Assembly (NCBI RefSeq): GCF_004358445.1
Contig: NZ_CP037951.1
Span: 2,715,501 to 2,779,500 of the forward strand
Reading direction: 5' to 3'
Length of the DNA: 64,000 bases
Source of the DNA: Parashewanella tropica
Lineage (GTDB): Bacteria > Pseudomonadota > Gammaproteobacteria > Enterobacterales > Shewanellaceae
Numbering within the stretch: position 1 is the stretch's first letter; every line of letters begins with the position of its first letter. Below are positions 1 to 64,000 of the stretch, piece after piece. Made by a program: the position numbers and the translations under genes. The notes below the pieces were generated by a model. The model made no database searches and was not told the DNA's origin. It saw only the letters and a list, made by a program, of their open reading frames with translations.

Positions 1-5
1 TACTT

Positions 6-166
6 ATACCATCCGTACCAATTAACGATGTTTTAGATGAAGCCTTAGCTTTGTAACTACATCGTTGTAACTCCTTACCATAGCTTTGGCTATGATTCGT
101 CATTACGCCTTGTATTTACTTTGCTAACGCTCCTCTTTAATCACAGTTAATTGATGTGAATGGTAT
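6..166. repeat. Miniature inverted-repeat element (family 2, copy 1)
   Basis: The ends ATACCATCCGTACCAATTAA (6-25) and, read on the other strand at 147-166, ATACCATTCACATCAATTAA match at 16 of 20 positions. The interior contains further short palindromes and no ORF. Two other elements at 29890-30194 and 31308-31371 have ends of the same type, so this looks like a dispersed non-autonomous family. No transposase of the family is in the window. The rest of 1-243 holds only the ylqF leader. Confidence 0.6.
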
Positions 167-243
167 TATTTCCTGATTCTAACAACCAAAAATGCTAAAA
201 TCCTCCACCGTTATTTAGCAAGTGTTGTGATAGGAAGGATTTT

Positions 244-1188
244 ATGTCTGGAAGAGGCATTCATTGGTACCCAGGGCATATGCATAAAGCCCGTAAAGAA
301 ATTGAAAAGGTACTACCACAAGTTGATTTAATCATTGAAGTATTGGACGCTCGTATTCCATACAGCAGTGAAAATCCAATGATCCAACAACTGCGTGGTG
401 ATAAGCCTTGCATCAAGCTGCTAAATAAAAGCGATTTAGCTGATCCAGAAATTACAGCACAATGGATTGAGTACCTTGAGCAAGAGCAAGGGGTAAAAGC
501 CAGTGCCATCACAACGTTACAAGCGGCGATGGTGAAAAAAATCCCTGATCTATGTCGTAAACTGGTTCCTCACAGAGATACGGTAGAAAAAGACATTCGA
601 ACCATGATCATGGGCATTCCTAATGTTGGCAAATCTACCATCATCAACACCTTAGCTGGTCGAGTGATTGCAAAAACGGGTAATGAACCTGCGGTAACCA
701 AAGCTCAGCAACGCATCAACCTTCGTAACGGTATCGTACTTTCAGACACGCCCGGCATTCTATGGCCTAAAGTAGACAATCCTGCCAGTAGTTATCGTTT
801 AGCGGTCACTGGAGCAATCAAAGATACCGCGATGGAATACGATGATGTTGCTATGTTTGCCGCTGAATACTTCCTTGAGGCTTATCCTGAAGAAATTTGT
901 AAACGCTATAACCTTGATGAATTACCAAGACAAGATATTGAACTATTAGAAGCCATTGGTCGCCGCCATGGGGCACTGCGTTCAGGCGGTACGATTGATT
1001 ACCATAAAGCCTCTGAAGTTCTGCTGCATGATTATCGAAGTGGAAAAATCGGACAACTGACGTTAGAAACGCCTGCGATGGCAGAAAAAGAAAAAGTTGA
1101 AGTGGCTGAAATGATGGCAATTAAAGAAGCCGAGAAAAAAGCAAAAGACGAAGCCCGACGTAAAAAGCACTCAGGGAAAAGGCATTAA
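244..1188 (+). CDS. ylqF: Ribosome biogenesis GTPase YlqF (RbgA family)
   Basis: This is a circularly permuted GTPase that acts in late assembly of the 50S ribosomal subunit. The G4 motif NKSD (residues 61-64) precedes the P-loop GIPNVGKST (124-132) and the G3 motif DTPG (168-171), the order diagnostic for YlqF/YawG GTPases. The C-terminal helical RNA-binding domain ends in a Lys/Arg-rich tail. Length (314 aa) is normal for the family. The ATG has an AAGGA ribosome-binding site. Its last 49 bases recur, diverged, at 2650-2698, so the present 3' end may be a replacement brought in by recombination. Confidence 0.95.
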   Translation: MSGRGIHWYPGHMHKARKEIEKVLPQVDLIIEVLDARIPYSSENPMIQQLRGDKPCIKLLNKSDLADPEITAQWIEYLEQEQGVKASAITTLQAAMVKKIPDLCRKLVPHRDTVEKDIRTMIMGIPNVGKSTIINTLAGRVIAKTGNEPAVTKAQQRINLRNGIVLSDTPGILWPKVDNPASSYRLAVTGAIKDTAMEYDDVAMFAAEYFLEAYPEEICKRYNLDELPRQDIELLEAIGRRHGALRSGGTIDYHKASEVLLHDYRSGKIGQLTLETPAMAEKEKVEVAEMMAIKEAEKKAKDEARRKKHSGKRH

Positions 1189-1228
1189 TATCCAGTGTAT
1201 TTTTCAAATTAAAATTGAATGGAAAATA

Positions 1229-1249
1229 GGGGTTAGTTTAACTAACCCC
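1229..1249 (-). terminator. Perfect palindrome, likely terminator
   Basis: GGGGTTAG...CTAACCCC is a perfect 21-base palindrome. Read on the minus strand it is followed by TATTTT. It overlaps the last codons and the stop of the minus-strand gene ending at 1238 and lies 41 bases after ylqF, so it may serve both genes. Confidence 0.6.
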
Positions 1250-2542
1250 AAAATAATCAAGAGCAACTTTAAAATCTAGCGCACAAAAATCATATGCTCC
1301 TTTATCTGTAACTAAAGCGACAAGTGCCATATCAGTTATTGCAGGATCCTTGGCATTAGCTCTTAGAGTGCAAGCTCTAATGCTGACTTCGCACTTTTCG
1401 CCTGTGCAAGCCATCGTCTCTTTACTTCCACTTGAAAACTCAAAGCACTGCTCCCCATGAAATAGATGCTCACTTTTCGATACTAATTCACCGGATGACT
1501 TAAAGTTTGCTTGTATTTTACACAGCTCTTTCAACGTTATTTTTTTTTGCTTTACCAACTCAAAAACCCGAGTTGCCGCTGCTGCCTTTTTACTTGGTAA
1601 CTGTGAATGACAAATACAGCTTTTATCAAAAATTTCAACACCTTTCCTGTTGACAGCACTAACAGTGAATGGCTCTTTCTCCATCAAATGATTCATTTCC
1701 TCATTTGTTACCATAGTACCGACTGATTCTTCACAACTTTGGAATTTTATAGGGGAAGAAGATTTTGTATTTGAAGATACCTTGTCTCTAATATTCCCTT
1801 TAACGTCATCAACACGTTTTACTGCCTCATGATGTGATTCAGTTTTTTTCGAAGGTATAATTGTGACAGGGCTTTTTTTCACTATCTTTTTGCTTTTTGA
1901 TATTTCTCTGTTTTGAACTGGCTTAGGACTGGCTTCTAGTAACAATGGCCCTATAAGTTTATAGCAGGCGATTTGGGTTCCTGACTCCACTAATTTACAA
2001 CAAGTAAATTGGACTATTTTGTTATTTCTATATTTAGTTGTTTCGAGATACCTAAGCGTTAGTTGAGAGCTTGCTTTCATTACCCAATAAACACTAAACG
2101 AAAAAAACATTTCAGGTATTGAAGTCGGCTTCAGGCAAGTGTTAACAACTAAAGTACCGACAACTTTACCAGCCACTCTTAAGATTTGTTTTTGTTGTGG
2201 ACTCAACTTTGAGCTTTTGGATACAAGAAATATCTTTAGTGGCTTTTCAAATAAAGCACGGCAAGCAAACCGACTGCAAGATGTCGCAATTGTGGCTCCA
2301 GCTAAAGGTACTCCACCAAAAAATCCTGCAATCACAACAGGGATTGCAGAGAGCGCCAATTCTTCAATAGCAACGGTAAACTCTTCTTGGTCTAGATAAG
2401 GGCCAGTATCACCTGATTTTGCTTTTATTGCAGTTTGATAATTACTGTTAACATCAAGTGAGCAGCCTGTCGCCAGCAAGAATGGCGTTAACATCTGTTG
2501 AAATGACAACGGGCCAGAAATCAAAATAGTTTCATCTTTCAA
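1238..2542 (-). CDS. Unrecognised protein, paralogue of the product of 3421-4617
   Basis: I do not recognise a known domain. The 434-residue product has a hydrophobic stretch around residues 60-90 with FGG (75-77). A conserved core follows: GTL (129-131), QLT (160-162) and CCKLVESG (181-188). A polar Lys/Ser-rich linker covers about 205-290, and a C-terminal domain contains VKQKKITLKELC. The same motifs occur in the same order in the product of 3421-4617, so the two are paralogues. The frame opens with TTG at 2542 and has no clear ribosome-binding site; homology to the paralogue begins before the first internal ATG, which argues for a start near here. The gene lies between the two copies of the ylqF 3' end. 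Confidence 0.7.
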   Translation of the reverse strand: MKDETILISGPLSFQQMLTPFLLATGCSLDVNSNYQTAIKAKSGDTGPYLDQEEFTVAIEELALSAIPVVIAGFFGGVPLAGATIATSCSRFACRALFEKPLKIFLVSKSSKLSPQQKQILRVAGKVVGTLVVNTCLKPTSIPEMFFSFSVYWVMKASSQLTLRYLETTKYRNNKIVQFTCCKLVESGTQIACYKLIGPLLLEASPKPVQNREISKSKKIVKKSPVTIIPSKKTESHHEAVKRVDDVKGNIRDKVSSNTKSSSPIKFQSCEESVGTMVTNEEMNHLMEKEPFTVSAVNRKGVEIFDKSCICHSQLPSKKAAAATRVFELVKQKKITLKELCKIQANFKSSGELVSKSEHLFHGEQCFEFSSGSKETMACTGEKCEVSIRACTLRANAKDPAITDMALVALVTDKGAYDFCALDFKVALDYFGVS

Positions 2543-2649
2543 TACAGTTGGTAATAAGCCATTTTATTTGGCTTTTTCTAGATCAGAGCTGAATCAATAT
2601 TATTTTTATAACAGCTAAATGTGAGCCTAAAGCCACTAAAGCTATTAAG

Positions 2650-2698
2650 GCTAAAGACGAAACCAGACGTAAAAAGCATTCAGGAAAAAGACATTAAT
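2650..2698 (+). pseudogene. Second copy of the ylqF 3' end (remnant)
   Basis: These 49 bases match the last coding bases of ylqF (1141-1189) at 43 positions and would encode the same tail, ending RRKKHSGKRH and a stop. Five of the six differences are synonymous (for example GCA/GCT, CAC/CAT, AGG/AGA). The two copies therefore diverged while both were coding, which suggests different ylqF alleles rather than a recent local duplication. No upstream part of ylqF is recognisable here. Confidence 0.8.
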
Positions 2699-2721
2699 TG
2701 TATGATAAATTGGGAGCAGTT

Positions 2722-2917
2722 AAGGCGTGTTGATCTTTCGTGATTATTTTTGCAGCGATAAATTGGTTATCTTATGCAAGGCAGAGTTTGTGAAGTGTGA
2801 TTGCCCCACATAAACAAACGATAACGCTGCAGCTCTCTGTTTCAAAGAAAGTACCAATTTACGCTGTCTTCGATGCTTTTGAGCACAAAATTTAATCCTG
2901 AAAGATAAACATGCCCT
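2722..2917. mobile_element. MITE, family 1, short copy
   Basis: The left end AAGGCGTGTTGATCTTTC and the right end, read on the other strand, AGGGCATGTTTATCTTTC form terminal inverted repeats. The interior matches, in reverse orientation, the longer copy at 6517-6784 over most of its length but lacks about 75 internal palindromic bases. No coding capacity. It sits just after the ylqF tail remnant. Confidence 0.75.
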
Positions 2918-2936
2918 AGATAATGAGGTGTTCTTT

Positions 2937-3167
2937 ATGGTTGAGCAAATACCATCTGTTCAAGTCAGGGTGTGGTATAACACGCTGACTGATTCTGTAG
3001 CTTTAATATCTAAAGATAACTTAAAGTTGATCAAGGATTATCTGCGATCTAATGGCTCTTGCATTCAAGTCAATTTTCAAGTTCACCAAGCGAGAGAAGA
3101 TCATACTCGCCAATTCCTCAACTTCCACTTGAATGTTTATCGTAAGAATGGTCAGTATAAAAGATAG
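2937..3167 (+). CDS. Small hypothetical protein (76 aa)
   Basis: This small basic protein contains VQVRVWYNTLTDSVALIS and a C-terminal half rich in Gln, His and Arg. I do not recognise a family. The ATG at 2937 has GAGGTG upstream at good spacing; an in-frame GTG at 2928 would overlap that site. It begins 20 bases after a MITE end, so its promoter may lie in or be altered by the element. It has no obvious operon partner. Confidence 0.45.
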   Translation: MVEQIPSVQVRVWYNTLTDSVALISKDNLKLIKDYLRSNGSCIQVNFQVHQAREDHTRQFLNFHLNVYRKNGQYKR

Positions 3168-3420
3168 GTTGCTCATTATTTGGACCTACCCACCAAGTTA
3201 ACATTACCGAAGCTTTTATGGTTATGATTGAAGCCAAAAGAAGATAAGATAATATGAATTAATAAACAATCTGAGGTACATAGCGCAGATCGTTACTTCT
3301 ACCTTTTTTAATGCCTGACGAACTGAAATTGGTGAATTTTGCTACTAGAAACTGATTCTGACTTAAGCAAACTTGTTTCATTTGACGAACACAGGTTGAT
3401 TTAAATTTTCATTTTGATGA

Positions 3421-4617
3421 TTAACCATTAACTTCATCCGATATATAATCCCTTCTATACCCAAGGCTTCTAAGAAGCTCCATAAAGTTCTTCTCTGAAA
3501 ACTTATGAAGTCCAAATTCTGTTTTATCTACTCCTTTAGTTTTATAAGTTATTTGATTTTGTCCAACTAGGCAAGGGATCATGCGTGCCGTACAACGAGT
3601 TTCAGGTATATCCACCCCTAATACCACGTTACCTTTTTTAAATACATATTGTAGGCTTCCAACGAAATCCTCTCCTTGTACAGGCCGAGGTAACTTTCTA
3701 GCTATCTGGTCATTCTTAATTGTGCACATTTCTTCAACCAGTATTTTTCCTTGCTTCACTTTTTGATAGAAGAGACTTCCCTTACTTCTTTTTTCTAGTC
3801 TGCTTGGTTCAAATAATTCCGCTCCAGAGCCTATTGCCAGTAACGCGGAATCGCTTGAATCATCTGGATAAAACAAAGGGTCAGCTGCTTTTCTCAATGT
3901 AAAACCTTCTACATCAGAACATGCACTATATTTTGGGACACACCCTTGTGGAAATGCAGGGCATGATTCACTTAACTGTGTTGCTGATTCTAGCTTACCA
4001 TCAGGCAATATAGTCCGTTGTGACTTTGATAAAGGTTCACTACCCTTATGTGATTCCTGCAACTTTACTGCATTTTTTCTTGGGAAAAACAACAAAAAAC
4101 AGGCCGTTTGAACACCTGATTCTACAAGTTTACAACAGATATATTTAGAGGTTTTATAATTCTCAAACCCTAAGTTATCAATCAATCTAACCGTTAACTG
4201 AGCACTCATTTTCATTGCCTGAAAAGTAAAGAAGTTAAAAAAGACTTCATTTAAAAAGCTATGACTTGGATTGACGAGATAATTGAACGCGAGCGTTCCA
4301 CTTAGGTGACTGAGTTCTTTTAAAACTTGCTTATTTTCTTGCCGAAAATCAGTTTTATCTACGATAAAGTTAATGGCTGGTTCAAAGATTACTTGGCTTC
4401 CGAATCGCCCAGAAATTGTCATTGTCGTTGATACTAATGCTGGAGCCCCACCAAAATAAGTCATTATTGATAATGGTAAAACACACTCCATTGCAACAGA
4501 AAAAGCTTTACTATTGATTATTAACTTTTGAACATCTGGCTTTTCATCTGCAGGAATACCTAAGGCTAGATAAAAAGGCTGTAATACTTGGGGGGCAGGA
4601 AAAGGAGAACCAAACAC
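3421..4617 (-). CDS. Unrecognised protein, paralogue of the product of 1238-2542
   Basis: The 398-residue product shares with its neighbour a hydrophobic N-terminal region with FGG (55-57), a GTL motif (107-109), QLT (140-142) and the signature CCKLVESG (161-168). It also shares a variable polar linker and a C-terminal domain with VKQGKILVEEMC. No known domain is recognised. The frame opens with GTG at 4617 without a clear ribosome-binding site, and the first residues still align with the paralogue. The two genes point the same way, separated by a MITE and a small ORF. Confidence 0.7.
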   Translation of the reverse strand: MFGSPFPAPQVLQPFYLALGIPADEKPDVQKLIINSKAFSVAMECVLPLSIMTYFGGAPALVSTTMTISGRFGSQVIFEPAINFIVDKTDFRQENKQVLKELSHLSGTLAFNYLVNPSHSFLNEVFFNFFTFQAMKMSAQLTVRLIDNLGFENYKTSKYICCKLVESGVQTACFLLFFPRKNAVKLQESHKGSEPLSKSQRTILPDGKLESATQLSESCPAFPQGCVPKYSACSDVEGFTLRKAADPLFYPDDSSDSALLAIGSGAELFEPSRLEKRSKGSLFYQKVKQGKILVEEMCTIKNDQIARKLPRPVQGEDFVGSLQYVFKKGNVVLGVDIPETRCTARMIPCLVGQNQITYKTKGVDKTEFGLHKFSEKNFMELLRSLGYRRDYISDEVNG

Positions 4618-4696
4618 AGTAAGTCATATAAATATGAATTTGATTGCATTCTAAGCTGAACAAACTGGATCATAGCTGTATGAGATATCAGTAAAC

Positions 4697-4731
4697 TAAA
4701 AAAGCTAGAAATAATATTCCTAGCTTTTTCA
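4697..4731 (-). terminator. Bidirectional-looking terminator
   Basis: AAAAAAGCTAG and CTAGCTTTTT form an inverted repeat with a short AT-rich loop. On the minus strand it ends in a T-run and lies just downstream of the gene ending at 4743, so it probably terminates the carboxypeptidase operon. Confidence 0.7.
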
Positions 4732-4742
4732 TAAGGGTAAAT

Positions 4743-5021
4743 TTAAAACTCGTCTTGCTTAAACTCAGCGATAGTGTCGCCTTTAAACTGCTTTTTTAGC
4801 TCAGACTTAGACAGTTCGTTAATCTGTCCTTCAGAGCCTATGGTAAAATGGTCTGTCTGCTCTAAATGACGAGCTTGATACAGCATAACCACTTGCAATG
4901 CATGTTCGCGCTGTTCATCGGTTAATGCTACGCCATTTTCCCATTTACCTAATTCCATTGCAGAGCGCATACGTAGGTATACTTCCTCTGGCATATCATC
5001 AATGATCTTATGCAAATCCAT
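4743..5021 (-). CDS. YeaC-like DUF1315 protein
   Basis: The 92-residue acidic cytoplasmic protein has the DUF1315 (YeaC) pattern: an N-terminal IIDDMPEEVYLRMRSAMELGKW segment in two parts, then LTDEQREHALQVVMLYQARHL. The function of this family is unknown. It is the last gene of an operon: its ATG overlaps the stop of the preceding gene by one base (TAATG). A terminator follows at 4697-4731. Confidence 0.85.
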   Translation of the reverse strand: MDLHKIIDDMPEEVYLRMRSAMELGKWENGVALTDEQREHALQVVMLYQARHLEQTDHFTIGSEGQINELSKSELKKQFKGDTIAEFKQDEF

Positions 5022-5338
5022 TAGACGCTCCTACGCTTGTGTAAAATGATTCTAACTCGAGTGATCAAATAACCAATAAAGCCGAACGTAAAGCACACGG
5101 CACCCGCATACATACGAGTGCCCTCAGCTGGCTCACCACCCCAAAACCAAATCACCACTCCAGCAACAAATAAGGTCATGGCAATAAAACTATGAGTTTG
5201 AAGTTTACTGGCTTGATTAATTTTAGCGATATTCAATCTCGCTTCATTGTCTCCAGTCAATTTAGCATCACAATGTTGACATTGCTTAGCTAAGCTTGAG
5301 ATCTGCTTTTTACAATATGGACATGGAATGAGTGCCAT
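5021..5338 (-). CDS. Zinc-ribbon membrane protein, unknown function
   Basis: The N-terminus has two CxxC pairs (CPYC at about 6-9 and CQHC at about 20-23), a typical short zinc ribbon. Two membrane segments follow at about 48-68 and 76-96, and the C-terminus is basic. Small zinc-ribbon membrane proteins of this layout are common and uncharacterised. It lies 5 bases after the carboxypeptidase gene and overlaps the start of the YeaC-like gene, so it is co-transcribed with both. Confidence 0.75.
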   Translation of the reverse strand: MALIPCPYCKKQISSLAKQCQHCDAKLTGDNEARLNIAKINQASKLQTHSFIAMTLFVAGVVIWFWGGEPAEGTRMYAGAVCFTFGFIGYLITRVRIILHKRRSV

Positions 5339-5343
5339 TGCGC

Positions 5344-6471
5344 TTACCTCAGCTTATCTACAACCGCTAGCATTGCCAGTAATGATGCTTCACCTACATA
5401 TACACTGCGCTCAGGTGACCAACCCATAAATGGATCAGGTAAGTTGTCGTTATCTTTAAATGGCATTTCTAAAGTATTAGATAAACAGTCAAACGTATGT
5501 GCCACCCAGTTTGAAGCAACTGTTAGGTTGGCTTGACCCGGCTCGTCTTTGTCATAACCAAATTCGGTTTGGAAATCCGCCGACGCCATTTGTAATGCAG
5601 AAACAAAATCAGCTTGCAGGTTAGCTAAACGTTCATCGTAGTTTGGCACACCTTCAGCTCCCGCGAGGAATACATAAGGTAGACCTTCATCACCATGTAC
5701 GTCATAAAACAAATCAACACCAACTTGCTTCATTTTTTCTGTAACGTAATACACTTCTGGGCTTTTTTCTAAGCTTGGTGATTGCCACTCACGGTTTAGG
5801 TTTACACCGACGGCATTGGTACGTAAATGACCACGAACGCTACCATCAGGATTCATATTTGGCACAATGTAAAAGTTGGCTTTATCCAATAAGCTCTTTG
5901 ACGTTGGGCAGTTTTGATCAAGTAAACGATGAAGCAAGCCCTCTATCGTCCACTCTGCCATGGTTTCGCCCGGATGTTGACGAGCGGTGATCCAGATATT
6001 CTTTTTAGATGCATCACCATCACCGACTTTAACCAAAGTCATATCACGACCATCTAGCGTTAGACCTAAATGCTCTAAAGACACTTCTGGGTGAAGCTGT
6101 ACTGAGCTTAAAAGATCTAAGTGGCGTTCATAGCTATACGGAGCAAAATACGCAATTTGGATGGCATCACATTGTAGATCTAACTTAATGGTTAGCTTGC
6201 CATCTTTGAATTCAGTCGGAACACGGAACCAGTTATCACGGTCATAACTCGCCACCGCATCATAGCCTTCCCAACCTTTTACATAAGAAGAAGTACCAGC
6301 GTTCAAGATATTGAAGGTGTATTCGCTACCCACTTGTCCTTGAAAACGAAAGTTAAACCACTGATAGAACTCTCCACCTTCATCTGGGCGAATATTTAGC
6401 TCAATATTGTCTTTATTCTCAATGCTGATGACTTCAATATTGCCACCATCAAAATTATCGGTAATACGCAT
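5344..6471 (-). CDS. M14-family zinc carboxypeptidase (cytosolic type)
   Basis: The 375-residue product has an N-terminal beta-rich domain (about 1-125) and an M14 catalytic domain. Zinc ligands are visible as HPGE (166-169: His and Glu) and His259 in DVHGDEG; the catalytic Glu is probably Glu335 in NTLEMPFKD. There is no signal peptide. The frame stays open upstream to 6600, but that extension lies inside a MITE. The ATG at 6471 with AGAG upstream is the better start. It heads a three-gene operon. Confidence 0.88.
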   Translation of the reverse strand: MRITDNFDGGNIEVISIENKDNIELNIRPDEGGEFYQWFNFRFQGQVGSEYTFNILNAGTSSYVKGWEGYDAVASYDRDNWFRVPTEFKDGKLTIKLDLQCDAIQIAYFAPYSYERHLDLLSSVQLHPEVSLEHLGLTLDGRDMTLVKVGDGDASKKNIWITARQHPGETMAEWTIEGLLHRLLDQNCPTSKSLLDKANFYIVPNMNPDGSVRGHLRTNAVGVNLNREWQSPSLEKSPEVYYVTEKMKQVGVDLFYDVHGDEGLPYVFLAGAEGVPNYDERLANLQADFVSALQMASADFQTEFGYDKDEPGQANLTVASNWVAHTFDCLSNTLEMPFKDNDNLPDPFMGWSPERSVYVGEASLLAMLAVVDKLR

Positions 6472-6516
6472 GTGTTTATTCTCTTTTAATTTTTGGCAAA
6501 TATTATCACAGGACTT

Positions 6517-6784
6517 AAGGGTCTGTTGATCTTTCAGGATTGAATTTTGTGCTATTTGAGCACTTTTCTGTTTAAGGCGTGAGCAGTGAAGCTTAGCCAT
6601 CTAAGTAAGCTGGGCACAACACAGAACAGGAAGTGCTCAAAAGCATCAAAGACAGCGTAAATTAGTCTATTCTGCTGCGTTATCGTTTGTTTATGTGGTG
6701 CTACCACACTTCACAAATTCCGCCTTGCATAAGATAACTAAATTTATCGCTGCAAAAATAATCACGAAAGGTCAACAGACCCTT
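6517..6784. mobile_element. MITE, family 1, long copy
   Basis: The ends AAGGGTCTGTTGATCTTTC (from 6517) and, read on the other strand from 6784, AAGGGTCTGTTGACCTTTC form a near-perfect 19-base terminal inverted repeat. The 268-base interior carries no protein. It is homologous to 2722-2917 in the opposite orientation, with an extra palindromic segment near 6545-6620. The right end supplies the stop codon of the aminotransferase at 6772. Confidence 0.85.
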
Positions 6785-7965
6785 GTAATAGCCTTGCAAA
6801 TAACCGGAATATTACTTGTGGTCATTCCTGCCACGCTAATTCGACCTGAGCCAACAATGTAAATAGCAAACTGTTCACGAAGCTGTTGTACTTGTTCTTT
6901 ATTCAAACCTGAGAAACTAAACATTCCCATTTGATGCTTAATAAAGCTAAAGTCTTGGGTGACGCCTTCAGCCATTAGAGTATCAACAAAAAGCTCTCGC
7001 ATTTGCGCGATACGAGTGCGCATTTCTTCCAGTTCTCGTTGCCACTCTTGATTAAGTTCAAAGTCGCTTAGAATCGTACTGACAATCAAAGCGCCATGAG
7101 CAGGAGGATTAGAATAGTTGGCCCGGATCACACGCTTTATTTGGCTGTATGAACGAGCAGCTACATCAGCATTTTCAGCAACAAGGGTTAATGCACCAAT
7201 ACGCTCGTTGTATAAACCAAAGTTCTTAGAAAATGAGTTAGCCACGATCAATTCTGGCACTTTAGCGGCAACAATTCTTAAACCTTGTGCATCTTCTTCT
7301 GTACCGCGTCCGAAACCTTGATACGCAAAATCAAAAAATGGGATTAGTGATTTTTCTAAACATAAGTCAGCAATCGTTTGCCACTGAGTATTATTTAAAT
7401 CAATACCCGTTGGGTTATGGCAACAACCATGAAGCAGAACTAAATCACCTTCTACTGCATGTTGAAGGTCTGCAAGCATAGCATCGAAATTTAGACCATG
7501 AGTTTCGGCGTTGTAGTAACTGTAGGTTTTGACTTCAAGCCCTACTGTCGTGAAAATATTTTGATGATTTGCCCAAGTCGGATTGCTCACCCAAATAGTA
7601 CGAGATTGAGTGTGGCGTAAAATAAATTCAGAGCCAATTCTTAATGCACCTGTACCACCCGGAGCTTGAACCGTTACCGCACGTTTTTGTGCTATAACCT
7701 CAGCGTTATCACCAAATAATAGAGTTTGAACAGCATGGTTAAACTGTTGAACACCTTCGATCCCCAAATAGTTCTTACTTTTTTCTACCTCTAATAATTT
7801 GGCTTCTGCCTTTTTCACCACACTGAGAATTGGCGTTTGTCCCGCATCATCCTTATACACTCCGACGCCTAGGTTAACTTTCGTATCGCGAGTATCGGCT
7901 TTAAAGGCGTCATTCAAGCCAAGAATAGGATCTGCGGCCGCTTGTTCAATATCGGTGAAAATCAT
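6772..7965 (-). CDS. Aspartate/aromatic amino acid aminotransferase (AspC/TyrB family)
   Basis: This class I PLP aminotransferase transfers amino groups between aspartate or aromatic amino acids and 2-oxoglutarate. Motifs: HNPTG (183-187), the PLP lysine in NSFSKNFGLYNERIG (Lys247) and the C-terminal SGRISVAGM that binds the carboxylate. Length 397 aa equals E. coli TyrB. The last residues (about TRVC) and the TGA stop are encoded by the tip of the MITE at 6517-6784, so the native C-terminus has been replaced by a few residues. Whether it is AspC-like or TyrB-like in specificity cannot be told from the sequence. Confidence 0.92.
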   Translation of the reverse strand: MIFTDIEQAAADPILGLNDAFKADTRDTKVNLGVGVYKDDAGQTPILSVVKKAEAKLLEVEKSKNYLGIEGVQQFNHAVQTLLFGDNAEVIAQKRAVTVQAPGGTGALRIGSEFILRHTQSRTIWVSNPTWANHQNIFTTVGLEVKTYSYYNAETHGLNFDAMLADLQHAVEGDLVLLHGCCHNPTGIDLNNTQWQTIADLCLEKSLIPFFDFAYQGFGRGTEEDAQGLRIVAAKVPELIVANSFSKNFGLYNERIGALTLVAENADVAARSYSQIKRVIRANYSNPPAHGALIVSTILSDFELNQEWQRELEEMRTRIAQMRELFVDTLMAEGVTQDFSFIKHQMGMFSFSGLNKEQVQQLREQFAIYIVGSGRISVAGMTTSNIPVICKAITRVC

Positions 7966-8049
7966 GGACTTTTCCTAAGAAAGGTAAAATTGATGCTATT
8001 TTAGCATTAAGAAAAAATGAGTTGGAATCCGAAAAGGTTATAAATGCAA

Positions 8050-8079
8050 AAAAGCCTCAACAAATGTTGAGGCTTTTTC
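8050..8079 (-). terminator. Terminator of the tRNA operon
   Basis: AAAAGCCTCAAC and GTTGAGGCTTTTT flank a short loop. On the minus strand it lies just after tRNA-Leu and ends in a T-run. Confidence 0.85.
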
Positions 8080-8087
8080 ACTTATGA

Positions 8088-8174
8088 TGGTACCCGAGGC
8101 CAGACTTGAACTGGCACGCTGTTACCAGCGAGGGATTTTAAATCCCTTGTGTCTACCGATTCCACCACTCGGGC
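8088..8174 (-). tRNA. tRNA-Leu (anticodon UAA)
   Basis: The minus strand starts GCCCGAG and closes with CTCGGGT, discriminator A and encoded CCA. The anticodon arm is GGGATT-TAA-AATCCC. The long variable arm and the 87-base length fit a class II tRNA for leucine. It is 53 bases downstream of tRNA-Cys and followed by a terminator. Confidence 0.95.
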
Positions 8175-8227
8175 AAAACTGTTGTTTCAACGCTAAAGCA
8201 CTAAAACTTAATTTCTCATAATAAATC

Positions 8228-8301
8228 TGGAGGCGCGACCCGGAGTCGAACCGAGATCGACGGATTTGCAATCCGCAGCATAGCCATTCTGCCATCGCGC
8301 C
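8228..8301 (-). tRNA. tRNA-Cys (anticodon GCA)
   Basis: The acceptor stem GGCGCGA/TCGCGCC, the anticodon arm GCGGATT-GCA-AATCCG, the T-arm GGTTCGACTCC and encoded CCA give a complete 74-base tRNA. It is transcribed first, before tRNA-Leu(UAA), as one unit. Confidence 0.95.
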
Positions 8302-8362
8302 TTTCAAATCCAGTCTGGTTCTAACTTCACTTTCGTTCCGCTGTTCCCTGACTGCGAGATGC

Positions 8363-8390
8363 ATTCTACGGTTTTCGGATTCAGAGTCAA
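8363..8390 (-). promoter_or_regulatory. Promoter of the tRNA-Cys/tRNA-Leu unit
   Basis: On the minus strand TTGACT (8385-8390) and TAGAAT (8363-8368) are separated by 16 bases. They are followed by a GC-containing discriminator, as is typical of stable RNA promoters. It lies about 60 bases before tRNA-Cys. Confidence 0.65.
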
Positions 8391-8461
8391 TCGCGATTTC
8401 GAAAAAAGTGAAGATATTTGGTTTGTTTGAAGATTATTACACCAATAGATTTGTTTTTTGA

Positions 8462-9139
8462 TCAATTTGATGGAGATTTAGCCGGAGAAAGCAAAAGTGT
8501 CTCTGCATGTGCTTCCCTATCATTTGTGTCTTGTAGGAGTTTATACAATCGTTCCAACTTTTCTACATGCTCTTTTGTTGATTTTTTTCTTAGCTCATCA
8601 ACCGTCTCACTTCTAATTCTTTCTCTAGTCGCTCTAATATCGTCAAGATACTTTTGTATTCTTGCCTGATAAGTTGGCGTAGCTAACTTTTCTTTGTCAT
8701 AAAGTCCTCCATCACTGACTGTTGGCTTAGGTGCTGTTACTGAATTTGACGTTTCAGTTAACTCTCTTTTTTTCTTTGGGTTTGGAGTGGACAAAAAGAA
8801 AGGACTATTGGGGGATGAATACTCTTCAATGCTATGACTTCTAGAAAACCTTGCAGCTTGAGATGAGTGTGCTTGGTTCCTTGAGCGTTTTGTATGAATC
8901 GTTTGACCACTATAGTAAAAACCAATTGATTCTCCATTTTGTGTTTTAAACTGCACCAATTTATGGCTAAGGTTTCGATACGTCGGATTTATCTCCCGCT
9001 GAAAACGACCAACATGCGAAGAGTGAGTACTATTAACTTGATAAGGGGAAAGTATTCTAAGAGGTTGCAAATACGGCGATAATGGAAGATCTCCCCATGC
9101 TGAGCCAAGTTGTTGAGAAGGTGATGTGGGACTAGCCAT
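8462..9139 (-). CDS. Hypothetical protein, Ser/Pro-rich with C-terminal coiled coil
   Basis: I do not recognise this 225-residue protein. The N-terminal half is low-complexity and rich in Ser, Pro, Thr and His, with a basic KKKRE patch near residue 130. The C-terminal part (about 160-215) is charged and probably a coiled coil (YLDDIRATRERIRSETVDELRKK). No signal peptide. The ATG at 9139 follows GGAGG at good spacing; an in-frame ATG 15 bases upstream lacks such a site. The composition recalls secreted effector-like proteins, but no motif proves this. It stands alone. Confidence 0.65.
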   Translation of the reverse strand: MASPTSPSQQLGSAWGDLPLSPYLQPLRILSPYQVNSTHSSHVGRFQREINPTYRNLSHKLVQFKTQNGESIGFYYSGQTIHTKRSRNQAHSSQAARFSRSHSIEEYSSPNSPFFLSTPNPKKKRELTETSNSVTAPKPTVSDGGLYDKEKLATPTYQARIQKYLDDIRATRERIRSETVDELRKKSTKEHVEKLERLYKLLQDTNDREAHAETLLLSPAKSPSN

Positions 9140-9331
9140 AGCATCCTCCTTCAATAAATTTCCAGAGAATTGATTGTTTACCCTAACTTAACCAATAACA
9201 AGTTAAATTTTGGACATCATGAAAAGTATTCAGGTTGGATTTAAATCTACTAAAAACTAGGAAAAGCTGATGACAAACTCAATACATTACCAAGTTTGCC
9301 ATCAATAGAAGTTCTGAATTACACGTTCAGA

Positions 9332-10765
9332 TTAATTAGGTAGAGAAAGTGTCGTCAAACCTAACATTTTTTCCATTACGCTCACGACTTGGCAGCTATA
9401 ACCAAATTCGTTGTCATACCATACATATAAAGTAGCTCGCTTACCTTCTGCAATGGTTGCTTGAGAATCAACAACACCAGCGTAACGTGAACCAACCAAA
9501 TCACTTGATACGATTTCAGTAGACTCAGTGTAATCAATTTGATGTTGAAGATCTGAATGCAGCGCCATATCACGTAGATAAGTGTTTACGTCTTCTTTGC
9601 TTACTTCAGTATTCAAGTTCAAGCTCAAGATTGCCATAGAAACGTTTGGCGTAGGAACGCGAATTGCGTTGCCCGTTAGTTTACCTTCCATTTCAGGTAA
9701 TGCTTTTGAAACTGCTTTTGCTGCACCAGTAGAAGTAATAACCATGTTTAGTGGCGCACTACGACCACGACGGTCAGCTTTGTGATAGTTATCAATCAAG
9801 TTCTGGTCGTTCGTGTAAGAGTGAATGGTCTCAACGTGCCCATTGTCGATACCAAACTTGTCGTTCAACGCTTTAAGTACTGGGGTGATCGCGTTAGTAG
9901 TACAACTTGCAGCAGACATGATTGTGTCTTCAGCAGTAATATCATCATGGTTAACACCATAAACAACGTTCTTAATACCGCCTTTTGCAGGAGCAGTAAG
10001 TAGAACTTTAGCCGCACCTATCGACTTAAGGTGAAGACCAAGACCATCTTCATCCTTCCAGATACCCGTGTTATCAACAACGAGTGCATTGTTGATGCCG
10101 TATTGGGTGTAATCTACTTCATCAGGAGAGTTCGCATAGATAACTTGAATGTAAGTACCGTTCGCGATAATGGCATTGTTTTCTTCATCAATAGAAACTG
10201 AACCATTAAATGGACCATGTACTGAATCACGACGAAGCAAACTAGCACGTTTTTCTAGATCACCCTTACGACCACCACGCAATACGATTGCACGTAGACG
10301 AAGTAAGTTACTGCTACCTGTTTTTTCAATAAGAAGACGAGCAAGAAGACGACCGATACGACCAAAACCGTAAAGAACAACATCTTTTGGCTCTTTATCT
10401 GCGTCATTGTTGATGCCTTGACCTAACTCAAGCGCTATATACGCTTCAATATTGCTCGCATCTTCATGATTACGCCAATAGTTTACTGCCAGTTTTCCAA
10501 TATCCACTTTACAGTGTTTGATATCTAGTTTGCTTAACGCCTCAACAAACGGGAAGCTCTCACGTAGACGAAGTTTGTCACCCACAAAGCGGCGAACCAA
10601 ACGGTGAGCTTTAATGATTTCGATGGTAGAAGCATTAATAAGTGGCTTACCATACATTACTACTTCCACACCTTGATTTCGATACAGCTTGCCCAGTAGC
10701 GGTTGCATAGCTTCTGCGAGTTCGAAACGTTCTTGCCAACTTTTTAGGTGTTTATCAGCGTTCAT
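9332..10765 (-). CDS. Glyceraldehyde-3-phosphate dehydrogenase, long form
   Basis: This 477-residue GAPDH carries an N-terminal extension of about 125 residues before the NAD-binding fold (VVLYGFGRIGRLLARLL). The catalytic cysteine lies in SAASCTTNAITP, and the second domain has HSYTNDQNLIDNYHKADRRGR. Such long GAPDHs occur in Shewanella, Vibrio and relatives next to the classical enzyme and may work in the gluconeogenic direction; that role is inferred. It is divergent from gapA with a 563-base shared regulatory region. Confidence 0.9.
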   Translation of the reverse strand: MNADKHLKSWQERFELAEAMQPLLGKLYRNQGVEVVMYGKPLINASTIEIIKAHRLVRRFVGDKLRLRESFPFVEALSKLDIKHCKVDIGKLAVNYWRNHEDASNIEAYIALELGQGINNDADKEPKDVVLYGFGRIGRLLARLLIEKTGSSNLLRLRAIVLRGGRKGDLEKRASLLRRDSVHGPFNGSVSIDEENNAIIANGTYIQVIYANSPDEVDYTQYGINNALVVDNTGIWKDEDGLGLHLKSIGAAKVLLTAPAKGGIKNVVYGVNHDDITAEDTIMSAASCTTNAITPVLKALNDKFGIDNGHVETIHSYTNDQNLIDNYHKADRRGRSAPLNMVITSTGAAKAVSKALPEMEGKLTGNAIRVPTPNVSMAILSLNLNTEVSKEDVNTYLRDMALHSDLQHQIDYTESTEIVSSDLVGSRYAGVVDSQATIAEGKRATLYVWYDNEFGYSCQVVSVMEKMLGLTTLSLPN

Positions 10766-11328
10766 TTAGTAATCCTTTATTTCACTTACCGCCCTACCCA
10801 AGATAAAGCAGTGGAAATCTATAAATGTAGAGTTAGAGGGATTCGATGCTATAGCTCGAATTCGCGGCAATTGTAATGAAAAAACATAACACTAGCCAGC
10901 TTGAGACTTTTTGCAACTCTGTAATTTTATTAGAAAAAACAGCCAGTTTTACCCGATTAGGAATTGGTTTTTGTAATAATTACAACAAAGTGATTTATTT
11001 ACCCTTAAATCGCTTTTTTTAATGGTCTAGATCAATGACTTAAAAATTGAGAATGTAAAAATAATTCTATAAAAAAATTTCATTCAAGCTGAGATTTCAA
11101 TCACGGAATACATACTGCTTCAAAGCTAAAATTGACTTAAATGCAAATCAAGAAACCTGCCACACTGAAAACTTTCTCCATAATCAGTAACAAAAAATTC
11201 AAAATCGAGAGCAAGGTGGCAAATTTGTCGAGATTATTAGCAAAATTCAGCAATCCAGCTTGACTGTTTTCAACATTTTTGTAATTTTATAACCAGATTT
11301 ATTTAAAACCACTTTAGAGGGATATCGA
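10766..11328. promoter_or_regulatory. Divergent GAPDH control region with HexR-like boxes
   Basis: This long gene-free region holds several matches to the Shewanella HexR box TGTAATNNNATTACA: 10872-10886 (13/15), 10920-10934 (14/15) and 11280-11294 (13/15). It also has a perfect palindrome TTGTAATAATTACAA at 10971-10985. A candidate gapA promoter is TTGACT (11260-11265), 16 bases, TAATTT (11282-11287), which overlaps the last box. HexR control of gapA is known in related bacteria; binding here is inferred. No ORF of note is present. Confidence 0.55.
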
Positions 11329-12339
11329 ATGACTATCCGCGTAGCTATTAACGGTTACGGCCGTATCGGTCGAAATGTTTTACGTGCTCTATACGAGAGC
11401 GAAAAAGATTACCCAATCCAAATCGTTGCAATTAACGATTTAGGCGATGCTGCAATCAATGCGCATCTAACTAAATATGACTCTGTTCATGGTCGTTTTA
11501 ACGCTAAAGTCGATCACGACGAAGAAGCGATTTACGTGAATGGTGATAAGATCCTTACTTTCCAAGAGCGTGATCCAGCCAACTTGCCTTGGGGTGACCT
11601 AGACGTTGATGTTGTTTACGAATGTACTGGTATCTTCGCATCTAAAGAAGCGGTTCAACCTCACCTAAACTCTGGCGCTAAGAAAGTTATCATTTCTGCT
11701 CCAGGTAAAAACGTTGATGCAACTGTGGTTTACGGTGTAAACCAAGATGTGCTAACTGCAGACATGACTGTTATCTCAAACGCTTCTTGTACTACCAACT
11801 GTTTAGCACCATTCGCTAAGCCGTTAAACGACGAGCTAGGTATCGAGTCTGGTCTTATGACGACTATCCACGCTTACACCAACGATCAGCGTCTATCTGA
11901 CGTTTATCACAGTGACTTACGTCGTGCTCGTGCTGCAGCGTTATCTATGATCCCAACTAAAACTGGTGCAGCTGCAGCAGTGGGTCTAGTAGTTCCTGAG
12001 CTTCAAGGTAAGTTCGACGGCATGGCTGTTCGAGTTCCTACTGCTAACGTTTCTCTTGTTGACTTATCTTTCATTGCTTCTCGTGACACTACCGTTGAAG
12101 AAGTTAACGACATCATCAAGCGTGCTGCGGCTCAGTACCCACTTTCAGAAGCACTTGCTGTAAATGAACAGCCTTTAGTGTCTATCGACTTTAACCATGA
12201 TGCACACTCTTCTAACTTCGATGCGACTCAAACTCGTGTTAGCGGTCGTCTAGTTAAAGTGATGTCTTGGTATGACAACGAGTGGGGCTTCAGCAACCGT
12301 ATGCTGGACAACACTGTTGCGCTAATGAACGCTAAGTAA
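11329..12339 (+). CDS. gapA: Glyceraldehyde-3-phosphate dehydrogenase, type I
   Basis: This is the classical glycolytic GAPDH: 336 residues, NAD-binding [13 protein letters not shown] at the N-terminus, catalytic Cys in [10 protein letters not shown], and [11 protein letters not shown] and [15 protein letters not shown] in the catalytic domain. It converts glyceraldehyde-3-phosphate to 1,3-bisphosphoglycerate with NAD. The ATG follows AGAGGG. It has a strong terminator at 12371-12396. Transcription probably starts from TTGACT/TAATTT and may be HexR controlled. Confidence 0.97.
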
Positions 12340-12359
12340 TAATTTGACCTGAAATAAGG

Positions 12360-13286
12360 TTATTCTGAAGAAGCGCGACTCAGTTCGCGCTTTTTTATTT
12401 GGGCAAAATAAAGTAAAACCAAAGTAGCAAACACGGAAAGTACAATTCCGGGCAACACTTTTAATTCAGGAAACTGCCCTCCCAGTATCGCCACTTCAAT
12501 CGCTACAAACACAGGGCTTAAATAAATATAAGTAGTCACTTCAATAGACAATAATTTCTGACTGGCTTTTTGAGTTAAATAAGAAGTCATTAGCGAGGTT
12601 GCTACGGCAATGTAAAACAATACTGTGAAATCATGTGTCGACAAACTAAGCCACCCTAACTCTACTCCCATAAAAAATGCAGCTAGCGAAGTCACAATTA
12701 AACCACCTAAAAGAGCACTAAAGGTCATAACAATGGCATCTTCGCCTTTGTGTAAAATTTTCATCGACAGTATATATAAACTCATACATACGACAGCTCC
12801 TAGATAAATCCAGTCCCCTGGATTTAAGTGAAAGCCTAGAATCAAATCAATTTGTCCTTTAAACACTACCCAAGCTGTTCCCAGTGAACCTACCACATAA
12901 GCTAAGAGTTCGTAGCGATTAACTCGATACCTCCAAATCATAAAACTCAAGACCGCTGTTAAAAAAGGTGTGAGTGTATAAAGAGTCCCAGTATGTAATG
13001 GAGTCGTGTGCTTTAAAGAAATAAACAAAAATTGAAAATAGGCACTGTAGAAACCACCAATTATCATTCCTTTTAACCAAGTTTGTTTTAACTGATTTCG
13101 ATATCTTGGCTTGAATAAAACAAAAGGTGCTAAACAAACAACGGCAATTACAAACCTTAAAATGTTCAATGAGATAACTGAGCTGTTTAGATCCAGCATT
13201 GCGGTTACAGGGAATGAGCTGGCTATCAGCACTTGTGATAAAACAAGAAGAAGGTGAGGGGTAAAGTGAGCGCTTGTATTATTCAA
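12360..13286 (-). CDS. EamA/DMT-family transporter
   Basis: The 308-residue protein has about ten hydrophobic segments arranged as two EamA repeats (about 8-140 and 152-295), typical of drug/metabolite transporters; the substrate is unknown. It lies 13 bases after the unknown gene ending at 13300 and may be co-transcribed with it. Its last codons contain the gapA terminator of the opposite strand. Confidence 0.88.
   Translation of the reverse strand: MNNTSAHFTPHLLLVLSQVLIASSFPVTAMLDLNSSVISLNILRFVIAVVCLAPFVLFKPRYRNQLKQTWLKGMIIGGFYSAYFQFLFISLKHTTPLHTGTLYTLTPFLTAVLSFMIWRYRVNRYELLAYVVGSLGTAWVVFKGQIDLILGFHLNPGDWIYLGAVVCMSLYILSMKILHKGEDAIVMTFSALLGGLIVTSLAAFFMGVELGWLSLSTHDFTVLFYIAVATSLMTSYLTQKASQKLLSIEVTTYIYLSPVFVAIEVAILGGQFPELKVLPGIVLSVFATLVLLYFAQIKKRELSRASSE
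12371..12396 (+). terminator. gapA terminator inside the EamA gene
   Basis: AAGCGCGA and TTCGCGCTT form a stem with a five-base loop followed by a T-run. It is placed 31 bases after the gapA stop and within the 3' coding end of the convergent EamA gene. Confidence 0.85.
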
Positions 13287-13299
13287 TTTAGATAGTTCA

Positions 13300-14235
13300 T
13301 TAGGTTAAACTAGGATACATAGACTTAAAACTTGGTTTTGTTTGTGGTGCATTTGGCGTTTCCTTGTTTTTAAATTCAACATCAACTGTCGCTTCCAAAC
13401 AGAAAAATCCTTCATTTAAAACGACAAAATCAGCTAACCACCTTGTGCTTTCTATTGGCTCCTCCTTCCCCGCTTCTGCAGCCTTACCTTCTCTATATTT
13501 AGTCATGACCTCTAGTTTAAAGCAAACATCACCGTTGACCTTCTTTGAAAAATTATACACAACAATAAAATTATGTAGAGGTGAAAAAGCATCATTCCGT
13601 ATAAATTTAAAGTGATGAATTAACTGTTGAAACCCTAAGCTCTGGCAGTGTTGCTTGATTGTAGCATTATCAAAAAAGGCGTCGACTGACTCCAGTTTAT
13701 CCTTAATGGTTCGACTATCTGTTGTAGAAAAATACAAATCTGATAGAGGGCCATTAGCATCATTAAACTTATATTCCGCTCTACCAATATCAGCCGTAAA
13801 TTTTTCCTGTAGAAATTCGGTGTCTCGGGTTTTGCAATATTTTTCATGTTCAGAATCCAAGCGTTGAGCAAGTTCCGAACTTTCCATTGAAGCTAACTTA
13901 ACACTTGATTGACCACATTGTATAAAGTGAAACTCTAAGCACTTTTTTCCAGGTTCATTTTCTAGTTTTAGCTGAAACCAGTCGCGATAACACGGCTTTA
14001 TTAAATTGATGAATAGGTAGTAGCTGTCTACTCTTATCTTGGCCGATGCATGAACATTTTGGCAAGCTTCCAGATATGCCCAAGCTTGCTCAGATCTTCT
14101 ATTATCTAATAGGAAGCACTGCAGATCACGAAAGTCTATATGCTCAGTGGCATCTGTACGTTGATTCATTAATCTCGCACTTGCTAGGTAAGCTGCAAGC
14201 TGGTCAGTTGTATCGCCTGTAGGTGCTGTCATCAT
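13300..14235 (-). CDS. Hypothetical protein (about 311 aa)
   Basis: I do not recognise this soluble protein. It is moderately charged, with several Cys residues and aromatic-rich beta-like stretches (DSYYLFINLIKPCYRDWFQL, FIVVYNFSKK). No signal peptide or membrane segment is evident. The frame opens at 14256, but the ATG at 14235 follows AAGGG and is the better start. It precedes the EamA gene by 13 bases on the same strand. Confidence 0.65.
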   Translation of the reverse strand: MMTAPTGDTTDQLAAYLASARLMNQRTDATEHIDFRDLQCFLLDNRRSEQAWAYLEACQNVHASAKIRVDSYYLFINLIKPCYRDWFQLKLENEPGKKCLEFHFIQCGQSSVKLASMESSELAQRLDSEHEKYCKTRDTEFLQEKFTADIGRAEYKFNDANGPLSDLYFSTTDSRTIKDKLESVDAFFDNATIKQHCQSLGFQQLIHHFKFIRNDAFSPLHNFIVVYNFSKKVNGDVCFKLEVMTKYREGKAAEAGKEEPIESTRWLADFVVLNEGFFCLEATVDVEFKNKETPNAPQTKPSFKSMYPSLT

Positions 14236-14424
14236 TACCCTTAGTCTAAAAGGCATCTGTTATGCTTCAAACAGTATAAGGGATTTATTTTTGACCTATT
14301 CCATAATTAACAAAGCTTAACTTTCAGCCATACAAGACCAAATAAATTAGAGTTGTTACTTGAAGCCCTCGACCTACCATGACATCCTACCACTACATTC
14401 TCACAGTAAGATTAAATTCGTTTT

Positions 14425-15879
14425 ATGTTAAGTAACACACCGCTTGAATCATTAACAACTGGAACCATTTTTTTATTAAGTGCGGTCGCCATTTTGGCTT
14501 TTTTATTTGGCATGTTGATAAACCAACGTTTAACCCGAAAACGTTGGGAACATGTCATGGAAGTAAGACAAGAACTACACGAAACTGAACAAGCGACATT
14601 AAAAGGTCAACTTCAACAAGTACAAGAAGACTATCAAATCAATATTCAAGCTCTTGGTAAGGCACAAGCCAAGCTTGAACAATTAGCTGTGACTGAAGAA
14701 GATTTAAAAGCAACACAACATAAAATGATGGAAGCACAATTGGCGCTTTCAAAATCTAATTCGATGCAAAAGACGCTCATGGCGACGCATCAAGTCGAGA
14801 AAAAAGCATTTGAAGATAAAATCGCTTTACTCGAGTCTGCCGAAGCTCGTTTAAAAACGGAGTTTGAAAACCTCGCCAGTAAAATCTTTGATGATCGGAA
14901 TGAGAAGTTCAATAAGCATAATTCTGAACAAATTAATCACTTGCTCTCTCCTTTTAAAGAGCAGCTTGAAGGCTTTAGAAAACAAGTTAAAGAGTCGTAT
15001 ACCCATGAGCAATCAGAGCGTAGCGCATTAAAGCACCAGTTAGAGCAACTTCAGGCACTTAATCTTAAAATGAGCCAAGATGCTATTAACCTCACCAATG
15101 CGTTAAAAGGCGATAATAAACAGCAAGGTAACTGGGGAGAAGTAATCCTTGATCGAGTTCTACAGGAAAGTGGCCTGCGCGAAGGTCATGAATACGACAC
15201 TCAAACCGATCTTAAAAACGAGGATGGCAAGCGCTTTAAACCTGATGTGATAGTTCATTTACCTGAGCTAAAAGATGTCGTCATTGACTCAAAAATGTCT
15301 CTTGTCGCTTATGAAACCTTTTTCAACAGTAAAGATGAGCTAGAACAAAAGCAAGCGATTCAAGATCATGTCATCTCTATTCGCAGTCATATTAAAGGTT
15401 TAAGCCAGAAAAATTATCAGCAGCTTCATGGCATTACCAGCCTTGATTATGTATTGATGTTTATTCCGATTGAACCAGCATTTTTGCTCGCGTTAGAACA
15501 TGATCCTGAGCTGGTAAACTTCGCCTTAGATCATAACGTGATGTTAGTTAGCCCGACTAATCTCTTGGTTGCACTCAGAACCATTCATAATATTTGGCGT
15601 TATGAATACCAAAATCAGCATGCACAACAAATTGCTCAACAAGCTGGGAAAATTTACGACAAGCTTTGTGGTTTTGTCACTGATATGCAAAAGCTAGGAC
15701 GCGCTTTAGATACAGCAGATAACACTTATAAAGCCGCGATGGGTAAGCTGTCTGAAGGAAAAGGTAATTTACTTCGTCAAGCTGAGCAAATGAAACAGCT
15801 CGGTGTGGACACGTCCAAACAACTCGATAATGTTTTGGTTGATAGAGCCATGAATAAAGGTTTGGATGATCAAGGCTAA
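14425..15879 (+). CDS. rmuC: DNA recombination protein RmuC
   Basis: RmuC limits inversions at short inverted repeats. The 484-residue protein has an N-terminal membrane anchor (about 13-30), a long coiled coil (about 45-140) and the nuclease-like RmuC domain. That domain shows NWGEVILDRVLQESGLREG and DVVIDSKMSL, with its acidic and lysine residues intact. A terminator follows. The window is unusually rich in inverted repeats, a possible substrate, though this link is only suggestive. Confidence 0.93.
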   Translation: MLSNTPLESLTTGTIFLLSAVAILAFLFGMLINQRLTRKRWEHVMEVRQELHETEQATLKGQLQQVQEDYQINIQALGKAQAKLEQLAVTEEDLKATQHKMMEAQLALSKSNSMQKTLMATHQVEKKAFEDKIALLESAEARLKTEFENLASKIFDDRNEKFNKHNSEQINHLLSPFKEQLEGFRKQVKESYTHEQSERSALKHQLEQLQALNLKMSQDAINLTNALKGDNKQQGNWGEVILDRVLQESGLREGHEYDTQTDLKNEDGKRFKPDVIVHLPELKDVVIDSKMSLVAYETFFNSKDELEQKQAIQDHVISIRSHIKGLSQKNYQQLHGITSLDYVLMFIPIEPAFLLALEHDPELVNFALDHNVMLVSPTNLLVALRTIHNIWRYEYQNQHAQQIAQQAGKIYDKLCGFVTDMQKLGRALDTADNTYKAAMGKLSEGKGNLLRQAEQMKQLGVDTSKQLDNVLVDRAMNKGLDDQG

Positions 15880-15884
15880 TAATA

Positions 15885-15924
15885 AAAAACTCAGCCGTTA
15901 ATCACATTAATGGCTGAGTTTTAG
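15885..15924. terminator. Convergent terminator rmuC/ycfL
   Basis: AAAACTCAGCC and GGCTGAGTTTT flank a 15-base loop with A and T runs at the two ends, so it can act for both convergent genes. Confidence 0.8.
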
Positions 15925-15944
15925 ATTTGATGATTTGTAATAGC

Positions 15945-16337
15945 TTAATGAAGCCGTCTTACATAAACTTCGAATTTAGTCGCTGTTGAGTTTGGCGCAA
16001 CTGAAGTCACTTGCTTTGACTCTTTACCGTAAATAGTTAAAGGTTGCCATGTTTCACTATCAGGCTCTATTTCAAAATTATTTGCGTCAAACCATATAAA
16101 GCGATATTCAACAGATTTAGTTCGGGAAGAGTCACTGACAATAGTGACGGCCCCCTGAAGCTGCTCACCTACTTGACGAAGCTTATTGTTAGTTAGGGTT
16201 ATATCACTGGCAAATCGTTTATTATCGATCTGATAAGAACCTTCTGAATCTAATTTAACTCCCGCAGTTCTTGATGCGCAGCCTATCATCGTTAAACAAA
16301 TAAAAGCTACACCTAATAATATACTGAGTCGTTTCAT
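15945..16337 (-). CDS. ycfL: YcfL-like outer-membrane lipoprotein (DUF1425)
   Basis: The 130-residue precursor has a lipoprotein signal with lipobox MIGC (Cys at about 20) and a DUF1425 beta-sandwich, including VEYRFIWFDANNFEIEP and the C-terminal SVAPNSTATKFEVYVR. In enterobacteria ycfL follows hinT and precedes lpoB. Here hinT is nearby on the same strand but separated by a thioesterase gene and an inverted-repeat element. Function is unknown beyond the envelope location. Confidence 0.85.
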   Translation of the reverse strand: MKRLSILLGVAFICLTMIGCASRTAGVKLDSEGSYQIDNKRFASDITLTNNKLRQVGEQLQGAVTIVSDSSRTKSVEYRFIWFDANNFEIEPDSETWQPLTIYGKESKQVTSVAPNSTATKFEVYVRRLH

Positions 16338-16353
16338 GATCTTCCCCTATAAA

Positions 16354-16632
16354 TTATCTATACTCGTGAAATCTGAAGATGCAGGATTTCAGCGAGAATT
16401 AATTGCCATTTAGGCAAGGCACTTATCTGTAGTAATAGTTATTCTATTACAAGGGTAAGTAACGCAGTATAAATGGCAATTAAACTCGCACTACGTGGGC
16501 TTTTCAGCATTGATTCTTCTTTGTTGTGAAAGCTTAAATTAGCCCGCTAGTTTTGCACTTTCACGCCTCGAATAATGCAACGCTGAACAAGCCCTGAAAA
16601 TTGTATCTTCAAATATCACGAGTATATAGATT
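16354..16632. mobile_element. Long imperfect inverted-repeat element (MITE-like)
   Basis: The outer arms, containing CTATACTCGTGA and GAAGAT near 16358-16380 and their complement near 16604-16632, pair over about 30 bases. An inner hairpin pairs the arm near 16394-16435 (ATTGCCATTTAGGC...) with 16441-16490 (TAAATGGCAAT). There is no ORF. It fills most of the 317-base gap between ycfL and the thioesterase gene. Confidence 0.65.
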
Positions 16633-16654
16633 ACAGAGTGTAGCCTATTTTTCA

Positions 16655-17677
16655 CTATTCGATTAAGAAGTGTGCTCTTGCCGTAGCAATCAATTGTTTA
16701 CGGCTACTCTGCCAACAGTTGATATTTACATTCGCTACCCGACGCCCCTGACGTGTAATGTGGCACTCCACAAAGGTATCTTTATGGTAACCCGCACGTA
16801 GATAATCAATCGAGAAATCCACGATTTTTGGTACTTTTTCTGTATGCATAAATACCATCAATTGCACAATCGCCGACATTTCCATAAATCCTGCGATCAC
16901 ACCACCATGAATGGCTGGTAATACAGGGTTACCGATATTGCTGTCTTTTGCCGGTAAACGGAACACTAACTCATAACCGAAACGCTCAACGTCCATGCCA
17001 ATCCATTTAGCATAAGGAACATGAGCAAGTAACTGTTCAAAATCATTGGTTTCCGATGCTTTTTGAACAATATCTTTTACCGCTAATGTTGCTTTAGGTG
17101 CTTCAGCAGGCTGCTCAGCTTTTTCAAATTGTGCCTCTTCTTGCATGCGAAGCTGATTAAACTCAGGTCCTTCGCTTTCCCCCATGAGCGCCGCTCTAAA
17201 CTCATCGCCAATCATTTCAGGGCTGATACGCATAAACGCTCCAACTGCATGAGCAATAGGGTTATCAATACTATCTTGATAGGCAATCGCACGAGTAAAG
17301 GCGATACTGGAGGTCAAACGATAACACTCCGCCAATACAAACACGGACTGATTTGGCTTAGCCGACTTCATATAGTCGACGCGTAAATCCAACGTCGGGG
17401 AGATCTCTAACGAATCGTATTTCTTTTTAATAGCACAAATGGTGGCGCAACCACAGGCGGTATCCATAAGCGTGGTGATCACACCACCGTGAATCACTCC
17501 AGTTTCTGGATAACCGATATGCTTCTCGCTATACGGTAGCTCCATAAGTACATGATGTTCACTGGCTTCATGCACTTTTACATTTAAACGGCGACACTGA
17601 GTCAACTGATTGACAAAACGCTCTGCCAAGGTAGTTAACGGAAAAAACTCTGGATTAACGGGAGTAGTACTGCTCAT
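16655..17677 (-). CDS. Tandem hotdog-domain (PaaI-like) thioesterase
   Basis: The 340-residue protein contains two PaaI-type hotdog domains. Each has the HGG signature: GVIHGGVITTLMDTACG in the N-terminal half and AIHGGVIAGFMEM in the C-terminal half. A Glu/Ala-rich linker lies at about 175-205. The first copy keeps the Asp of the PaaI active site (HGGVxxxxxD); the second has Glu at the matching place. It probably hydrolyses acyl-CoA; the substrate is unknown. It follows hinT by about 20 bases and is likely co-transcribed with it. Confidence 0.88.
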   Translation of the reverse strand: MSSTTPVNPEFFPLTTLAERFVNQLTQCRRLNVKVHEASEHHVLMELPYSEKHIGYPETGVIHGGVITTLMDTACGCATICAIKKKYDSLEISPTLDLRVDYMKSAKPNQSVFVLAECYRLTSSIAFTRAIAYQDSIDNPIAHAVGAFMRISPEMIGDEFRAALMGESEGPEFNQLRMQEEAQFEKAEQPAEAPKATLAVKDIVQKASETNDFEQLLAHVPYAKWIGMDVERFGYELVFRLPAKDSNIGNPVLPAIHGGVIAGFMEMSAIVQLMVFMHTEKVPKIVDFSIDYLRAGYHKDTFVECHITRQGRRVANVNINCWQSSRKQLIATARAHFLIE

Positions 17678-17697
17678 TATCTATCTGTGTTCCGAAT

Positions 17698-18048
17698 TTA
17701 AATTGAAAGCATTGGGCCAACGTCCTGACCACCGATTAAATGCATATGAATATGAAAAACTTCCTGACGACCATGTTTATTGCAGTTCATGATCAGACGA
17801 TACCCGTCTTCAGCGATGCCCTCTTGCTCAGCAATTTTAGCGGCAACCGTCATCATTCTGCCTAGAGAGGCTTCATCAGACTCTGTGACATCATTTACTG
17901 TAGGAATTAATTTGTTTGGAATGATAAGTACATGAGTTGGTGCACGAGGTGAAATATCTCTAAATGCGGTAACTAACTCATCTTGATAGACGATGTCTGC
18001 AGGTATTTCTTTGCGGATAATTTTACTAAAAATGGTTTCTTCAGCCAT
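17698..18048 (-). CDS. hinT: HIT-family purine nucleoside phosphoramidase HinT
   Basis: The 116-residue protein carries the HIT triad HIHMH (99-103) and the N-terminal [21 protein letters not shown] typical of HinT. It hydrolyses AMP-lysine-type phosphoramidates. The ATG at 18048 with GGGGA upstream matches the family start better than the open frame to 18063. Confidence 0.93.
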
Positions 18049-18119
18049 GGTGCTTTTCCCCAATTATGTAATAGCTTTATTATCACTCAAAATGTAATTG
18101 ATAACCATTATTAAGCAAC

Positions 18120-18908
18120 TTATTCTGCAGCTTCTGGCCAACTTTCAGCCTCCACTTCAGCAAGTGCATGCGCTGCTCTTTGTAATGCAGGTAAAAAGTG
18201 TAAAGCGCTTTCAGGCTTTAATCTCATGATCGGCGCCTGAATCGCAAGACATAAGTTCGAACGCCCTTTTTCACGAGGCACCATTACTGCCACACAAAGT
18301 AATCCGGGTAAGAACTCTTCGTTATCAATGGCATATCCCGCATATTTTACCTTGTCAATTTCATTTTCTAATTCATCGATATCGATAATGGTTTTTTCGG
18401 TGTATTGGGTAAGTTGAGCATGAGACAGCATACGCTTGCGCTGAGATTTACTCATTTGCGCTAAGAATAACTTACCACTGGCAGAACAATGTAATGGCAC
18501 CCTTGAACCAGGGTGAAGATAAAAACGTAAAGGTGCCGCCGTTTCTATGCGATCAAGATAGACAATTTCACCGTCAGACATCGCGGTGATATTACAGCTT
18601 TCACCGACTTCATCCACCAATTGCTGTAAGATCAAGCGTCGAGCGCTATGAGTAGTACTGTTTAAGAGTAGGTTTTCAGCAAGTCTACGTAAACGACCAC
18701 CTGAGCTAAAGTGACGTTCATCACCATCACGCTGAAGAATACCAGCTGACTCAAGCTGGTTTAACATTCTATGTACGGTTGGCTTAGGTAAGCCCGTTTC
18801 CTCAACTAATCCTTGTAACGAAAAAAACTCATCCCGCTGAGCAATGACTTCAAGTAGAGAAAAAAGACGAAGTGTTGGGGTATCTCCTTCAACCTTTTTT
18901 TTGTCCAT
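18120..18908 (-). CDS. IclR-family transcriptional regulator, likely of the taurine genes
   Basis: The 262-residue protein has an N-terminal winged helix-turn-helix (about 12-75; LQGLVEETGLPKPTVHRMLNQLESAG) and an IclR effector domain (about 90-250; HCSASGKLFLA). It is divergent from pta at the start of the taurine gene set, so it is the likely regulator; related clusters elsewhere use TauR of the MocR type instead. A candidate site TGATTGACCAAATCA lies at 18972-18986 in the divergent region. Stronger IclR-type palindromes precede xsc and tauX. Confidence 0.88.
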   Translation of the reverse strand: MDKKKVEGDTPTLRLFSLLEVIAQRDEFFSLQGLVEETGLPKPTVHRMLNQLESAGILQRDGDERHFSSGGRLRRLAENLLLNSTTHSARRLILQQLVDEVGESCNITAMSDGEIVYLDRIETAAPLRFYLHPGSRVPLHCSASGKLFLAQMSKSQRKRMLSHAQLTQYTEKTIIDIDELENEIDKVKYAGYAIDNEEFLPGLLCVAVMVPREKGRSNLCLAIQAPIMRLKPESALHFLPALQRAAHALAEVEAESWPEAAE

Positions 18909-18971
18909 TTTATTTTCCTAGCTGCCTTATTTTTACTCAAGGTAGCCATTATAACGATTTTTTTTGAGAAT

Positions 18972-18986
18972 TGATTGACCAAATCA
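18972..18986. promoter_or_regulatory. Candidate IclR-type operator between the regulator and pta
   Basis: TGATTGACCAAATCA is an inverted repeat of two 5-base arms with a 5-base centre. It lies 64 bases before the regulator start. It is weaker than the sites at 24761 and 27891. Confidence 0.3.
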
Positions 18987-19071
18987 GCCTAAAACGCATA
19001 ATATTTTCAAAAACAACATTTTTCGAAACAATTTGTCTCAATAAAAATTAAAATATAAAAAGAGAAGTATT

Positions 19072-20091
19072 ATGAAAGTCATGGATCTGATCATACATAA
19101 AGCCAAACAGTCACCTAGAACTATTGTTCTGTGCGAAAGTGATGATGAGCGTATTATCCAAGCCGCGATAAAGGCAAGCGAAGATGGCATCGCCAATATT
19201 ATCTTAGTCGGCAACACTCGAAACGTTTCAAAGCTTATTTTAAAGCATCAACCTAATATCAGTGACAGTGAATGTCAGATTGAAATCATGGATCCTGCTG
19301 CTTCACCATTGATAGAACAGTTGGCTCAAGCACTCTTTGAAAAGCGTAAACACAAAGGGATGACATTAGAACGTGCAAAAAAAGAGGTGTTAAAGCCACT
19401 TTGTTTTGCCAATATGCTGGTTGAGCATGGCATTGCTGAAGGCTCCGTTGCTGGCGCCGTTTACAGCACAGCTGACGTTGTTCGTAGTGCGATTCAAATT
19501 ATTGGTATCAGCCCTAATTCAAAAATCGTTTCAAGCTTCTTTTTAATGATCATGTGTCAGCCTTTCCATACCTTTAAGGGTGGGATGATTTTCTCAGACT
19601 GCGGTTTAGTGATTGATCCTAATGCAGAAGAACTCGCTGATATAGCAATGGCTGCGTCAAAAAATGCACAAGCTTTATTAGGTAAAGACCCCAAAGTTGC
19701 TATGCTTTCGTTTTCTACAAACGGCAGTGCCAAGCACTCTGCCGTTGATAAAGTGGTTCAAGCATCAAGAATTGTAAAAGAAGTCATGCCAGAACTTGCC
19801 ATTGATGAAGATGTGCAATTGGATGCGGCACTCGTTGCTGATATCGCCAAAGTCAAAAAGCCTGATTCAAAGGTGAAAGGTGAATCCAATGTATTAATTT
19901 TCCCTAACTTAGAAGCGGGAAATATTGGCTATAAAATGGCTGAAAGAATGGCGCAAGCAACCGCTGTGGGCCCTTTATTACAAGGTCTTGCTAAACCCGC
20001 CAATGATCTCTCTCGAGGTTGCAATGCAAACGATGTTTACAATGTGGTCGCCGTAACTGTTGTGCAAGCCCAAGCGGCTTCTGAGCTATGA
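19072..20091 (+). CDS. pta: Phosphate acetyltransferase (short form)
   Basis: This 339-residue PTA/PTB-family enzyme converts acetyl phosphate and CoA to acetyl-CoA. It lacks the N-terminal regulatory domain of long Pta and resembles the forms found in sulfonate clusters, where they process acetyl phosphate made by Xsc. Motifs include EDGIANIILVGN and, near the C-terminus, NVLIFPNLEAGNIGYKM. It overlaps the following exporter gene by four bases (ATGA). Confidence 0.92.
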   Translation: MKVMDLIIHKAKQSPRTIVLCESDDERIIQAAIKASEDGIANIILVGNTRNVSKLILKHQPNISDSECQIEIMDPAASPLIEQLAQALFEKRKHKGMTLERAKKEVLKPLCFANMLVEHGIAEGSVAGAVYSTADVVRSAIQIIGISPNSKIVSSFFLMIMCQPFHTFKGGMIFSDCGLVIDPNAEELADIAMAASKNAQALLGKDPKVAMLSFSTNGSAKHSAVDKVVQASRIVKEVMPELAIDEDVQLDAALVADIAKVKKPDSKVKGESNVLIFPNLEAGNIGYKMAERMAQATAVGPLLQGLAKPANDLSRGCNANDVYNVVAVTVVQAQAASEL

Positions 20092-20849
20092 TAACAACGC
20101 TCATATTATTACTGCTGATCATTGTTATTGGTACCTATTTTCAAACGGCTACAGGCTTTGGTTTAGGGATTATTGTCACGGGGTTGGCAACGGCTTTCGG
20201 GCTTGCAGAGCTTAATTTTATCGCGGCAGTAGTCAGTCTTGTAACATTAGTGAACTGCTTATTTGTACTACCAAAATCTTTGTATAATATTGATTGGAAA
20301 ATTTCGATTTTTGCTGGTTTGGCAATCATTCCAGGAGTAATTCTAGGTGTTCAACTGCTTTCGTATTTAAGTGATTCTGCAACGTCCATTTTACAAGCTT
20401 TACTTGGTTTAATGATCATCATTAGTGGTGTTAGCTCAATCAGCAAGGTATCACAAAATCAGGAAAAACCTAGTAGTCATATCTCCACGTTTTCCATCGC
20501 TGGTTTTGCGTCAGGTTTCACAGGCGGCCTATTCGGTATGGCTGGACCGCCTTTAGTTTTCCACTTCTATCGACAACCCTTTTCCATTGTTTCTATACGC
20601 AACCTACTACTGCTTTTATTTGCTTGCTCCTCAGCAAGCCGCAGCCTATTTTTATGGAGTCAAGATCAGATCACCAATGAGATATTATTACTCTCAGCTC
20701 TGGCCGTCCCTTTGGTATCGATTACCTCAATAATTGCCGTGAAATACCCCATACCTTTAAAACCACAGTCGATGAAAAAAGTGGTGTTTTTATTATTGAT
20801 GGTATTAGGCGGTTATTTACTGATTAAATCTTTTATGATTTTTAGCTAA
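20088..20849 (+). CDS. TSUP-family (TauE-like) sulfite/sulfonate exporter
   Basis: The 253-residue membrane protein has about eight hydrophobic segments and the TauE/SafE pattern: GTYFQTATGFGLGIIVTGLATAFGL near the N-terminus and the repeat GFASGFTGGLFGMAGPPLV. TauE of Cupriavidus exports sulfite formed from taurine. Translational coupling to pta fits the same job here. Confidence 0.85.
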   Translation: MITTLILLLLIIVIGTYFQTATGFGLGIIVTGLATAFGLAELNFIAAVVSLVTLVNCLFVLPKSLYNIDWKISIFAGLAIIPGVILGVQLLSYLSDSATSILQALLGLMIIISGVSSISKVSQNQEKPSSHISTFSIAGFASGFTGGLFGMAGPPLVFHFYRQPFSIVSIRNLLLLLFACSSASRSLFLWSQDQITNEILLLSALAVPLVSITSIIAVKYPIPLKPQSMKKVVFLLLMVLGGYLLIKSFMIFS

Positions 20850-21001
20850 AAATTCAAGTGTATTAGAGTCTGATTAACCACAAATTAACCTTCTCTCATA
20901 GTTACAGACAAGTAGACTTAGTTGATCTATTTTCATATGACTTAAGTGGAAATATTTATGACACTCGTTTTTTGAGTCATAAGTACAAAAGAGGTTTAAA
21001 T

Positions 21002-21838
21002 ATGGCGGGTCATCACGATTATATTGGGCAGCAACGCTGCCCTTCAGAATATTATGATTACCAGTGGCAGTATCAGAATCCGCCGCAAAATCATGGATAT
21101 CAAAGGTATCCCGAATACCAAAAACAGCCTTATGGTTATAATGACCAGCATGGTTATTCTGCAGGCGGATATAGAGTTAGCGATCAGCGTACTCCATCCC
21201 CTGCAACTCACTCACAATATGAAGCCACTTACTCTGAAGATATATCTGGTAGAAATCAAAACCCCGCTTCAAAATACGATGTTCGTTACTATCATCCAAA
21301 TCCCAATGATTATCTACATTTTACAACTCAAAGTAACCATAGCTTCTTTATTCGACATGAATTAAGGTTTTCTTCCCTCGAAACAAAAACAGCAATTACA
21401 AATTTTTTTGATACCATGGCTTATCTAGACGATCAAGGGCAAGGGAATACACAAGCTTTTGCCGATAAAATTTATGGTATTTACGACAATGTGCAACAGC
21501 AAGATCCAAGATTTGCAATGGTTTTAAGAGGTTTTTCCCCAGATGCCCGACATGTTCTTCAAGTTATAAAAGAGGAGCATGAGCAAGTTAATTTTAGTAC
21601 TCCTTGTCCATATAATGGACATACGACCAGTAATAGACCGGGTGGTTCGAGAAAACAAACAACTCGGATTCTAGCAATCGTACCTCAACAATCAGAACCA
21701 CCGCTTCAACAAGCAGAAGAAACAGGGCAACTTATGCCTACACAAGAAACTCATCAACAACCATTTTTGGCTCAAAAAGAAACGCCGCCCAAAGCGAAAC
21801 CTAGAAATAAGTTCATGCCCTACAAGACATACAGTTGA
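21002..21838 (+). CDS. Hypothetical protein, Tyr/Gln-rich N-terminus
   Basis: I do not recognise this 278-residue protein. Residues 1-110 are rich in Tyr, Gln, Asn, Pro and His. A more regular, possibly helical domain follows (about 115-205: FIRHELRFSSLETKTAITNFFDTMAYLD), then a Gln/Pro-rich tail. No signal peptide. The ATG at 21002 follows AAGAGGT; the open frame also has a TTG at 20972. It sits inside the taurine region but shows no link to it and may be an insertion. Confidence that it is a real gene is fair. Confidence 0.6.
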   Translation: MAGHHDYIGQQRCPSEYYDYQWQYQNPPQNHGYQRYPEYQKQPYGYNDQHGYSAGGYRVSDQRTPSPATHSQYEATYSEDISGRNQNPASKYDVRYYHPNPNDYLHFTTQSNHSFFIRHELRFSSLETKTAITNFFDTMAYLDDQGQGNTQAFADKIYGIYDNVQQQDPRFAMVLRGFSPDARHVLQVIKEEHEQVNFSTPCPYNGHTTSNRPGGSRKQTTRILAIVPQQSEPPLQQAEETGQLMPTQETHQQPFLAQKETPPKAKPRNKFMPYKTYS

Positions 21839-21853
21839 TTCTAGGACAATTAG

Positions 21854-23614
21854 TTAAACGCTCGATATAAAGAAATTAACAATATCTGTCATATTTCGGT
21901 TATCAACGAGTGTGTTTAAATCTAAAGCGATATTTTTTTCGTAATACGGGCTTAAATCAATCCCAACACCAAGTCCAACTACCTCAACTCCCAATTGGGC
22001 TTGCTGTGCAATCACTGTTTTTAGATGATTGTCTAAATAGAATTTATCATTGGCTTGATTGGTTGCAGTATCCATTGGACAGCCATCAGACAAAACCACC
22101 AATATTTTTCGTTTGGTATCAATATTTGATAACCGCTGACTCGCCCATTGTATCGCTTCTCCATCGATACCCTCTTTATACAAGTCCAGTTTTTGCAAAC
22201 CGACGATACCTAATCGCGCTTTTCTCCAGTTTTGTTCACTGTGCTTGAATATCATGTGGCGAATTGAATTTAAACGCCCGGGGTTTTCAGGGCTGCGCTG
22301 ACGACGCCATTGTTTTAGTACCTGCCCACCATTCCATTCCCCCGTAGTAAAACCAAGTACTTCTGTTTTTACTTCAGCGATATCTAAAGCGCGGGTTAAA
22401 ATATCGAGTAACAAGGTAATTTGCTTGGCATGAGTTTTCATTGAGCCTGAGCAATCCACTAAAAACGACACGGCTGTATCAGCTTTTGGTATTGGGTTAG
22501 TTTGATAAAAGAGTGACGTTTCACTTGGCGAGCAAATCAGTGTGTTTAAGCGTTTGGCATCAATGAGACCTTCATCTAACTCTGTTCTCTTTCCCTCAAA
22601 CACCATCTGATTGAGCTTTGATGAAATATATCGAGCTAAGCCTCTGACATTGATTTTCTGACTGAGAATCTTGTCATCTAATTGCTGTCGATACTCTTTG
22701 AGGAGTTCTTCACGGATGAGCTTTTCAGGGTAAACAGTCTTATCAAACTCAGTCGTGAACACCTTATATTGATAACTGGCGGCTTCAAAAACTTTACTGT
22801 TTCCTGTCACAGCTTTAGCTATCGCTTCAAGCGTTTCCGTTTCTAACTCCAATAATATTGCAAAACCTTTTACGACCTTTTGCTGTGGCTCATCAGCTTC
22901 TTCACTTTCTGACTCATCTTCAACCATAGCTTCAATCAAAAGAGCAATTTCTGTTGCGTGTCGTGCATAAGTGGCTTGATCTGAAATCGACCACCTCATG
23001 GCATTCAACGGCTTGCCTACTTTGCCAGATAGCGTAAAACGAGTATGTTCAATAAGATGCTCTGTTTCTTCAGAAACAGCGATACCGAGCAATCTCGCAC
23101 GGCTCATTTGCGCCAGCGTATATAAAAGAATACCTAAGCTAGATTCCGTCAACCCCGATGAATGGAAACAATGACTCCACTGTTCAAATAACTGATTAAT
23201 ATTGGACTTCATCCCTTTGTGGCTTGAAGGTATCAAACACTCCACCCTTAACTGCTCCAACATCTCAAAGACCAAACCAGAAATTGAACCTTTTGGTTTT
23301 AGTGTTTGATGTAATTGAAGATCTGAAAACTGTAAACGCAAGGCTAATGCATCAATTCGACCACGATATTCTAGCTTCAAGCTTTCTGTATCAGATTCAG
23401 GGAAGATCTCTGAGATAGATAATAGCCATTGCTTTTGAATATGCGGAGCGTAAAAAGGCAGTCTGCTCGTGCCTTGATACAAGTTACCTTGCTGGTATTT
23501 ATAGCCAGCTTGACGTATTGAAGCAGAATTGAGATCGGTAGCAAAACTGCAGATCACCGCAGATGCTAATGAATCTCGTGCTTGTTGCTCAGAAGCGCTT
23601 ATTGGCTCATTCAT
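21854..23614 (-). CDS. CobT-like VWA-domain protein
   Basis: The 586-residue protein resembles CobT, the VWA subunit of aerobic cobaltochelatase. A long helical N-terminal part contains an acidic run (about 231-243), and the C-terminal VWA domain has the MIDAS motif DCSGSM (387-392) and VLSDGCP further on. It overlaps the AAA+ partner gene by four bases. No CobN (the large chelatase subunit) or other corrin-synthesis gene is nearby, so it may be part of a MoxR-type cofactor-insertion or enzyme-maturation pair for the taurine enzymes rather than B12 synthesis; that is inference. Confidence 0.82.
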   Translation of the reverse strand: MNEPISASEQQARDSLASAVICSFATDLNSASIRQAGYKYQQGNLYQGTSRLPFYAPHIQKQWLLSISEIFPESDTESLKLEYRGRIDALALRLQFSDLQLHQTLKPKGSISGLVFEMLEQLRVECLIPSSHKGMKSNINQLFEQWSHCFHSSGLTESSLGILLYTLAQMSRARLLGIAVSEETEHLIEHTRFTLSGKVGKPLNAMRWSISDQATYARHATEIALLIEAMVEDESESEEADEPQQKVVKGFAILLELETETLEAIAKAVTGNSKVFEAASYQYKVFTTEFDKTVYPEKLIREELLKEYRQQLDDKILSQKINVRGLARYISSKLNQMVFEGKRTELDEGLIDAKRLNTLICSPSETSLFYQTNPIPKADTAVSFLVDCSGSMKTHAKQITLLLDILTRALDIAEVKTEVLGFTTGEWNGGQVLKQWRRQRSPENPGRLNSIRHMIFKHSEQNWRKARLGIVGLQKLDLYKEGIDGEAIQWASQRLSNIDTKRKILVVLSDGCPMDTATNQANDKFYLDNHLKTVIAQQAQLGVEVVGLGVGIDLSPYYEKNIALDLNTLVDNRNMTDIVNFFISSV

Positions 23615-24576
23615 ATTAATGACTCATTAGCTAATTCTTTATCAAAGCAACGTTGGTAATACTCAACAACTAATGCTCTTTCTTCCTCTTGGCATTTATT
23701 TAAAAATGACAATTTAAAGGAAAGTTCAAGGTCGTCGAAGATCTGATAGTTTTCAGCCCAAGTGATTACGGTTCTGGGTGACATCACCGTCGACATTTCC
23801 CCTGTAACAAACCCCTTTCGAGTAAGCGTTGCCAGTGAAACCATAGCGGCAGCAATGTCTTTATCCACTTCAACTTGCGCTAAAACCATATTGGTTTCAT
23901 CTTCTTCAGGTAAGTAATTTAAGGTTGCAATGATATTCCAACGATCTATTTGTGCGTGGTTTAGCACTTGAACGCCACGATAAAGTCCAGAGAAATCACC
24001 CTGCCCCACGGTATTAGAGGTTGCGAATAGTCGAAAATCAGCATGAGGTGAAATGACTTTGTTTTTATCTAACAGGGTTAGTTTTCCATCTCGTTCTAGC
24101 ACGCGCTGGATAACAAACATCACATCTGGTCGCCCCGCATCGTATTCATCGAAAATCAGAGCTACAGGGCGTTGTAGTGACCAAGGTAAAATGCCTTCTT
24201 GAAATTCAGTCACCTGTTTTCCATCTTTCAGTGTCACTGTATCTTTACCGATAAGATCCAAACGGCTGATATTGCCATCAAGGTTGATTCGTAAACATGG
24301 CCAATTTAATCGTGCTGCGATTTGTTCGATGTGAGTCGATTTGCCTGTTCCGTGCATACCTTGCAACATCACGCGACGATTATGTTCAAACCCAGCCAAT
24401 ATCGCTAAGGTCACTTCTTTATTAAATTGATAGTTTGGATCAATTTTTGGAACATAACCGTTCGATTCTTCGAAAGCCGTTACCATCATATTTGATGAAA
24501 TATTGAAAATATCTCGAACAGCCACTCTATTTTTAGATGAAGTCTGAATTGACACTTCACTCGAAAACTCACTCAT
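23611..24576 (-). CDS. CobS-like AAA+ ATPase (MoxR type)
   Basis: The 321-residue ATPase has Walker A GMHGTGKST (73-81), Walker B IFDEYD (141-146), the sensor-like FATSNT and a C-terminal lid. The overall match is to CobS, the AAA+ subunit of cobaltochelatase (RDIFNIS near the N-terminus, YVPKIDPNYQF). It is the first gene of a two-gene unit with the CobT-like gene and is divergent from xsc, sharing a 240-base control region. Context suggests a chaperone role in sulfonate metabolism; this is not established. Confidence 0.85.
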   Translation of the reverse strand: MSEFSSEVSIQTSSKNRVAVRDIFNISSNMMVTAFEESNGYVPKIDPNYQFNKEVTLAILAGFEHNRRVMLQGMHGTGKSTHIEQIAARLNWPCLRINLDGNISRLDLIGKDTVTLKDGKQVTEFQEGILPWSLQRPVALIFDEYDAGRPDVMFVIQRVLERDGKLTLLDKNKVISPHADFRLFATSNTVGQGDFSGLYRGVQVLNHAQIDRWNIIATLNYLPEEDETNMVLAQVEVDKDIAAAMVSLATLTRKGFVTGEMSTVMSPRTVITWAENYQIFDDLELSFKLSFLNKCQEEERALVVEYYQRCFDKELANESLI

Positions 24577-24715
24577 CAGCTACAACCTCTTATCTTATTG
24601 TTTTAGTTAATTTAAAACCGCTGAATAACATTTATACCTTTCCTTTTTTCAAGCTATAAATTTATCACAAATTTCACAATTTAAAACAAAATGTATCATT
24701 TTTTTAACTTTTTGT

Positions 24716-24744
24716 TTGACATGATAACTGAATCTCAATAAGTT
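24716..24744 (+). promoter_or_regulatory. xsc: Candidate xsc promoter
   Basis: TTGACA (24716-24721) and TAAGTT (24739-24744) are 17 bases apart. A start about 7-10 bases later would place the palindrome at 24761-24779 just inside the transcript, a typical repressor position. Confidence 0.45.
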
Positions 24745-24760
24745 ATTTGCGTATCAATTA

Positions 24761-24779
24761 GTGGAACTTTTTATTCCAC
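24761..24779. promoter_or_regulatory. Candidate IclR-type operator before xsc
   Basis: GTGGAACTTTTTATTCCAC is an inverted repeat with 6-base arms (GTGGAA/TTCCAC). IclR-family operators such as TGGAAATNATTTCCA have the same arms. It lies between the candidate promoter and the xsc ATG. The open xsc frame runs through it, which is a reason to reject the longer start. Confidence 0.5.
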
Positions 24780-24820
24780 AAATGCTTTACCAGATATCAC
24801 TCATACAAGGAATTAGCATT

Positions 24821-26632
24821 ATGAGCAATGTAAATGACCGATCTTATGTACAAGGTCCCGCTAAGATGACCCCATCGGAAGCCTTCGTAGAAACTATGGT
24901 GGCCAACGATGTAACAAATATTTTCGGCATTATGGGATCTGCGTTTATGGATGCCATGGATATTTTCGCACCAGCTGGCATTCGCCTGATCCCAGTGGTA
25001 CACGAGCAAGGCGCTGGCCATATGGCTGACGGCTACTCTCGTGTATCAGGCACTCATGGTGTTGTGATCGGACAAAACGGTCCAGGTATTAGTAACTGCG
25101 TTACCGCAATCGCTGCCGCTTATTGGGCGCACAGCCCTGTTGTAATTGTTACTCCTGAAACTGGCACAACGACAATGGGTCTTGGTGGTTTCCAAGAGTG
25201 TAACCAACTACCAATGTTCCAAGAATTCACTAAGTATCAAGGTCACGTGACTCACCCAGGTCGTATGGCTGAATACACAGGTCGTTGTTTTGACCGTGCA
25301 TTAAGCGAAATGGGCCCTACACAGCTGAACATTCCACGTGATTACTTCTATGGTGAAAGCGTTTGTGAAATTCCGAAACCTTCTCGTCTAGACCGTGGTG
25401 CGGGTGGTGAGCAAAGCCTAAACGAAGCGGCAGATCTACTTGCTGAAGCGAAATTCCCAGTGATCATCTCTGGTGGTGGTGTGGTTATGGCTGACGCTGT
25501 TGAAGAGTGTAAAGCACTTGCTGAGCGTCTAAATGCGCCTGTGGTAAACAGCTACCTTCACAATGACTCTTTCCCAGCAAGCCATGAGCTTTGGTGTGGT
25601 CCGTTAGGCTATCAAGGTTCTAAAGCGGCTATGAAACTCATCGCACAAGCTGACGTGGTTGTTGCACTTGGTTCTCGCCTAGGTCCATTCGGTACCCTTC
25701 CACAACACGGTATGGATTACTGGCCAAAAGACGCAAAGATTATTCAAATTGATGCTGACAATAAGATGCTTGGCCTTGTTAAGAAAATCTCTGTTGGGAT
25801 CTGTGGTGATGCAAAAGCAGCCGCCGTTGCACTGACAGATCGTTTATCAGGTCGTACTCTAGCATGTGACGCAACAGTCGCTGAACGTAAAGACAAAGTG
25901 GCGACTGAAAAAGCGGCTTGGGAAAAAGAACTGGATGAGTGGACGCACGAAAAAGATGCATTCAGCTTAGACATGATCAAAGAAAATGCAGAAGAAACGC
26001 CATTCTCTGGTGGTGAATACCTGCACCCTCGCCAAGTACTGCGTGAGCTTGAAAAAGCAATGCCTGAAGACGTAATGGTATCGACAGATATCGGTAACAT
26101 TAACTCTATCGCCAACAGCTATCTTCGCTTTGAAAAGCCACGTTCGTTCTTCGCAGCAATGAGCTTTGGTAACTGTGGTTACGCATTCCCAACCATCATT
26201 GGTGCCAAAGTTGCTGCACCTCATCGCCCTGCAATTTCTTATGCTGGTGATGGCGCATGGGGCATGAGCTTAATGGAAACCATGACTTGTGTTCGTCATG
26301 ACATCCCTGTAACCGCCGTTGTATTCCACAACCGTCAATGGGGTGCAGAGAAGAAGAACCAAGTTGATTTCTATGACCGCCGTTTCGTAGCGGGTGAGCT
26401 TGATAACCAAAGCTTTGCTGAAATTGCACGTGCAATGGGCGCAGAAGGCATCACTGTTGACCGCCTAGAAGATGTAGGTCCTGCGCTTAAGAAAGCCGTA
26501 GATATGCAAATGAACGAAGGAAAAACCACCATCATCGAGATCATGTGTACTCGTGAGCTTGGTGATCCGTTCCGTCGTGATGCGCTATCTACACCAGTGC
26601 GTCACTTGGATAAATACAAAGACTTCGTCTAA
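24821..26632 (+). CDS. xsc: Sulfoacetaldehyde acetyltransferase
   Basis: This thiamine-diphosphate enzyme converts sulfoacetaldehyde and phosphate to acetyl phosphate and sulfite, the C-S bond cleavage of taurine dissimilation. The 603-residue product has the ThDP fold with VVHEQGAGHMADGYSR at the N-terminal PYR domain and the C-terminal PP domain with SYAGDGAWGMS, the metal/ThDP motif. The ATG at 24821 follows AAGGA; the open frame continues upstream to 24761 but would include an operator-like palindrome. Genes for pta, exporters and taurine dehydrogenase flank it. Confidence 0.96.
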   Translation: MSNVNDRSYVQGPAKMTPSEAFVETMVANDVTNIFGIMGSAFMDAMDIFAPAGIRLIPVVHEQGAGHMADGYSRVSGTHGVVIGQNGPGISNCVTAIAAAYWAHSPVVIVTPETGTTTMGLGGFQECNQLPMFQEFTKYQGHVTHPGRMAEYTGRCFDRALSEMGPTQLNIPRDYFYGESVCEIPKPSRLDRGAGGEQSLNEAADLLAEAKFPVIISGGGVVMADAVEECKALAERLNAPVVNSYLHNDSFPASHELWCGPLGYQGSKAAMKLIAQADVVVALGSRLGPFGTLPQHGMDYWPKDAKIIQIDADNKMLGLVKKISVGICGDAKAAAVALTDRLSGRTLACDATVAERKDKVATEKAAWEKELDEWTHEKDAFSLDMIKENAEETPFSGGEYLHPRQVLRELEKAMPEDVMVSTDIGNINSIANSYLRFEKPRSFFAAMSFGNCGYAFPTIIGAKVAAPHRPAISYAGDGAWGMSLMETMTCVRHDIPVTAVVFHNRQWGAEKKNQVDFYDRRFVAGELDNQSFAEIARAMGAEGITVDRLEDVGPALKKAVDMQMNEGKTTIIEIMCTRELGDPFRRDALSTPVRHLDKYKDFV

Positions 26633-26650
26633 CTCCCGTCGACGTCGAAA

Positions 26651-26674
26651 GCCTGACTCGATCTTGAGTCAGGC
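26651..26674 (+). terminator. Hairpin between xsc and the YeiH-type gene
   Basis: GCCTGACTC and GAGTCAGGC form a perfect 9-base-pair stem with a 6-base loop, followed by GCTATTTT. It is probably a partial terminator or mRNA-stabilising hairpin that sets xsc expression above the downstream exporter. Confidence 0.6.
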
Positions 26675-26702
26675 GCTATTTTCCAACTTGAGGTATCAGC
26701 AA

Positions 26703-27743
26703 ATGAGTACAAAACAATTACAAAAACCACTCTTCGATTTCAGTTCAATTCAGCTGATCCTTCCCGGCTTTATTCTTTGCTGTGTGATTGCAGCAGCAGC
26801 AAGTTTTGTTTCTAACCAATATGGCGGTCCTAAGTTTCTTTACGCGCTATTGATTGGTATTTCTTTCCACTTCTTAGTCGACAACCCAAAGTGCGTAAAA
26901 GGGATCGAGCTGTGCGCTAAAAAGCTCGTCCGTGTGGGTGTTGCACTATTAGGTGTTCGTATCGCCATTAGTGATATCAGTGACCTTGGTTTACTCGGTG
27001 TGGTCGCCCTAGCTGGCGGTGTGGTGTTAACCATCAGCTTCAGCATGTTACTTTCTCGAATTCTTAAACTGCCATATATGCTTGGCCTATTGGCAGGTGG
27101 AGCAACTGGTATTTGCGGTATTTCTGCTGCGATGGCGGTGTCTTCTACGCTTCCACAAAACGAAGATAATGAAAAATACACATTGTTAACCGCAATTGGT
27201 GTTGCTGCGTTCTCAACTGCAGCCATGGTGCTCTACCCGCTGATTGTTGGCAGCTTTGATCTTTCGGTTTCAGAAGCAGGTTTATTCTTAGGCGGCTCAA
27301 TTCATGATGTTGCTCAAGTCGTTGGTGCGGGTTACATCATTTCACCAGAAGTCGGTGATGCCGCAACGTTAGCCAAGATGTTCCGCGTAGCCATGTTAAT
27401 GCCAGTGATCATGTTTCTAGTGGTTGCCCTTCGAAGCGAACGCGAAAAGTTCGATGGCAAAGAAGGGAAGCGCCAACCACTAATCCCATTTTTCTTAGTG
27501 ATGTTTGCAGTATTCATCATTATCAACCAGTTCGGTTTTATCCCTGAAGCGGCGGTTACTCAAATCTCTCAGCTGTCTTCATGGTGTTTGGTTATATCAA
27601 TTGCAGCTCTAGGCGTTAAGACATCTTTTGAGAAACTCATTGGCTTAGGTTGGAAGCCTATTGCTCTGCTATTTAGTAACACCATTTTTATCGCTTTGTA
27701 CATGTTAACAATGGTTTATTTGAGTCGTGTGATAAACGGCTAG
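26703..27743 (+). CDS. YeiH/UPF0324-family putative sulfate/sulfite exporter
   Basis: The 346-residue protein has about ten hydrophobic segments and the UPF0324 (YeiH) signatures LLAGGATGICGISAAMA and GGSIHDVAQVVGAGY. Members of this family recur in sulfonate clusters as putative sulfate exporters. The ATG at 26703 has AGG upstream; the frame stays open back into xsc, but that extension overlaps another gene and is rejected. A second exporter type (TSUP) lies beside pta, so this locus holds two candidate anion exporters. Confidence 0.85.
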   Translation: MSTKQLQKPLFDFSSIQLILPGFILCCVIAAAASFVSNQYGGPKFLYALLIGISFHFLVDNPKCVKGIELCAKKLVRVGVALLGVRIAISDISDLGLLGVVALAGGVVLTISFSMLLSRILKLPYMLGLLAGGATGICGISAAMAVSSTLPQNEDNEKYTLLTAIGVAAFSTAAMVLYPLIVGSFDLSVSEAGLFLGGSIHDVAQVVGAGYIISPEVGDAATLAKMFRVAMLMPVIMFLVVALRSEREKFDGKEGKRQPLIPFFLVMFAVFIIINQFGFIPEAAVTQISQLSSWCLVISIAALGVKTSFEKLIGLGWKPIALLFSNTIFIALYMLTMVYLSRVING

Positions 27744-27838
27744 AAGCACGAAAACATTAAACGCTCGTTTAAAAGAGCACAGTATGTAAGCAAAAAGACA
27801 AATTATTGGAATAAATTGCTTTAAAAAAATTGCTAGAG

Positions 27839-27877
27839 TTTAACAAATGAGATACAAGTTAGCTTCATTTTGTTAAA
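27839..27877 (+). promoter_or_regulatory. Inverted repeat before tauX
   Basis: TTTAACAAATGA and TCATTTTGTTAAA pair around a 14-base centre. It could be a terminator-like structure after the exporter gene or a regulatory site; it lacks a clean T-run. Confidence 0.4.
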
Positions 27878-27890
27878 CAAATGGAAGTCG

Positions 27891-27905
27891 GTTCAATGAT
27901 TGAAC
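27891..27905. promoter_or_regulatory. Candidate IclR-type operator before tauX
   Basis: GTTCAATGATTGAAC is a perfect palindrome with 7-base arms and a single central base, the geometry of IclR-family boxes. It lies 32 bases before the tauX ATG. Confidence 0.45.
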
Positions 27906-27936
27906 TGCATAACAATAATAATTAGGAGTCAACAAA

Positions 27937-28317
27937 ATGAATAATCAAGTCACTACTGAATTTTTAGATACCTTTTCTAAAGCTTGGAATGACCATGACA
28001 TCGAAACGCTAATGAGCTGCATGACGGACGACTGTGAGTTCCACGCTCCAGCAGGTTCAGATCTTCTTGGTGCTAGCTTCAAAGGTTATGACGACGTTAG
28101 AGCCGCATTCCAAATGGCTTGGACTAATTTCCCTGACGCTCAATGGCTAAATGCTGAACACACCATTATGGGCGACACAGCAATCACAGTTTCAACTTTC
28201 TGCGGCACGAATGCAGATGGTTCTCGTGTTGAAGCGCGTATGGTGGATGTATTCACTCTGCGTGACGGCAAGATCTTAGTTAAGAATGCTTTCCGTAAAG
28301 CTCGCCCTGCTATCTAG
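27937..28317 (+). CDS. tauX: Taurine dehydrogenase small subunit TauX (SnoaL-like)
   Basis: The 126-residue protein has a SnoaL/NTF2-like fold pattern (FSKAWNDHDIETLMSCMTDDCEFHAPAG). In Paracoccus and Rhodobacter the small subunit of taurine dehydrogenase is encoded just before the flavoprotein subunit, as here. It begins after AGGAG. Assignment rests on size, fold and position beside tauY, xsc and tauKLM. Confidence 0.75.
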   Translation: MNNQVTTEFLDTFSKAWNDHDIETLMSCMTDDCEFHAPAGSDLLGASFKGYDDVRAAFQMAWTNFPDAQWLNAEHTIMGDTAITVSTFCGTNADGSRVEARMVDVFTLRDGKILVKNAFRKARPAI

Positions 28318-28366
28318 TTACTGATCACAAAGCAGTTTTATTCAGTCAAATGAATTAAGGATGATT

Positions 28367-29806
28367 ATGAGCATTAACGTAGAAGCAACAGGCTTAAATA
28401 TAAATCCTAACATCACAACCCGGGATCCTTATAACCCACAATATGATCCCTTAGTCCACACCACTCCAGGTGAAGGTCAAGAATATGCACCGACCTACTG
28501 GATTGGTACTGCGGGAGAAGCACCGGAAGATGATGGTCCAGTAATGGGCGATATGAGTGCAGATGTTGTTATTGTTGGGTCAGGGTATACCGGTTTATGT
28601 GCTGCAATTTATTTGGCTGAACATTACGGTATTAAAGCGACGGTACTGGAAGCTAACCGCACAAGTTGGGGCTGCAGTACTCGTAATGGTGGTCAAGCTC
28701 AATGTGCATCGGGTCGTTTAAAACGCTCTCAGTGGATTGAACGCTGGGGCGAAGAAACCGCTCTTAAGATGCACCAAGAATGTCTAGATGGCATGCAAAC
28801 CTTCAAAGATCTGATTAAAGATATTGATTGTGAGCCTCAGTTTGGTGGCCACCTGTATATCGCTCATCGCGATAAAATCATGCCTACTCTAGAAAAGGAA
28901 GCCAAACTTCTCAGAACCAAGTTTAACTATGATGCGCAGATCTTAGATGCTTCAACAGTTAAAAACCTATACGTTGGCGATGCTGAAGCCGCTGGTGCAA
29001 TGCATGAACCTGAAGGCATTGGTATTCATGCTGGCAAGTTGGCTTTTGGTTATTTGAAAAAAGCGCGTGCACTTGGCGTAAAAGTTCACACTTCAAGCCC
29101 TGTTTTGGGAATTGAAACCCGTGATGGTAAACATTACCTAAGAACACCTAAAGGAACGGTTGAAGCACGTTCAGTGGGGTTAGCGACTGGTGGTTATACC
29201 TCGCAAAACTTGCACGCTCAGACTAAAAACCGTCTGCTTCCAGTTCTGTCAAACTCAATCGTTACTCGTCCGCTTACTCAAGATGAAATCGACGCTTGTA
29301 ATTTCAAGACAACTCGAGTGCTTACTGATACTCGTGTACTTCGTCATTACTATCGCCTTCTTCCTGATAATCGTGTGCAAATTGGTAGCCGTAGTGCCAT
29401 TAGTGGTCGACATGCACCTAAGGGCAAGTATCAACAATTCCTAGAAAACGATTTAGCTAAAAAATTTCCTGCTTTGAATGGTATTCAAGTTGACTATTCA
29501 TGGTGGGGATGGGTTGACGTCAGTCATGACATGATGCCCCGAATTTATCGCCCAGATCCTAAACAAACGATTTACTACGCAATGGGATACGGTGGTAATG
29601 GCGTGATGTATTCAGCGCAAGCTGGTAAGCGTCTCGCACAATGGATTGCTGGTGAAGAAACACAACTGGATTTGCCTATCTTCCAGTCTAAGTTGCCTTT
29701 TCCAAATGTCCGTGAAGTTGTTGAATCCGAAGTTTTTGCCCCTTTCAGACGTATTGGGCAGCGATTCTTGTACAACTGGTATCACCTCAAAGATGAGGTT
29801 TTGTAA
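28367..29806 (+). CDS. tauY: Taurine dehydrogenase large subunit TauY (FAD-dependent)
   Basis: This DAO-type flavoprotein of about 479 residues has the FAD-binding motif VVIVGSGYTG (about 67-76) and CSTRNGGQAQC after it, then the C-terminal DAO signature AMGYGGNGVMYSAQAG. With TauX it would oxidatively deaminate taurine to sulfoacetaldehyde, the substrate of Xsc. The ATG at 28367 has AAGGA five bases upstream; an ATG six bases earlier overlaps that site. DAO-family relatives oxidise many amines, so the taurine assignment depends on context. Confidence 0.82.
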   Translation: MSINVEATGLNINPNITTRDPYNPQYDPLVHTTPGEGQEYAPTYWIGTAGEAPEDDGPVMGDMSADVVIVGSGYTGLCAAIYLAEHYGIKATVLEANRTSWGCSTRNGGQAQCASGRLKRSQWIERWGEETALKMHQECLDGMQTFKDLIKDIDCEPQFGGHLYIAHRDKIMPTLEKEAKLLRTKFNYDAQILDASTVKNLYVGDAEAAGAMHEPEGIGIHAGKLAFGYLKKARALGVKVHTSSPVLGIETRDGKHYLRTPKGTVEARSVGLATGGYTSQNLHAQTKNRLLPVLSNSIVTRPLTQDEIDACNFKTTRVLTDTRVLRHYYRLLPDNRVQIGSRSAISGRHAPKGKYQQFLENDLAKKFPALNGIQVDYSWWGWVDVSHDMMPRIYRPDPKQTIYYAMGYGGNGVMYSAQAGKRLAQWIAGEETQLDLPIFQSKLPFPNVREVVESEVFAPFRRIGQRFLYNWYHLKDEVL

Positions 29807-29889
29807 TTGGCAAAGCTTGTGGCATGCAGTATCTGCTACCAACTTTAATAACCAATTAAAAAGATGCAAATGAAATATCTGTAAAACGT

Positions 29890-30194
29890 ATTCCAATCAG
29901 ATTAATTGCGTAAATTGAGAAAGGCATTTGGTAAGTAGCGACACAAGTTTCAAATGCTTAGGGGAAGCGAAGTTAATCATTCTAAAAGCAGTAGTGGGAT
30001 GTGTTTTGAAGCGAAGGAAAAAGGCTTAATAGCAAGGCGTGAATAGCAGTAAGTAGCCAGTCTACTTACAAGATTTACAACGTAGCTAGTAAGACTTTTA
30101 ACCAGCTTGAAAGCACATAGCTTCAAACCAAGCGAAGTGCTTTAGGTTTGAATAAGCGACCTACTGCTGTTTTTAGAATCATGGTGAATGGAAT
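29890..30194. repeat. Inverted-repeat element (family 2, copy 2)
   Basis: The ends ATTCCAATCAGATTAATT (29890) and, on the other strand from 30194, ATTCCATTCACCATGATT match at 13 of 18 positions. Internal arms also pair: AGCAGTA near 29985 with TACTGCT near 30162, and a central hairpin around 30056 (GTAAGTAG/CTACTTAC). The 414-base gap between tauY and tauK is mostly this element; no ORF is present. Confidence 0.6.
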
Positions 30195-30220
30195 TATAAA
30201 TATAACAAGAGGATACACCT

Positions 30221-31225
30221 ATGAAATTTGTAAAACGCATCGTTCTACCGTTTATTACTAGTATCAGCCTGCTTTCTGCGCCTGCTGCTTTAGCAAAAGA
30301 TTATAAAATGGCATTGGGGGATGCCGCAGGGGGAACACAGTGGGAGCTTGGTACTAAGTTCGCTGAACTGCTTGATGAAAAATCTAAAGGTAAACTCAAA
30401 GTAAACCTATTCCCAAATGGTCAGCTTGGTAACGAGCAAGATACCGTAAATAATGCGTCATTGGGGTTACTGGACTTTTCGGTTTTAGCGATTAACAACG
30501 TTACGCCTTTCTCGCCTACTGTTGGTCTACTCACTATGCCGTACGTGATTTTGAGCCCTGAAGAAGCGAAATCATTAACTCAAGGTAAAATAGGTCAAGA
30601 ATTAGTGAAGAATACTGTTCGTGATGCCAATGTACGTATTGTTGGTTGGGCATACTCTGGCTTCCGTGTTTTAACTAACTCAAAGCGTCCAATTAAGTCA
30701 CTTAAAGATCTTAAAGGTCTTGTGATCCGTGTTCCACGTAACGAGATCATGATGTCTACGTATCAAGCTTGGGGTGTAAACCCTACTCCTATGGCTTGGT
30801 CTGAAACCTTTACCGGTCTTCAACTGGGTGTTGTTGATGGTCAAGACAACCCTTACATCACTATCGATGCGATGAAGTTTAACGAAGTTCAAAAGTACGT
30901 AACCAACATCCGTTATATCTTCTCTATCGAACCACTCATTGTTAGTGAATCTGTATTCCAATCTCAAAAGCCTGAAGTTCAAGCCATGATCCTTGAAGCA
31001 GGTAAAGAAGCCACTGAGCACAGCTATAAGTTCTTGCTAGCGTCTGAAGAGAAAATCAAGAAATCTCTCATTGCAAAAGGCATGGAAATTCACACACCAG
31101 TTAATGCTGAAAAAGAGTGGATTGACCTAGCTAAGAAAAAAGTTTGGCCTAAATTTTATGACAGCATCGGCGGTAAAGCGAAGCTGGATGAAGCTCTAGC
31201 GACTCTAGGTCGTAAGGCTCATTAA
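30221..31225 (+). CDS. tauK: TRAP transporter solute-binding protein TauK (DctP family)
   Basis: The 334-residue periplasmic protein has a signal peptide cleaved near ALA-KDYKM and the DctP fold (PNGQLGNEQDTVNNASLG; the conserved Arg in LKGLVIRVPRNE that binds an acidic solute). Next to taurine dehydrogenase and xsc it is the likely taurine receptor of the TauKLM TRAP system known from Rhodobacter. A strong terminator follows, separating it from the membrane subunits. Confidence 0.82.
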   Translation: MKFVKRIVLPFITSISLLSAPAALAKDYKMALGDAAGGTQWELGTKFAELLDEKSKGKLKVNLFPNGQLGNEQDTVNNASLGLLDFSVLAINNVTPFSPTVGLLTMPYVILSPEEAKSLTQGKIGQELVKNTVRDANVRIVGWAYSGFRVLTNSKRPIKSLKDLKGLVIRVPRNEIMMSTYQAWGVNPTPMAWSETFTGLQLGVVDGQDNPYITIDAMKFNEVQKYVTNIRYIFSIEPLIVSESVFQSQKPEVQAMILEAGKEATEHSYKFLLASEEKIKKSLIAKGMEIHTPVNAEKEWIDLAKKKVWPKFYDSIGGKAKLDEALATLGRKAH

Positions 31226-31237
31226 TTTCTATATATG

Positions 31238-31264
31238 GGGACTCAACTTATTGAGTCCCTTTTT
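31238..31264 (+). terminator. Terminator/attenuator after tauK
   Basis: GGGACTCAA and TTGAGTCCC enclose a 4-base loop and are followed by a T-run. Placed inside the TRAP operon it would allow more binding protein than membrane subunits. Confidence 0.8.
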
Positions 31265-31307
31265 GTATTCATGGCGAGTGCGAATAATCGTTTTATTCGC
31301 TTGGATG

Positions 31308-31371
31308 ATACCAATCACACAAATTAAGTTGCTTTAGGTTTTTCGTCTTAAGTTAATTGGTTTGATTGGTA
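31308..31371. repeat. Short inverted repeat (family 2, copy 3)
   Basis: ATACCAATCACACAAATTAA (31308-31327) pairs with the complement of 31353-31372, TTACCAATCAAACCAATTAA. The whole unit is 64 bases and ends about 25 bases before tauL. The ends resemble the elements at 6-166 and 29890-30194. Confidence 0.55.
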
Positions 31372-31397
31372 ATAGATGTTTGATTAAGGACAAGAAT

Positions 31398-31961
31398 ATG
31401 TCTATTAAGCGTTCATTGATAAAGCATATAAATAACGTTGAAGAGTATTTATGCGCATTATTATTGGCTCTTTTTGTGTTGTTATTATTCGTGCAAATTG
31501 TTTTACGCCAATTATTTCAATATTCATTACCTTGGGGTGATGAAGTAGCCACTTATATGTTTGTATGGTTTGCTTATCTTGGGGCGGTTGTCGCGGCTAA
31601 GATGTCAGCTCATAACCGTGTAACATTCCACTTTAGTTTCTTCCCTCCAATCGTTAAAACCGTTAGCGAAACCATTGCTGATCTTCTGTGGTTAGTGTTC
31701 AACGCCTTCTTTGTTTATTTAAGTTACGACTTTGTATTCAACAAAATGAACTTATTTTGGAAATCCCAAACCACGGGTATTCCAATGAAATACTTCTACA
31801 TGATTTTGCCTATCGCTTTCACTCTGATGTCTGCCCGTATTTTATGGAACCTTTACCTCAGATTGTTTAAAGGTGTAGATGCGCTTGATCCAGAAACTGA
31901 AGAATTAAAGAACAATTCTAAAAACAACTCTCAACAAAAGATTCAAGGCGAGGTGTCGTAA
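31398..31961 (+). CDS. tauL: TRAP transporter small membrane subunit TauL (DctQ family)
   Basis: The 187-residue protein has four hydrophobic segments and the DctQ pattern LFVQIVLRQLFQYSLPWGDEVATYMFVWFAYLGA in its first half. The ATG at 31398 follows AAGGA. Its stop overlaps the tauM start (TAATG), so the two are translationally coupled. Confidence 0.85.
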   Translation: MSIKRSLIKHINNVEEYLCALLLALFVLLLFVQIVLRQLFQYSLPWGDEVATYMFVWFAYLGAVVAAKMSAHNRVTFHFSFFPPIVKTVSETIADLLWLVFNAFFVYLSYDFVFNKMNLFWKSQTTGIPMKYFYMILPIAFTLMSARILWNLYLRLFKGVDALDPETEELKNNSKNNSQQKIQGEVS

Positions 31962-33301
31962 TGGAAGCCTATCTTACTCTTATTCTTTTTGGCGGCTTTA
32001 TTTTAATGCTGATTTTAGGCGCGCCAATTACCGTTTCACTGGCTGGCGCCGCCATGGTGTCTTATCTGGTATTAGATAAAAATCCAATTGCGCTGGTTCA
32101 AATCGCATTTACTTCTGTTGGTAATTTCCCGTTAATGGCTCTGCCCGCTTTCGTTCTTGCTGGTGCATTAATGGAAGCCGCAGGGATATCAAAACGATTA
32201 GTTGATATTGCCGAGCACCTTGCTGGTCCCATCACAGGTGGTTTAGGTGCAGCGACGATTATTGCATGTGTATTCTTTGGCTCGATTTCAGGCTCAGGGC
32301 CTGCAACCACTGCTGCGGTTGGTATGTTGATGATCCCTGCTATGGTTAAGCGTCAATATGATCGCAACTATGCATCTGCAGTAACGGCTGCATCAGGTGG
32401 TTTAGGCATTTTGATCCCACCGTCAATTCCATTGGTTATTTTTGGTATTTCTTCAATGGGCTTAAAGCCACCAGCAGAAGCGATTGCACTGCACGGTCAA
32501 TTCGCCAGTGTATCTATCCCTAAGCTATTCGTTGCGAGTGTCGTTCCAGGTCTTATCATCGCAGGTAGTTTGATCACCATGAACTACTTCATCTCGAAAA
32601 AGAATGGTTATAAAGGCTTAACCGATACTTGGTCGTTCTCAGATATCGGTACCGTGATGAAAAAAGGTGTTTGGTCACTTCTTGCACCAATCCTAATTCT
32701 TGGTGGTATTTACTCAGGCATTTTCACCCCAACCGAATCGGCCATTATCGCTGTATTCTACTCGCTAGTTGTTGGTTTCTTTATCCATAAAGAGATGAAC
32801 ATTAAACAGTTGTTCAAGTCACTTTCAACTACCACTTGGATCACAGGTCGCGTACTGCTTATTTTATTCGCAGCCACGGTATTCGGTCGTCTATTAGTAG
32901 AACAACGTATTCCGGCAATGATTACGGAAAACCTGCTTAGTATTACTGACAGCATGCACCTGATTTGGCTACTGATGATCGGTTTCCTAATTTTCGTGGG
33001 CATGTTTATGGAAACCCTTGCAGCCATCATGATCATCGTTCCAGTACTGCTACCAATTATGTATATGTTAGGCGCGGATCCAACCCATGTTGGCATCGTG
33101 GTTGTGGCTGTTCTTTCTATTGGTTTTGCTACACCACCATTGGGCGAAAATATCTTTGTCGCCTCGGGTATTGGTGGCTCCAGTGTTGAGCAAATTACAT
33201 CAAGAATTCATCCATTTGTTATTGCTTCAGTTATTGGCGTCATCATCATCGCCTTCTTCCCTCAGTTGACCTTATGGTTGCCGTCGTTAGTAGGTTATTA
33301 G
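31961..33301 (+). CDS. tauM: TRAP transporter large membrane subunit TauM (DctM family)
   Basis: The 446-residue permease has about twelve to thirteen membrane segments and DctM signatures: ACVFFGSISGSGPATTAAVG and GGLGILIPPSIPLVIFG. Near the C-terminus it has ATPPLGENIFVASGI. It uses the sodium gradient to drive uptake with TauK and TauL. The taurine assignment comes from the neighbouring genes. Confidence 0.87.
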   Translation: MEAYLTLILFGGFILMLILGAPITVSLAGAAMVSYLVLDKNPIALVQIAFTSVGNFPLMALPAFVLAGALMEAAGISKRLVDIAEHLAGPITGGLGAATIIACVFFGSISGSGPATTAAVGMLMIPAMVKRQYDRNYASAVTAASGGLGILIPPSIPLVIFGISSMGLKPPAEAIALHGQFASVSIPKLFVASVVPGLIIAGSLITMNYFISKKNGYKGLTDTWSFSDIGTVMKKGVWSLLAPILILGGIYSGIFTPTESAIIAVFYSLVVGFFIHKEMNIKQLFKSLSTTTWITGRVLLILFAATVFGRLLVEQRIPAMITENLLSITDSMHLIWLLMIGFLIFVGMFMETLAAIMIIVPVLLPIMYMLGADPTHVGIVVVAVLSIGFATPPLGENIFVASGIGGSSVEQITSRIHPFVIASVIGVIIIAFFPQLTLWLPSLVGY

Positions 33302-33344
33302 GTGGGATTTCAGGCATGGTTCATTTTCAATTTAGGAGTGTGGT

Positions 33345-34226
33345 ATGAACAATAAAATAAAAGAAAGTCTATTCATTGCTGGCTTAACTTTAAGCGTGCC
33401 TGTTGCCGCTGATGCCGTAAATAAGGAGCAACAAATGTTAGCGACTCACATAGAAACCCATGAAGAATTAAGGGCAAAGAAATTACTTAATTCAGCGGTT
33501 GAACACCTTGTTAAAAATGGTGCTACTGCGGTTAAAGATTTCAACAATAAAGAAGAGTTCATCGACAACGAACTGTATGTTTTTACTTTAACCGTTGATG
33601 GAAAATTCTTATCTAGTGGCGGTTCGTCTTTAGTGCTTGTTGGTGACACCGTTTTAGATACTTTCGACATGTACGGCAAATATTTCTTTAGAGAAATGGT
33701 ACAAAAAGCCAAGCGTGATGGTGGCGGTGATGTTGAGTATCACTGGAACAATCCCATTGATCGTGTCGCCTCACCTAAAAGAACCCTATTCAAACGCGTT
33801 GGCGATATCATTGTAGCCGTTGGTTATTATCCTGTTCGTGCCAATGCTTTTCAAGCTAAGTCATTATTAGACAAAGCCACAGTTGAGTTAAAAGAAAACG
33901 TTAAACAAGCCTTGTTTAAGTTTAATAACTTAGATGGTCAATATGTTGATGGTGATTTATATATCTTCGTTGTCGACACCGACTCTAAAAAATATTTAGC
34001 ACATGCGATTAGCCGCAGTTTCGTTGGTCAAACCTATGAAGATGCACTAGATGATTCTGGTGAAGCAGCTATCTCAAAAATGCTCGATGTCGTAAAAGAC
34101 AAGTCAGAAGGTGAGATTGATTATATTTGGATTAATCCAATTACTAACCGCAAAGAAACCAAACATACTTATTTTCGTTTAGTGGATCATTATTTATTAG
34201 GGGTCGGGTTTTATAAACCTAATTAA
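33345..34226 (+). CDS. Periplasmic protein with two Cache domains
   Basis: The 293-residue protein has an N-terminal export signal and two tandem single-Cache-type domains (about 35-165 and 170-290). Each is marked by an LYVF/LYIF strand and a VEYHWNNP or IDYIWINP segment followed by V(A/G)VGYY or LGVGFY. Cache domains sense small molecules, but no transducing domain is attached. It follows tauM by 43 bases, so it is probably co-expressed with the transporter. A periplasmic taurine-binding or co-sensing role is possible but unproven. Confidence 0.75.
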   Translation: MNNKIKESLFIAGLTLSVPVAADAVNKEQQMLATHIETHEELRAKKLLNSAVEHLVKNGATAVKDFNNKEEFIDNELYVFTLTVDGKFLSSGGSSLVLVGDTVLDTFDMYGKYFFREMVQKAKRDGGGDVEYHWNNPIDRVASPKRTLFKRVGDIIVAVGYYPVRANAFQAKSLLDKATVELKENVKQALFKFNNLDGQYVDGDLYIFVVDTDSKKYLAHAISRSFVGQTYEDALDDSGEAAISKMLDVVKDKSEGEIDYIWINPITNRKETKHTYFRLVDHYLLGVGFYKPN

Positions 34227-34253
34227 TAAATATGATTTTAAATTAAAACTTAT

Positions 34254-34277
34254 CGGTGCTGAAATTATTCCAGCACC
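34254..34277 (+). terminator. Hairpin after the Cache gene
   Basis: GGTGCTG and CAGCACC form a stem with a 9-base loop, followed by an AT-rich tail without a strong T-run. Confidence 0.5.
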
Positions 34278-34441
34278 ATAAAAATACGGAGGAAGATTTA
34301 TAAATTAATTAAAAAGTCGAAAAGTCTTTAAACAATATAAATTCAACAAAAAATGATTAACGACTCTATTCTTACTTCTTTTCAATAAAGAGGTACAAGG
34401 TTCGCTGTGTCTGAGTTATTAATCAAATAAGGATAATAAAA

Positions 34442-35539
34442 ATGATGAAAAAACGAATTGCACTTCCACTGTCACTGACAGCAATGAGCCTAGCTGCTAT
34501 GGGATTCTCAACTTCTGCTTTAGCAGATCATTCTCATGGTCACACTCTTGAAAAGAAGATTGAAAAGTTAAATAAACGTATTGAGCAATTAGAAGGTAAT
34601 AAGTCTGCTTCTAAATTCAAAAATACTAAATTTACTTTATACGGTACGGTTCGTCCGACACTTCAATATAAAGCCAAAAACAGTAAAGGTGATAAAGATT
34701 GGGATTTAGGTGATGCCCTTTCTCATATGGGCGTATCGGCAGAAACTGATTTATTTGATGGCTGGACTGCAATCGCCAAAGGTGAATGGAGTATTGACCT
34801 TTCAAACAATGGTGACTTTGGTAAAGCTCGTCAGGTATATGCAGGTGTCGCAACCCCTTTTGGTACTTTCGCTTTTGGTAAACAGCGTCCTGCTGAATAC
34901 ACCTTAATTGCTGAATATGTAGATATCTTCAACCACGCATCAAGCCCATTCGCGTTTGATAGCAATGGTCCGTTCTTCGTAAATAACTTTGCGACTTATA
35001 AGCTAGTTGCAAATGACTTTACGATTATGGCAGCGGCGCAAGTAGATGGTGATAAAGATACTCACCTAATCAACACTGGTGTGGGTTACGACACGGATAA
35101 CTTACATATCGGTGTGGCTTACCTAAACCAGAATGACAGTACCAATGCTAACGGTACTGAGATTATGGGTGATAAGAAAACTATGGCTGCAACCGTAGCA
35201 TATACCTTTGAAAACGGTCTTTATTTAGCGGCGAGTTATGCTGACATTGACTATGAGTTTGATGTAAAAGGTTATGATAGAAGCGGCGGTACACTAGATA
35301 CTGCTCTCGCCTACCCTTTAAATGACGAATACAAAATCAAACTCGGTTACTTTGATTTTGATGATGGAAAGAAAGATCCATCGAGCCAAAACTATACTGG
35401 TTACAACACAACTCTAGAGTGGAATCCAGCCAACAACGTTAGACTTCACCTTGAATATCTAACAAGAGATTATGACAACCTAGGCGATGATAAAATTCTT
35501 GCCCTTGGTGTTCGTTATGACTTTAAGCTTACTTGGTAA
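34442..35539 (+). CDS. Gram-negative porin
   Basis: The 365-residue precursor has a signal peptide ending near ALA, a short His-rich stretch, a predicted coiled coil (EKKIEKLNKRIEQLEG) and a beta-barrel with alternating strands ending in an aromatic residue (YDFKLTW). The coiled coil before the barrel is common in trimeric porins of marine gammaproteobacteria. It directly follows the transport genes and may be the outer-membrane entry route for taurine; that is inferred from order. Confidence 0.85.
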   Translation: MMKKRIALPLSLTAMSLAAMGFSTSALADHSHGHTLEKKIEKLNKRIEQLEGNKSASKFKNTKFTLYGTVRPTLQYKAKNSKGDKDWDLGDALSHMGVSAETDLFDGWTAIAKGEWSIDLSNNGDFGKARQVYAGVATPFGTFAFGKQRPAEYTLIAEYVDIFNHASSPFAFDSNGPFFVNNFATYKLVANDFTIMAAAQVDGDKDTHLINTGVGYDTDNLHIGVAYLNQNDSTNANGTEIMGDKKTMAATVAYTFENGLYLAASYADIDYEFDVKGYDRSGGTLDTALAYPLNDEYKIKLGYFDFDDGKKDPSSQNYTGYNTTLEWNPANNVRLHLEYLTRDYDNLGDDKILALGVRYDFKLTW

Positions 35540-35542
35540 TGT

Positions 35543-35741
35543 TTACCTCAGCTCTGCATAAGTCAACCTCTACAGCACAGCTACTTACACGTATTTCTGT
35601 GTTAGAACAGCCCGAAATAGGCTGACTATTACGAACTGTTCTGCCTTGAACTACGAGTAATTAGCAGCACTGTAGATAAAAATTTAAGGTTGGTATTTAA
35701 AATCAGGTTGTTATTGATTTTATTATAGAGAGCTGAGGTAA
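35543..35741. repeat. Inverted-repeat element (family 3)
   Basis: TTACCTCAGCTCT (35543-35555) and AGAGCTGAGGTAA (35729-35741) are a perfect 13-base terminal inverted repeat. Inside, TCTACAG/CTGTAGA and GAACAG/CTGTTC extend it into a long imperfect hairpin. No ORF. One copy seen. Confidence 0.65.
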
Positions 35742-35754
35742 TTCTTTCTCCCTT

Positions 35755-35785
35755 GAGCGATAATCGAAAGATATCGCTCTTTTTA
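35755..35785 (+). terminator. Terminator upstream of the MBL gene
   Basis: GAGCGATA and TATCGCTC pair around ATCGAAAGA and are followed by TTTTT. It probably ends porin transcription beyond the repeat element. Confidence 0.75.
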
Positions 35786-35802
35786 TTTGTTTGGATCTCA
35801 AC

Positions 35803-36726
35803 ATGTATAAGAATTTAAAAAGCTTAGCTGTCTTAATCTCCTTCTCCCTATTATCAACCCAATCCATAGCAGCCTCTCAATGTGATAATCTGAAAGTACA
35901 AACGCTCGGTGCTGGCGGTCCTGAAGTCTCTGATGGTTTAGCGTCAGCTTCATTTCTCGTTTGGGTAAATGGCAAAGCGAAAGTCATGGTAGATGCAGGT
36001 GGTGGCAGTTCATTAAATTTTGAAAAATCTGGTGCTAAATTCACTGATATAGATGCAATGTTATTTACTCATTTGCACGTTGATCACAGTGCTGCTCTAC
36101 CCGTTTATATCAAAGCGGGTTATTTTACGAATCCTACTCAAGCGCTTAATATCTATGGGCCCACAGGATCGGGGGACTTTCCAAGTACGACTACATGGAT
36201 AAAAGGATTATTCGATAACAATCCAGCTCATGTTTACTCTTATTTAAACGACAACATCAACCAACAAAGATCAACCCAGTTTTTAGTAGATCCGCATAAT
36301 GTTAAGCCAAAAAATACTGTGTGGCATGAAAACCTAAAAGATGGAATTAAGATTTCAGCTATTAACGTAAATCACGGCCCAGTACCTGCCCTAGCGTGGC
36401 GAATTGACTACAAACAGTGCTCAGTCACCTTTAGCGGTGACATGAGTGGCACCAGTGGTAACTTACCTAAACTCGCCTATAAAACGAATTTACTGGTTGC
36501 CAATAACGCCATTCCACATGCCGCTAGCCGCATTGCCAAACGCTTGCACATGACACCAGAAACTATTGGTAAACTAGCTAATGAATCCCACGCCAAACAA
36601 CTAGCTCTTGCCCATTTTATGAATAGAACCATTAACAGAAAAAACGAGTCTGTTTCGTTCATTCAGAAGGAGTATTCTGGCAAGGTGTCTTTGGTACAAG
36701 AACTGAAGTTTATCGAGATTAAATAA
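35803..36726 (+). CDS. Exported metallo-beta-lactamase-fold hydrolase
   Basis: The 307-residue protein has a signal peptide ending near SIAA and an MBL-fold core with the metal-binding motif THLHVDHS. Later candidates are NVNHGPVPA and SGDMSG. The overall look is of the RNase Z/arylsulfatase-like branch of the MBL superfamily rather than a true beta-lactamase. The substrate is unknown. The ATG at 35803 precedes the signal peptide; an in-frame TTG at 35791 would add four residues. Confidence 0.8.
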   Translation: MYKNLKSLAVLISFSLLSTQSIAASQCDNLKVQTLGAGGPEVSDGLASASFLVWVNGKAKVMVDAGGGSSLNFEKSGAKFTDIDAMLFTHLHVDHSAALPVYIKAGYFTNPTQALNIYGPTGSGDFPSTTTWIKGLFDNNPAHVYSYLNDNINQQRSTQFLVDPHNVKPKNTVWHENLKDGIKISAINVNHGPVPALAWRIDYKQCSVTFSGDMSGTSGNLPKLAYKTNLLVANNAIPHAASRIAKRLHMTPETIGKLANESHAKQLALAHFMNRTINRKNESVSFIQKEYSGKVSLVQELKFIEIK

Positions 36727-36796
36727 GGATATAATCGATTCAGTGACTTATAGCTTGGTATACTCTCAACAATCAAAATAAAACCGTGAGACAGCA

Positions 36797-38566
36797 ATGA
36801 TCCATTACCGTATTTTTCCTTCTGATCCTAAGGCTCATTTATTTTCAGTTGAAATGAGCGTCAACTCACCTTCACCCAACATAGAGTTATGTTTACCAAG
36901 CTGGTTACCGGGCAGTTATATGGTGAGGGACTTTTGTAGGAATATCATTGGAATCAATGCACTGGATGGGAATGGCGCTCCTATAGAGCTAAAACAGCTA
37001 GATAAACAAACATGGCAAGTATTAGGTAAACCTGAGCAACTCATTGTTCGATACCAAGTGTATGCGTGGGACTTATCGGTTCGCAGCGCCCATCTTGATA
37101 CCACTCACGGTTTCTTTAACGGTAGTAGTGTATTCCTTGCCGCCAAAGGTTATGAGAACTCAACTCATACGGTACAAATCGACAAGCCTTTTGGTGATGA
37201 GTTAAAAAGTTGGCGACTTGCTACCAGTATGACTCGTACCTCCGGAGAGCATTTTGAATTTGGCTGTTTCAGCGCCGAAAATTATGACGAGTTGATCGAT
37301 CACCCTGTGGAAATGGGTGATTTTACTTCAACAACTTTTGAAGCCAACGGTATTCCCCATGACATCGTTTTAACTGGTAAGCACAGTGCTGATTTAGAGC
37401 GATTAAAAATCGATTTAAAAGCGATTTGTGAGTACCAACTTAACTTGTTCGGCGCGCCTGCGCCATTTGAACGCTACTTATTTTTAACCACAGTATTAGG
37501 CAATGGTTTTGGCGGACTGGAACACAGAGCATCAACCGCTTTGGTGTGTTCTCGCAGCGACTTGCCATATCAAGGTATGGAGAAAATGAATAAGGGCTAT
37601 CGCACTTATTTATCGCTTTGCAGCCACGAATACTTCCACAATTGGAATATAAAACGCATCAAGCCTGCCGAGTTTACGCCATATCACCTTGATCAAGAAA
37701 GCTACACTCGCCAGCTTTGGGCTTACGAAGGCATTACTTCATATTACGATGACTATCTAACCTATCGCTCTGGTTGTGTCGATCAAGCCACTTACCTTGA
37801 GATGTTCAGCGAAACCTTTACTCGCGTCTATCGTGGTCAAGGTCGATTTATTCAAACGCTCAAAGACTCAAGTTTTAACGCTTGGACCAAGTTCTATAAA
37901 CAAGATGAAAATGCGGCTAACTCCATTGTGAGCTACTACACCAAAGGCGCATTATTCGCTTTGTATTTGGATTTAACCATCCGCAAGGAAACCGAAAATA
38001 AACACTCACTTGATGACATTATGCAACAACTTTGGCAGCAATTTGGTGTTACCCAACAAGGTACGCTTGATAACAGCCACCAGCAATTAGTCGAGCAACT
38101 ATTAGACCGAGATTGTAGTGATATTTTTGCTTATTTAGATTCAACGGATGACATTCCTCTAGCCCCATTTATGTCTGAATTTGGCATTGAGTTGAAAGTC
38201 AGAGCATCTAATGGTGCTAAAGACACTGGTGGTGGCGACGTTAAAGGCAATAAAATTGACTTCGGTGCCAGAGTGAAAGCCGAAGCATTCGGTTTGAAAG
38301 TTATAGTCGTTGCTAACAATAGCTCCGCCCATCAAGCAGGCTTGAGTGCTGGAGATTTATTAATTGCCGCTGATGGTCTGCAAGTTAATGTTGAATTTGA
38401 AAGCTTGTTGCAACAGAAAGTCATTGGTTCAGAGGTCGAACTGCATTGGTTTAGACGTGATGAGCTAATGACAGGGAATTTACCCATTCAAGCTGCAAGA
38501 TTAGATACGGTTTCTTTATTAGTTAGTGACGAAGAAAAAGCGAAATCATGGCTTGGGAAATATTAG
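36797..38566 (+). CDS. M61-family (glycyl aminopeptidase) metallopeptidase with PDZ domain
   Basis: The 589-residue protein has the M61 N-terminal domain, GGLEHR (239-244) and the zinc motif HEYFH (277-281) in SHEYFHNWNIKRIKP. A C-terminal PDZ domain covers about 490-560 (AFGLKVIVVANNSSAHQAGLSAGDLLIAADG). M61 enzymes cleave N-terminal small residues. No signal peptide is seen, so it is probably cytoplasmic. Confidence 0.93.
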   Translation: MIHYRIFPSDPKAHLFSVEMSVNSPSPNIELCLPSWLPGSYMVRDFCRNIIGINALDGNGAPIELKQLDKQTWQVLGKPEQLIVRYQVYAWDLSVRSAHLDTTHGFFNGSSVFLAAKGYENSTHTVQIDKPFGDELKSWRLATSMTRTSGEHFEFGCFSAENYDELIDHPVEMGDFTSTTFEANGIPHDIVLTGKHSADLERLKIDLKAICEYQLNLFGAPAPFERYLFLTTVLGNGFGGLEHRASTALVCSRSDLPYQGMEKMNKGYRTYLSLCSHEYFHNWNIKRIKPAEFTPYHLDQESYTRQLWAYEGITSYYDDYLTYRSGCVDQATYLEMFSETFTRVYRGQGRFIQTLKDSSFNAWTKFYKQDENAANSIVSYYTKGALFALYLDLTIRKETENKHSLDDIMQQLWQQFGVTQQGTLDNSHQQLVEQLLDRDCSDIFAYLDSTDDIPLAPFMSEFGIELKVRASNGAKDTGGGDVKGNKIDFGARVKAEAFGLKVIVVANNSSAHQAGLSAGDLLIAADGLQVNVEFESLLQQKVIGSEVELHWFRRDELMTGNLPIQAARLDTVSLLVSDEEKAKSWLGKY

Positions 38567-38698
38567 ACCAATTACCGTAATTAATCTGAAGCAATAGCGT
38601 GATAAAAATTGCTTAGTGAAAGGATTTCACGATTTAGCACAAGGATGTGCACTTATATATTCATCCACACTATTACTTCTCAAACTTTAACAATATTG

Positions 38699-39523
38699 TT
38701 ATAAGCTCTTTGCGCAGCGAAAGCTGACAATATATCCCTGTCCTTCTGGTGCGTAAGGTGTTCTGACTGAAATATCCATTCCAACCGCTTCACGCATTAA
38801 CCAGCTTGCGCCTTTTACCGATTTAAAGCCCGTACTCTGTTTTGGCCCTTTCGGATCTTTGGTAGGCGACTTTTTATAGTACTCAGGATCGTACCAATCA
38901 CTCGTCCATTCCCATTCGTTACCCACCATATCAAAGGCACCATATGGTGATACACCTTTAGGTTTACTATTTACAGGGTTAGAAGTGCCCATGCCACAAC
39001 CCGGTAACATTTTTCCAGGCTTAGTTTTGGCACTCATGGTTGCAAGCTCACAGCTTGGTGCTTGGTTTCCCCAAGGGTAATTACGTTTATCCGTTCCTCT
39101 TGCCGCTTTTTCCCACTCAGCTTCAGTAGGCAGGCGCTTATTTCCATCCCATTTACAAAAAGCCTCAGCCTGATGATAGGTAACACAATTTACAGGGTGA
39201 TCTTTATTCCATGGCATTCCAGAATCACAGCCACTTCCGAAAAATAAGTCGGTACACGCTCCGCTTGCTAAACATTCGTTATAACGTCGAAAAGTCACTA
39301 GGTATTTATCAATTTTAAAACCACTGACAAAGATTTTTTTCGCAGGTAAGGCTTCAGGCATACACTCATAAGATTCAGAGCGGGTACAACCCCGAGTAAA
39401 CTCGCCAGCAGGAACAGTCACCATATCTTTATCATTAAATACCGCTGATATCGCCGAAAATGAACCGACTAAAGCCACTACGGATGTGATGCCTGCCAGT
39501 GTTTTTATTTTTGAAATATTCAT
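38699..39523 (-). CDS. Exported SUMF1/FGE-like domain protein (copy 2)
   Basis: The 274-residue protein has an N-terminal signal or anchor and a formylglycine-generating-enzyme (FGE) sulfatase-modifying domain: VPAGEFTRGC, RLPTEAEWEKAARG, YGAFDMVGNEWEWTSDWY and a final FRCAK. The region that holds the catalytic cysteine pair in true FGE is here SWLMREAVGMD, with no Cys, so FGE chemistry is unlikely. Several other cysteines could form disulfides in the periplasm. It is the tandem paralogue of the next gene, 11 bases away, likely one operon. Confidence 0.85.
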   Translation of the reverse strand: MNISKIKTLAGITSVVALVGSFSAISAVFNDKDMVTVPAGEFTRGCTRSESYECMPEALPAKKIFVSGFKIDKYLVTFRRYNECLASGACTDLFFGSGCDSGMPWNKDHPVNCVTYHQAEAFCKWDGNKRLPTEAEWEKAARGTDKRNYPWGNQAPSCELATMSAKTKPGKMLPGCGMGTSNPVNSKPKGVSPYGAFDMVGNEWEWTSDWYDPEYYKKSPTKDPKGPKQSTGFKSVKGASWLMREAVGMDISVRTPYAPEGQGYIVSFRCAKSL

Positions 39524-39534
39524 TTTATGGCTCC

Positions 39535-40338
39535 TTATTCAGACTTAGCACAGCGCGCGCCAATGGCAGGGCTGATGTTTTCAGGATAATAGGGAAAACG
39601 GCTAGTAGTTCGAAGCTCATAACCCGCCCGAGAGAAAAAATCGCTGCCTCTTGTCGTTTTGTAAATACCTGACTTTGGACCTTTGGGGTTCTTTTTGGGA
39701 CTATGTTCATAGTATCTTTCGCCATACCAATCCGCAGTCCACTCCCAAACGTTTCCTGCCATATCCATCGCACCATAAGGTGAAACACCCGCTGGCTTTG
39801 AGCCAACATTCATAACATTGCCGGTACCACAACCCAAATTTCCGCCGTATTCAGAATCCATCACAGCTAGGCTACAATCAGGATTTTGATTTCCCCACGG
39901 GAACTTACGGCTATCGGTTCCACGAGCTGCTTTTTCCCATTCAGCCTCAGTTGGGAGCCTTTTGCCTTCAAATTCGCAAAAAGCCTTCGCTTGATGCCAA
40001 GTTATGCCGTTAACGGGAAAGTGTTCGACGCCTTTTCTACCGTAATTCATCGCTCCGCCCATAGATAAAGCGGTACATTTTCCAGCATCAATACATTTTT
40101 GATAACGAGCATAAGTCACTTCATATTTATCAATCTTATATGCGTCTAAATAAACTTTGTGCTTAGTTTCGTCAGTGAGGTAATAACAAATATCATCATT
40201 GTCTGGGGAGCATCCCATGGTGAATTCACCGGCAGGGATTTTGACCATTTCACCATAGTCTTTTTTAGGTTCCGCTGAAGAGTTAAAACAGACTAAAGCT
40301 GCAAACAAGATAGTGGGAGTGAGGTATAAAGCTTTCAT
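39535..40338 (-). CDS. Exported SUMF1/FGE-like domain protein (copy 1)
   Basis: The 267-residue protein has a signal peptide (cleavage near SSA-EPKK) and the same FGE-like domain: IPAGEFTMGC, RLPTEAEWEKAARGTDSRKFPWGNQ, YGAMDMAGNVWEWTADWYG, ending GARCAKS. As in the neighbour, the catalytic cysteine segment is replaced (TRGSDFFSRAGYELR), so it is probably a non-FGE member of this fold. It is the first gene of the pair. Confidence 0.85.
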   Translation of the reverse strand: MKALYLTPTILFAALVCFNSSAEPKKDYGEMVKIPAGEFTMGCSPDNDDICYYLTDETKHKVYLDAYKIDKYEVTYARYQKCIDAGKCTALSMGGAMNYGRKGVEHFPVNGITWHQAKAFCEFEGKRLPTEAEWEKAARGTDSRKFPWGNQNPDCSLAVMDSEYGGNLGCGTGNVMNVGSKPAGVSPYGAMDMAGNVWEWTADWYGERYYEHSPKKNPKGPKSGIYKTTRGSDFFSRAGYELRTTSRFPYYPENISPAIGARCAKSE

Positions 40339-40528
40339 ATCTTTCCTCGTTAATTATTTATTTTGCTATAACACAAATTTATAAAGATGAAGTTTACGCG
40401 ATCGACCATAGATTTTCAACATGAAAATCAACAGTGTATTTAAGGAACAACTTATTTCCCTCAAACGCTAGATTTATCTCCTATCAGCTGATAAGTTTTT
40501 GAAAAAATGATGATAAATGGAATTTTTC

Positions 40529-41728
40529 ATGCGCTTATTTACACTGATATTTTTGCTTTTTGTGATAACGGCTACTTCGGCTAAGGAAAAAGTGACGATT
40601 GGAGATAACCTCACTGTATACTCCAAAATTATTGGCGAAGATAGACCCATATCAGTATTTATTCCCAAAGGCGTAGATAAAGATGATTCCCTTTACGTCA
40701 TCTATTTACTCGATAGCCAACATCACTTTCATACAGTAACGGGCATAGTGCAGTCTTTAGCGGATTATGAGCAAATCCCAAAAACTATGGTTGTTGGAAT
40801 TGAGACCACAAATCGTCCTCGTGATAACTTTCCTGCCATTGATGGTGAGCCTAAAACCCCATTTCAAAAGTTTAAGCATTCAAAATGGCCTGATGAAGGG
40901 CAAGCTAAATTTATTAAATTCCTTGGAGATGAGCTCTTTCCTTATATTGATGATAAATACCCAACCTATCCACACAGAACTCTTATCGGTCACTCAAATG
41001 CTGGTACATTCGCACTTTCTGCATTATTTAAGTCCCCTGAATTGTTCCAAAACTATCTAGCGATTAGTGCCAACGGTTGGTGGAGTCATGATGAAACAGA
41101 GCAAAACGCTAAATCTCTGGCCGATAAAAAGCGTAAAAACAAACGGCTATTTATCTCAGTTGCGGGTGAAGGCGGTCTTTTTTATACAGGCACATTGAAC
41201 CTACTTTCTCATATGGAAACACACAAACCTGCTAATTTGGCTTTCAAATATAAGCAATACCCAAATCACACTCACATGAGTGGTATCTTACCTGCTGTAA
41301 CAGATGGCCTAGGATTTTTATATTCTGACTACCACTTTAAAATCACACCCGCGCTTGCCAAGTATTCGAGCGTGTCAGCCCTTAAAGATTACTACTCTGA
41401 TTTATCCAAACAGTATGGCTTTAAAGTCCCTGTTCCTGTTGATACTTATGTCACTCTTGCAGAATTGCAGCAAAAAAATGAACGAAAACAAGAAGCCATT
41501 ATCACGCTAAAGCAGTTTGTTACTGACTATCCAAAGCATTCCTATTCACATATGAAATTAGCTCAAGGCTATGCCTTATTAAATCAACATGAAAAGTCGC
41601 TGAACAGCTATTTACAAGGGCTTAAAGTGGCGAAGGAACAAAAGCTCAGTGCAGATATTATCGACGCCTTTCAAGATATGGTTGAGAAAGCACAAGCGAA
41701 ATTAAAAGCAAATACTAAGCAGCTGTAG
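40529..41728 (+). CDS. Exported alpha/beta-hydrolase esterase with C-terminal TPR-like region
   Basis: The protein of about 399 residues has a signal peptide ending near TSA and a putative esterase (PF00756-type) domain. This shows YVIYLLDSQHHFH, then the nucleophile elbow GHSNAG and a C-terminal His in NHTHMSG. Residues beyond about 300 form helical repeats resembling TPR (AIITLKQFVTDYP, KSLNSYLQGLKVA). Relatives include siderophore-ester hydrolases, but nothing here proves that substrate. The ATG at 40529 has GGA seven bases upstream; an ATG at 40517 lies upstream without such a site. Confidence 0.8.
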   Translation: MRLFTLIFLLFVITATSAKEKVTIGDNLTVYSKIIGEDRPISVFIPKGVDKDDSLYVIYLLDSQHHFHTVTGIVQSLADYEQIPKTMVVGIETTNRPRDNFPAIDGEPKTPFQKFKHSKWPDEGQAKFIKFLGDELFPYIDDKYPTYPHRTLIGHSNAGTFALSALFKSPELFQNYLAISANGWWSHDETEQNAKSLADKKRKNKRLFISVAGEGGLFYTGTLNLLSHMETHKPANLAFKYKQYPNHTHMSGILPAVTDGLGFLYSDYHFKITPALAKYSSVSALKDYYSDLSKQYGFKVPVPVDTYVTLAELQQKNERKQEAIITLKQFVTDYPKHSYSHMKLAQGYALLNQHEKSLNSYLQGLKVAKEQKLSADIIDAFQDMVEKAQAKLKANTKQL

Positions 41729-41747
41729 TTCAATAGGGAAATTCACA

Positions 41748-41975
41748 ATGCTCCTAATACCTGTAAATGTTGGTTCATCTAGAAAATGCCGTCGATGCGA
41801 GCTTCAGATCAATGATCGAGAACCAGAATGCCCTCATTGCCATCATCTTTCAGAAGATGAAGCCAAGCAATTAAAAGCTTTACTTCAACAGGAAATAACC
41901 AATTCAGGGATAAGGAAATGGTTTATTGTGATATTTATCTTGTCTGTGCTTTTGGTGTTAGTAACGTTTATCTAA
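41748..41975 (+). CDS. Small zinc-ribbon membrane protein
   Basis: The 75-residue protein has two CxxC pairs (CRRC and CPHC), a short helical part and one C-terminal membrane segment (WFIVIFILSVLLVLVTF). It follows the esterase gene by 19 bases and may be co-transcribed with it. Its function is unknown. Confidence 0.65.
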   Translation: MLLIPVNVGSSRKCRRCELQINDREPECPHCHHLSEDEAKQLKALLQQEITNSGIRKWFIVIFILSVLLVLVTFI

Positions 41976-41984
41976 AGCAAAATA

Positions 41985-43484
41985 TCAATCAATGGAGCTT
42001 TTCATCACCTGCTGAATCTTCTCCATATCACAATACTCTTCAATAGTATCAGCAATACGATTCAGCTGTTGTTCGCGAATTTGTTCGATATCTAATTCGA
42101 TATTAGAGCTTAATCCAGCCCACTCAATTATTGTTTTCAAAGCCTGAGGTTGATCAAAAAGTCCGTGAAGATAAGTGCCTAAAATTTGCCCATTACTAGA
42201 AATAACACCATCCAATTGAGTGTTAACACCATCACTTAATTTTACGACAGGTTGGCAATTTTGAGAGTAGCTAGAAGCTCCACAATGAATCTCATAACCT
42301 TTTACTTCTACTGTTTTATCCCCCATCAGCAAGTGGCCACTGACATTTTTCAGGTGTTTTTCCGGTTGAAGTTGGGTAACAATCGGTAAATACCCTAAAC
42401 CATTTTCCTCACCTTTTTGGGTTTCGACCTCATATGGATCTGAAATGCTTTCCCCAAGCATTTGATAACCGCCACAGATACCAATGACTTTACCGCCATA
42501 CCGCAAATGTTTTTGGATAGCCTCGCTCCATTTTGACGCTTTCAATGCTTGCAAGTCTTCAATGACATTTTTAGTTCCGGGGAGAATAAGTAAATCTGCT
42601 TGAACATTAGCAGGATCATCAGACAATCTGACGTATTGAAACTCAATATCAGAATGTAATCGTAATGGTTCAAAATCGGTATGATTGCTTATTCTCGGGC
42701 ATACCAACACCACGACTTTCAATTTAGTTTGAGTTTTTGCAATAGGATTTAATGGAATGGCGTCTTCGGCATCAAGGTGGAGATCATCCAAATACGGCAA
42801 AACACCAAGTACAGGCTTACCTGTACGTTGCTCTAACCAATCTAATCCAGACTGCAATAAACTGATTTCACCACGAAAGCGGTTGATGACAAAACCTTTC
42901 ACTCTCGCCTGTTCTGATTCTGATAGCAGTTCTAGTGTTCCCACCAAGTGCGCAAACACACCACCTTTATCAATATCAGCAATGATGATCACAGGACAGT
43001 CAGCGGCTTCTGCAAATCCCATATTGGCGATATCACCTTCACGTAGATTGATTTCAGCAGGACTGCCTGCGCCTTCAATAATGATGGCATCGAACTCTTG
43101 TTGTAATCGCCCGTATGAATCCAATACAGCTTCCATTGCCTTGGTTTTATATTGCAGCCCTTTTTTACCCCAAAAGTCTTTCGCTTCTAGCGTAGTGAGT
43201 GCTTTGCCTTGAACAATAACTTGCGCAGTTTTATCCGAACTGGGTTTGAGTAAAATCGGATTAAAGTCTATGCGTGGTGACTGATTAGCCGCAATGGCTT
43301 GTAAAGCTTGTGCCCGCCCGATTTCACCACCATCTTCTGTTACAGCACTGTTTAAAGCCATATTTTGTGGTTTGAATGGAGCAACTTTAACGTCTTGTCG
43401 AGCTAGAACTCGGCAAAGCCCCGCAACCAGTGTACTTTTTCCAGCATCTGAGGTGGTTCCTTGTACCATCAAGGCTTTTGACAT
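41985..43484 (-). CDS. cobQ: Cobyric acid synthase (CobQ)
   Basis: CobQ amidates adenosyl-cobyrinate a,c-diamide side chains in B12 synthesis. The 499-residue protein has the N-terminal dethiobiotin-synthetase-like ATPase ([22 protein letters not shown]) and a C-terminal glutamine amidotransferase domain with the nucleophile Cys in GICGGYQML and a His in GTYLHGLF. The ATG at 43484 matches the family start; the frame is open to 43544. No other corrin gene is adjacent, so it probably serves salvage, or other genes lie elsewhere. Confidence 0.93.
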
Positions 43485-43741
43485 TTTTAGGGGTTCCAAT
43501 ACTAAGTCGAGGATGAGATATTGCCTGTTTTTATCCTGAAACAAAAGGTATCCATAGGCAATCGTAATATAAGAGGAAATTCCGCTTTATAAATAACAGA
43601 ATCTAACAAAGCCACTAACTATTAAATATATTTAACTTCCATTTAAATTATACGAGTAATAGGCTTGCCCTATCATAATTGAGGTATTTAGCATTATACA
43701 TAGTTAGAAAGTTAAAATTGCTTTGACAAAATGAGGTTCAG

Positions 43742-44056
43742 ATGAGCAGTTCAGGTACAAGCGGTACTTTTGCCTTACTCTCTCCAGTTAACGATCGGGG
43801 TGTTTGGTCTCCCCATGATATAGAAAAAAATCAATTATTATCTGAATCAACAGGTACTCGTTATGGAGTAGAGGCGTCGTCGACAAATTCTTCGGTTTCA
43901 AATTTTCATAACAGACCTCGTATAACGAATTATATTAAGGATAATGCATGCGGTATATGCTGCTTTACTATATTATGTGCCGGTAACTTAGCTCTTCTTG
44001 TATTTCTTGTGGGCGGAATTGTCTGGGTATTACATGCAACTGGAGATATAAAATAA
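43742..44056 (+). CDS. Hypothetical protein with one C-terminal membrane segment
   Basis: I do not recognise this 104-residue protein. The first 65 residues are polar and Ser/Thr/Asn-rich. A Cys-containing hydrophobic segment (about 70-98, CFTILCAGNLALLVFLVGGIVW in two parts) forms one or two membrane helices. The ATG follows GAGGTTCAG. It has no partner gene. Its Ser-rich N-terminus resembles those of other orphan proteins in this window. Confidence 0.5.
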   Translation: MSSSGTSGTFALLSPVNDRGVWSPHDIEKNQLLSESTGTRYGVEASSTNSSVSNFHNRPRITNYIKDNACGICCFTILCAGNLALLVFLVGGIVWVLHATGDIK

Positions 44057-44139
44057 CTACCCACTATATTCTCCATATGACATTGTTTTTATGTACCGCT
44101 TTTAAGTACAGCATTATACCGTACTCGTTTTTTACAGAG

Positions 44140-45459
44140 TCATTTATACAAAACCTGATTCACTTGGTTTTCAAGCAGCTCTTGATTACCAGATACTGGA
44201 TTAGGATTGATGTTTGAATTTACCGCTTGCTTGGCTAACTCTTCAAGCGATAATTCACCACTCATAATTTGGCTGCCCAACTCACCATTCCAGCCTTTAT
44301 AACGTCTCTCTACTGCATCAGATAAAAAGTCGTTCTCTATCATTGCTACTGCTTTTTCCAGTGATTTAGCAAGGGTATCCATCGCGCCTATGTGACCATG
44401 AAACAAATCTGCATTATCAATCGATTGACGACGGAGTTTAGTATCAAAGTTAAAACCGCCTGTAGTAAAGCCGCCAGCTTTTAAAATTTCATATACCACT
44501 AGAGTGTTTTCTTCGACAGAGTTAGGGAACTGATCTGTATCCCAGCCGAGTTGAGGGTCACCACGGTTAGCATCAATTGATCCTAAAATACCCAATGCCG
44601 TTGCCGTTGCAACTTCGTGTAAAAAACTGTGACCAGATAAGGTTGCGTGATTACCTTCAATATTGACTTTAATTTCTTTTTCTAAGCCAAATTGTTTTAA
44701 GAAACCATAGACCGTAGCAGTGTCATAGTCGTATTGATGTTTTGTAGGTTCTTGTGGTTTAGGTTCAATTAATATCGTCCCTTTAAAACCAATTTTATGT
44801 TTGTGCTCAACCACCATTTGCATAAAACGACCAATTTGCTCACGCTCTTGGCGTAAATCGGTATTAAGCAAGGTTTCATAACCTTCTCGCCCGCCCCACA
44901 ATACATAGTTTTCACCACCTAACCGCTGGGTTGCTCCCATGGCATTGAATACTTGCGTTGCCGCATAGGCGAATACTTCAGGATCGGGATTTGTTGCTGC
45001 TCCCGCCATATATCTAGGATGGGAAAAAGCATTGGCCGTTCCCCATAAGAGTTTCAAACCTGTCTCAGCTTGTTTCTGTTCAAGTACATCAACCATGTGT
45101 TGAAAGTTATTCTGATATTCTTTTAAATTATTTCCTTCAGGTGCTATATCGGTATCATGGAAACAGTAATAAGGCACACCAAGCTTGGAGAAAAACTCAA
45201 AAGCAGCATCGGCCTTCATCAGTGCCTTTTGCATTGGGTCAGCCCCATTAAACCATTCTCTCTCTAACGTAGCGGCTCCAAAAGGATCATTGCCTTGCCA
45301 ACAGAAGTTATGCCAATAGCAAGCAGCAAAACGGAGATGTTCTGCCATGGTTTTGCCATGAATAATTTTTTGTGCATCATAAAATTTGAACGACAAAGGA
45401 TTATTTGAGTCCGCACCTTCAAACTGAATTTTTTCTATACCATCAAAATAAGCAGTCAT
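44140..45459 (-). CDS. xylA: Xylose isomerase
   Basis: The 439-residue enzyme interconverts D-xylose and D-xylulose. Motifs: [11 protein letters not shown] (catalytic His-Asp), [31 protein letters not shown] and [11 protein letters not shown] with the metal ligands. The ATG at 45459 follows GGAG and fits the family N-terminus (MTAYF). It is divergent from the sugar symporter gene, with an operator-like repeat between. Confidence 0.96.
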
Positions 45460-45566
45460 TACTTGCTCCATACTGATTAACTAAATTTATTTTTGTCCTT
45501 TGTGTTTTTTCCAGCAATTATGATTTTTGATAGTGTTGTTGATCTATTTCATTAATCAGTTCATTT

Positions 45567-45590
45567 GAAAGTAATAACCAAATTTCATAA
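45567..45590. promoter_or_regulatory. Candidate XylR site, xylA/symporter region
   Basis: A 24-base motif, GAAA at its left and AAATTTC in its right half, matches the one at 48297-48320 at 21 of 24 positions. Both lie in divergent xyl intergenic regions, so a shared XylR operator is the simplest reading. Confidence 0.55.
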
Positions 45591-45638
45591 CCTCATAACC
45601 AGTTTAAATAATGTTTTTACTCAAATACTTGTACCAAG

Positions 45639-47033
45639 ATGACAGAATTTACCCCTGATATTTTGGATACTATGAATAAATCTTTCAGCGTTATTCACCT
45701 CACCATAGTAGTGGCATTAGGCGGCTTATTATTTGGTTATGATACAGCTGTGATTTCAGGTGCAACTGAAGCTCTACAGCGCTTTTTTAACCTTTCAGCT
45801 GCAGAGCTTGGCTTTGGTGCATCATCAGCATTAATCGGTTGTGTGTTAGGCGCCATAATCGCTGGACCTTGTAGTAGCTATATGGGTAGACGTGGTTCTC
45901 TGATCTTGGCGGCGATCTTATTTCTTATCTCTGCTATCGGCTCTGCTATTCCTGATCAATTCTGGGTGTTCGTATTTTATCGAATCGTTGGCGGTGTGGG
46001 AGTCGGGATAGCGTCTATGGTCTCACCCATGTATATCGCTGAAATTTCACCACCAGAAAAGCGTGGTGCGTTAGTGTCTTGTAATCAGCTCGCTATAGTC
46101 TTTGGTATGTTAGCCGTCTATTTTGTCAATTACGGCATAGCCTTAATGGGTACTGAAGATTGGTTAAATACAACAGGATGGCGCTATATGTTTGCCTCTG
46201 AAACCATCCCTGCTCTTCTCTTTTTAGGCTTACTCTTTACCGTACCAGAAACCCCTCGTTGGTTAGCATTAAAAAATCGTGATGACGAAGCTCGTAACCT
46301 GCTCTCAGTTCTAAACAAAGGCCAAAACATCGAGCCTCAGTGGCAAGATATTTGTTCATCCATTCATGTGACATCTAAAACCAGTATTATCGCTTCAAAA
46401 ATGGGCTGGGTACTTTTTATCGGAATTATGCTGAGTATTTTGCAGCAAGTAACAGGAATTAATGTCTTCCTCTATTATGCTCCAACCATTTTAAAAGGCT
46501 TTAGCAGCTCTAGTATTAACCTTGCTCTATTACAAACCGTATTAGTAGGCGTTGTGAATTTAACCTTTACTATCATCGCCATTTTTACCGTAGATAAATT
46601 TGGTCGTCGACCATTGATGATGATTGGCTCTTTTACAATGGCAGTGAGTATGCTTGTAATTGGCACCGCAGCTTATCTTAACGACATAGGTGGTTACCTA
46701 CTGGTTTTTGTCTTGCTTTATATCGGCGCATTCGCGCTTTCTTTAGGACCTGTTGTTTGGGTGCTGCTTTCTGAAATTTTCCCGAATAACATTCGTTCGA
46801 AAGCCTTGTCTATTGCTGTTTTTGCCCAATGGATTGCCAACTTTGCCGTTTCTCAAACCTTCCCAATGCTCAATGATCCTCACGGGAGTATTTACCAAAC
46901 CTTCAATGGTGGATTTCCATTTTGGCTTTACGGCGCAATGGGATTATTTACCGTTTGGTTTGTTTATAAATGGGTACCAGAAACGAAAGGAAAAAGCTTA
47001 GAGCAGTTAGAATCACTCTGGCACAAAGATTAA
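45639..47033 (+). CDS. XylE-like sugar/proton symporter (MFS)
   Basis: The 464-residue protein has twelve membrane segments and sugar-porter signatures: GGLLFGYDTAVISGA, RIVGGVGVGIASMVSPMYIAEISP, FGRRPLM and VPETKGKSLEQLE. Its place between xylA and xylR makes D-xylose the likely substrate. Translation could begin at 45639 or at an ATG 33 bases later that has GGA upstream. It overlaps the convergent xylR end by four bases. Confidence 0.92.
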   Translation: MTEFTPDILDTMNKSFSVIHLTIVVALGGLLFGYDTAVISGATEALQRFFNLSAAELGFGASSALIGCVLGAIIAGPCSSYMGRRGSLILAAILFLISAIGSAIPDQFWVFVFYRIVGGVGVGIASMVSPMYIAEISPPEKRGALVSCNQLAIVFGMLAVYFVNYGIALMGTEDWLNTTGWRYMFASETIPALLFLGLLFTVPETPRWLALKNRDDEARNLLSVLNKGQNIEPQWQDICSSIHVTSKTSIIASKMGWVLFIGIMLSILQQVTGINVFLYYAPTILKGFSSSSINLALLQTVLVGVVNLTFTIIAIFTVDKFGRRPLMMIGSFTMAVSMLVIGTAAYLNDIGGYLLVFVLLYIGAFALSLGPVVWVLLSEIFPNNIRSKALSIAVFAQWIANFAVSQTFPMLNDPHGSIYQTFNGGFPFWLYGAMGLFTVWFVYKWVPETKGKSLEQLESLWHKD

Positions 47034-48217
47034 AGTGAGCTTTGCTCTCGATAGTCTTTAGGCGTTTGATTCAAGTCTCTCTTAAACACGTTATACATGT
47101 ATTGTAATGATGGATAACCGGCTTTTTGAGCAATATCAGCGATAGGATCTTGAGTCGTTTTTAATAAAGTGCAAGCTCGATTAAATTTTACTTGGTGTAT
47201 CTCTTGATGCATGGAATGGCCACGCTCTCGCTTAAATCTTGCTTCTAAGTTAGAGCGTGAAATTCCAACAAAATCTAAAACTTGTTCGACTTTAATACCT
47301 CGACATGCATTGCCACGAATATAATGCATGGCTTGAATGACATACCTATCCATAATTGGATGAAAGTCAGTGCTTTGTCTTGCCACCACACTTTTAGGTG
47401 CGACTAAAATTGGCTGCTGAGTTCGACTGGATTCATCCACTTCTGCTTGAGCATTGCGAAAATTTTTATCAAGTAAAGCAGCGGCTCGATAACCCATTTG
47501 TTGAGTACCTTGAGTAACCGAACTAAGTGGGATTTTTGCCAATGACCGTGCCACTTCATCGTTATCAACGCCAATAACTGCCACTTTATCAGGTACTAAT
47601 AAATTTAGCTTTTCACAAGCTTGTAGAATAAATCGAGCACGAGAATCCGTTGTGGCAATGATTCCAATAGGTAGCGGCAGCCTTTGTAGCCAATCTAATA
47701 AGCGATTCATATGATACTGCCAATTATCATGGGTAATTTCTTTTCCAGAAAAGAGATAACCTTTATATCCTTGCTTCTCCACTATGCTTCTAAAAGCTTG
47801 TTCCCGTTCTTTTGCCCATTTGTTGCCTTCACCATGCTCTTGACCATAAAAAGCAAATTGCTCAAGACCTTTTTCTTTTAAATGCTCAAAGGCTAACTCA
47901 ATGATTTTTTCATTATCGGTAGCCACATATGGAGCGTTTGGATAGTCGTTTAAATCCTGAAAAGCGCTCCCTACTCCAACAACATAAGCTGTTGTTAATT
48001 TCAGCTTGTTTCTAATATTGGGATCATCAAAATCAGCAATGATACCATCTACATTTAAGGAGCTGATTTTTTCAAGGTGAGTTGTAAAATCTTCCGGCAA
48101 AAACAATTCCCAGTCACGATCAGCGGCTTTCAAATACTCACCCACACCCTGAATAATTTGGCGATCGTAAACCTTGTTAGCGTTGAACAATAGTGTGACT
48201 CGAAATCGTTTAGTCAT
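47030..48217 (-). CDS. xylR: Xylose operon regulator XylR
   Basis: XylR activates xyl genes when it binds xylose. The 395-residue protein has a LacI/PBP-like sensor domain (about 1-275; LLFNANKVYDRQIIQGVGEYL) and a C-terminal AraC-type double helix-turn-helix (about 285-392; GISRSNLEARFKRERGHS, AGYPSLQYMYNVFKRDL). The start at 48217 matches E. coli XylR; the frame opens four codons earlier. Confidence 0.94.
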   Translation of the reverse strand: MTKRFRVTLLFNANKVYDRQIIQGVGEYLKAADRDWELFLPEDFTTHLEKISSLNVDGIIADFDDPNIRNKLKLTTAYVVGVGSAFQDLNDYPNAPYVATDNEKIIELAFEHLKEKGLEQFAFYGQEHGEGNKWAKEREQAFRSIVEKQGYKGYLFSGKEITHDNWQYHMNRLLDWLQRLPLPIGIIATTDSRARFILQACEKLNLLVPDKVAVIGVDNDEVARSLAKIPLSSVTQGTQQMGYRAAALLDKNFRNAQAEVDESSRTQQPILVAPKSVVARQSTDFHPIMDRYVIQAMHYIRGNACRGIKVEQVLDFVGISRSNLEARFKRERGHSMHQEIHQVKFNRACTLLKTTQDPIADIAQKAGYPSLQYMYNVFKRDLNQTPKDYREQSSL

Positions 48218-48296
48218 TCTGAAAATCATCTGATGAAATACTTATAAAGCATAGTCACAATAATCTGCATCATTTAGCTATAGCGATAAAATCTGT

Positions 48297-48320
48297 GAAA
48301 TTAATAACTAAATTTCGTAA
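48297..48320. promoter_or_regulatory. Candidate XylR site, xylR/xylB region
   Basis: This is the partner of the motif at 45567-45590 (21 of 24 identical), with GAAA and AAATTTC at the same positions. It lies 63 bases before the xylB ATG and between the divergent xylR and xylB genes. Confidence 0.55.
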
Positions 48321-48382
48321 TTGTCCCTACATGGGTTATCCGTTGATACTTAAAAGATCTTTATCCATCAAATTGAATCAAT

Positions 48383-49834
48383 ATGTATCTTGGAATCGAT
48401 TTAGGCACTTCTGGCGTTAAGTCCATAGTGATTGACAAAGACGGTGAAATCCTTGCTTCACACATTTCTACTCTCACGGTTTCTCGACCTCATGAATTAT
48501 GGTCAGAACAAAATCCACAAGATTGGTGGAATGCAACAGAACTCTCTATTCAAGGGTTATCACAACAAGTCGATTTATCTCACGTTAAAGCCATTGGACT
48601 TTCTGGGCAGATGCACGGTGCCACTCTGCTTAGCAAAAACGGAAGGACTCTCAGACCTGCCATGTTATGGAACGATGGGAGAAGTGCTGTCGAGTGTGCA
48701 CAATTAGAGCATAAGGTACCTAATTGCCATGACATTACAGGCAATTTGATCATGCCAGGATTTACTGCACCTAAAGTAAAATGGGTAGCAAACCATGAAC
48801 CCTATGTATTTTCTCAAATAGATAAGGTGTTGCTCCCCAAAGATTATTTACGTTTTAAAATGACCGGAAACTTCGCCACGGATCTATCTGATGCATCAGG
48901 AACAGCTTGGCTAGACGTCAAACAACGGAAGTGGGATCAAGAGTTACTTAAAGCTACAGGGTTGTCAGAACACCAAATGCCTGAATTGTTCGAAGGCACG
49001 CAAATCACAGGAAACTTATTGCCTGAAATCGCTAATAAATGGGGAATGCCTACTGTATCTATCGTTGCTGGTGGTGGTGATAATGCCGCTGGAGCGATTG
49101 GCATGGGGATCATTCACCCCAAACAAGCCATGCTATCCCTTGGTACTTCAGGTGTGTATTTTTCTGTGAGTGAAGGTTATGTATCTAAACCAGAAACAGC
49201 CTTACACAGCTTTTGTCATGCGTTGCCTGAAACTTGGCATACTATGTCAGTCATGCTTAGCGCAGCTTCTTGTCTAAATTGGGTTGCTAACTTGGTGGGC
49301 TTTAGCAATGTTCCATCCATGATTACGGCCATTGAAAAGTCGAGTAACCGCAACTCTGAAGTGATGTTTTTACCCTATTTATCCGGTGAGAGAACCCCAC
49401 ACAATGACCCAAAAGCTAAAGGTGTTTTCTTCGGAATAACTCACTCCACCAATAAGGTCGACTTAGCGCAAGCCGTATTAGAAGGCGTAGGGTTCGCTTT
49501 AGCTGATGGGCTTGATACGGTGCACTCAGTATCTGCGATACCTGATGAAATCTCTTTAATTGGCGGCGGTGCAAAAAGCCAATACTGGCGTCAACTACTT
49601 ACTGACATTTTTGGTTTACCTTTAGTTTATCGTCAAGGTGGTGATATAGGACCAGCATTGGGTGCTGCACGCTTAGCGCAGTTAGGCGTGCGTTCAGCTG
49701 AAAATTTGAAGCAAATCTGTCCTGTTCCTGCTTTGATTGAAACTCATATCCCTGATATTGAGCAGCATCATATTTTCAAGCAAAAGCGTGTAAAATTTCA
49801 AAAGCTTTACACGCATCTAAAAGGACTTTTTTAA
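48383..49834 (+). CDS. xylB: Xylulokinase
   Basis: The 483-residue FGGY kinase phosphorylates D-xylulose. It has the N-terminal GIDLGTSGVKSIVID phosphate-binding motif, GLSGQMHGA and MLWNDGR of xylulokinases, and the C-terminal GGGAKSQYWRQLL. It completes the xylA-symporter-xylR-xylB set. Confidence 0.96.
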   Translation: MYLGIDLGTSGVKSIVIDKDGEILASHISTLTVSRPHELWSEQNPQDWWNATELSIQGLSQQVDLSHVKAIGLSGQMHGATLLSKNGRTLRPAMLWNDGRSAVECAQLEHKVPNCHDITGNLIMPGFTAPKVKWVANHEPYVFSQIDKVLLPKDYLRFKMTGNFATDLSDASGTAWLDVKQRKWDQELLKATGLSEHQMPELFEGTQITGNLLPEIANKWGMPTVSIVAGGGDNAAGAIGMGIIHPKQAMLSLGTSGVYFSVSEGYVSKPETALHSFCHALPETWHTMSVMLSAASCLNWVANLVGFSNVPSMITAIEKSSNRNSEVMFLPYLSGERTPHNDPKAKGVFFGITHSTNKVDLAQAVLEGVGFALADGLDTVHSVSAIPDEISLIGGGAKSQYWRQLLTDIFGLPLVYRQGGDIGPALGAARLAQLGVRSAENLKQICPVPALIETHIPDIEQHHIFKQKRVKFQKLYTHLKGLF

Positions 49835-49837
49835 TAC

Positions 49838-51184
49838 TTAATGGTCATTAAATAGCCCTATAGCACTAGCCGTCATGGCTTTTACGCCTGTTTTAATTGC
49901 CAGTGGATAATCTGGCGCGAATTTACTGGAATGCAATGTCGGTAACTCAGTACCATTTTTTATGCTTTCTGCATACGTCTTAGGATTAACCGCACCTAAC
50001 CAAAAGAATGTTAAAGGGATTTTTTCTTTTGTAAGTGCATATTGAGACACATCTTCACCCACCATAGATTGCTCGGCATGAACGACATTGTCTTTACCTA
50101 TAGCGGCCGTGATAAATGATTTTACCTTTGCCGTTTGCTTAGGATCATTGAAAACAGCATCACCCGATTCATCTTTATACACCTTAACATCAGGCAATAA
50201 CTTGTCATTCACCCCTGCACTTTTAGCGATATATTTAGCCGTACGCTTAATAGAGCTTAATAACTTTTTACGAACCTTTGGATTGTAGGAGCGCACAGTA
50301 AGCTGTAACAATACTTTATTGCCAATGATGTTTCTTTTTGTTCCTCCATTAATCACTCCAACAGTAATCAAGCTAGGGTCTAATGGCGAAATTTCACGAC
50401 TGACAATAGTTTGTAATGCAAGGACAATTCTCGACGCTATAACTATGGGATCAATGGTTTTATTAGGGTAAGCACCATGACCACTGATCCCTTTGACAGT
50501 AATGTCCACTGAATCGACATTTGCCATAATATAGTTAGGCGCAATAGCCACTTTTCCTGCAGGTAATCCAGCATGGTCATGTAACCCAATAATATGATCG
50601 GGGACAGGAAAATCTTTATACAAACCAGCGTCTAGCATGGCTTTAGCCCCTGCTCCGTATTCTTCTGCTGGCTGAGCAATCATGATCAAAGTACCATGCC
50701 ATTGATCTTTCTTATTCATCAACATGGTTGCAGTACCAATAAAGCTGGTCATATGTAAATCATGCCCACAAGCGTGCATCACACCTATGGTTTCACCTTG
50801 TGAGTTTTTCGACGTTACCTTAGAAGCGTAAGATAATCCTGTTTCTTCGGTCACTGGCAATGCATCCATATCCGTACGAATCATCACGGTTGGTCCTTTG
50901 CCGTTTTTATAAAGCCCAACCACACCATATCCACCATAATGATCGGTGACATCGAACCCCAAGGTTTTAAGTTGTTGGCTGATTATTTGACTGGTTTTAT
51001 TTTCATGAAAGGATAGTTCAGGGTATTGATGAAAGTGAAGGTATAGCTTTTCTAGTTTTGGGATTAATTCTTTCATAGCTTTACTTCCCTCTACATGAGT
51101 TTCTGAGAAAGCCGTATTTGAAATGATGAGTAATAAACTAGATATACCTAAAGCTACCGCAGTTCGCCTGATAATTGACAACAT
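49838..51184 (-). CDS. Exported M20 amidohydrolase (hippurate hydrolase-like)
   Basis: The precursor of about 448 residues has a signal peptide (cleavage near TAFS) and an M20D peptidase/amidohydrolase domain: HQYPELSFHE, RTDMDALPV, MHACGHDLHMT with metal-binding Cys/His, and a dimerisation domain with GHGAYPN. Substrates of this family are N-acyl amino acids or peptides. The ATG at 51184 follows GGGAGG; the frame is open six codons further. Confidence 0.88.
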   Translation of the reverse strand: MLSIIRRTAVALGISSLLLIISNTAFSETHVEGSKAMKELIPKLEKLYLHFHQYPELSFHENKTSQIISQQLKTLGFDVTDHYGGYGVVGLYKNGKGPTVMIRTDMDALPVTEETGLSYASKVTSKNSQGETIGVMHACGHDLHMTSFIGTATMLMNKKDQWHGTLIMIAQPAEEYGAGAKAMLDAGLYKDFPVPDHIIGLHDHAGLPAGKVAIAPNYIMANVDSVDITVKGISGHGAYPNKTIDPIVIASRIVLALQTIVSREISPLDPSLITVGVINGGTKRNIIGNKVLLQLTVRSYNPKVRKKLLSSIKRTAKYIAKSAGVNDKLLPDVKVYKDESGDAVFNDPKQTAKVKSFITAAIGKDNVVHAEQSMVGEDVSQYALTKEKIPLTFFWLGAVNPKTYAESIKNGTELPTLHSSKFAPDYPLAIKTGVKAMTASAIGLFNDH

Positions 51185-51462
51185 AAACTCCTCCCTTAAC
51201 AAACCCTAAACTGAAATCTGTTTTAGTTTTACAAGACATATAGTTTTATGCATGATGAAAAAGCGTGACATTTTTGGCTTAAACTTGCTAGGCGATAAAA
51301 TCACTTGAAAGCAAGACAATAACAATCTGATTTTATGGATGAATATCAAAAATAACAGCCTTTCTTTAATAACTTTTACTTATGAGTCATTAAAGAACAA
51401 TCGGGACTAACTATTCGTTTTGAATAAATGAATTACTACGATGTACGATTATAGGAGTTTTA

Positions 51463-52989
51463 ATGATGTTCAATACAAAAAAGCTATTTTTAGCCACAAG
51501 TGTTACATTAGCACTGTCTTCACAAGCTTTCGCAGCTGATATTGTTAATTTACAAAACCTTGTTTCACCGTCTTCAACACTCAATAGTCAAAGTTTGGCT
51601 GCTGCTTTGTCTGAAGGAAACAGCTTTAAGCAAAAACAGACGGTCATTTTACCTAGTAAGGTAAAAAAAATACGCCTGCAACAATATTTTCACGGTGTTC
51701 CAGTCTACAACTACTCGGTTGCTGTAACTGCAGACCAACTGCAAAATTATACTAACCCCATTGGTTTTGCAGCTAATAACATAAATCCAGATCCTAATTT
51801 CACCACACCAACATTAACACCAGCTCAAGCTATAGCGAAAGCTAAGTCAACACACTTCTCTGATAGCAAGCTTCCTGAAGACACAAAGACACATAATGAT
51901 TCCAGTAAACTATACGTTTTCCTTGATAGTAATAATCAAGAACATTTAGTGTATATGATCAATTATTTGGTTACTGCCAATAACAAATACAGCCGTCCTT
52001 ATGCTGTTGTCGATGCCCACAGTGGTGAAATTTTAGAGCAATGGGAAGGCTTAACGACTTTAGGCATGGGAACAGGTCCGGGAGGGAATGAAAAAATTGG
52101 CCAATATGAGTACGGCTCAGGCAAGCTTCCAAAGCTCAACGTCTTACCTGACGGAAAAGGGAAATGTGCTATGGATTCAGCCTATGTAAAAACAATGGAC
52201 GCCCGTGACGCCTTTCCAAGCCAAACAACTAAAGCCTACTCATACGATTGTTCAAAGTCCTATAGAAACACTGAAAAAGAAGCAAACGGCGGTTTTTCCC
52301 CCATCAATGATGCCCAATATGATGGCACTATGATTTACAGTATGTATCGCGATTGGTTCAGTATGGATGTACTTCCTTTCAAACTAATTATGGCTCCACA
52401 CGACAACAGCTATCCTGGGCCAGATAATGCCTGGTGGGATGGTAAAGTCATGCACTTTGGTGATGGTCTATCTAAATTCTACCCCTTAGTAAGTATTGAT
52501 GTTGGAGGACACGAGATCAGCCATGGCTTTACTGAACTCAATTCAGGTCTGAAGTATTTCGGTGAATCCGGTGCGATGAATGAATCATTTTCAGATATGG
52601 CCGGTGAAGCAGCTAAAAACTATGCCCGTGGTACGAATGATTTCTTAGTTGGTTTAGATATCACTAAAAACTACGGTGCCCTTCGCTATATGAAACATCC
52701 ATCATTAGATGGCTACTCTATTGATAGTGAGGATGATTACACTGGGCAAGAAATGCATTCTGCTTCAGGTATATATAATAAGGCGTTCTATTTACTGGCA
52801 ACCACAAAGGGATGGACAACCAAAAAAGCGTTTGCGGCATTTGTTTATGCCAATGTTCTTTATTGGACACCTGAAAGCACGTTTGATTCTGGTGCTTGTG
52901 GCGTAGAAGATGCCGCTAAAGACTTGCATTTTAACTCTAAGGATGTCGTTAATGCGTTTCTCCAAGTTGGTGTGAAATGTAAAGTATAA
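51463..52989 (+). CDS. Secreted M4 (thermolysin-like) metalloprotease
   Basis: The 508-residue preproenzyme has a signal peptide (cleavage near AFAA), an FTP/PepSY-type propeptide (about 30-195) and an M4 catalytic domain. The zinc motif is HEISH (350-354), with the third ligand Glu374 in GAMNESFSD. Two Cys pairs suggest disulfides in the mature enzyme. No C-terminal PPC domain is present. Vibrio haemagglutinin/protease and Pseudomonas elastase are relatives. Confidence 0.93.
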   Translation: MMFNTKKLFLATSVTLALSSQAFAADIVNLQNLVSPSSTLNSQSLAAALSEGNSFKQKQTVILPSKVKKIRLQQYFHGVPVYNYSVAVTADQLQNYTNPIGFAANNINPDPNFTTPTLTPAQAIAKAKSTHFSDSKLPEDTKTHNDSSKLYVFLDSNNQEHLVYMINYLVTANNKYSRPYAVVDAHSGEILEQWEGLTTLGMGTGPGGNEKIGQYEYGSGKLPKLNVLPDGKGKCAMDSAYVKTMDARDAFPSQTTKAYSYDCSKSYRNTEKEANGGFSPINDAQYDGTMIYSMYRDWFSMDVLPFKLIMAPHDNSYPGPDNAWWDGKVMHFGDGLSKFYPLVSIDVGGHEISHGFTELNSGLKYFGESGAMNESFSDMAGEAAKNYARGTNDFLVGLDITKNYGALRYMKHPSLDGYSIDSEDDYTGQEMHSASGIYNKAFYLLATTKGWTTKKAFAAFVYANVLYWTPESTFDSGACGVEDAAKDLHFNSKDVVNAFLQVGVKCKV

Positions 52990-53021
52990 AGTTAACTTTA
53001 TTACCCAACGATATAAAAAAT

Positions 53022-53046
53022 AAGGGAGCCATTTGGCTCCCTTTTA
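53022..53046. terminator. Convergent terminator (M4 protease/htpX)
   Basis: AAGGGAGCC and GGCTCCCTT enclose a 4-base loop and are followed by TT; it lies between the two convergent genes. Confidence 0.85.
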
Positions 53047-53063
53047 ATATCTATCAATGACAA

Positions 53064-53927
53064 TTATTGATTTCTTAACGCTTCAATACGTTTTTCTAAT
53101 GGCGGGTGACTCATCAAAAGTTCAGCCATCGATTTCTTACCGTTAATACCAAATGCTGACATTTGAGCAGGCATTTCACCAGTAGCAGGACCTTGGCGTA
53201 AACGCTCTAAAGCCGCAATCATCTTATCTTTACCAACCAATTTAGCTGCACCTTCGTCCGCTTTAAACTCACGGATACGAGAGAAGTAAGCAACGATAGT
53301 AGAAGCAAGAATACCTAAAATCATATCAAGTACGAATACTACAGCCATGTAAGCAAAAAAGCCCATGCCTTCGCCTTCTTCGTCATCACTTGCGACAAAA
53401 TTATCAATGACTTGAGCAATCGCACGTGCCGCAAAAATAACAAAAGTATTCACAACACCTTGGATCAAAGTAAGAGTAACCATGTCACCATTAGCAACGT
53501 GGCTAACTTCGTGAGCTAATACCGCTTCAATCTCACCTTTTTCCATGCCGTATAATAAGCCAGTACTTACTGCGACTAGGGCATTATCTTTGCTTGGACC
53601 AGTAGCAAATGCATTCATTTCGCCAGAGTTGTAAATTGCAACTTCAGGCATTTTGATGCCAGATTGCTCAGCTTGACGAGCTACTGTATCAACTAACCAG
53701 CGTTCTGTTTCATCACGAGGTGAAGCAATCACTTCACAACCCATGGTTTTCTTCGCCATCCACTTAGAAATTTTCAAGCTAATGAAAGAACCACCAAACC
53801 CGAACATAGCAGCAAAAATCAGTAGACCACCCATGCTCTTTGTATTAACACCTAATATTGACATCACAATCGAAGCCACAACTAAAATGGCTAAGTTGGT
53901 CAATATCAACAACATCACACGCTTCAT
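53064..53927 (-). CDS. htpX: Membrane zinc protease HtpX
   Basis: HtpX degrades misfolded inner-membrane proteins. The 287-residue protein has paired N-terminal membrane helices, the zinc motif HEVSH in [15 protein letters not shown], two further helices and the C-terminal [12 protein letters not shown]. The ATG at 53927 follows GGAGA and matches the family start; the frame opens eight codons earlier. Confidence 0.95.
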
Positions 53928-54011
53928 TTTATTCTCCAAAAAAGCAGACATCGATCACACAAAGACATAATATGTCTCAATAAAGAAATTTCAAGGCTTT
54001 TCGGTTTAAAA

Positions 54012-54035
54012 AAGGGTCTGCTGGCCTTTCGTGTT
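54012..54035. repeat. Single end of MITE family 1 (relic)
   Basis: AAGGGTCTGCTGGCCTTTCG resembles the terminal repeat of the MITEs at 2722-2917 and 6517-6784. No matching second end or interior is recognisable, so it is a decayed or solo end. Confidence 0.4.
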
Positions 54036-54147
54036 TGTTTTTTAATCCACAAAGCTCAACATCTCCTCATAAACATGATCAAGTGGATTTTTAATCCTGA
54101 TGATTTTGATACACTTTCGAAATAATTTGTTTTAAGGAAAATACAAA

Positions 54148-54858
54148 ATGAGCATTAATGCGCTACTGTTAAGCAGCTCAAAAGCTGAAGATACGCCCTA
54201 TTTGAGCCATGCAATTCCGTTTATCAAGCCTCTGACTGAAAACGCTAAGAAATGGTTATTTATTCCTTATGCGGGTGTAAGTATTAATTACGATACCTAT
54301 ACCGATATTGTGGTTGCCGCATTAGCTGAATTGAATATCGAAGTGTCGAGCATTCATAATCATGCTGATCCCAAAAAAGCAATTGAACAAGCTGACGGCA
54401 TCATGGTTGGTGGCGGTAACACCTTCCATTTATTAAATGAGCTATACCGCTTAGACATTTTGCAACTGATCAAAGACAAGGTTAATCAAGGTAAACCATA
54501 TATCGGCTGGAGTGCTGGCTCTAACATCACAGGCTTAAGTATTCGTACGACCAATGATATGCCAATCATTGAGCCACCATCGTTTAATGCATTAGGTTTA
54601 TTACCGTTTCAGCTAAATCCACATTACACCAATTACCAAGCTCCGGGTCATAATGGTGAAACTCGCGCTCAACGTTTATTAGAGTTCACTATGGTCGACC
54701 CACACACGCCTGTGGTTGGTATTGCCGAAGGCACAGCGTTATATCGCCAAGGTGATAAGTTGAGTTTATTGGGTAATAAAGAAGCGTATTTGTTTAGTGG
54801 TGACCAACAAGAGATCCCAATCCCTGTTGGCTCGGATTTATCGCATTTATTGGGTTAA
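54148..54858 (+). CDS. pepE: Dipeptidase E (alpha-aspartyl dipeptidase)
   Basis: The 236-residue S51 peptidase cleaves Asp-Xaa dipeptides. The nucleophile Ser lies in GWSAGSNI and the family motif [13 protein letters not shown] is present. It has no signal peptide. The gene is bordered downstream by the structured repeat region. Confidence 0.93.
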
Positions 54859-54931
54859 CTTTCGAGGTTTCGAAGCCTCTAGTTAGTTTTGGTACTGTGT
54901 GTAATTAACACCTTAGGGTCATACCCAACGG

Positions 54932-55186
54932 CACTTCTTGGTGCTGCGCATCAATCAGCTAAAGTCGTGGGTTTACCACCCACACCCGTGTTAGAGGGGG
55001 TTCTCCAGCAAATCCCCTCTAACTACTCCCCGTGCCGCCCCGACGAAGCTAAACGTTTAAGGTCTTATTGAATAAATGGCTAACGTCTCTGATGGTACAT
55101 CCATGAACCCCAGAGCCTAGCCCGACGTCCATGTCGGGCTTACGCCATTGTTCATTCAATCACATTAGAAACAGCTTCGAAGGGGG
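54932..55186 (+). repeat. Multi-hairpin structured repeat, copy A
   Basis: This is a chain of stem-loops: TTGGTGC/GCATCAA (54937-54953), GTGGGT/ACCCAC, GTTAGAGGGG/CCCCTCTAAC, then a three-way junction. The junction is closed by ATTGAATAAATGGC with GCCATT...ATTCAAT (55067-55160) and contains GCCCGAC/GTCGGGC. An inverted homologue lies at 57221-57475. Differences between copies keep the pairing. No protein is encoded. Most of the 610-base gap between pepE and the transposase is this repeat plus the IS end. Confidence 0.75.
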
Positions 55187-55243
55187 AAAAATTGAAGACT
55201 GCAAGAGTATCTGGAGTAACCTGAATCATTTTTGCCCCAATAT

Positions 55244-56549
55244 ATGGTACGTCCCGTTATTGCAACTAGAGTTAAAAATAACGAGCTGATTTGCGCTAAT
55301 ATATTCAGAGTCTTTTTGAGACCTTCATTAGTCTCAGCTCTATGATGAGGTATGCGCCAGACTGTCCTCACAAAGCGAAAAGCATTTTACATTGCTGTTT
55401 GGGGCAACAGGTCATCAGTCTGGTGGTCTAACCGTTGTGTCATCTTTTACTCTCACTGCAAATTTTGGCTATATTCTGATTTCAAAAGACTTTTTATTGA
55501 CTAAAACTGCCCAGGCTATACGGGCTATTTTGTTGGCTAATGCAACTACAGCAACGTTAAAAGGCTTTCGTTTTTTAAGGTTGATAAGCCATGAACCAAA
55601 GTATTTCTCTGCAGATTTATCTCGCCACAAAATAGACCTCGCACCATGGATGAATAGTGTTCTCAGCTCTTTATTTCCACGTTTTGATATTCCAAGTAAT
55701 ATGGTTTTTCCACCTGTAGAGTGCTGGAGGGGAACAAGCCCAATCCATGCTGCGAAATTTCGTCCATTTTTGAAGTCGCTTGGTTCACTAACAGATGATA
55801 CACAAGCGCTTGCGACAACAGGACCTATGCCTGGGATACTTTGTAATTGTTTAACTTGCTCATTATCAGCAAGAATTCTCTCAACTTTATTCGCTTGTGA
55901 TGCTATACGCTCATTAAGGTTCAGATAGTGTTCATGTAACTCTGTTAACTCAAAAACAATTAGGGGTGGAAGATGTTGATTCTTATCAGCTAGCCATTGA
56001 AACAGACCTTTCATAATAGAGTGTCCTTTTGGCAAACTTATCCCGAATTCAAGAAGAATTGAGCCTATTCTGTTCATGCATGCGGTTCGCTCTCTAATAT
56101 ACCCATTACGAATTTTTTGAATGGTCGAGATAACTTGAGCTGATTCTGTTTTTGGAGACGAGAACCTCATAGTTGGTCGAGAAGCGGCTTCAGCAATAGC
56201 ATCGGCATCAATGAAATCATTTTTATTAGTTTTAACGTATGGCTTTACATATTGGGGAGGGATTAACTTAGCAGTATGTCCAAACTCAGAACATTTTCTC
56301 GCGAGCCAGTGAGAGCCGCCGCACGATTCCATAGCTATGATCACCGGCTCATGAAATGCCAAAAATTCGAGTAGCTTTTGGCGAGTAAGCTTTTTCTTAA
56401 ATAACCGTTGACCAGATTGGTCATGGCCAACTAAATGAAAAGAGTTTTTACCTAAGTCGATTCCAATAATGTGTGGAGTATTCATTTGGCACTTCCTTTA
56501 AAGGCTACATCAGTTGCAGTTTAACTGTATGCAGGGAGGGACGTACCAT
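55244..56549 (-). mobile_element. IS1111-type insertion sequence (IS110 family)
   Basis: ATGGTACGTCCC (55244-55255) and GGGACGTACCAT (56538-56549) are perfect 12-base inverted repeats around the transposase gene. Short subterminal repeats of this kind mark the IS1111 group; the true tips lie a few bases outside. About 210 non-coding bases lie downstream of the transposase (55256-55468), the side where IS1111 elements are reported to encode a bridge RNA. Confidence 0.8.
55469..56485 (-). CDS. IS110/IS1111-family transposase
   Basis: The 338-residue recombinase has the N-terminal DEDD (RuvC-like) domain: GIDLGKNSF, AMESCGGSHW and KNDFIDADAIAEA. The C-terminal transposase-20 domain shows LQSIPGIGPVVASACVSSV and the helix-hairpin-helix-like part, with the serine-containing STGGKTILLGISKRGNKELR. 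It looks full length, so the element may be active. Confidence 0.92.
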   Translation of the reverse strand: MNTPHIIGIDLGKNSFHLVGHDQSGQRLFKKKLTRQKLLEFLAFHEPVIIAMESCGGSHWLARKCSEFGHTAKLIPPQYVKPYVKTNKNDFIDADAIAEAASRPTMRFSSPKTESAQVISTIQKIRNGYIRERTACMNRIGSILLEFGISLPKGHSIMKGLFQWLADKNQHLPPLIVFELTELHEHYLNLNERIASQANKVERILADNEQVKQLQSIPGIGPVVASACVSSVSEPSDFKNGRNFAAWIGLVPLQHSTGGKTILLGISKRGNKELRTLFIHGARSILWRDKSAEKYFGSWLINLKKRKPFNVAVVALANKIARIAWAVLVNKKSFEIRI

Positions 56550-56661
56550 CTCATTAAGCGTGCCAACCCTTCATATCAATTTAATCTTTTATGGAAGTAT
56601 AAAATCTCTAATAATTGATTTTAGGATTGAAAGGATTATTCAATACAGATACCTTTTGGAG

Positions 56662-56676
56662 TGTTATAACGTATCA
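56662..56676. promoter_or_regulatory. Candidate Zur box before rpmE2
   Basis: TGTTATAACGTATCA resembles the Zur box core (TGTTATA...TATAACA), but the right half is poor. It lies 21 bases before rpmE2, where zinc repression of these paralogues usually acts. Confidence 0.3.
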
Positions 56677-56696
56677 AAATGACGAGGTGAAAATTT

Positions 56697-56957
56697 ATGA
56701 AAAAAGGTATCCACCCGGAATATAATTATGTTGTTTTTAGAGATTCCAGTTCAGGCACTGACTTTCTGATCCGCTCTACTTGTAAAAGTGATAAGACAGT
56801 TACTTGGAAGGATGGAAATATTTATCCATTGATTCACTTAGATATTTCTAGTGCATCTCATCCAGTATATACAGGAGAAAAACAACAAACCAAGTCAGAA
56901 GGTAGAGTTGCACAGTTCAATAAACGTTTTGGTTTTGCTGGTTCTAGTTCTCATTGA
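56697..56957 (+). CDS. rpmE2: Zinc-independent ribosomal protein L31 type B
   Basis: The 86-residue protein matches L31 type B: KKGIHPEYNYVVFRDSSSG, then WKDGNIYPLIHLDISSASHPVYTG. It lacks the CxxC zinc motifs of the housekeeping L31. Such paralogues replace zinc-bound L31 during zinc starvation. The ATG follows GAGGTGA. rpmJ2 follows 20 bases later. Confidence 0.93.
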   Translation: MKKGIHPEYNYVVFRDSSSGTDFLIRSTCKSDKTVTWKDGNIYPLIHLDISSASHPVYTGEKQQTKSEGRVAQFNKRFGFAGSSSH

Positions 56958-56977
56958 AGAGTTAGGAGGCTTATATT

Positions 56978-57121
56978 ATGCAAGTACTTAGTTCACTGAA
57001 GAGCGCGAAAAGTCGTAGTAAAGATTGTCAAGTTGTCAGACGTCGAGGCAAGATTTACGTAATATGCAAAAGCAATCCCCGCTTAAAGGCTCGTCAAGGT
57101 TCTGCAAGAAAATCTAAATAA
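56978..57121 (+). CDS. rpmJ2: Zinc-independent ribosomal protein L36 type 2
   Basis: The 47-residue protein ([14 protein letters not shown] then [20 protein letters not shown]) is the YkgO type of L36. It lacks the full C-C-C-H zinc set and has only two cysteines. The ATG follows GGAGG. With rpmE2 it forms the usual ykgM-ykgO-like pair expressed under zinc limitation. Confidence 0.92.
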
Positions 57122-57220
57122 TGATTTAATGCTAGAGAAATGATCTTTTCTCTAGCTAGGATTTGTCCAAAAATAAGCTAGCACCCAAGTTTTAGTATCC
57201 TCAAATCGAAGAGGTAACCT

Positions 57221-57475
57221 GAGTCCCCTTGAAGCTGTTTAGGGGTTAATTGAATATAAAATGGCGTGAGCTCGACATGGACGTCGAGCTAGTCTCTGAG
57301 GTACATGGATGTACCATCAGAGACGTTAGCCATTTATTCAATTATCACCGAAACGCTCAGCTTCGTGGGGCGGCACGGGGAGATGTAAGAGGGGGAATGC
57401 TGATGTTCCCCCTCTTTCACGGGTGTGGGTGGTAAACCCACGACTTTAGCTGACTGATACGCCGTATCAGGAAGT
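57221..57475 (-). repeat. Multi-hairpin structured repeat, copy B
   Basis: Read on the minus strand it has the same order as copy A: CTGATAC/GTATCAG, GTGGGT/ACCCAC, AAGAGGGGGAA/TTCCCCCTCTT. A three-way junction follows, closed by ATTGAATAAATGGC with GCCATT...ATTCAAT and containing GTCTCTGA/TCAGAGAC and GCTCGAC/GTCGAGC. The first stem differs from copy A at two pairs with both partners changed. It fills most of the 371-base gap between rpmJ2 and bioD. Confidence 0.75.
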
Positions 57476-57492
57476 AATATAAAAAACTCTAC

Positions 57493-58179
57493 CTACAACA
57501 ACCCACTAACATCCAAATACTCAGCAGCCCTCTCAACCGAAGCATCAGCCAAATAAGGGATTACCCCTAACAAAGGTGCCTTAATAGCGTTTTTCAAAAA
57601 AGCTAAATTTTCAGATTGTTGCAACATATCAGGGTCAACATGGTTCGCTACCCAACCAGCGATTTCTAATCCATCAGCTAGAATAGCTTCTTGCGTTAAA
57701 ACAGCATGGTTCAAACAACCCAATTTCATGCCAACAACCAAAATCACTGCTAACTTCTGTTTCTCTACAACCTGCGACAAATACTTACCGTCATTGAGTG
57801 GTAATCGCCAACCACCAGCCCCTTCGATCAAAGTAAAGTCAGCTTGTGGGATTTGACGAAAAACAGCTTCCACCTTGTCTGCGGTTAATTCAAAACCGAC
57901 TTGTTTTGCTGCAATATGAGGTGCAATTGCTGGCTCAAAACTGATTGGATTAACGGTTTGATAATCGACTTCTGAGTTCATGGCTGAAATCAGCGATAGT
58001 GCATCGCTATTTCTTAATCCTTCTTCTGTTTGCTCACAGCCAGAGGCGATAGGTTTAATGCCTAGTGTTGATATGATTTTATTTTGATTGCGAGCATGAT
58101 TATTAACTGCAATTAAAATCGCAGAAGCAGCCAACGTCTTACCGCTATCGGTATCTGTACCCGTAATGAAGTATTTCAT
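57493..58179 (-). CDS. bioD: Dethiobiotin synthetase
   Basis: BioD makes dethiobiotin from DAPA, CO2 and ATP. The 228-residue protein has the P-loop TGTDTDSGKT and IEGAGGWRLPL. It is the last gene of bioB-F-C-D on the minus strand, one base from bioC. Confidence 0.95.
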   Translation of the reverse strand: MKYFITGTDTDSGKTLAASAILIAVNNHARNQNKIISTLGIKPIASGCEQTEEGLRNSDALSLISAMNSEVDYQTVNPISFEPAIAPHIAAKQVGFELTADKVEAVFRQIPQADFTLIEGAGGWRLPLNDGKYLSQVVEKQKLAVILVVGMKLGCLNHAVLTQEAILADGLEIAGWVANHVDPDMLQQSENLAFLKNAIKAPLLGVIPYLADASVERAAEYLDVSGLL

Positions 58180-58180
58180 A

Positions 58181-58954
58181 TCACGCCCTTATTGCACGAA
58201 TTTGAACAATATTGTAAGTCAACGGCAAACCTTGGGGTGTTCGTAGTAATTCCGCTCGCTCGACTAACCTCATCCAATCTTTTCTGCCACGTAAAGCCAC
58301 AGAGTGATTCAATTGATTACTGGGTACGGATGCGCCGACACCTTTGATGGAATAAAGCAACGCTTTGAAAGAGTCGAAATAACACACCTTTTTATACTCA
58401 ATTACTTCAACATCTCGCCACTCATAAGCTTTAAAGGCAGATGCGTATTCACTCATACTAAGAAAGTCATTCGCTCTTAATCCAAGCTGAGTCAATTCAT
58501 TTAAGCTGTCATTACCAACCATACTTATGTGTAGCTCACCATTTGGCTTGATGACTCTAGCCGCTTCTGTAATGGCTTGATTAAAATCATGACACCATTG
58601 CAAAGCTACATTTGAAACTAAAAAGTCAATCGAACAATTTTGAAACGGCAAACTATGAGCATCACCTTGAATGGCATGATATTCTGGGTAGTTCTGCTTC
58701 AATGTCGTCAGCATGGTATGTGCGATATCTATGCAAAATACTTGGGCGTCTTTACTTTGATAGCTAGTGCCCGGTCCTGCACCTAAGTCTAAAACTGTGT
58801 CTTTTAGCTCAACTTGAGAGAGTAATCTATCACTACTGAATCGTTGCAACACGTTATGATGGTGATAGCTTTTGGCAGCTTTTGAAAAAGCGGATTGAAC
58901 GTTGTTGAGTTCAATAAAAGCACTTGGCTCGGTGATCCAACGCTCAGCTAGCAT
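58181..58954 (-). CDS. bioC: Malonyl-ACP O-methyltransferase BioC
   Basis: BioC methylates malonyl-ACP to start pimelate synthesis. The 257-residue protein has a Rossmann-type SAM-binding motif (VLDLGAGPGTS) and VSNVALQWCHDFNQAI of the BioC family. The ATG at 58954 has AAGGA upstream. It overlaps bioF by 11 bases. Confidence 0.92.
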   Translation of the reverse strand: MLAERWITEPSAFIELNNVQSAFSKAAKSYHHHNVLQRFSSDRLLSQVELKDTVLDLGAGPGTSYQSKDAQVFCIDIAHTMLTTLKQNYPEYHAIQGDAHSLPFQNCSIDFLVSNVALQWCHDFNQAITEAARVIKPNGELHISMVGNDSLNELTQLGLRANDFLSMSEYASAFKAYEWRDVEVIEYKKVCYFDSFKALLYSIKGVGASVPSNQLNHSVALRGRKDWMRLVERAELLRTPQGLPLTYNIVQIRAIRA

Positions 58955-60173
58955 AATCACTTCCTTCTGCTAACCCATTTCCTTTTGCTAACATTTGCTC
59001 ACCGTGATGAATAGCTGTTTGTGTTAATTGTTTATAGTTTTTTGATAGGGCTTCGACACAAGTATCAATGTCTGATCTTGAGTGTTGAGCCGTAATCGTG
59101 ACTCTAAGCCTATCAGTACCTACTGGAACTGTCGGTGTTCTAATGGCGCCAACCCACAAACCATCTTGTTTCATCAAATTTGCAAATTGCAATGTCTGCT
59201 CGGGTTCACCAATTTCAATACCTTGGATTGGGGTTGATGAGTCTAATATTGGCAACTCAAGCTGCTCTGCTCTTTTACGAAAATAAGCAATATTTTCAAT
59301 TAATGCTGTTTGACGTTGAGGTTCAGTAATAGCAAGCTGAATAGATTTAAGAGCTACAGCCGCACTGGCTGGAGATAATGCCGTTGAATAAATATAGTCT
59401 CGACAATGATTACTCAGGTAATCAATCAATTGCTGGCTACCTAATATCGCTGCACCTTGGCACCCTAAGGCTTTACCAAAGGTGACTATTTGAATATCAA
59501 TTTTTACTTTCTTTGCCGCACAACCTAAGGTTTGTCCCAACACACCAAAGCCATGAGCGTCATCAACAATTAGATGAGTGTTGTACTGCTTACATAATGC
59601 AGACAATTCTTGTAACGGCGCGCAATCACCGTCCATGCTAAATACACTTTCAGTGACTAAAGCCGTCACATCATTACTTGCCAATAAGCGTTCAGTATCG
59701 GTTACAGAGTTATGCTTAAAGCGTTTTAACTTTGCACCAGAATGCCTTAAACCATCAATCAAGGAAGCATGGATAAGTTTGTCAGCCACCACAACATCAG
59801 ACTTATCAAATAACGCTGACATCAAACCGTGATTCGCGCTGAAACCGGAGGTAAACACCATTGCAGCTTGATGTCCTGTCAACTCACAAAGGTATTGTTC
59901 TAAGTCTTGATGAGCCTGACTGTAACCCGTCACCAATGGCGAAGAACCACTGCCAACCCCGTATTTTTTCGCTGCTTGTTGTTGCGCTTCGATCAGTTCT
60001 GAAGTCTGATTTAACCCAAGATAATCATTGCTGCTGAAGTTAATGTACTCTTTGCCATCAATGTGAATATGGGAACCATAAACCGCATCAACCAACTGCC
60101 GCTGACGCAGCAAGTTGGCTTGTTTTCGTTTTTTTAATTCGGAATTAAGCTTAGCATTTAGCTTTGAGGACAT
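58944..60173 (-). CDS. bioF: 8-amino-7-oxononanoate synthase
   Basis: This PLP enzyme condenses pimeloyl-ACP/CoA with alanine. The 409-residue protein has the PLP lysine in TFGKALGCQGAAI, SNDYLGLNQ near the N-terminus and VDDAHGFGVLG. It lies 14 bases after bioB in the operon. Confidence 0.95.
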   Translation of the reverse strand: MSSKLNAKLNSELKKRKQANLLRQRQLVDAVYGSHIHIDGKEYINFSSNDYLGLNQTSELIEAQQQAAKKYGVGSGSSPLVTGYSQAHQDLEQYLCELTGHQAAMVFTSGFSANHGLMSALFDKSDVVVADKLIHASLIDGLRHSGAKLKRFKHNSVTDTERLLASNDVTALVTESVFSMDGDCAPLQELSALCKQYNTHLIVDDAHGFGVLGQTLGCAAKKVKIDIQIVTFGKALGCQGAAILGSQQLIDYLSNHCRDYIYSTALSPASAAVALKSIQLAITEPQRQTALIENIAYFRKRAEQLELPILDSSTPIQGIEIGEPEQTLQFANLMKQDGLWVGAIRTPTVPVGTDRLRVTITAQHSRSDIDTCVEALSKNYKQLTQTAIHHGEQMLAKGNGLAEGSDYAS

Positions 60174-60187
60174 AGGCTCTCGCTCAG

Positions 60188-61240
60188 TTACAGCGCTGCC
60201 GCATCATAAAACTGCATTTCAGCCTTATCACGGTTCGCTACCGCTTTTTCAAGCATACTTTTATCGTCATCAAGTTCAGTCGCAATACCTTTCTCTGGCT
60301 TTAAACCTAGACGTCTAAACAGCGTCATATCATGGTTTTCTTCAGGATTTGGTGTAGTGAGAAGCTTACAACCATAGAAAATAGAGTTAGCGCCAGCAAA
60401 GAAACACATAGCTTGTAACTCGTCAGTCATGTTTTCACGACCCGCGGATAAACGCACGCGAGACAACGGCATTAGAATTCGGGCAACAGCGATAGTACGA
60501 ACAAACTCAAATGGGTCAAGATCATCTAATTCCGCAAATGGCGTGCCTGCCACTTTTACCAACATGTTAATAGGTACTGATTCTGGGTGTTTATCTAAGT
60601 TTGCGAGTTGTTGTAATAAACTTGCTCTATCTTTCGTTTCTTCACCCATACCCATAATGCCACCAGAACATACCTTCATGCCTGCTGCACGAACATTATC
60701 AAGGGTATCTAAACGGTTTTGGTAGGTGCGAGTGGTGATCACGTCACCATAATATTCAGGCGAGGTATCAAGGTTATGGTTATAGTAGTCTAAGCCTGCA
60801 TCGGCAAGTTCACTGGCTTGATCTGGTGATAGCATACCTAAGGTCATGCAGGTTTCCATACCCATACCTTTTACTTCTTTAACCATTTGGGTCAGGTATG
60901 GCATGTCACGTTCTCTAGGGTTACGCCAAGCTGCGCCCATACAAAAACGCGTTGCACCCGCCTCTTTTGCACTTTTCGCTTCGGTAAGTACCGTTTCCAT
61001 CGCCATTAAGCGCTCTTTTTCTAAACCAGTATCGTAACGAGCACTTTGTGGACAATATTTACAGTCTTCAGGGCAGGCACCTGTTTTGATCGATAATAAA
61101 CGACTGATCTGGATCTCGTTTGGATCAAATGTTTGACGATGAATTGAATGTGCTTTAAACAACAAATCATTCATAGGCAATTGAAATAGCGCTTCAATTT
61201 CTTCTTTCTTCCAATCGTTGCGACATTCTAACTGCGTCAT
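60188..61240 (-). CDS. bioB: Biotin synthase
   Basis: BioB inserts sulfur into dethiobiotin using radical SAM chemistry. The 350-residue protein has the [4Fe-4S] motif CPEDCKYC and [13 protein letters not shown]. It is first in the operon and divergent from bioA. On the minus strand TTGACA, 16 bases, TATCCT (near 61270-61300) is a candidate promoter; I see no clear BirA operator. Confidence 0.97.
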
Positions 61241-61338
61241 AGCAAGCCCTTTTATTTCATTTATTTCTCAGCTAGGATAGCGAACACCCTTGTCCTGTCA
61301 ACGCCAACCAGTGGCAATGCTTTACTATTGGTTATTTT

Positions 61339-62664
61339 ATGAGCAAAATAGATTATCTTTTCGATCAACAACATATTTGGCATCCATACACCTCAATGAA
61401 ACACCCCTTTCCAGTAACGGGAGTCAAGTCTGCCAAAGGGTGTGAATTGATATTGGAAGACGGTCGACGCTTAATTGACGGGACAAGTTCTTGGTGGTCT
61501 TGTGTTCACGGCTATTGCAACGAACATATTGTGTCTGCAATGAAGCAACAACTTGAAACCTTACCTCATGTGATGTTTGGCGGGATCACTCACGAGCCTG
61601 CGGTTAATTTAGCTAAGCAATTAGTCGACATGACATGTGAGCCTTTAACTAAAGTATTTTTTGCAGACTCCGGCTCCATTGCTGTCGAAGTATCATTGAA
61701 AATGGCGATTCAATATTGGCAAGGTAGAGACAAACCACACAAACAGAAAATTGCTACGATCAAGCGCGGCTACCACGGTGATACTTTTGCCGCAATGAGT
61801 GTATGCGATCCTGACAATGGTATGCATACCATGTTTGATGCCATTTTACCCAAACAAGTATTTACACCTTCACCCACCAGCAGCATTGACGACAATACCA
61901 ATGTCGCTTCAGATCTCGCTAAGCTTAGAACTTCTTTTGAGGAACATCACCAAAGTCTAGCAGCGATGATCATTGAGCCAATCCACCAAGCGGCTGGAGG
62001 AATGTACTTTTATCACCCTGATTATTTAACAGGTGTGAGAAAGCTATGTGACGAATTTGATATCTTGTTGATCATAGATGAAATCGCAACAGGTTTTGGT
62101 AGAACAGGCACGCTTTTCGCCTATGAACATGCTGGAATCACGCCCGACTTATTCTGTGTAGGTAAAGCTTTAACGGGTGGATACATCAGTCTAGCAGTGA
62201 CTATGTGTACTGATGAAGTTGCCGCAGGTATCAGTGACTCACCAGCGGGGGTATTTATGCATGGTCCAACCTTTATGGCTAACCCTCTGGCGTGTGCTGC
62301 AGCAAATGCAAGTTTAGAGCTGTTCAATAATAATGAATGGCCACAACAAGTGGCTTCAATTGAAGCTCAGCTGAAAGAAGAGTTGGCTGAGGCAAAACAA
62401 TTTTCAGCAGTAAAAGACGTCAGAGTATTAGGCGCTACAGGTGTAATTGAAATCAACCGTTCATTGTCTGCTGCGGAATTACAACCTTATTTTCTTGAGC
62501 TAGGTGTTTGGATTCGAGTATTTGGCAGTGTCGTTTATATTATGCCACCATACGTCATCTCAAAGCCTCAGCTTACAAAACTCACCAGCGCAATGAAGAA
62601 AGTCGCCAAAATGTTGAGTAAGGAAAAAGTCACCCCAACTCAACATTTCATCAGTCATGGTTAA
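61339..62664 (+). CDS. bioA: Adenosylmethionine-8-amino-7-oxononanoate transaminase
   Basis: BioA makes DAPA from KAPA, with SAM as amino donor. The 441-residue class III aminotransferase has WHPYTSMKHP at the N-terminus, the PLP lysine in FCVGKALTGGY and IIDEIATGFGRTG. It overlaps the convergent sirtuin gene by four bases. Confidence 0.96.
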   Translation: MSKIDYLFDQQHIWHPYTSMKHPFPVTGVKSAKGCELILEDGRRLIDGTSSWWSCVHGYCNEHIVSAMKQQLETLPHVMFGGITHEPAVNLAKQLVDMTCEPLTKVFFADSGSIAVEVSLKMAIQYWQGRDKPHKQKIATIKRGYHGDTFAAMSVCDPDNGMHTMFDAILPKQVFTPSPTSSIDDNTNVASDLAKLRTSFEEHHQSLAAMIIEPIHQAAGGMYFYHPDYLTGVRKLCDEFDILLIIDEIATGFGRTGTLFAYEHAGITPDLFCVGKALTGGYISLAVTMCTDEVAAGISDSPAGVFMHGPTFMANPLACAAANASLELFNNNEWPQQVASIEAQLKEELAEAKQFSAVKDVRVLGATGVIEINRSLSAAELQPYFLELGVWIRVFGSVVYIMPPYVISKPQLTKLTSAMKKVAKMLSKEKVTPTQHFISHG

Positions 62665-63416
62665 ATAAGTGCTTCCTCAGCAGTAGATTCAATAGGTTCT
62701 CCACTTAAAATTGACTCTACCATTCTGGGAACCTGTTGAGTTGCACAACCCTGCATAAAAATATTGAATGGCGAGCTATAACTTGGCTCAAGATTAATAT
62801 CAATCGCTTCGGCACCGAAGGCTTTTGCTAGCCTTATGAAGCCAGCAGCAGGATATACAGTGCCTGAAGTTCCTATCGATATAAATAAGTCACATTCAGT
62901 CAATGCTTGCTCAATCTCGCCCATACCAATTGGCATTTCTCCAAACCACACAATATTTGGGCGAAGCCTTTGTGGTTTTTCACAACACTGACACACATTC
63001 TCAGCTGAAAATGGCTGTTCCATAAAAAAGGGCTGCATGGTTACAGGGCAGCATGCTTTTCTCAGCTCTCCGTGCATATGTAAAACTTGATTAGAACCCG
63101 CTCTTTCATGAAGATCATCGACATTCTGGGTAACTAAAAGCAAACGCCCCTGATGCTCCTGTTCTAGCTTGGCTAGAGCAAAATGAGCCGCATTAGGCGC
63201 CACGTTAGAAGCGTCTAATTGTGCACGTCGGGCATTGTAAAATGATTCGACTAGTTCAGGATCTCGTTGATAGCCCTCAGGTGAAGCAATGTCTTCCACA
63301 GGATACTTTTCCCATAACCCACCTTGATCTCGAAATGTACTCAACCCTGATGCCGCTGAAATTCCTGCACCAGTGAGTACAACAATGTTCGCATTGCGGA
63401 AATCGGTTTCCATCAT
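62661..63416 (-). CDS. cobB: NAD-dependent protein deacylase, sirtuin class III (CobB)
   Basis: The 251-residue sirtuin has GAGISAASGLSTFRDQGGLW, TQNVDDLHERAG, HMHGEL and two zinc Cys pairs (CC near residue 121 and CQCC later). The YNARR segment carries the Tyr/Arg pair of class III enzymes that remove succinyl groups. The ATG follows AAGGAGG. Confidence 0.92.
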   Translation of the reverse strand: MMETDFRNANIVVLTGAGISAASGLSTFRDQGGLWEKYPVEDIASPEGYQRDPELVESFYNARRAQLDASNVAPNAAHFALAKLEQEHQGRLLLVTQNVDDLHERAGSNQVLHMHGELRKACCPVTMQPFFMEQPFSAENVCQCCEKPQRLRPNIVWFGEMPIGMGEIEQALTECDLFISIGTSGTVYPAAGFIRLAKAFGAEAIDINLEPSYSSPFNIFMQGCATQQVPRMVESILSGEPIESTAEEALI

Positions 63417-63650
63417 TATTGACCTCCTTGAATAATAATGTCCTTATTTTTTATAAGTATTAATCCTTAATACCCATATTTTCTTAAAGGCTATACTGTT
63501 GAAAATAAATCCAAATTATCATTAATTGTTAAAAAAACAAACTAAATTAGCCGGCGATGGAATTCAAAGGTTTAAGTTTTTATTTTTGTCTTTATAATAA
63601 ATCTCATACCCACGGATGAACCGTATGGTTCTGCAATCAAGAGATTAACG

Positions 63651-64000
63651 ATGACAGATGGAAATCAAGCCCTAAAAAAAGCTGGACTAAAAGTTACTCT
63701 GCCAAGAGTTAAAATTTTAGAGTTGATGCAAGAACCAGAGAATCAACACATTAGTGCCGAAGAGCTTTATAAGCGCTTGCTAGACATTGGCGAAGAAATA
63801 GGTCTTGCCACAGTTTACCGAGTACTAAACCAATTTGATGATGCAGGCATAGTGACACGTCACCATTTTGAAAGCGGTAAATCAGTATTTGAATTGGCTA
63901 CTCAGCATCACCATGACCACCTTGTTTGCTTATCATGCGGAAAGGTTTTTGAATTTAACGATGATCTGATTGAACAACGTCAGCTTGAAATTGCAGAAAA
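63651..64000 (+). CDS. fur: Ferric uptake regulator Fur (partial)
   Basis: The N-terminal 116 residues of Fur are present; the gene continues past the window. The winged-helix DNA-binding domain shows LKKAGLKVTLPRVKILELM and LATVYRVLNQFDDAGIV. The dimerisation part begins with HHHDHLVCLSCGKVFEF, containing the CxxC and His ligands. The sequence resembles Shewanella Fur. Confidence 0.96.
   Translation, partial: MTDGNQALKKAGLKVTLPRVKILELMQEPENQHISAEELYKRLLDIGEEIGLATVYRVLNQFDDAGIVTRHHFESGKSVFELATQHHHDHLVCLSCGKVFEFNDDLIEQRQLEIAE

Follow-up and report, generated by a model that had tools for sequence, protein, structure and literature searches.

Inverted TwoAYGGAY-type arms that probably bound a small mobile gene cassette in Parashewanella tropica

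In a window of 64,000 nt from Parashewanella tropica (the whole stretch of DNA analysed), a pair of structured arms probably bounds, one at each end, a small non-autonomous mobile gene cassette at 54932-57475, a reading to which, together with the following mechanism, we assign a probability of about 0.6. An enzyme encoded elsewhere would recognise the arms in folded single-stranded form and insert the unit in trans; afterwards, cargo would be exchanged and arm modules reshuffled through recombination between homologous arms. Most likely, the locus represents a family of such cassettes, whose ends adopt the fold of a known RNA motif and whose accessory genes vary. The window cassette would carry rpmE2-rpmJ2 as its cargo, and the IS110 element near the B box is probably a later invader. 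The first-pass annotation had described the pair as bracketing rpmE2-rpmJ2 and an IS, which was borne out by the features listed here, the IS belonging to the IS110 family.

54932-55184, minus strand: left arm, B type, reading outward (inverted repeats; RF01731, 38.8 bits; B-type inner box by eye)
54938-54954, minus strand: terminal hairpin Z of the left arm (by eye; outside the covariation count)
54961-54983, minus strand: hairpin Y with the 3′ tag CGACTTT, left arm (covariation helix 8)
54990-55023, minus strand: hairpin X, left arm (covariation helix 7)
55046-55181, minus strand: TwoAYGGAY domain, left arm (RF01731, under the cut-off)
55192-55209, minus strand: inner B box, on the side of the cargo 5′ end (by eye)
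55469-56485, minus strand: IS110-family transposase (NCBIfam NF033542, E 5.1e-100)
56697-56957, plus strand: rpmE2, type B ribosomal protein L31, cargo (NCBIfam NF002462, E 9.9e-37)
56978-57121, plus strand: rpmJ2, type B ribosomal protein L36, cargo (NCBIfam NF002021, E 6.6e-25)
57202-57213, plus strand: inner A box, on the side of the cargo 3′ end (by eye)
57225-57475, plus strand: right arm, A type, reading outward (inverted repeats; RF01731, 49.7 bits)
57230-57361, plus strand: TwoAYGGAY domain, right arm (RF01731, above the gathering score)
57384-57419, plus strand: hairpin X, right arm (covariation helix 7)
57425-57447, plus strand: hairpin Y with the 3′ tag CGACTTT, right arm (covariation helix 8)
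57454-57470, plus strand: terminal hairpin Z, right arm (fold of the arm and sequence)

Mechanical repeat detection resolved the arms, each of about 250 nt and in opposite orientation, into two inverted repeats: I1 (55039-55184 with 57225-57370; 146 nt, 82% complementary) and I2 (54933-55041 with 57367-57475; 109 nt, 83% complementary). Two such copies had been proposed at first pass, as had a shared series of hairpins. The hairpins and the common fold stood, but the anatomy had to be corrected: from the inside outward, each arm consists of the TwoAYGGAY domain, hairpin X, hairpin Y and the terminal hairpin Z. The compensatory change from CCCGAC/GTCGGG to CTCGAC/GTCGAG is visible in the arms, and by eye hairpin Z differs between left and right by C-G to T-A and A-T to G-C changes, with one A-C mismatch. 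Inspection by eye also showed the inner B box to be common to copies c03, c04, c09, c10, c13 and c16, and the inner A box to c05, c08, c11, c12 and c15.

The right arm scored 49.7 bits against Rfam RF01731 (TwoAYGGAY), above the gathering score of 43, and is thus a member of that family; the left arm, at 38.8 bits, fell short of it. Both AYGGAY-loop hairpins on their long closing stem were recovered with covariation (helices 1-6), the loops being shortened or altered in a minority of arms. The earlier suggestion of a new structured RNA therefore holds as to selected structure, while its core is a known family, one listed in 2010 with no assigned function (Weinberg 2010, PMC2864571). RF01731 is described as an RNA, whereas here the same core domain with its two loops lies innermost in a presumed cassette end, with further hairpins outward and often an inverted partner. 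A search of open-licence literature returned nothing tying TwoAYGGAY to gene cassettes, and earlier mention elsewhere is possible. This genome holds 17 copies of RF01731, 14 of them above the gathering score. All except one single copy sit in seven inverted clusters (16/17), each with an outward-facing pair that encloses different, unrelated genes.

The outward-pair layout recurs in other Parashewanella and Shewanella, and arm pairs were also found in two other gamma-proteobacterial families. Within Shewanellaceae, 74 genomes were positive for copies. Since the Parashewanella arm profile recovered 0 of 20 loci from other families, the layout outside Shewanellaceae was read from the Rfam core and the inverted repeats. 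We examined 101 loci with 160 arms, counting a hit only if it covered 120 model positions or more, which removed 26 hits. Among neighbouring arms less than 3.5 kb apart, 51 of 74 were arranged -/+, against 12 -/-, 8 +/+ and 3 +/-. Because some Shewanella loci had been sampled for already showing a pair, the unselected counts are those of genomes G000 (7/9 -/+) and G120 (7/10, from all 18 of its Rfam places). Gaps within -/+ pairs fell into 57-355 nt (28 pairs) and 653-2743 nt (23 pairs), and the cargo-less pairs were of similar size, about 600 nt in total; many of the 160 arms had no partner above threshold. A blastn-level comparison of the right arm with plasmids and phages gave no match, and a scan of viral contigs with one narrow pattern found nothing. 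Outer hairpins and inner domain assort independently: c03 and c13 share 99% identity in the outer part and 80% in the inner, and c03 and c04 share 97% in the inner domain and 54% in the outer hairpins. Outer hairpin types frequently differ between the two arms of a pair, which is odd for classical terminal inverted repeats.

The proposal that the pair belongs to a non-autonomous mobile element is supported by this layout, by empty sites and by differences in content. In the relatives G002 and G004, pepE and bioD lie directly next to each other at the point occupied here by the 2.6-kb element; as these empty sites belong to diverged species, no target-site duplication is readable. At metH, where 21 loci were compared, chosen partly because copies had already been seen there, the flank and left arm of two Shewanella loci (L082, L161) align continuously at 85%, and the contents diverge just past the inner box into a 2.0-kb AAA ATPase cassette (L082) versus about 100 nt (L161). 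At mutS, an arm is common to G000 and G001 and the contents differ just inside it, as far as the G001 contig extends, about 150 nt inside the arm. An arm that stays as its contents change is also what one would expect if the arms were recombination footholds only, that is, old fixed repeats between which the cargo of incoming DNA is swapped by RecA-dependent recombination, much as Neisseria minimal mobile elements are, with no present transposition. Apparent decayed arm remnants that persist at metH in L160, L162, L163 and L165 (by eye), the mosaic arm modules and a lack of recombinases in the scanned cargo proteins, apart from IS110 and IS66 pieces, fit this account as well. We nevertheless consider it unlikely, since copies at many unrelated sites, cargo-less pairs and empty sites need insertion at some time.

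The outward strand of each arm is under selection to fold, as RNA or single-stranded DNA, by statistics that ignore kinship. Read outward, the two arms folded better than shuffled sequences (z -8.2 and -4.9; 0/200 shuffles as good for each). For the right arm, the opposite strand folded equally well (z -9.4), as hairpins do, so folding energy alone cannot choose the strand. For covariation, we aligned 44 arms hand-picked among the hits; incomplete or interrupted arms were left aside, as were some of full length (L059 right, L060, L063, L064 left). Across 62 base pairs, 92.5% of cells were paired and 38 pairs showed two-sided changes; in hairpin X (helix 7), 98.1% of cells were paired, with two-sided change at 10 of 11 pairs. 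The covariation score was 0.377, versus 0.060-0.105 with partners slid by 1-3 columns, and shuffles reached the observed covariation in 0/500 cases on four of five measures and in 14/500 on the fifth. G-U cells (112) far exceeded A-C cells (14), which points to selection on one strand; the ratio was 60:5 for arms on the minus strand and 52:9 for those on the plus strand, and other mismatches occupied 189 of 2,691 cells. Selection for single-strand structure had been proposed from the window, to be abandoned if covariation were lacking over many copies or if the copies proved to be decayed ends of a known IS. The covariation over 44 arms is strong, and no known IS with such ends was seen.

Strand-specific covariation on the outward strand of both arms would also suit functional RNAs, acting in trans, as insulators or as 3′ processing signals, which protect or regulate accessory genes and are mobile only incidentally. 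Rfam types RF01731 as cis-regulatory; the 2010 discovery table instead lists it as a probable RNA scored not cis-regulatory (PMC2864571). The opposite orientations of the arms and the existence of cargo-less pairs fit poorly with a regulator of cargo, and promoter-like sites showed no excess in 54850-57500 (4 found versus 5.7 expected). We regard this explanation as improbable.

Turning to the cargo of the presumed cassettes, we found no homology at E 1e-3 among 36 ORFs of at least 85 aa from 23 loci. All 19 pairs compared had cargo of lower G+C content than the flanks, by 8.3 points on average (intergenic parts and, in the window, IS110 included). The scan of cargo proteins, which covered ORFs above 75 aa except one of 85 aa, detected no other IS110 element; IS66 accessory genes occur in another cassette (L239). 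With IS110 in one cassette and IS66 in another, both look like passengers, and IS110, present in only one scanned cassette, was set aside as the mobiliser. PADLOC gave clear matches in two of 10 cargos (L082, L087), weak ones in L095 and none in seven, so that "defence islands" would be too strong a term. The cargo of L069 resembles HNH_5 nucleases at 25.4 bits, below the Pfam cut-off of 27.5. Gene context was scored for 40 of the 51 pairs, with duplicates removed, a flanking ORF of at least 100 aa within 700 nt and L088 omitted. Of 20 pairs with cargo, 11 had convergent and 0 had divergent neighbouring genes, and the 20 cargo-less pairs were convergent in 3, divergent in 4 and tandem in 13; the convergent background was 55/271 in the loci and 12/51 in the window. 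The preference of arm pairs for convergent genes is modest and not general.

Several known systems resemble the proposed cassettes in part. The pdif modules of Acinetobacter are gene modules between inversely oriented sites that depend on an outside enzyme, and inverted flanking sites without an internal recombinase are also what the arm pairs show in the cargo proteins scanned. However, pdif sites are XerCD sites of about 28 nt, and XerCD/dif sites were not seen here: the best match of the 44 arms to one dif sequence was 19/28 (mean 15.4), compared with 17 (mean 14.5) for shuffles. Minimal mobile elements of Neisseria hold different genes at one place between conserved flanks and are exchanged by recombination, whereas the conserved flanks here are structured arms repeated at many loci. 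Integron gene cassettes are small and have structured recombination sites, with one attC each as opposed to two inverted arms per cassette. Mobile insertion cassettes, MITEs and TIMEs share non-autonomy, inverted ends and both empty and cargo forms (PMC4133298, PMC10969869); the ends described here differ in being modular folds of 220-250 nt on which selection acts as single strands, and the cargo scans turned up no parent transposase.

Another account takes the arms for the ends of DDE transposon derivatives with long terminal inverted repeats (an ordinary MITE or mobile insertion cassette), the transposase being rare or lost. Inverted ends and the occurrence of cargo forms beside cargo-less forms of ~600 nt agree with it, as in TIMEs (PMC4133298). 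Selection acts, however, on a one-strand fold of more than 200 nt and not on a short duplex end, paired ends often differ in their outer hairpins, and no transposase with such ends occurred among the scanned cargos, which leaves this account quite improbable.

The first-pass annotation had also linked the arms to IS200/IS605 ends. The short tag after the terminal hairpins recalls that family, but its left and right ends are not inverted repeats of each other, whereas the arms here are inverted (82-83%). We searched eight copy-rich genomes for Y1 transposases (PF01797, E 0.001). Matches numbered 1, 10, 1 and 1 in G000, G002, G003 and G058, but 0 in G120, G035, G137 and G095 (G035 one contig, the others drafts) despite 18, 16, 22 and 15 copies, and the copy-free G004, of the same genus, had 18 matches. 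REP/REPIN/BIME dimers are likewise extragenic, structured and often inverted (PMC3733652); at about 220 nt, the arms are several times larger than the 20-40 bp of REPs given there, carry genes and show no dependence on RAYT/Y1. The proposed link is thus not supported, and a non-autonomous IS200/IS605 or RAYT/REP origin is very improbable. A group II intron type reverse transcriptase that retro-inserts a structured RNA would match the 3′ structure of the selected strand, yet this is barely credible, as RVT_1 (PF00078) had 0 matches in six of the eight copy-rich genomes (G000, G003, G120, G035, G137, G095), a single match in both G002 and G058, and 85 in the copy-free G004.

The mobile-cassette reading remains our preferred one, with no mobilising enzyme found in the cargo scans or in the Y1 and reverse transcriptase searches. 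A broader proposal, which we advance tentatively and at less than even odds, is that TwoAYGGAY arms mark a class of gene-capture cassette not previously recognised in gamma-proteobacteria: a host or element enzyme, of a kind other than Y1 transposases and reverse transcriptases, would read both arms in their folded single-stranded form (ssDNA or RNA) and insert the unit, and interchangeable cargo, including defence-like ATPases, would be traded through the arms. If this is true, the missing mobilising enzyme becomes a concrete question, for which the arms could serve as bait. An RNA family with no function listed in 2010 would gain a role as the ends of mobile cassettes rather than as a gene regulator, and gamma-proteobacteria would have a route to acquire and exchange small accessory genes, defence-like ones among them.

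The window contains an inverted pair of repeats of about 250 nt each, which the first-pass annotation had described as structured, and the claim was borne out by the inverted copies, by matches to an Rfam family and by folding against shuffles. The right arm matched RF01731 (TwoAYGGAY) with 49.7 bits, exceeding the gathering threshold of 43, and the left arm with 38.8 bits, under that threshold. Each arm folded better than 200/200 shuffles, and the complementary strand of the right arm likewise folded better than shuffles. The unit, at 54932-57475 between pepE and bioD, includes the following features.

54932-55184, minus strand: left arm, read outward
55246-56548 (approximate): IS110 element, with inverted GGTACGTCCC close to both ends and, by eye, adjoining the inner B box
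57225-57475, plus strand: right arm, read outward

The arm core belongs to an established family that has no assigned role, an identification beyond the reach of a first reading from sequence only. A table in the discovery paper gives TwoAYGGAY as a probable RNA that is not cis-regulatory and lists human gut, gamma-Proteobacteria and Clostridiales as its sources (PMC2864571), and a passage of the Rfam 15 paper reports the addition of two covarying pairs (PMC11701678).

RF01731 was present in 4/5 Parashewanella genomes and, at E 0.001, in 74 of the 146 sampled Shewanellaceae genomes (29 above the cut-off; 2/5 genera), the large genus of the family being, we infer, Shewanella. It was also detected in 24/369 sampled gamma-proteobacterial genomes (16 above the cut-off; 22/272 genera) and in 0/14 control genomes. 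A clear inverted pair was found in 11 of 20 loci fetched from outside Shewanellaceae, ten in one genus (L107-L116) and one in another family (L123), with arms mostly ~100-250 nt apart (3.7 kb in L111). The Parashewanella arm profile matched 0/20 of these loci, so kinship of their outer hairpins to those of Parashewanella is unsupported.

The single-contig P. tropica genome (4.22 Mb) carries 17 TwoAYGGAY copies, 14 above the Rfam cut-off, and all except one were grouped into seven clusters. In each cluster, a left copy on the minus strand and a right copy on the plus strand lie 963-2041 nt apart, and two clusters have a third copy. The enclosed gene differs in every cluster: the window has type B ribosomal proteins L31 and L36, and others have a DUF4062 protein, a RES-domain protein or family-less proteins. 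Alignment of the 17 copies gave the arm order, from inside to outside, as an inner box (A or B), the TwoAYGGAY domain, hairpin X, hairpin Y (ending with CGACTTT in most copies) and a terminal hairpin Z that is variable in sequence and weak or absent in a few. Boxes were clear by eye in five clusters and ambiguous in the other two; in all five, an A arm on the cargo 3'-end side stands opposite a B arm; one of these clusters has an extra B arm, another a third arm that is A-like. The outer hairpins fall into a small number of types, which assort without regard to the inner domain, as in copies c03 and c13 (99% identity in the outer part, 80% in the inner) and c03 and c04 (97% inner, 54% outer).

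Several further repeats were noted near the arms. The Y-Z hairpin part is tandemly repeated in some Shewanella loci, including L173 and L172, the latter with about three repeats at each outer end of the element. Another structured motif, which bears an ATGGAT loop and AAGGACGTATT and seems to be a separate but related repeat, occurs in L170 (~3860-3980). Near or between the arms of L036, L038, L049, L057 and L058 there is often a short REP-like repeat (CTGG..CCTG..CAGG) reminiscent of tagged REPs.

Among 160 arms in 101 Shewanellaceae loci, neighbours faced outward in 51/74 cases with arms less than 3.5 kb apart, a count that is partly preselected, as a visible pair was the reason for fetching some of the loci; without preselection, the values were 7/9 in P. 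tropica and 7/10 in the sampled genome G120. The 51 pairs fall into two gap classes, 57-355 nt (n=28) and 653-2743 nt (n=23). The 36 cargo ORFs of at least 85 aa from 23 loci showed no mutual homology. Pfam families in the main ORFs comprised DUF4062, RES, KAP NTPase, AAA_21, lipase, trypsin-like, methyltransferase, short-chain dehydrogenase, superinfection immunity and DUF2726, and many scanned proteins had no Pfam family. The mobile-element proteins seen were the IS110 transposase encoded in the window and, in L239, accessory proteins of IS66. Across ten cargos, PADLOC gave clear matches in L087 (PDC-S20, E 1e-95) and L082 (AriA-like, E 2e-25), weak matches in L095 and none in seven. Cargo G+C was below that of the flank in 19/19 pairs (mean difference -8.3 points), the difference in the window being only 1.9 points.

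Selection on the arms was assessed with a 62-pair structure in 44 Parashewanella arms, in which 92.5% of cells were paired and 38 pairs had two-sided change. The covariation score was 0.377 versus 0.060-0.105 in slid versions, over which the structure has an advantage from having been drawn up on the right arm of the window; the real value was matched by 0/500 shuffles on four measures and by 14/500 on a fifth. The outward strand had 112 G-U, 14 A-C and 189 other mismatches in 2691 cells, with 32 pair positions showing G-U versus 8 showing A-C, although cells are not independent of each other, and the G-U:A-C ratio was 60:5 for minus-strand and 52:9 for plus-strand arms. Such an excess is unexpected for a duplex-only role, and this substitution pattern points to folding of the outward strand, whether as RNA or as single-stranded DNA.

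Shared loci provided empty sites and changing contents. The genes pepE and bioD, split by a 2.6-kb element in P. tropica, stand tail to tail in two other Parashewanella genomes (G002 and G004), with aligned ends at most ~10 bp apart. In G003, of the same genus, another insert of ~3.5 kb occupies the site, with no arm found; its 921-aa ORF (L233, 1068-3833) appeared ankyrin-like by eye. G001, also of this genus, has a different arm 3' of pepE, with bioD on a separate contig. Downstream of metH, an arm match lay within ~3 kb in 12 of 21 inspected loci, picked partly for carrying copies, with one match partial (L162); apparent remnants were seen by eye in L160, L162, L163 and L165. Genomes G017 and G101 align unbroken at 85% across metH and the entire left arm and diverge just beyond the inner box, into a 2.0-kb AAA ATPase cassette versus ~100 nt and then the right arm. 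In seven genomes (G117, G083, G089, G081, G044, G133, G010) part of the metH 3' end is present again ~1.3-5 kb downstream, which resembles the traces of islands integrating into the gene end. At mutS, the flank and arm of P. tropica match those of G001 at 88%; by eye, the X-Y hairpins of one are replaced in the other, and the sequence inside the arm is not the same; the G001 contig stops shortly beyond. In G004, which has no TwoAYGGAY copies, mutS is close to rpoS.

It was observed that the arms are paired and face outward, that selection acts on a single strand, that the cargo genes are unrelated, that empty sites exist, and that an orthologous arm can border different contents. We read the units as non-autonomous cassettes with structured ends: the unit would be inserted by a trans-acting enzyme working on the folded arms, and cargo and modules would be exchanged through arm homology. 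Y1 transposase is unlikely as a general mobiliser, since it had 0 matches in four copy-rich genomes (G120, G035, G137 and G095, with 18, 16, 22 and 15 copies); matches numbered 1 in P. tropica, 10 in G002, 1 in G003 and 1 in G058. Reverse transcriptase matches were absent from P. tropica, G003, G120, G035, G137 and G095, and dif-like sites were not seen in the arms. Separately, G004 has 85 RVT_1 matches, a massive expansion with many open frames of ~429 aa, which we would guess to be of the group II intron type.

Several observations count against this reading: no mobilising enzyme was found among Y1 transposases, reverse transcriptases and scanned cargo proteins; no target duplication was read at the empty sites, which come from diverged species; outer hairpins are frequently unlike within one pair; and many arms are partnerless. 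Likewise, location between convergent genes was preferred only by cargo-bearing pairs (11/20, versus 3/20 cargo-less pairs and a background of 55/271). The arms may instead have a history of recombination only, which fits the metH and mutS data equally well but accounts less well for the empty sites and for the large number of dispersed pairs. Both the TwoAYGGAY core motif and non-autonomous cassettes are already known. No account linking them was found in the open-licence literature, a scope outside which a key older Shewanella mobile-element paper falls, and there is a real chance that cassettes with TwoAYGGAY arms are a new class.
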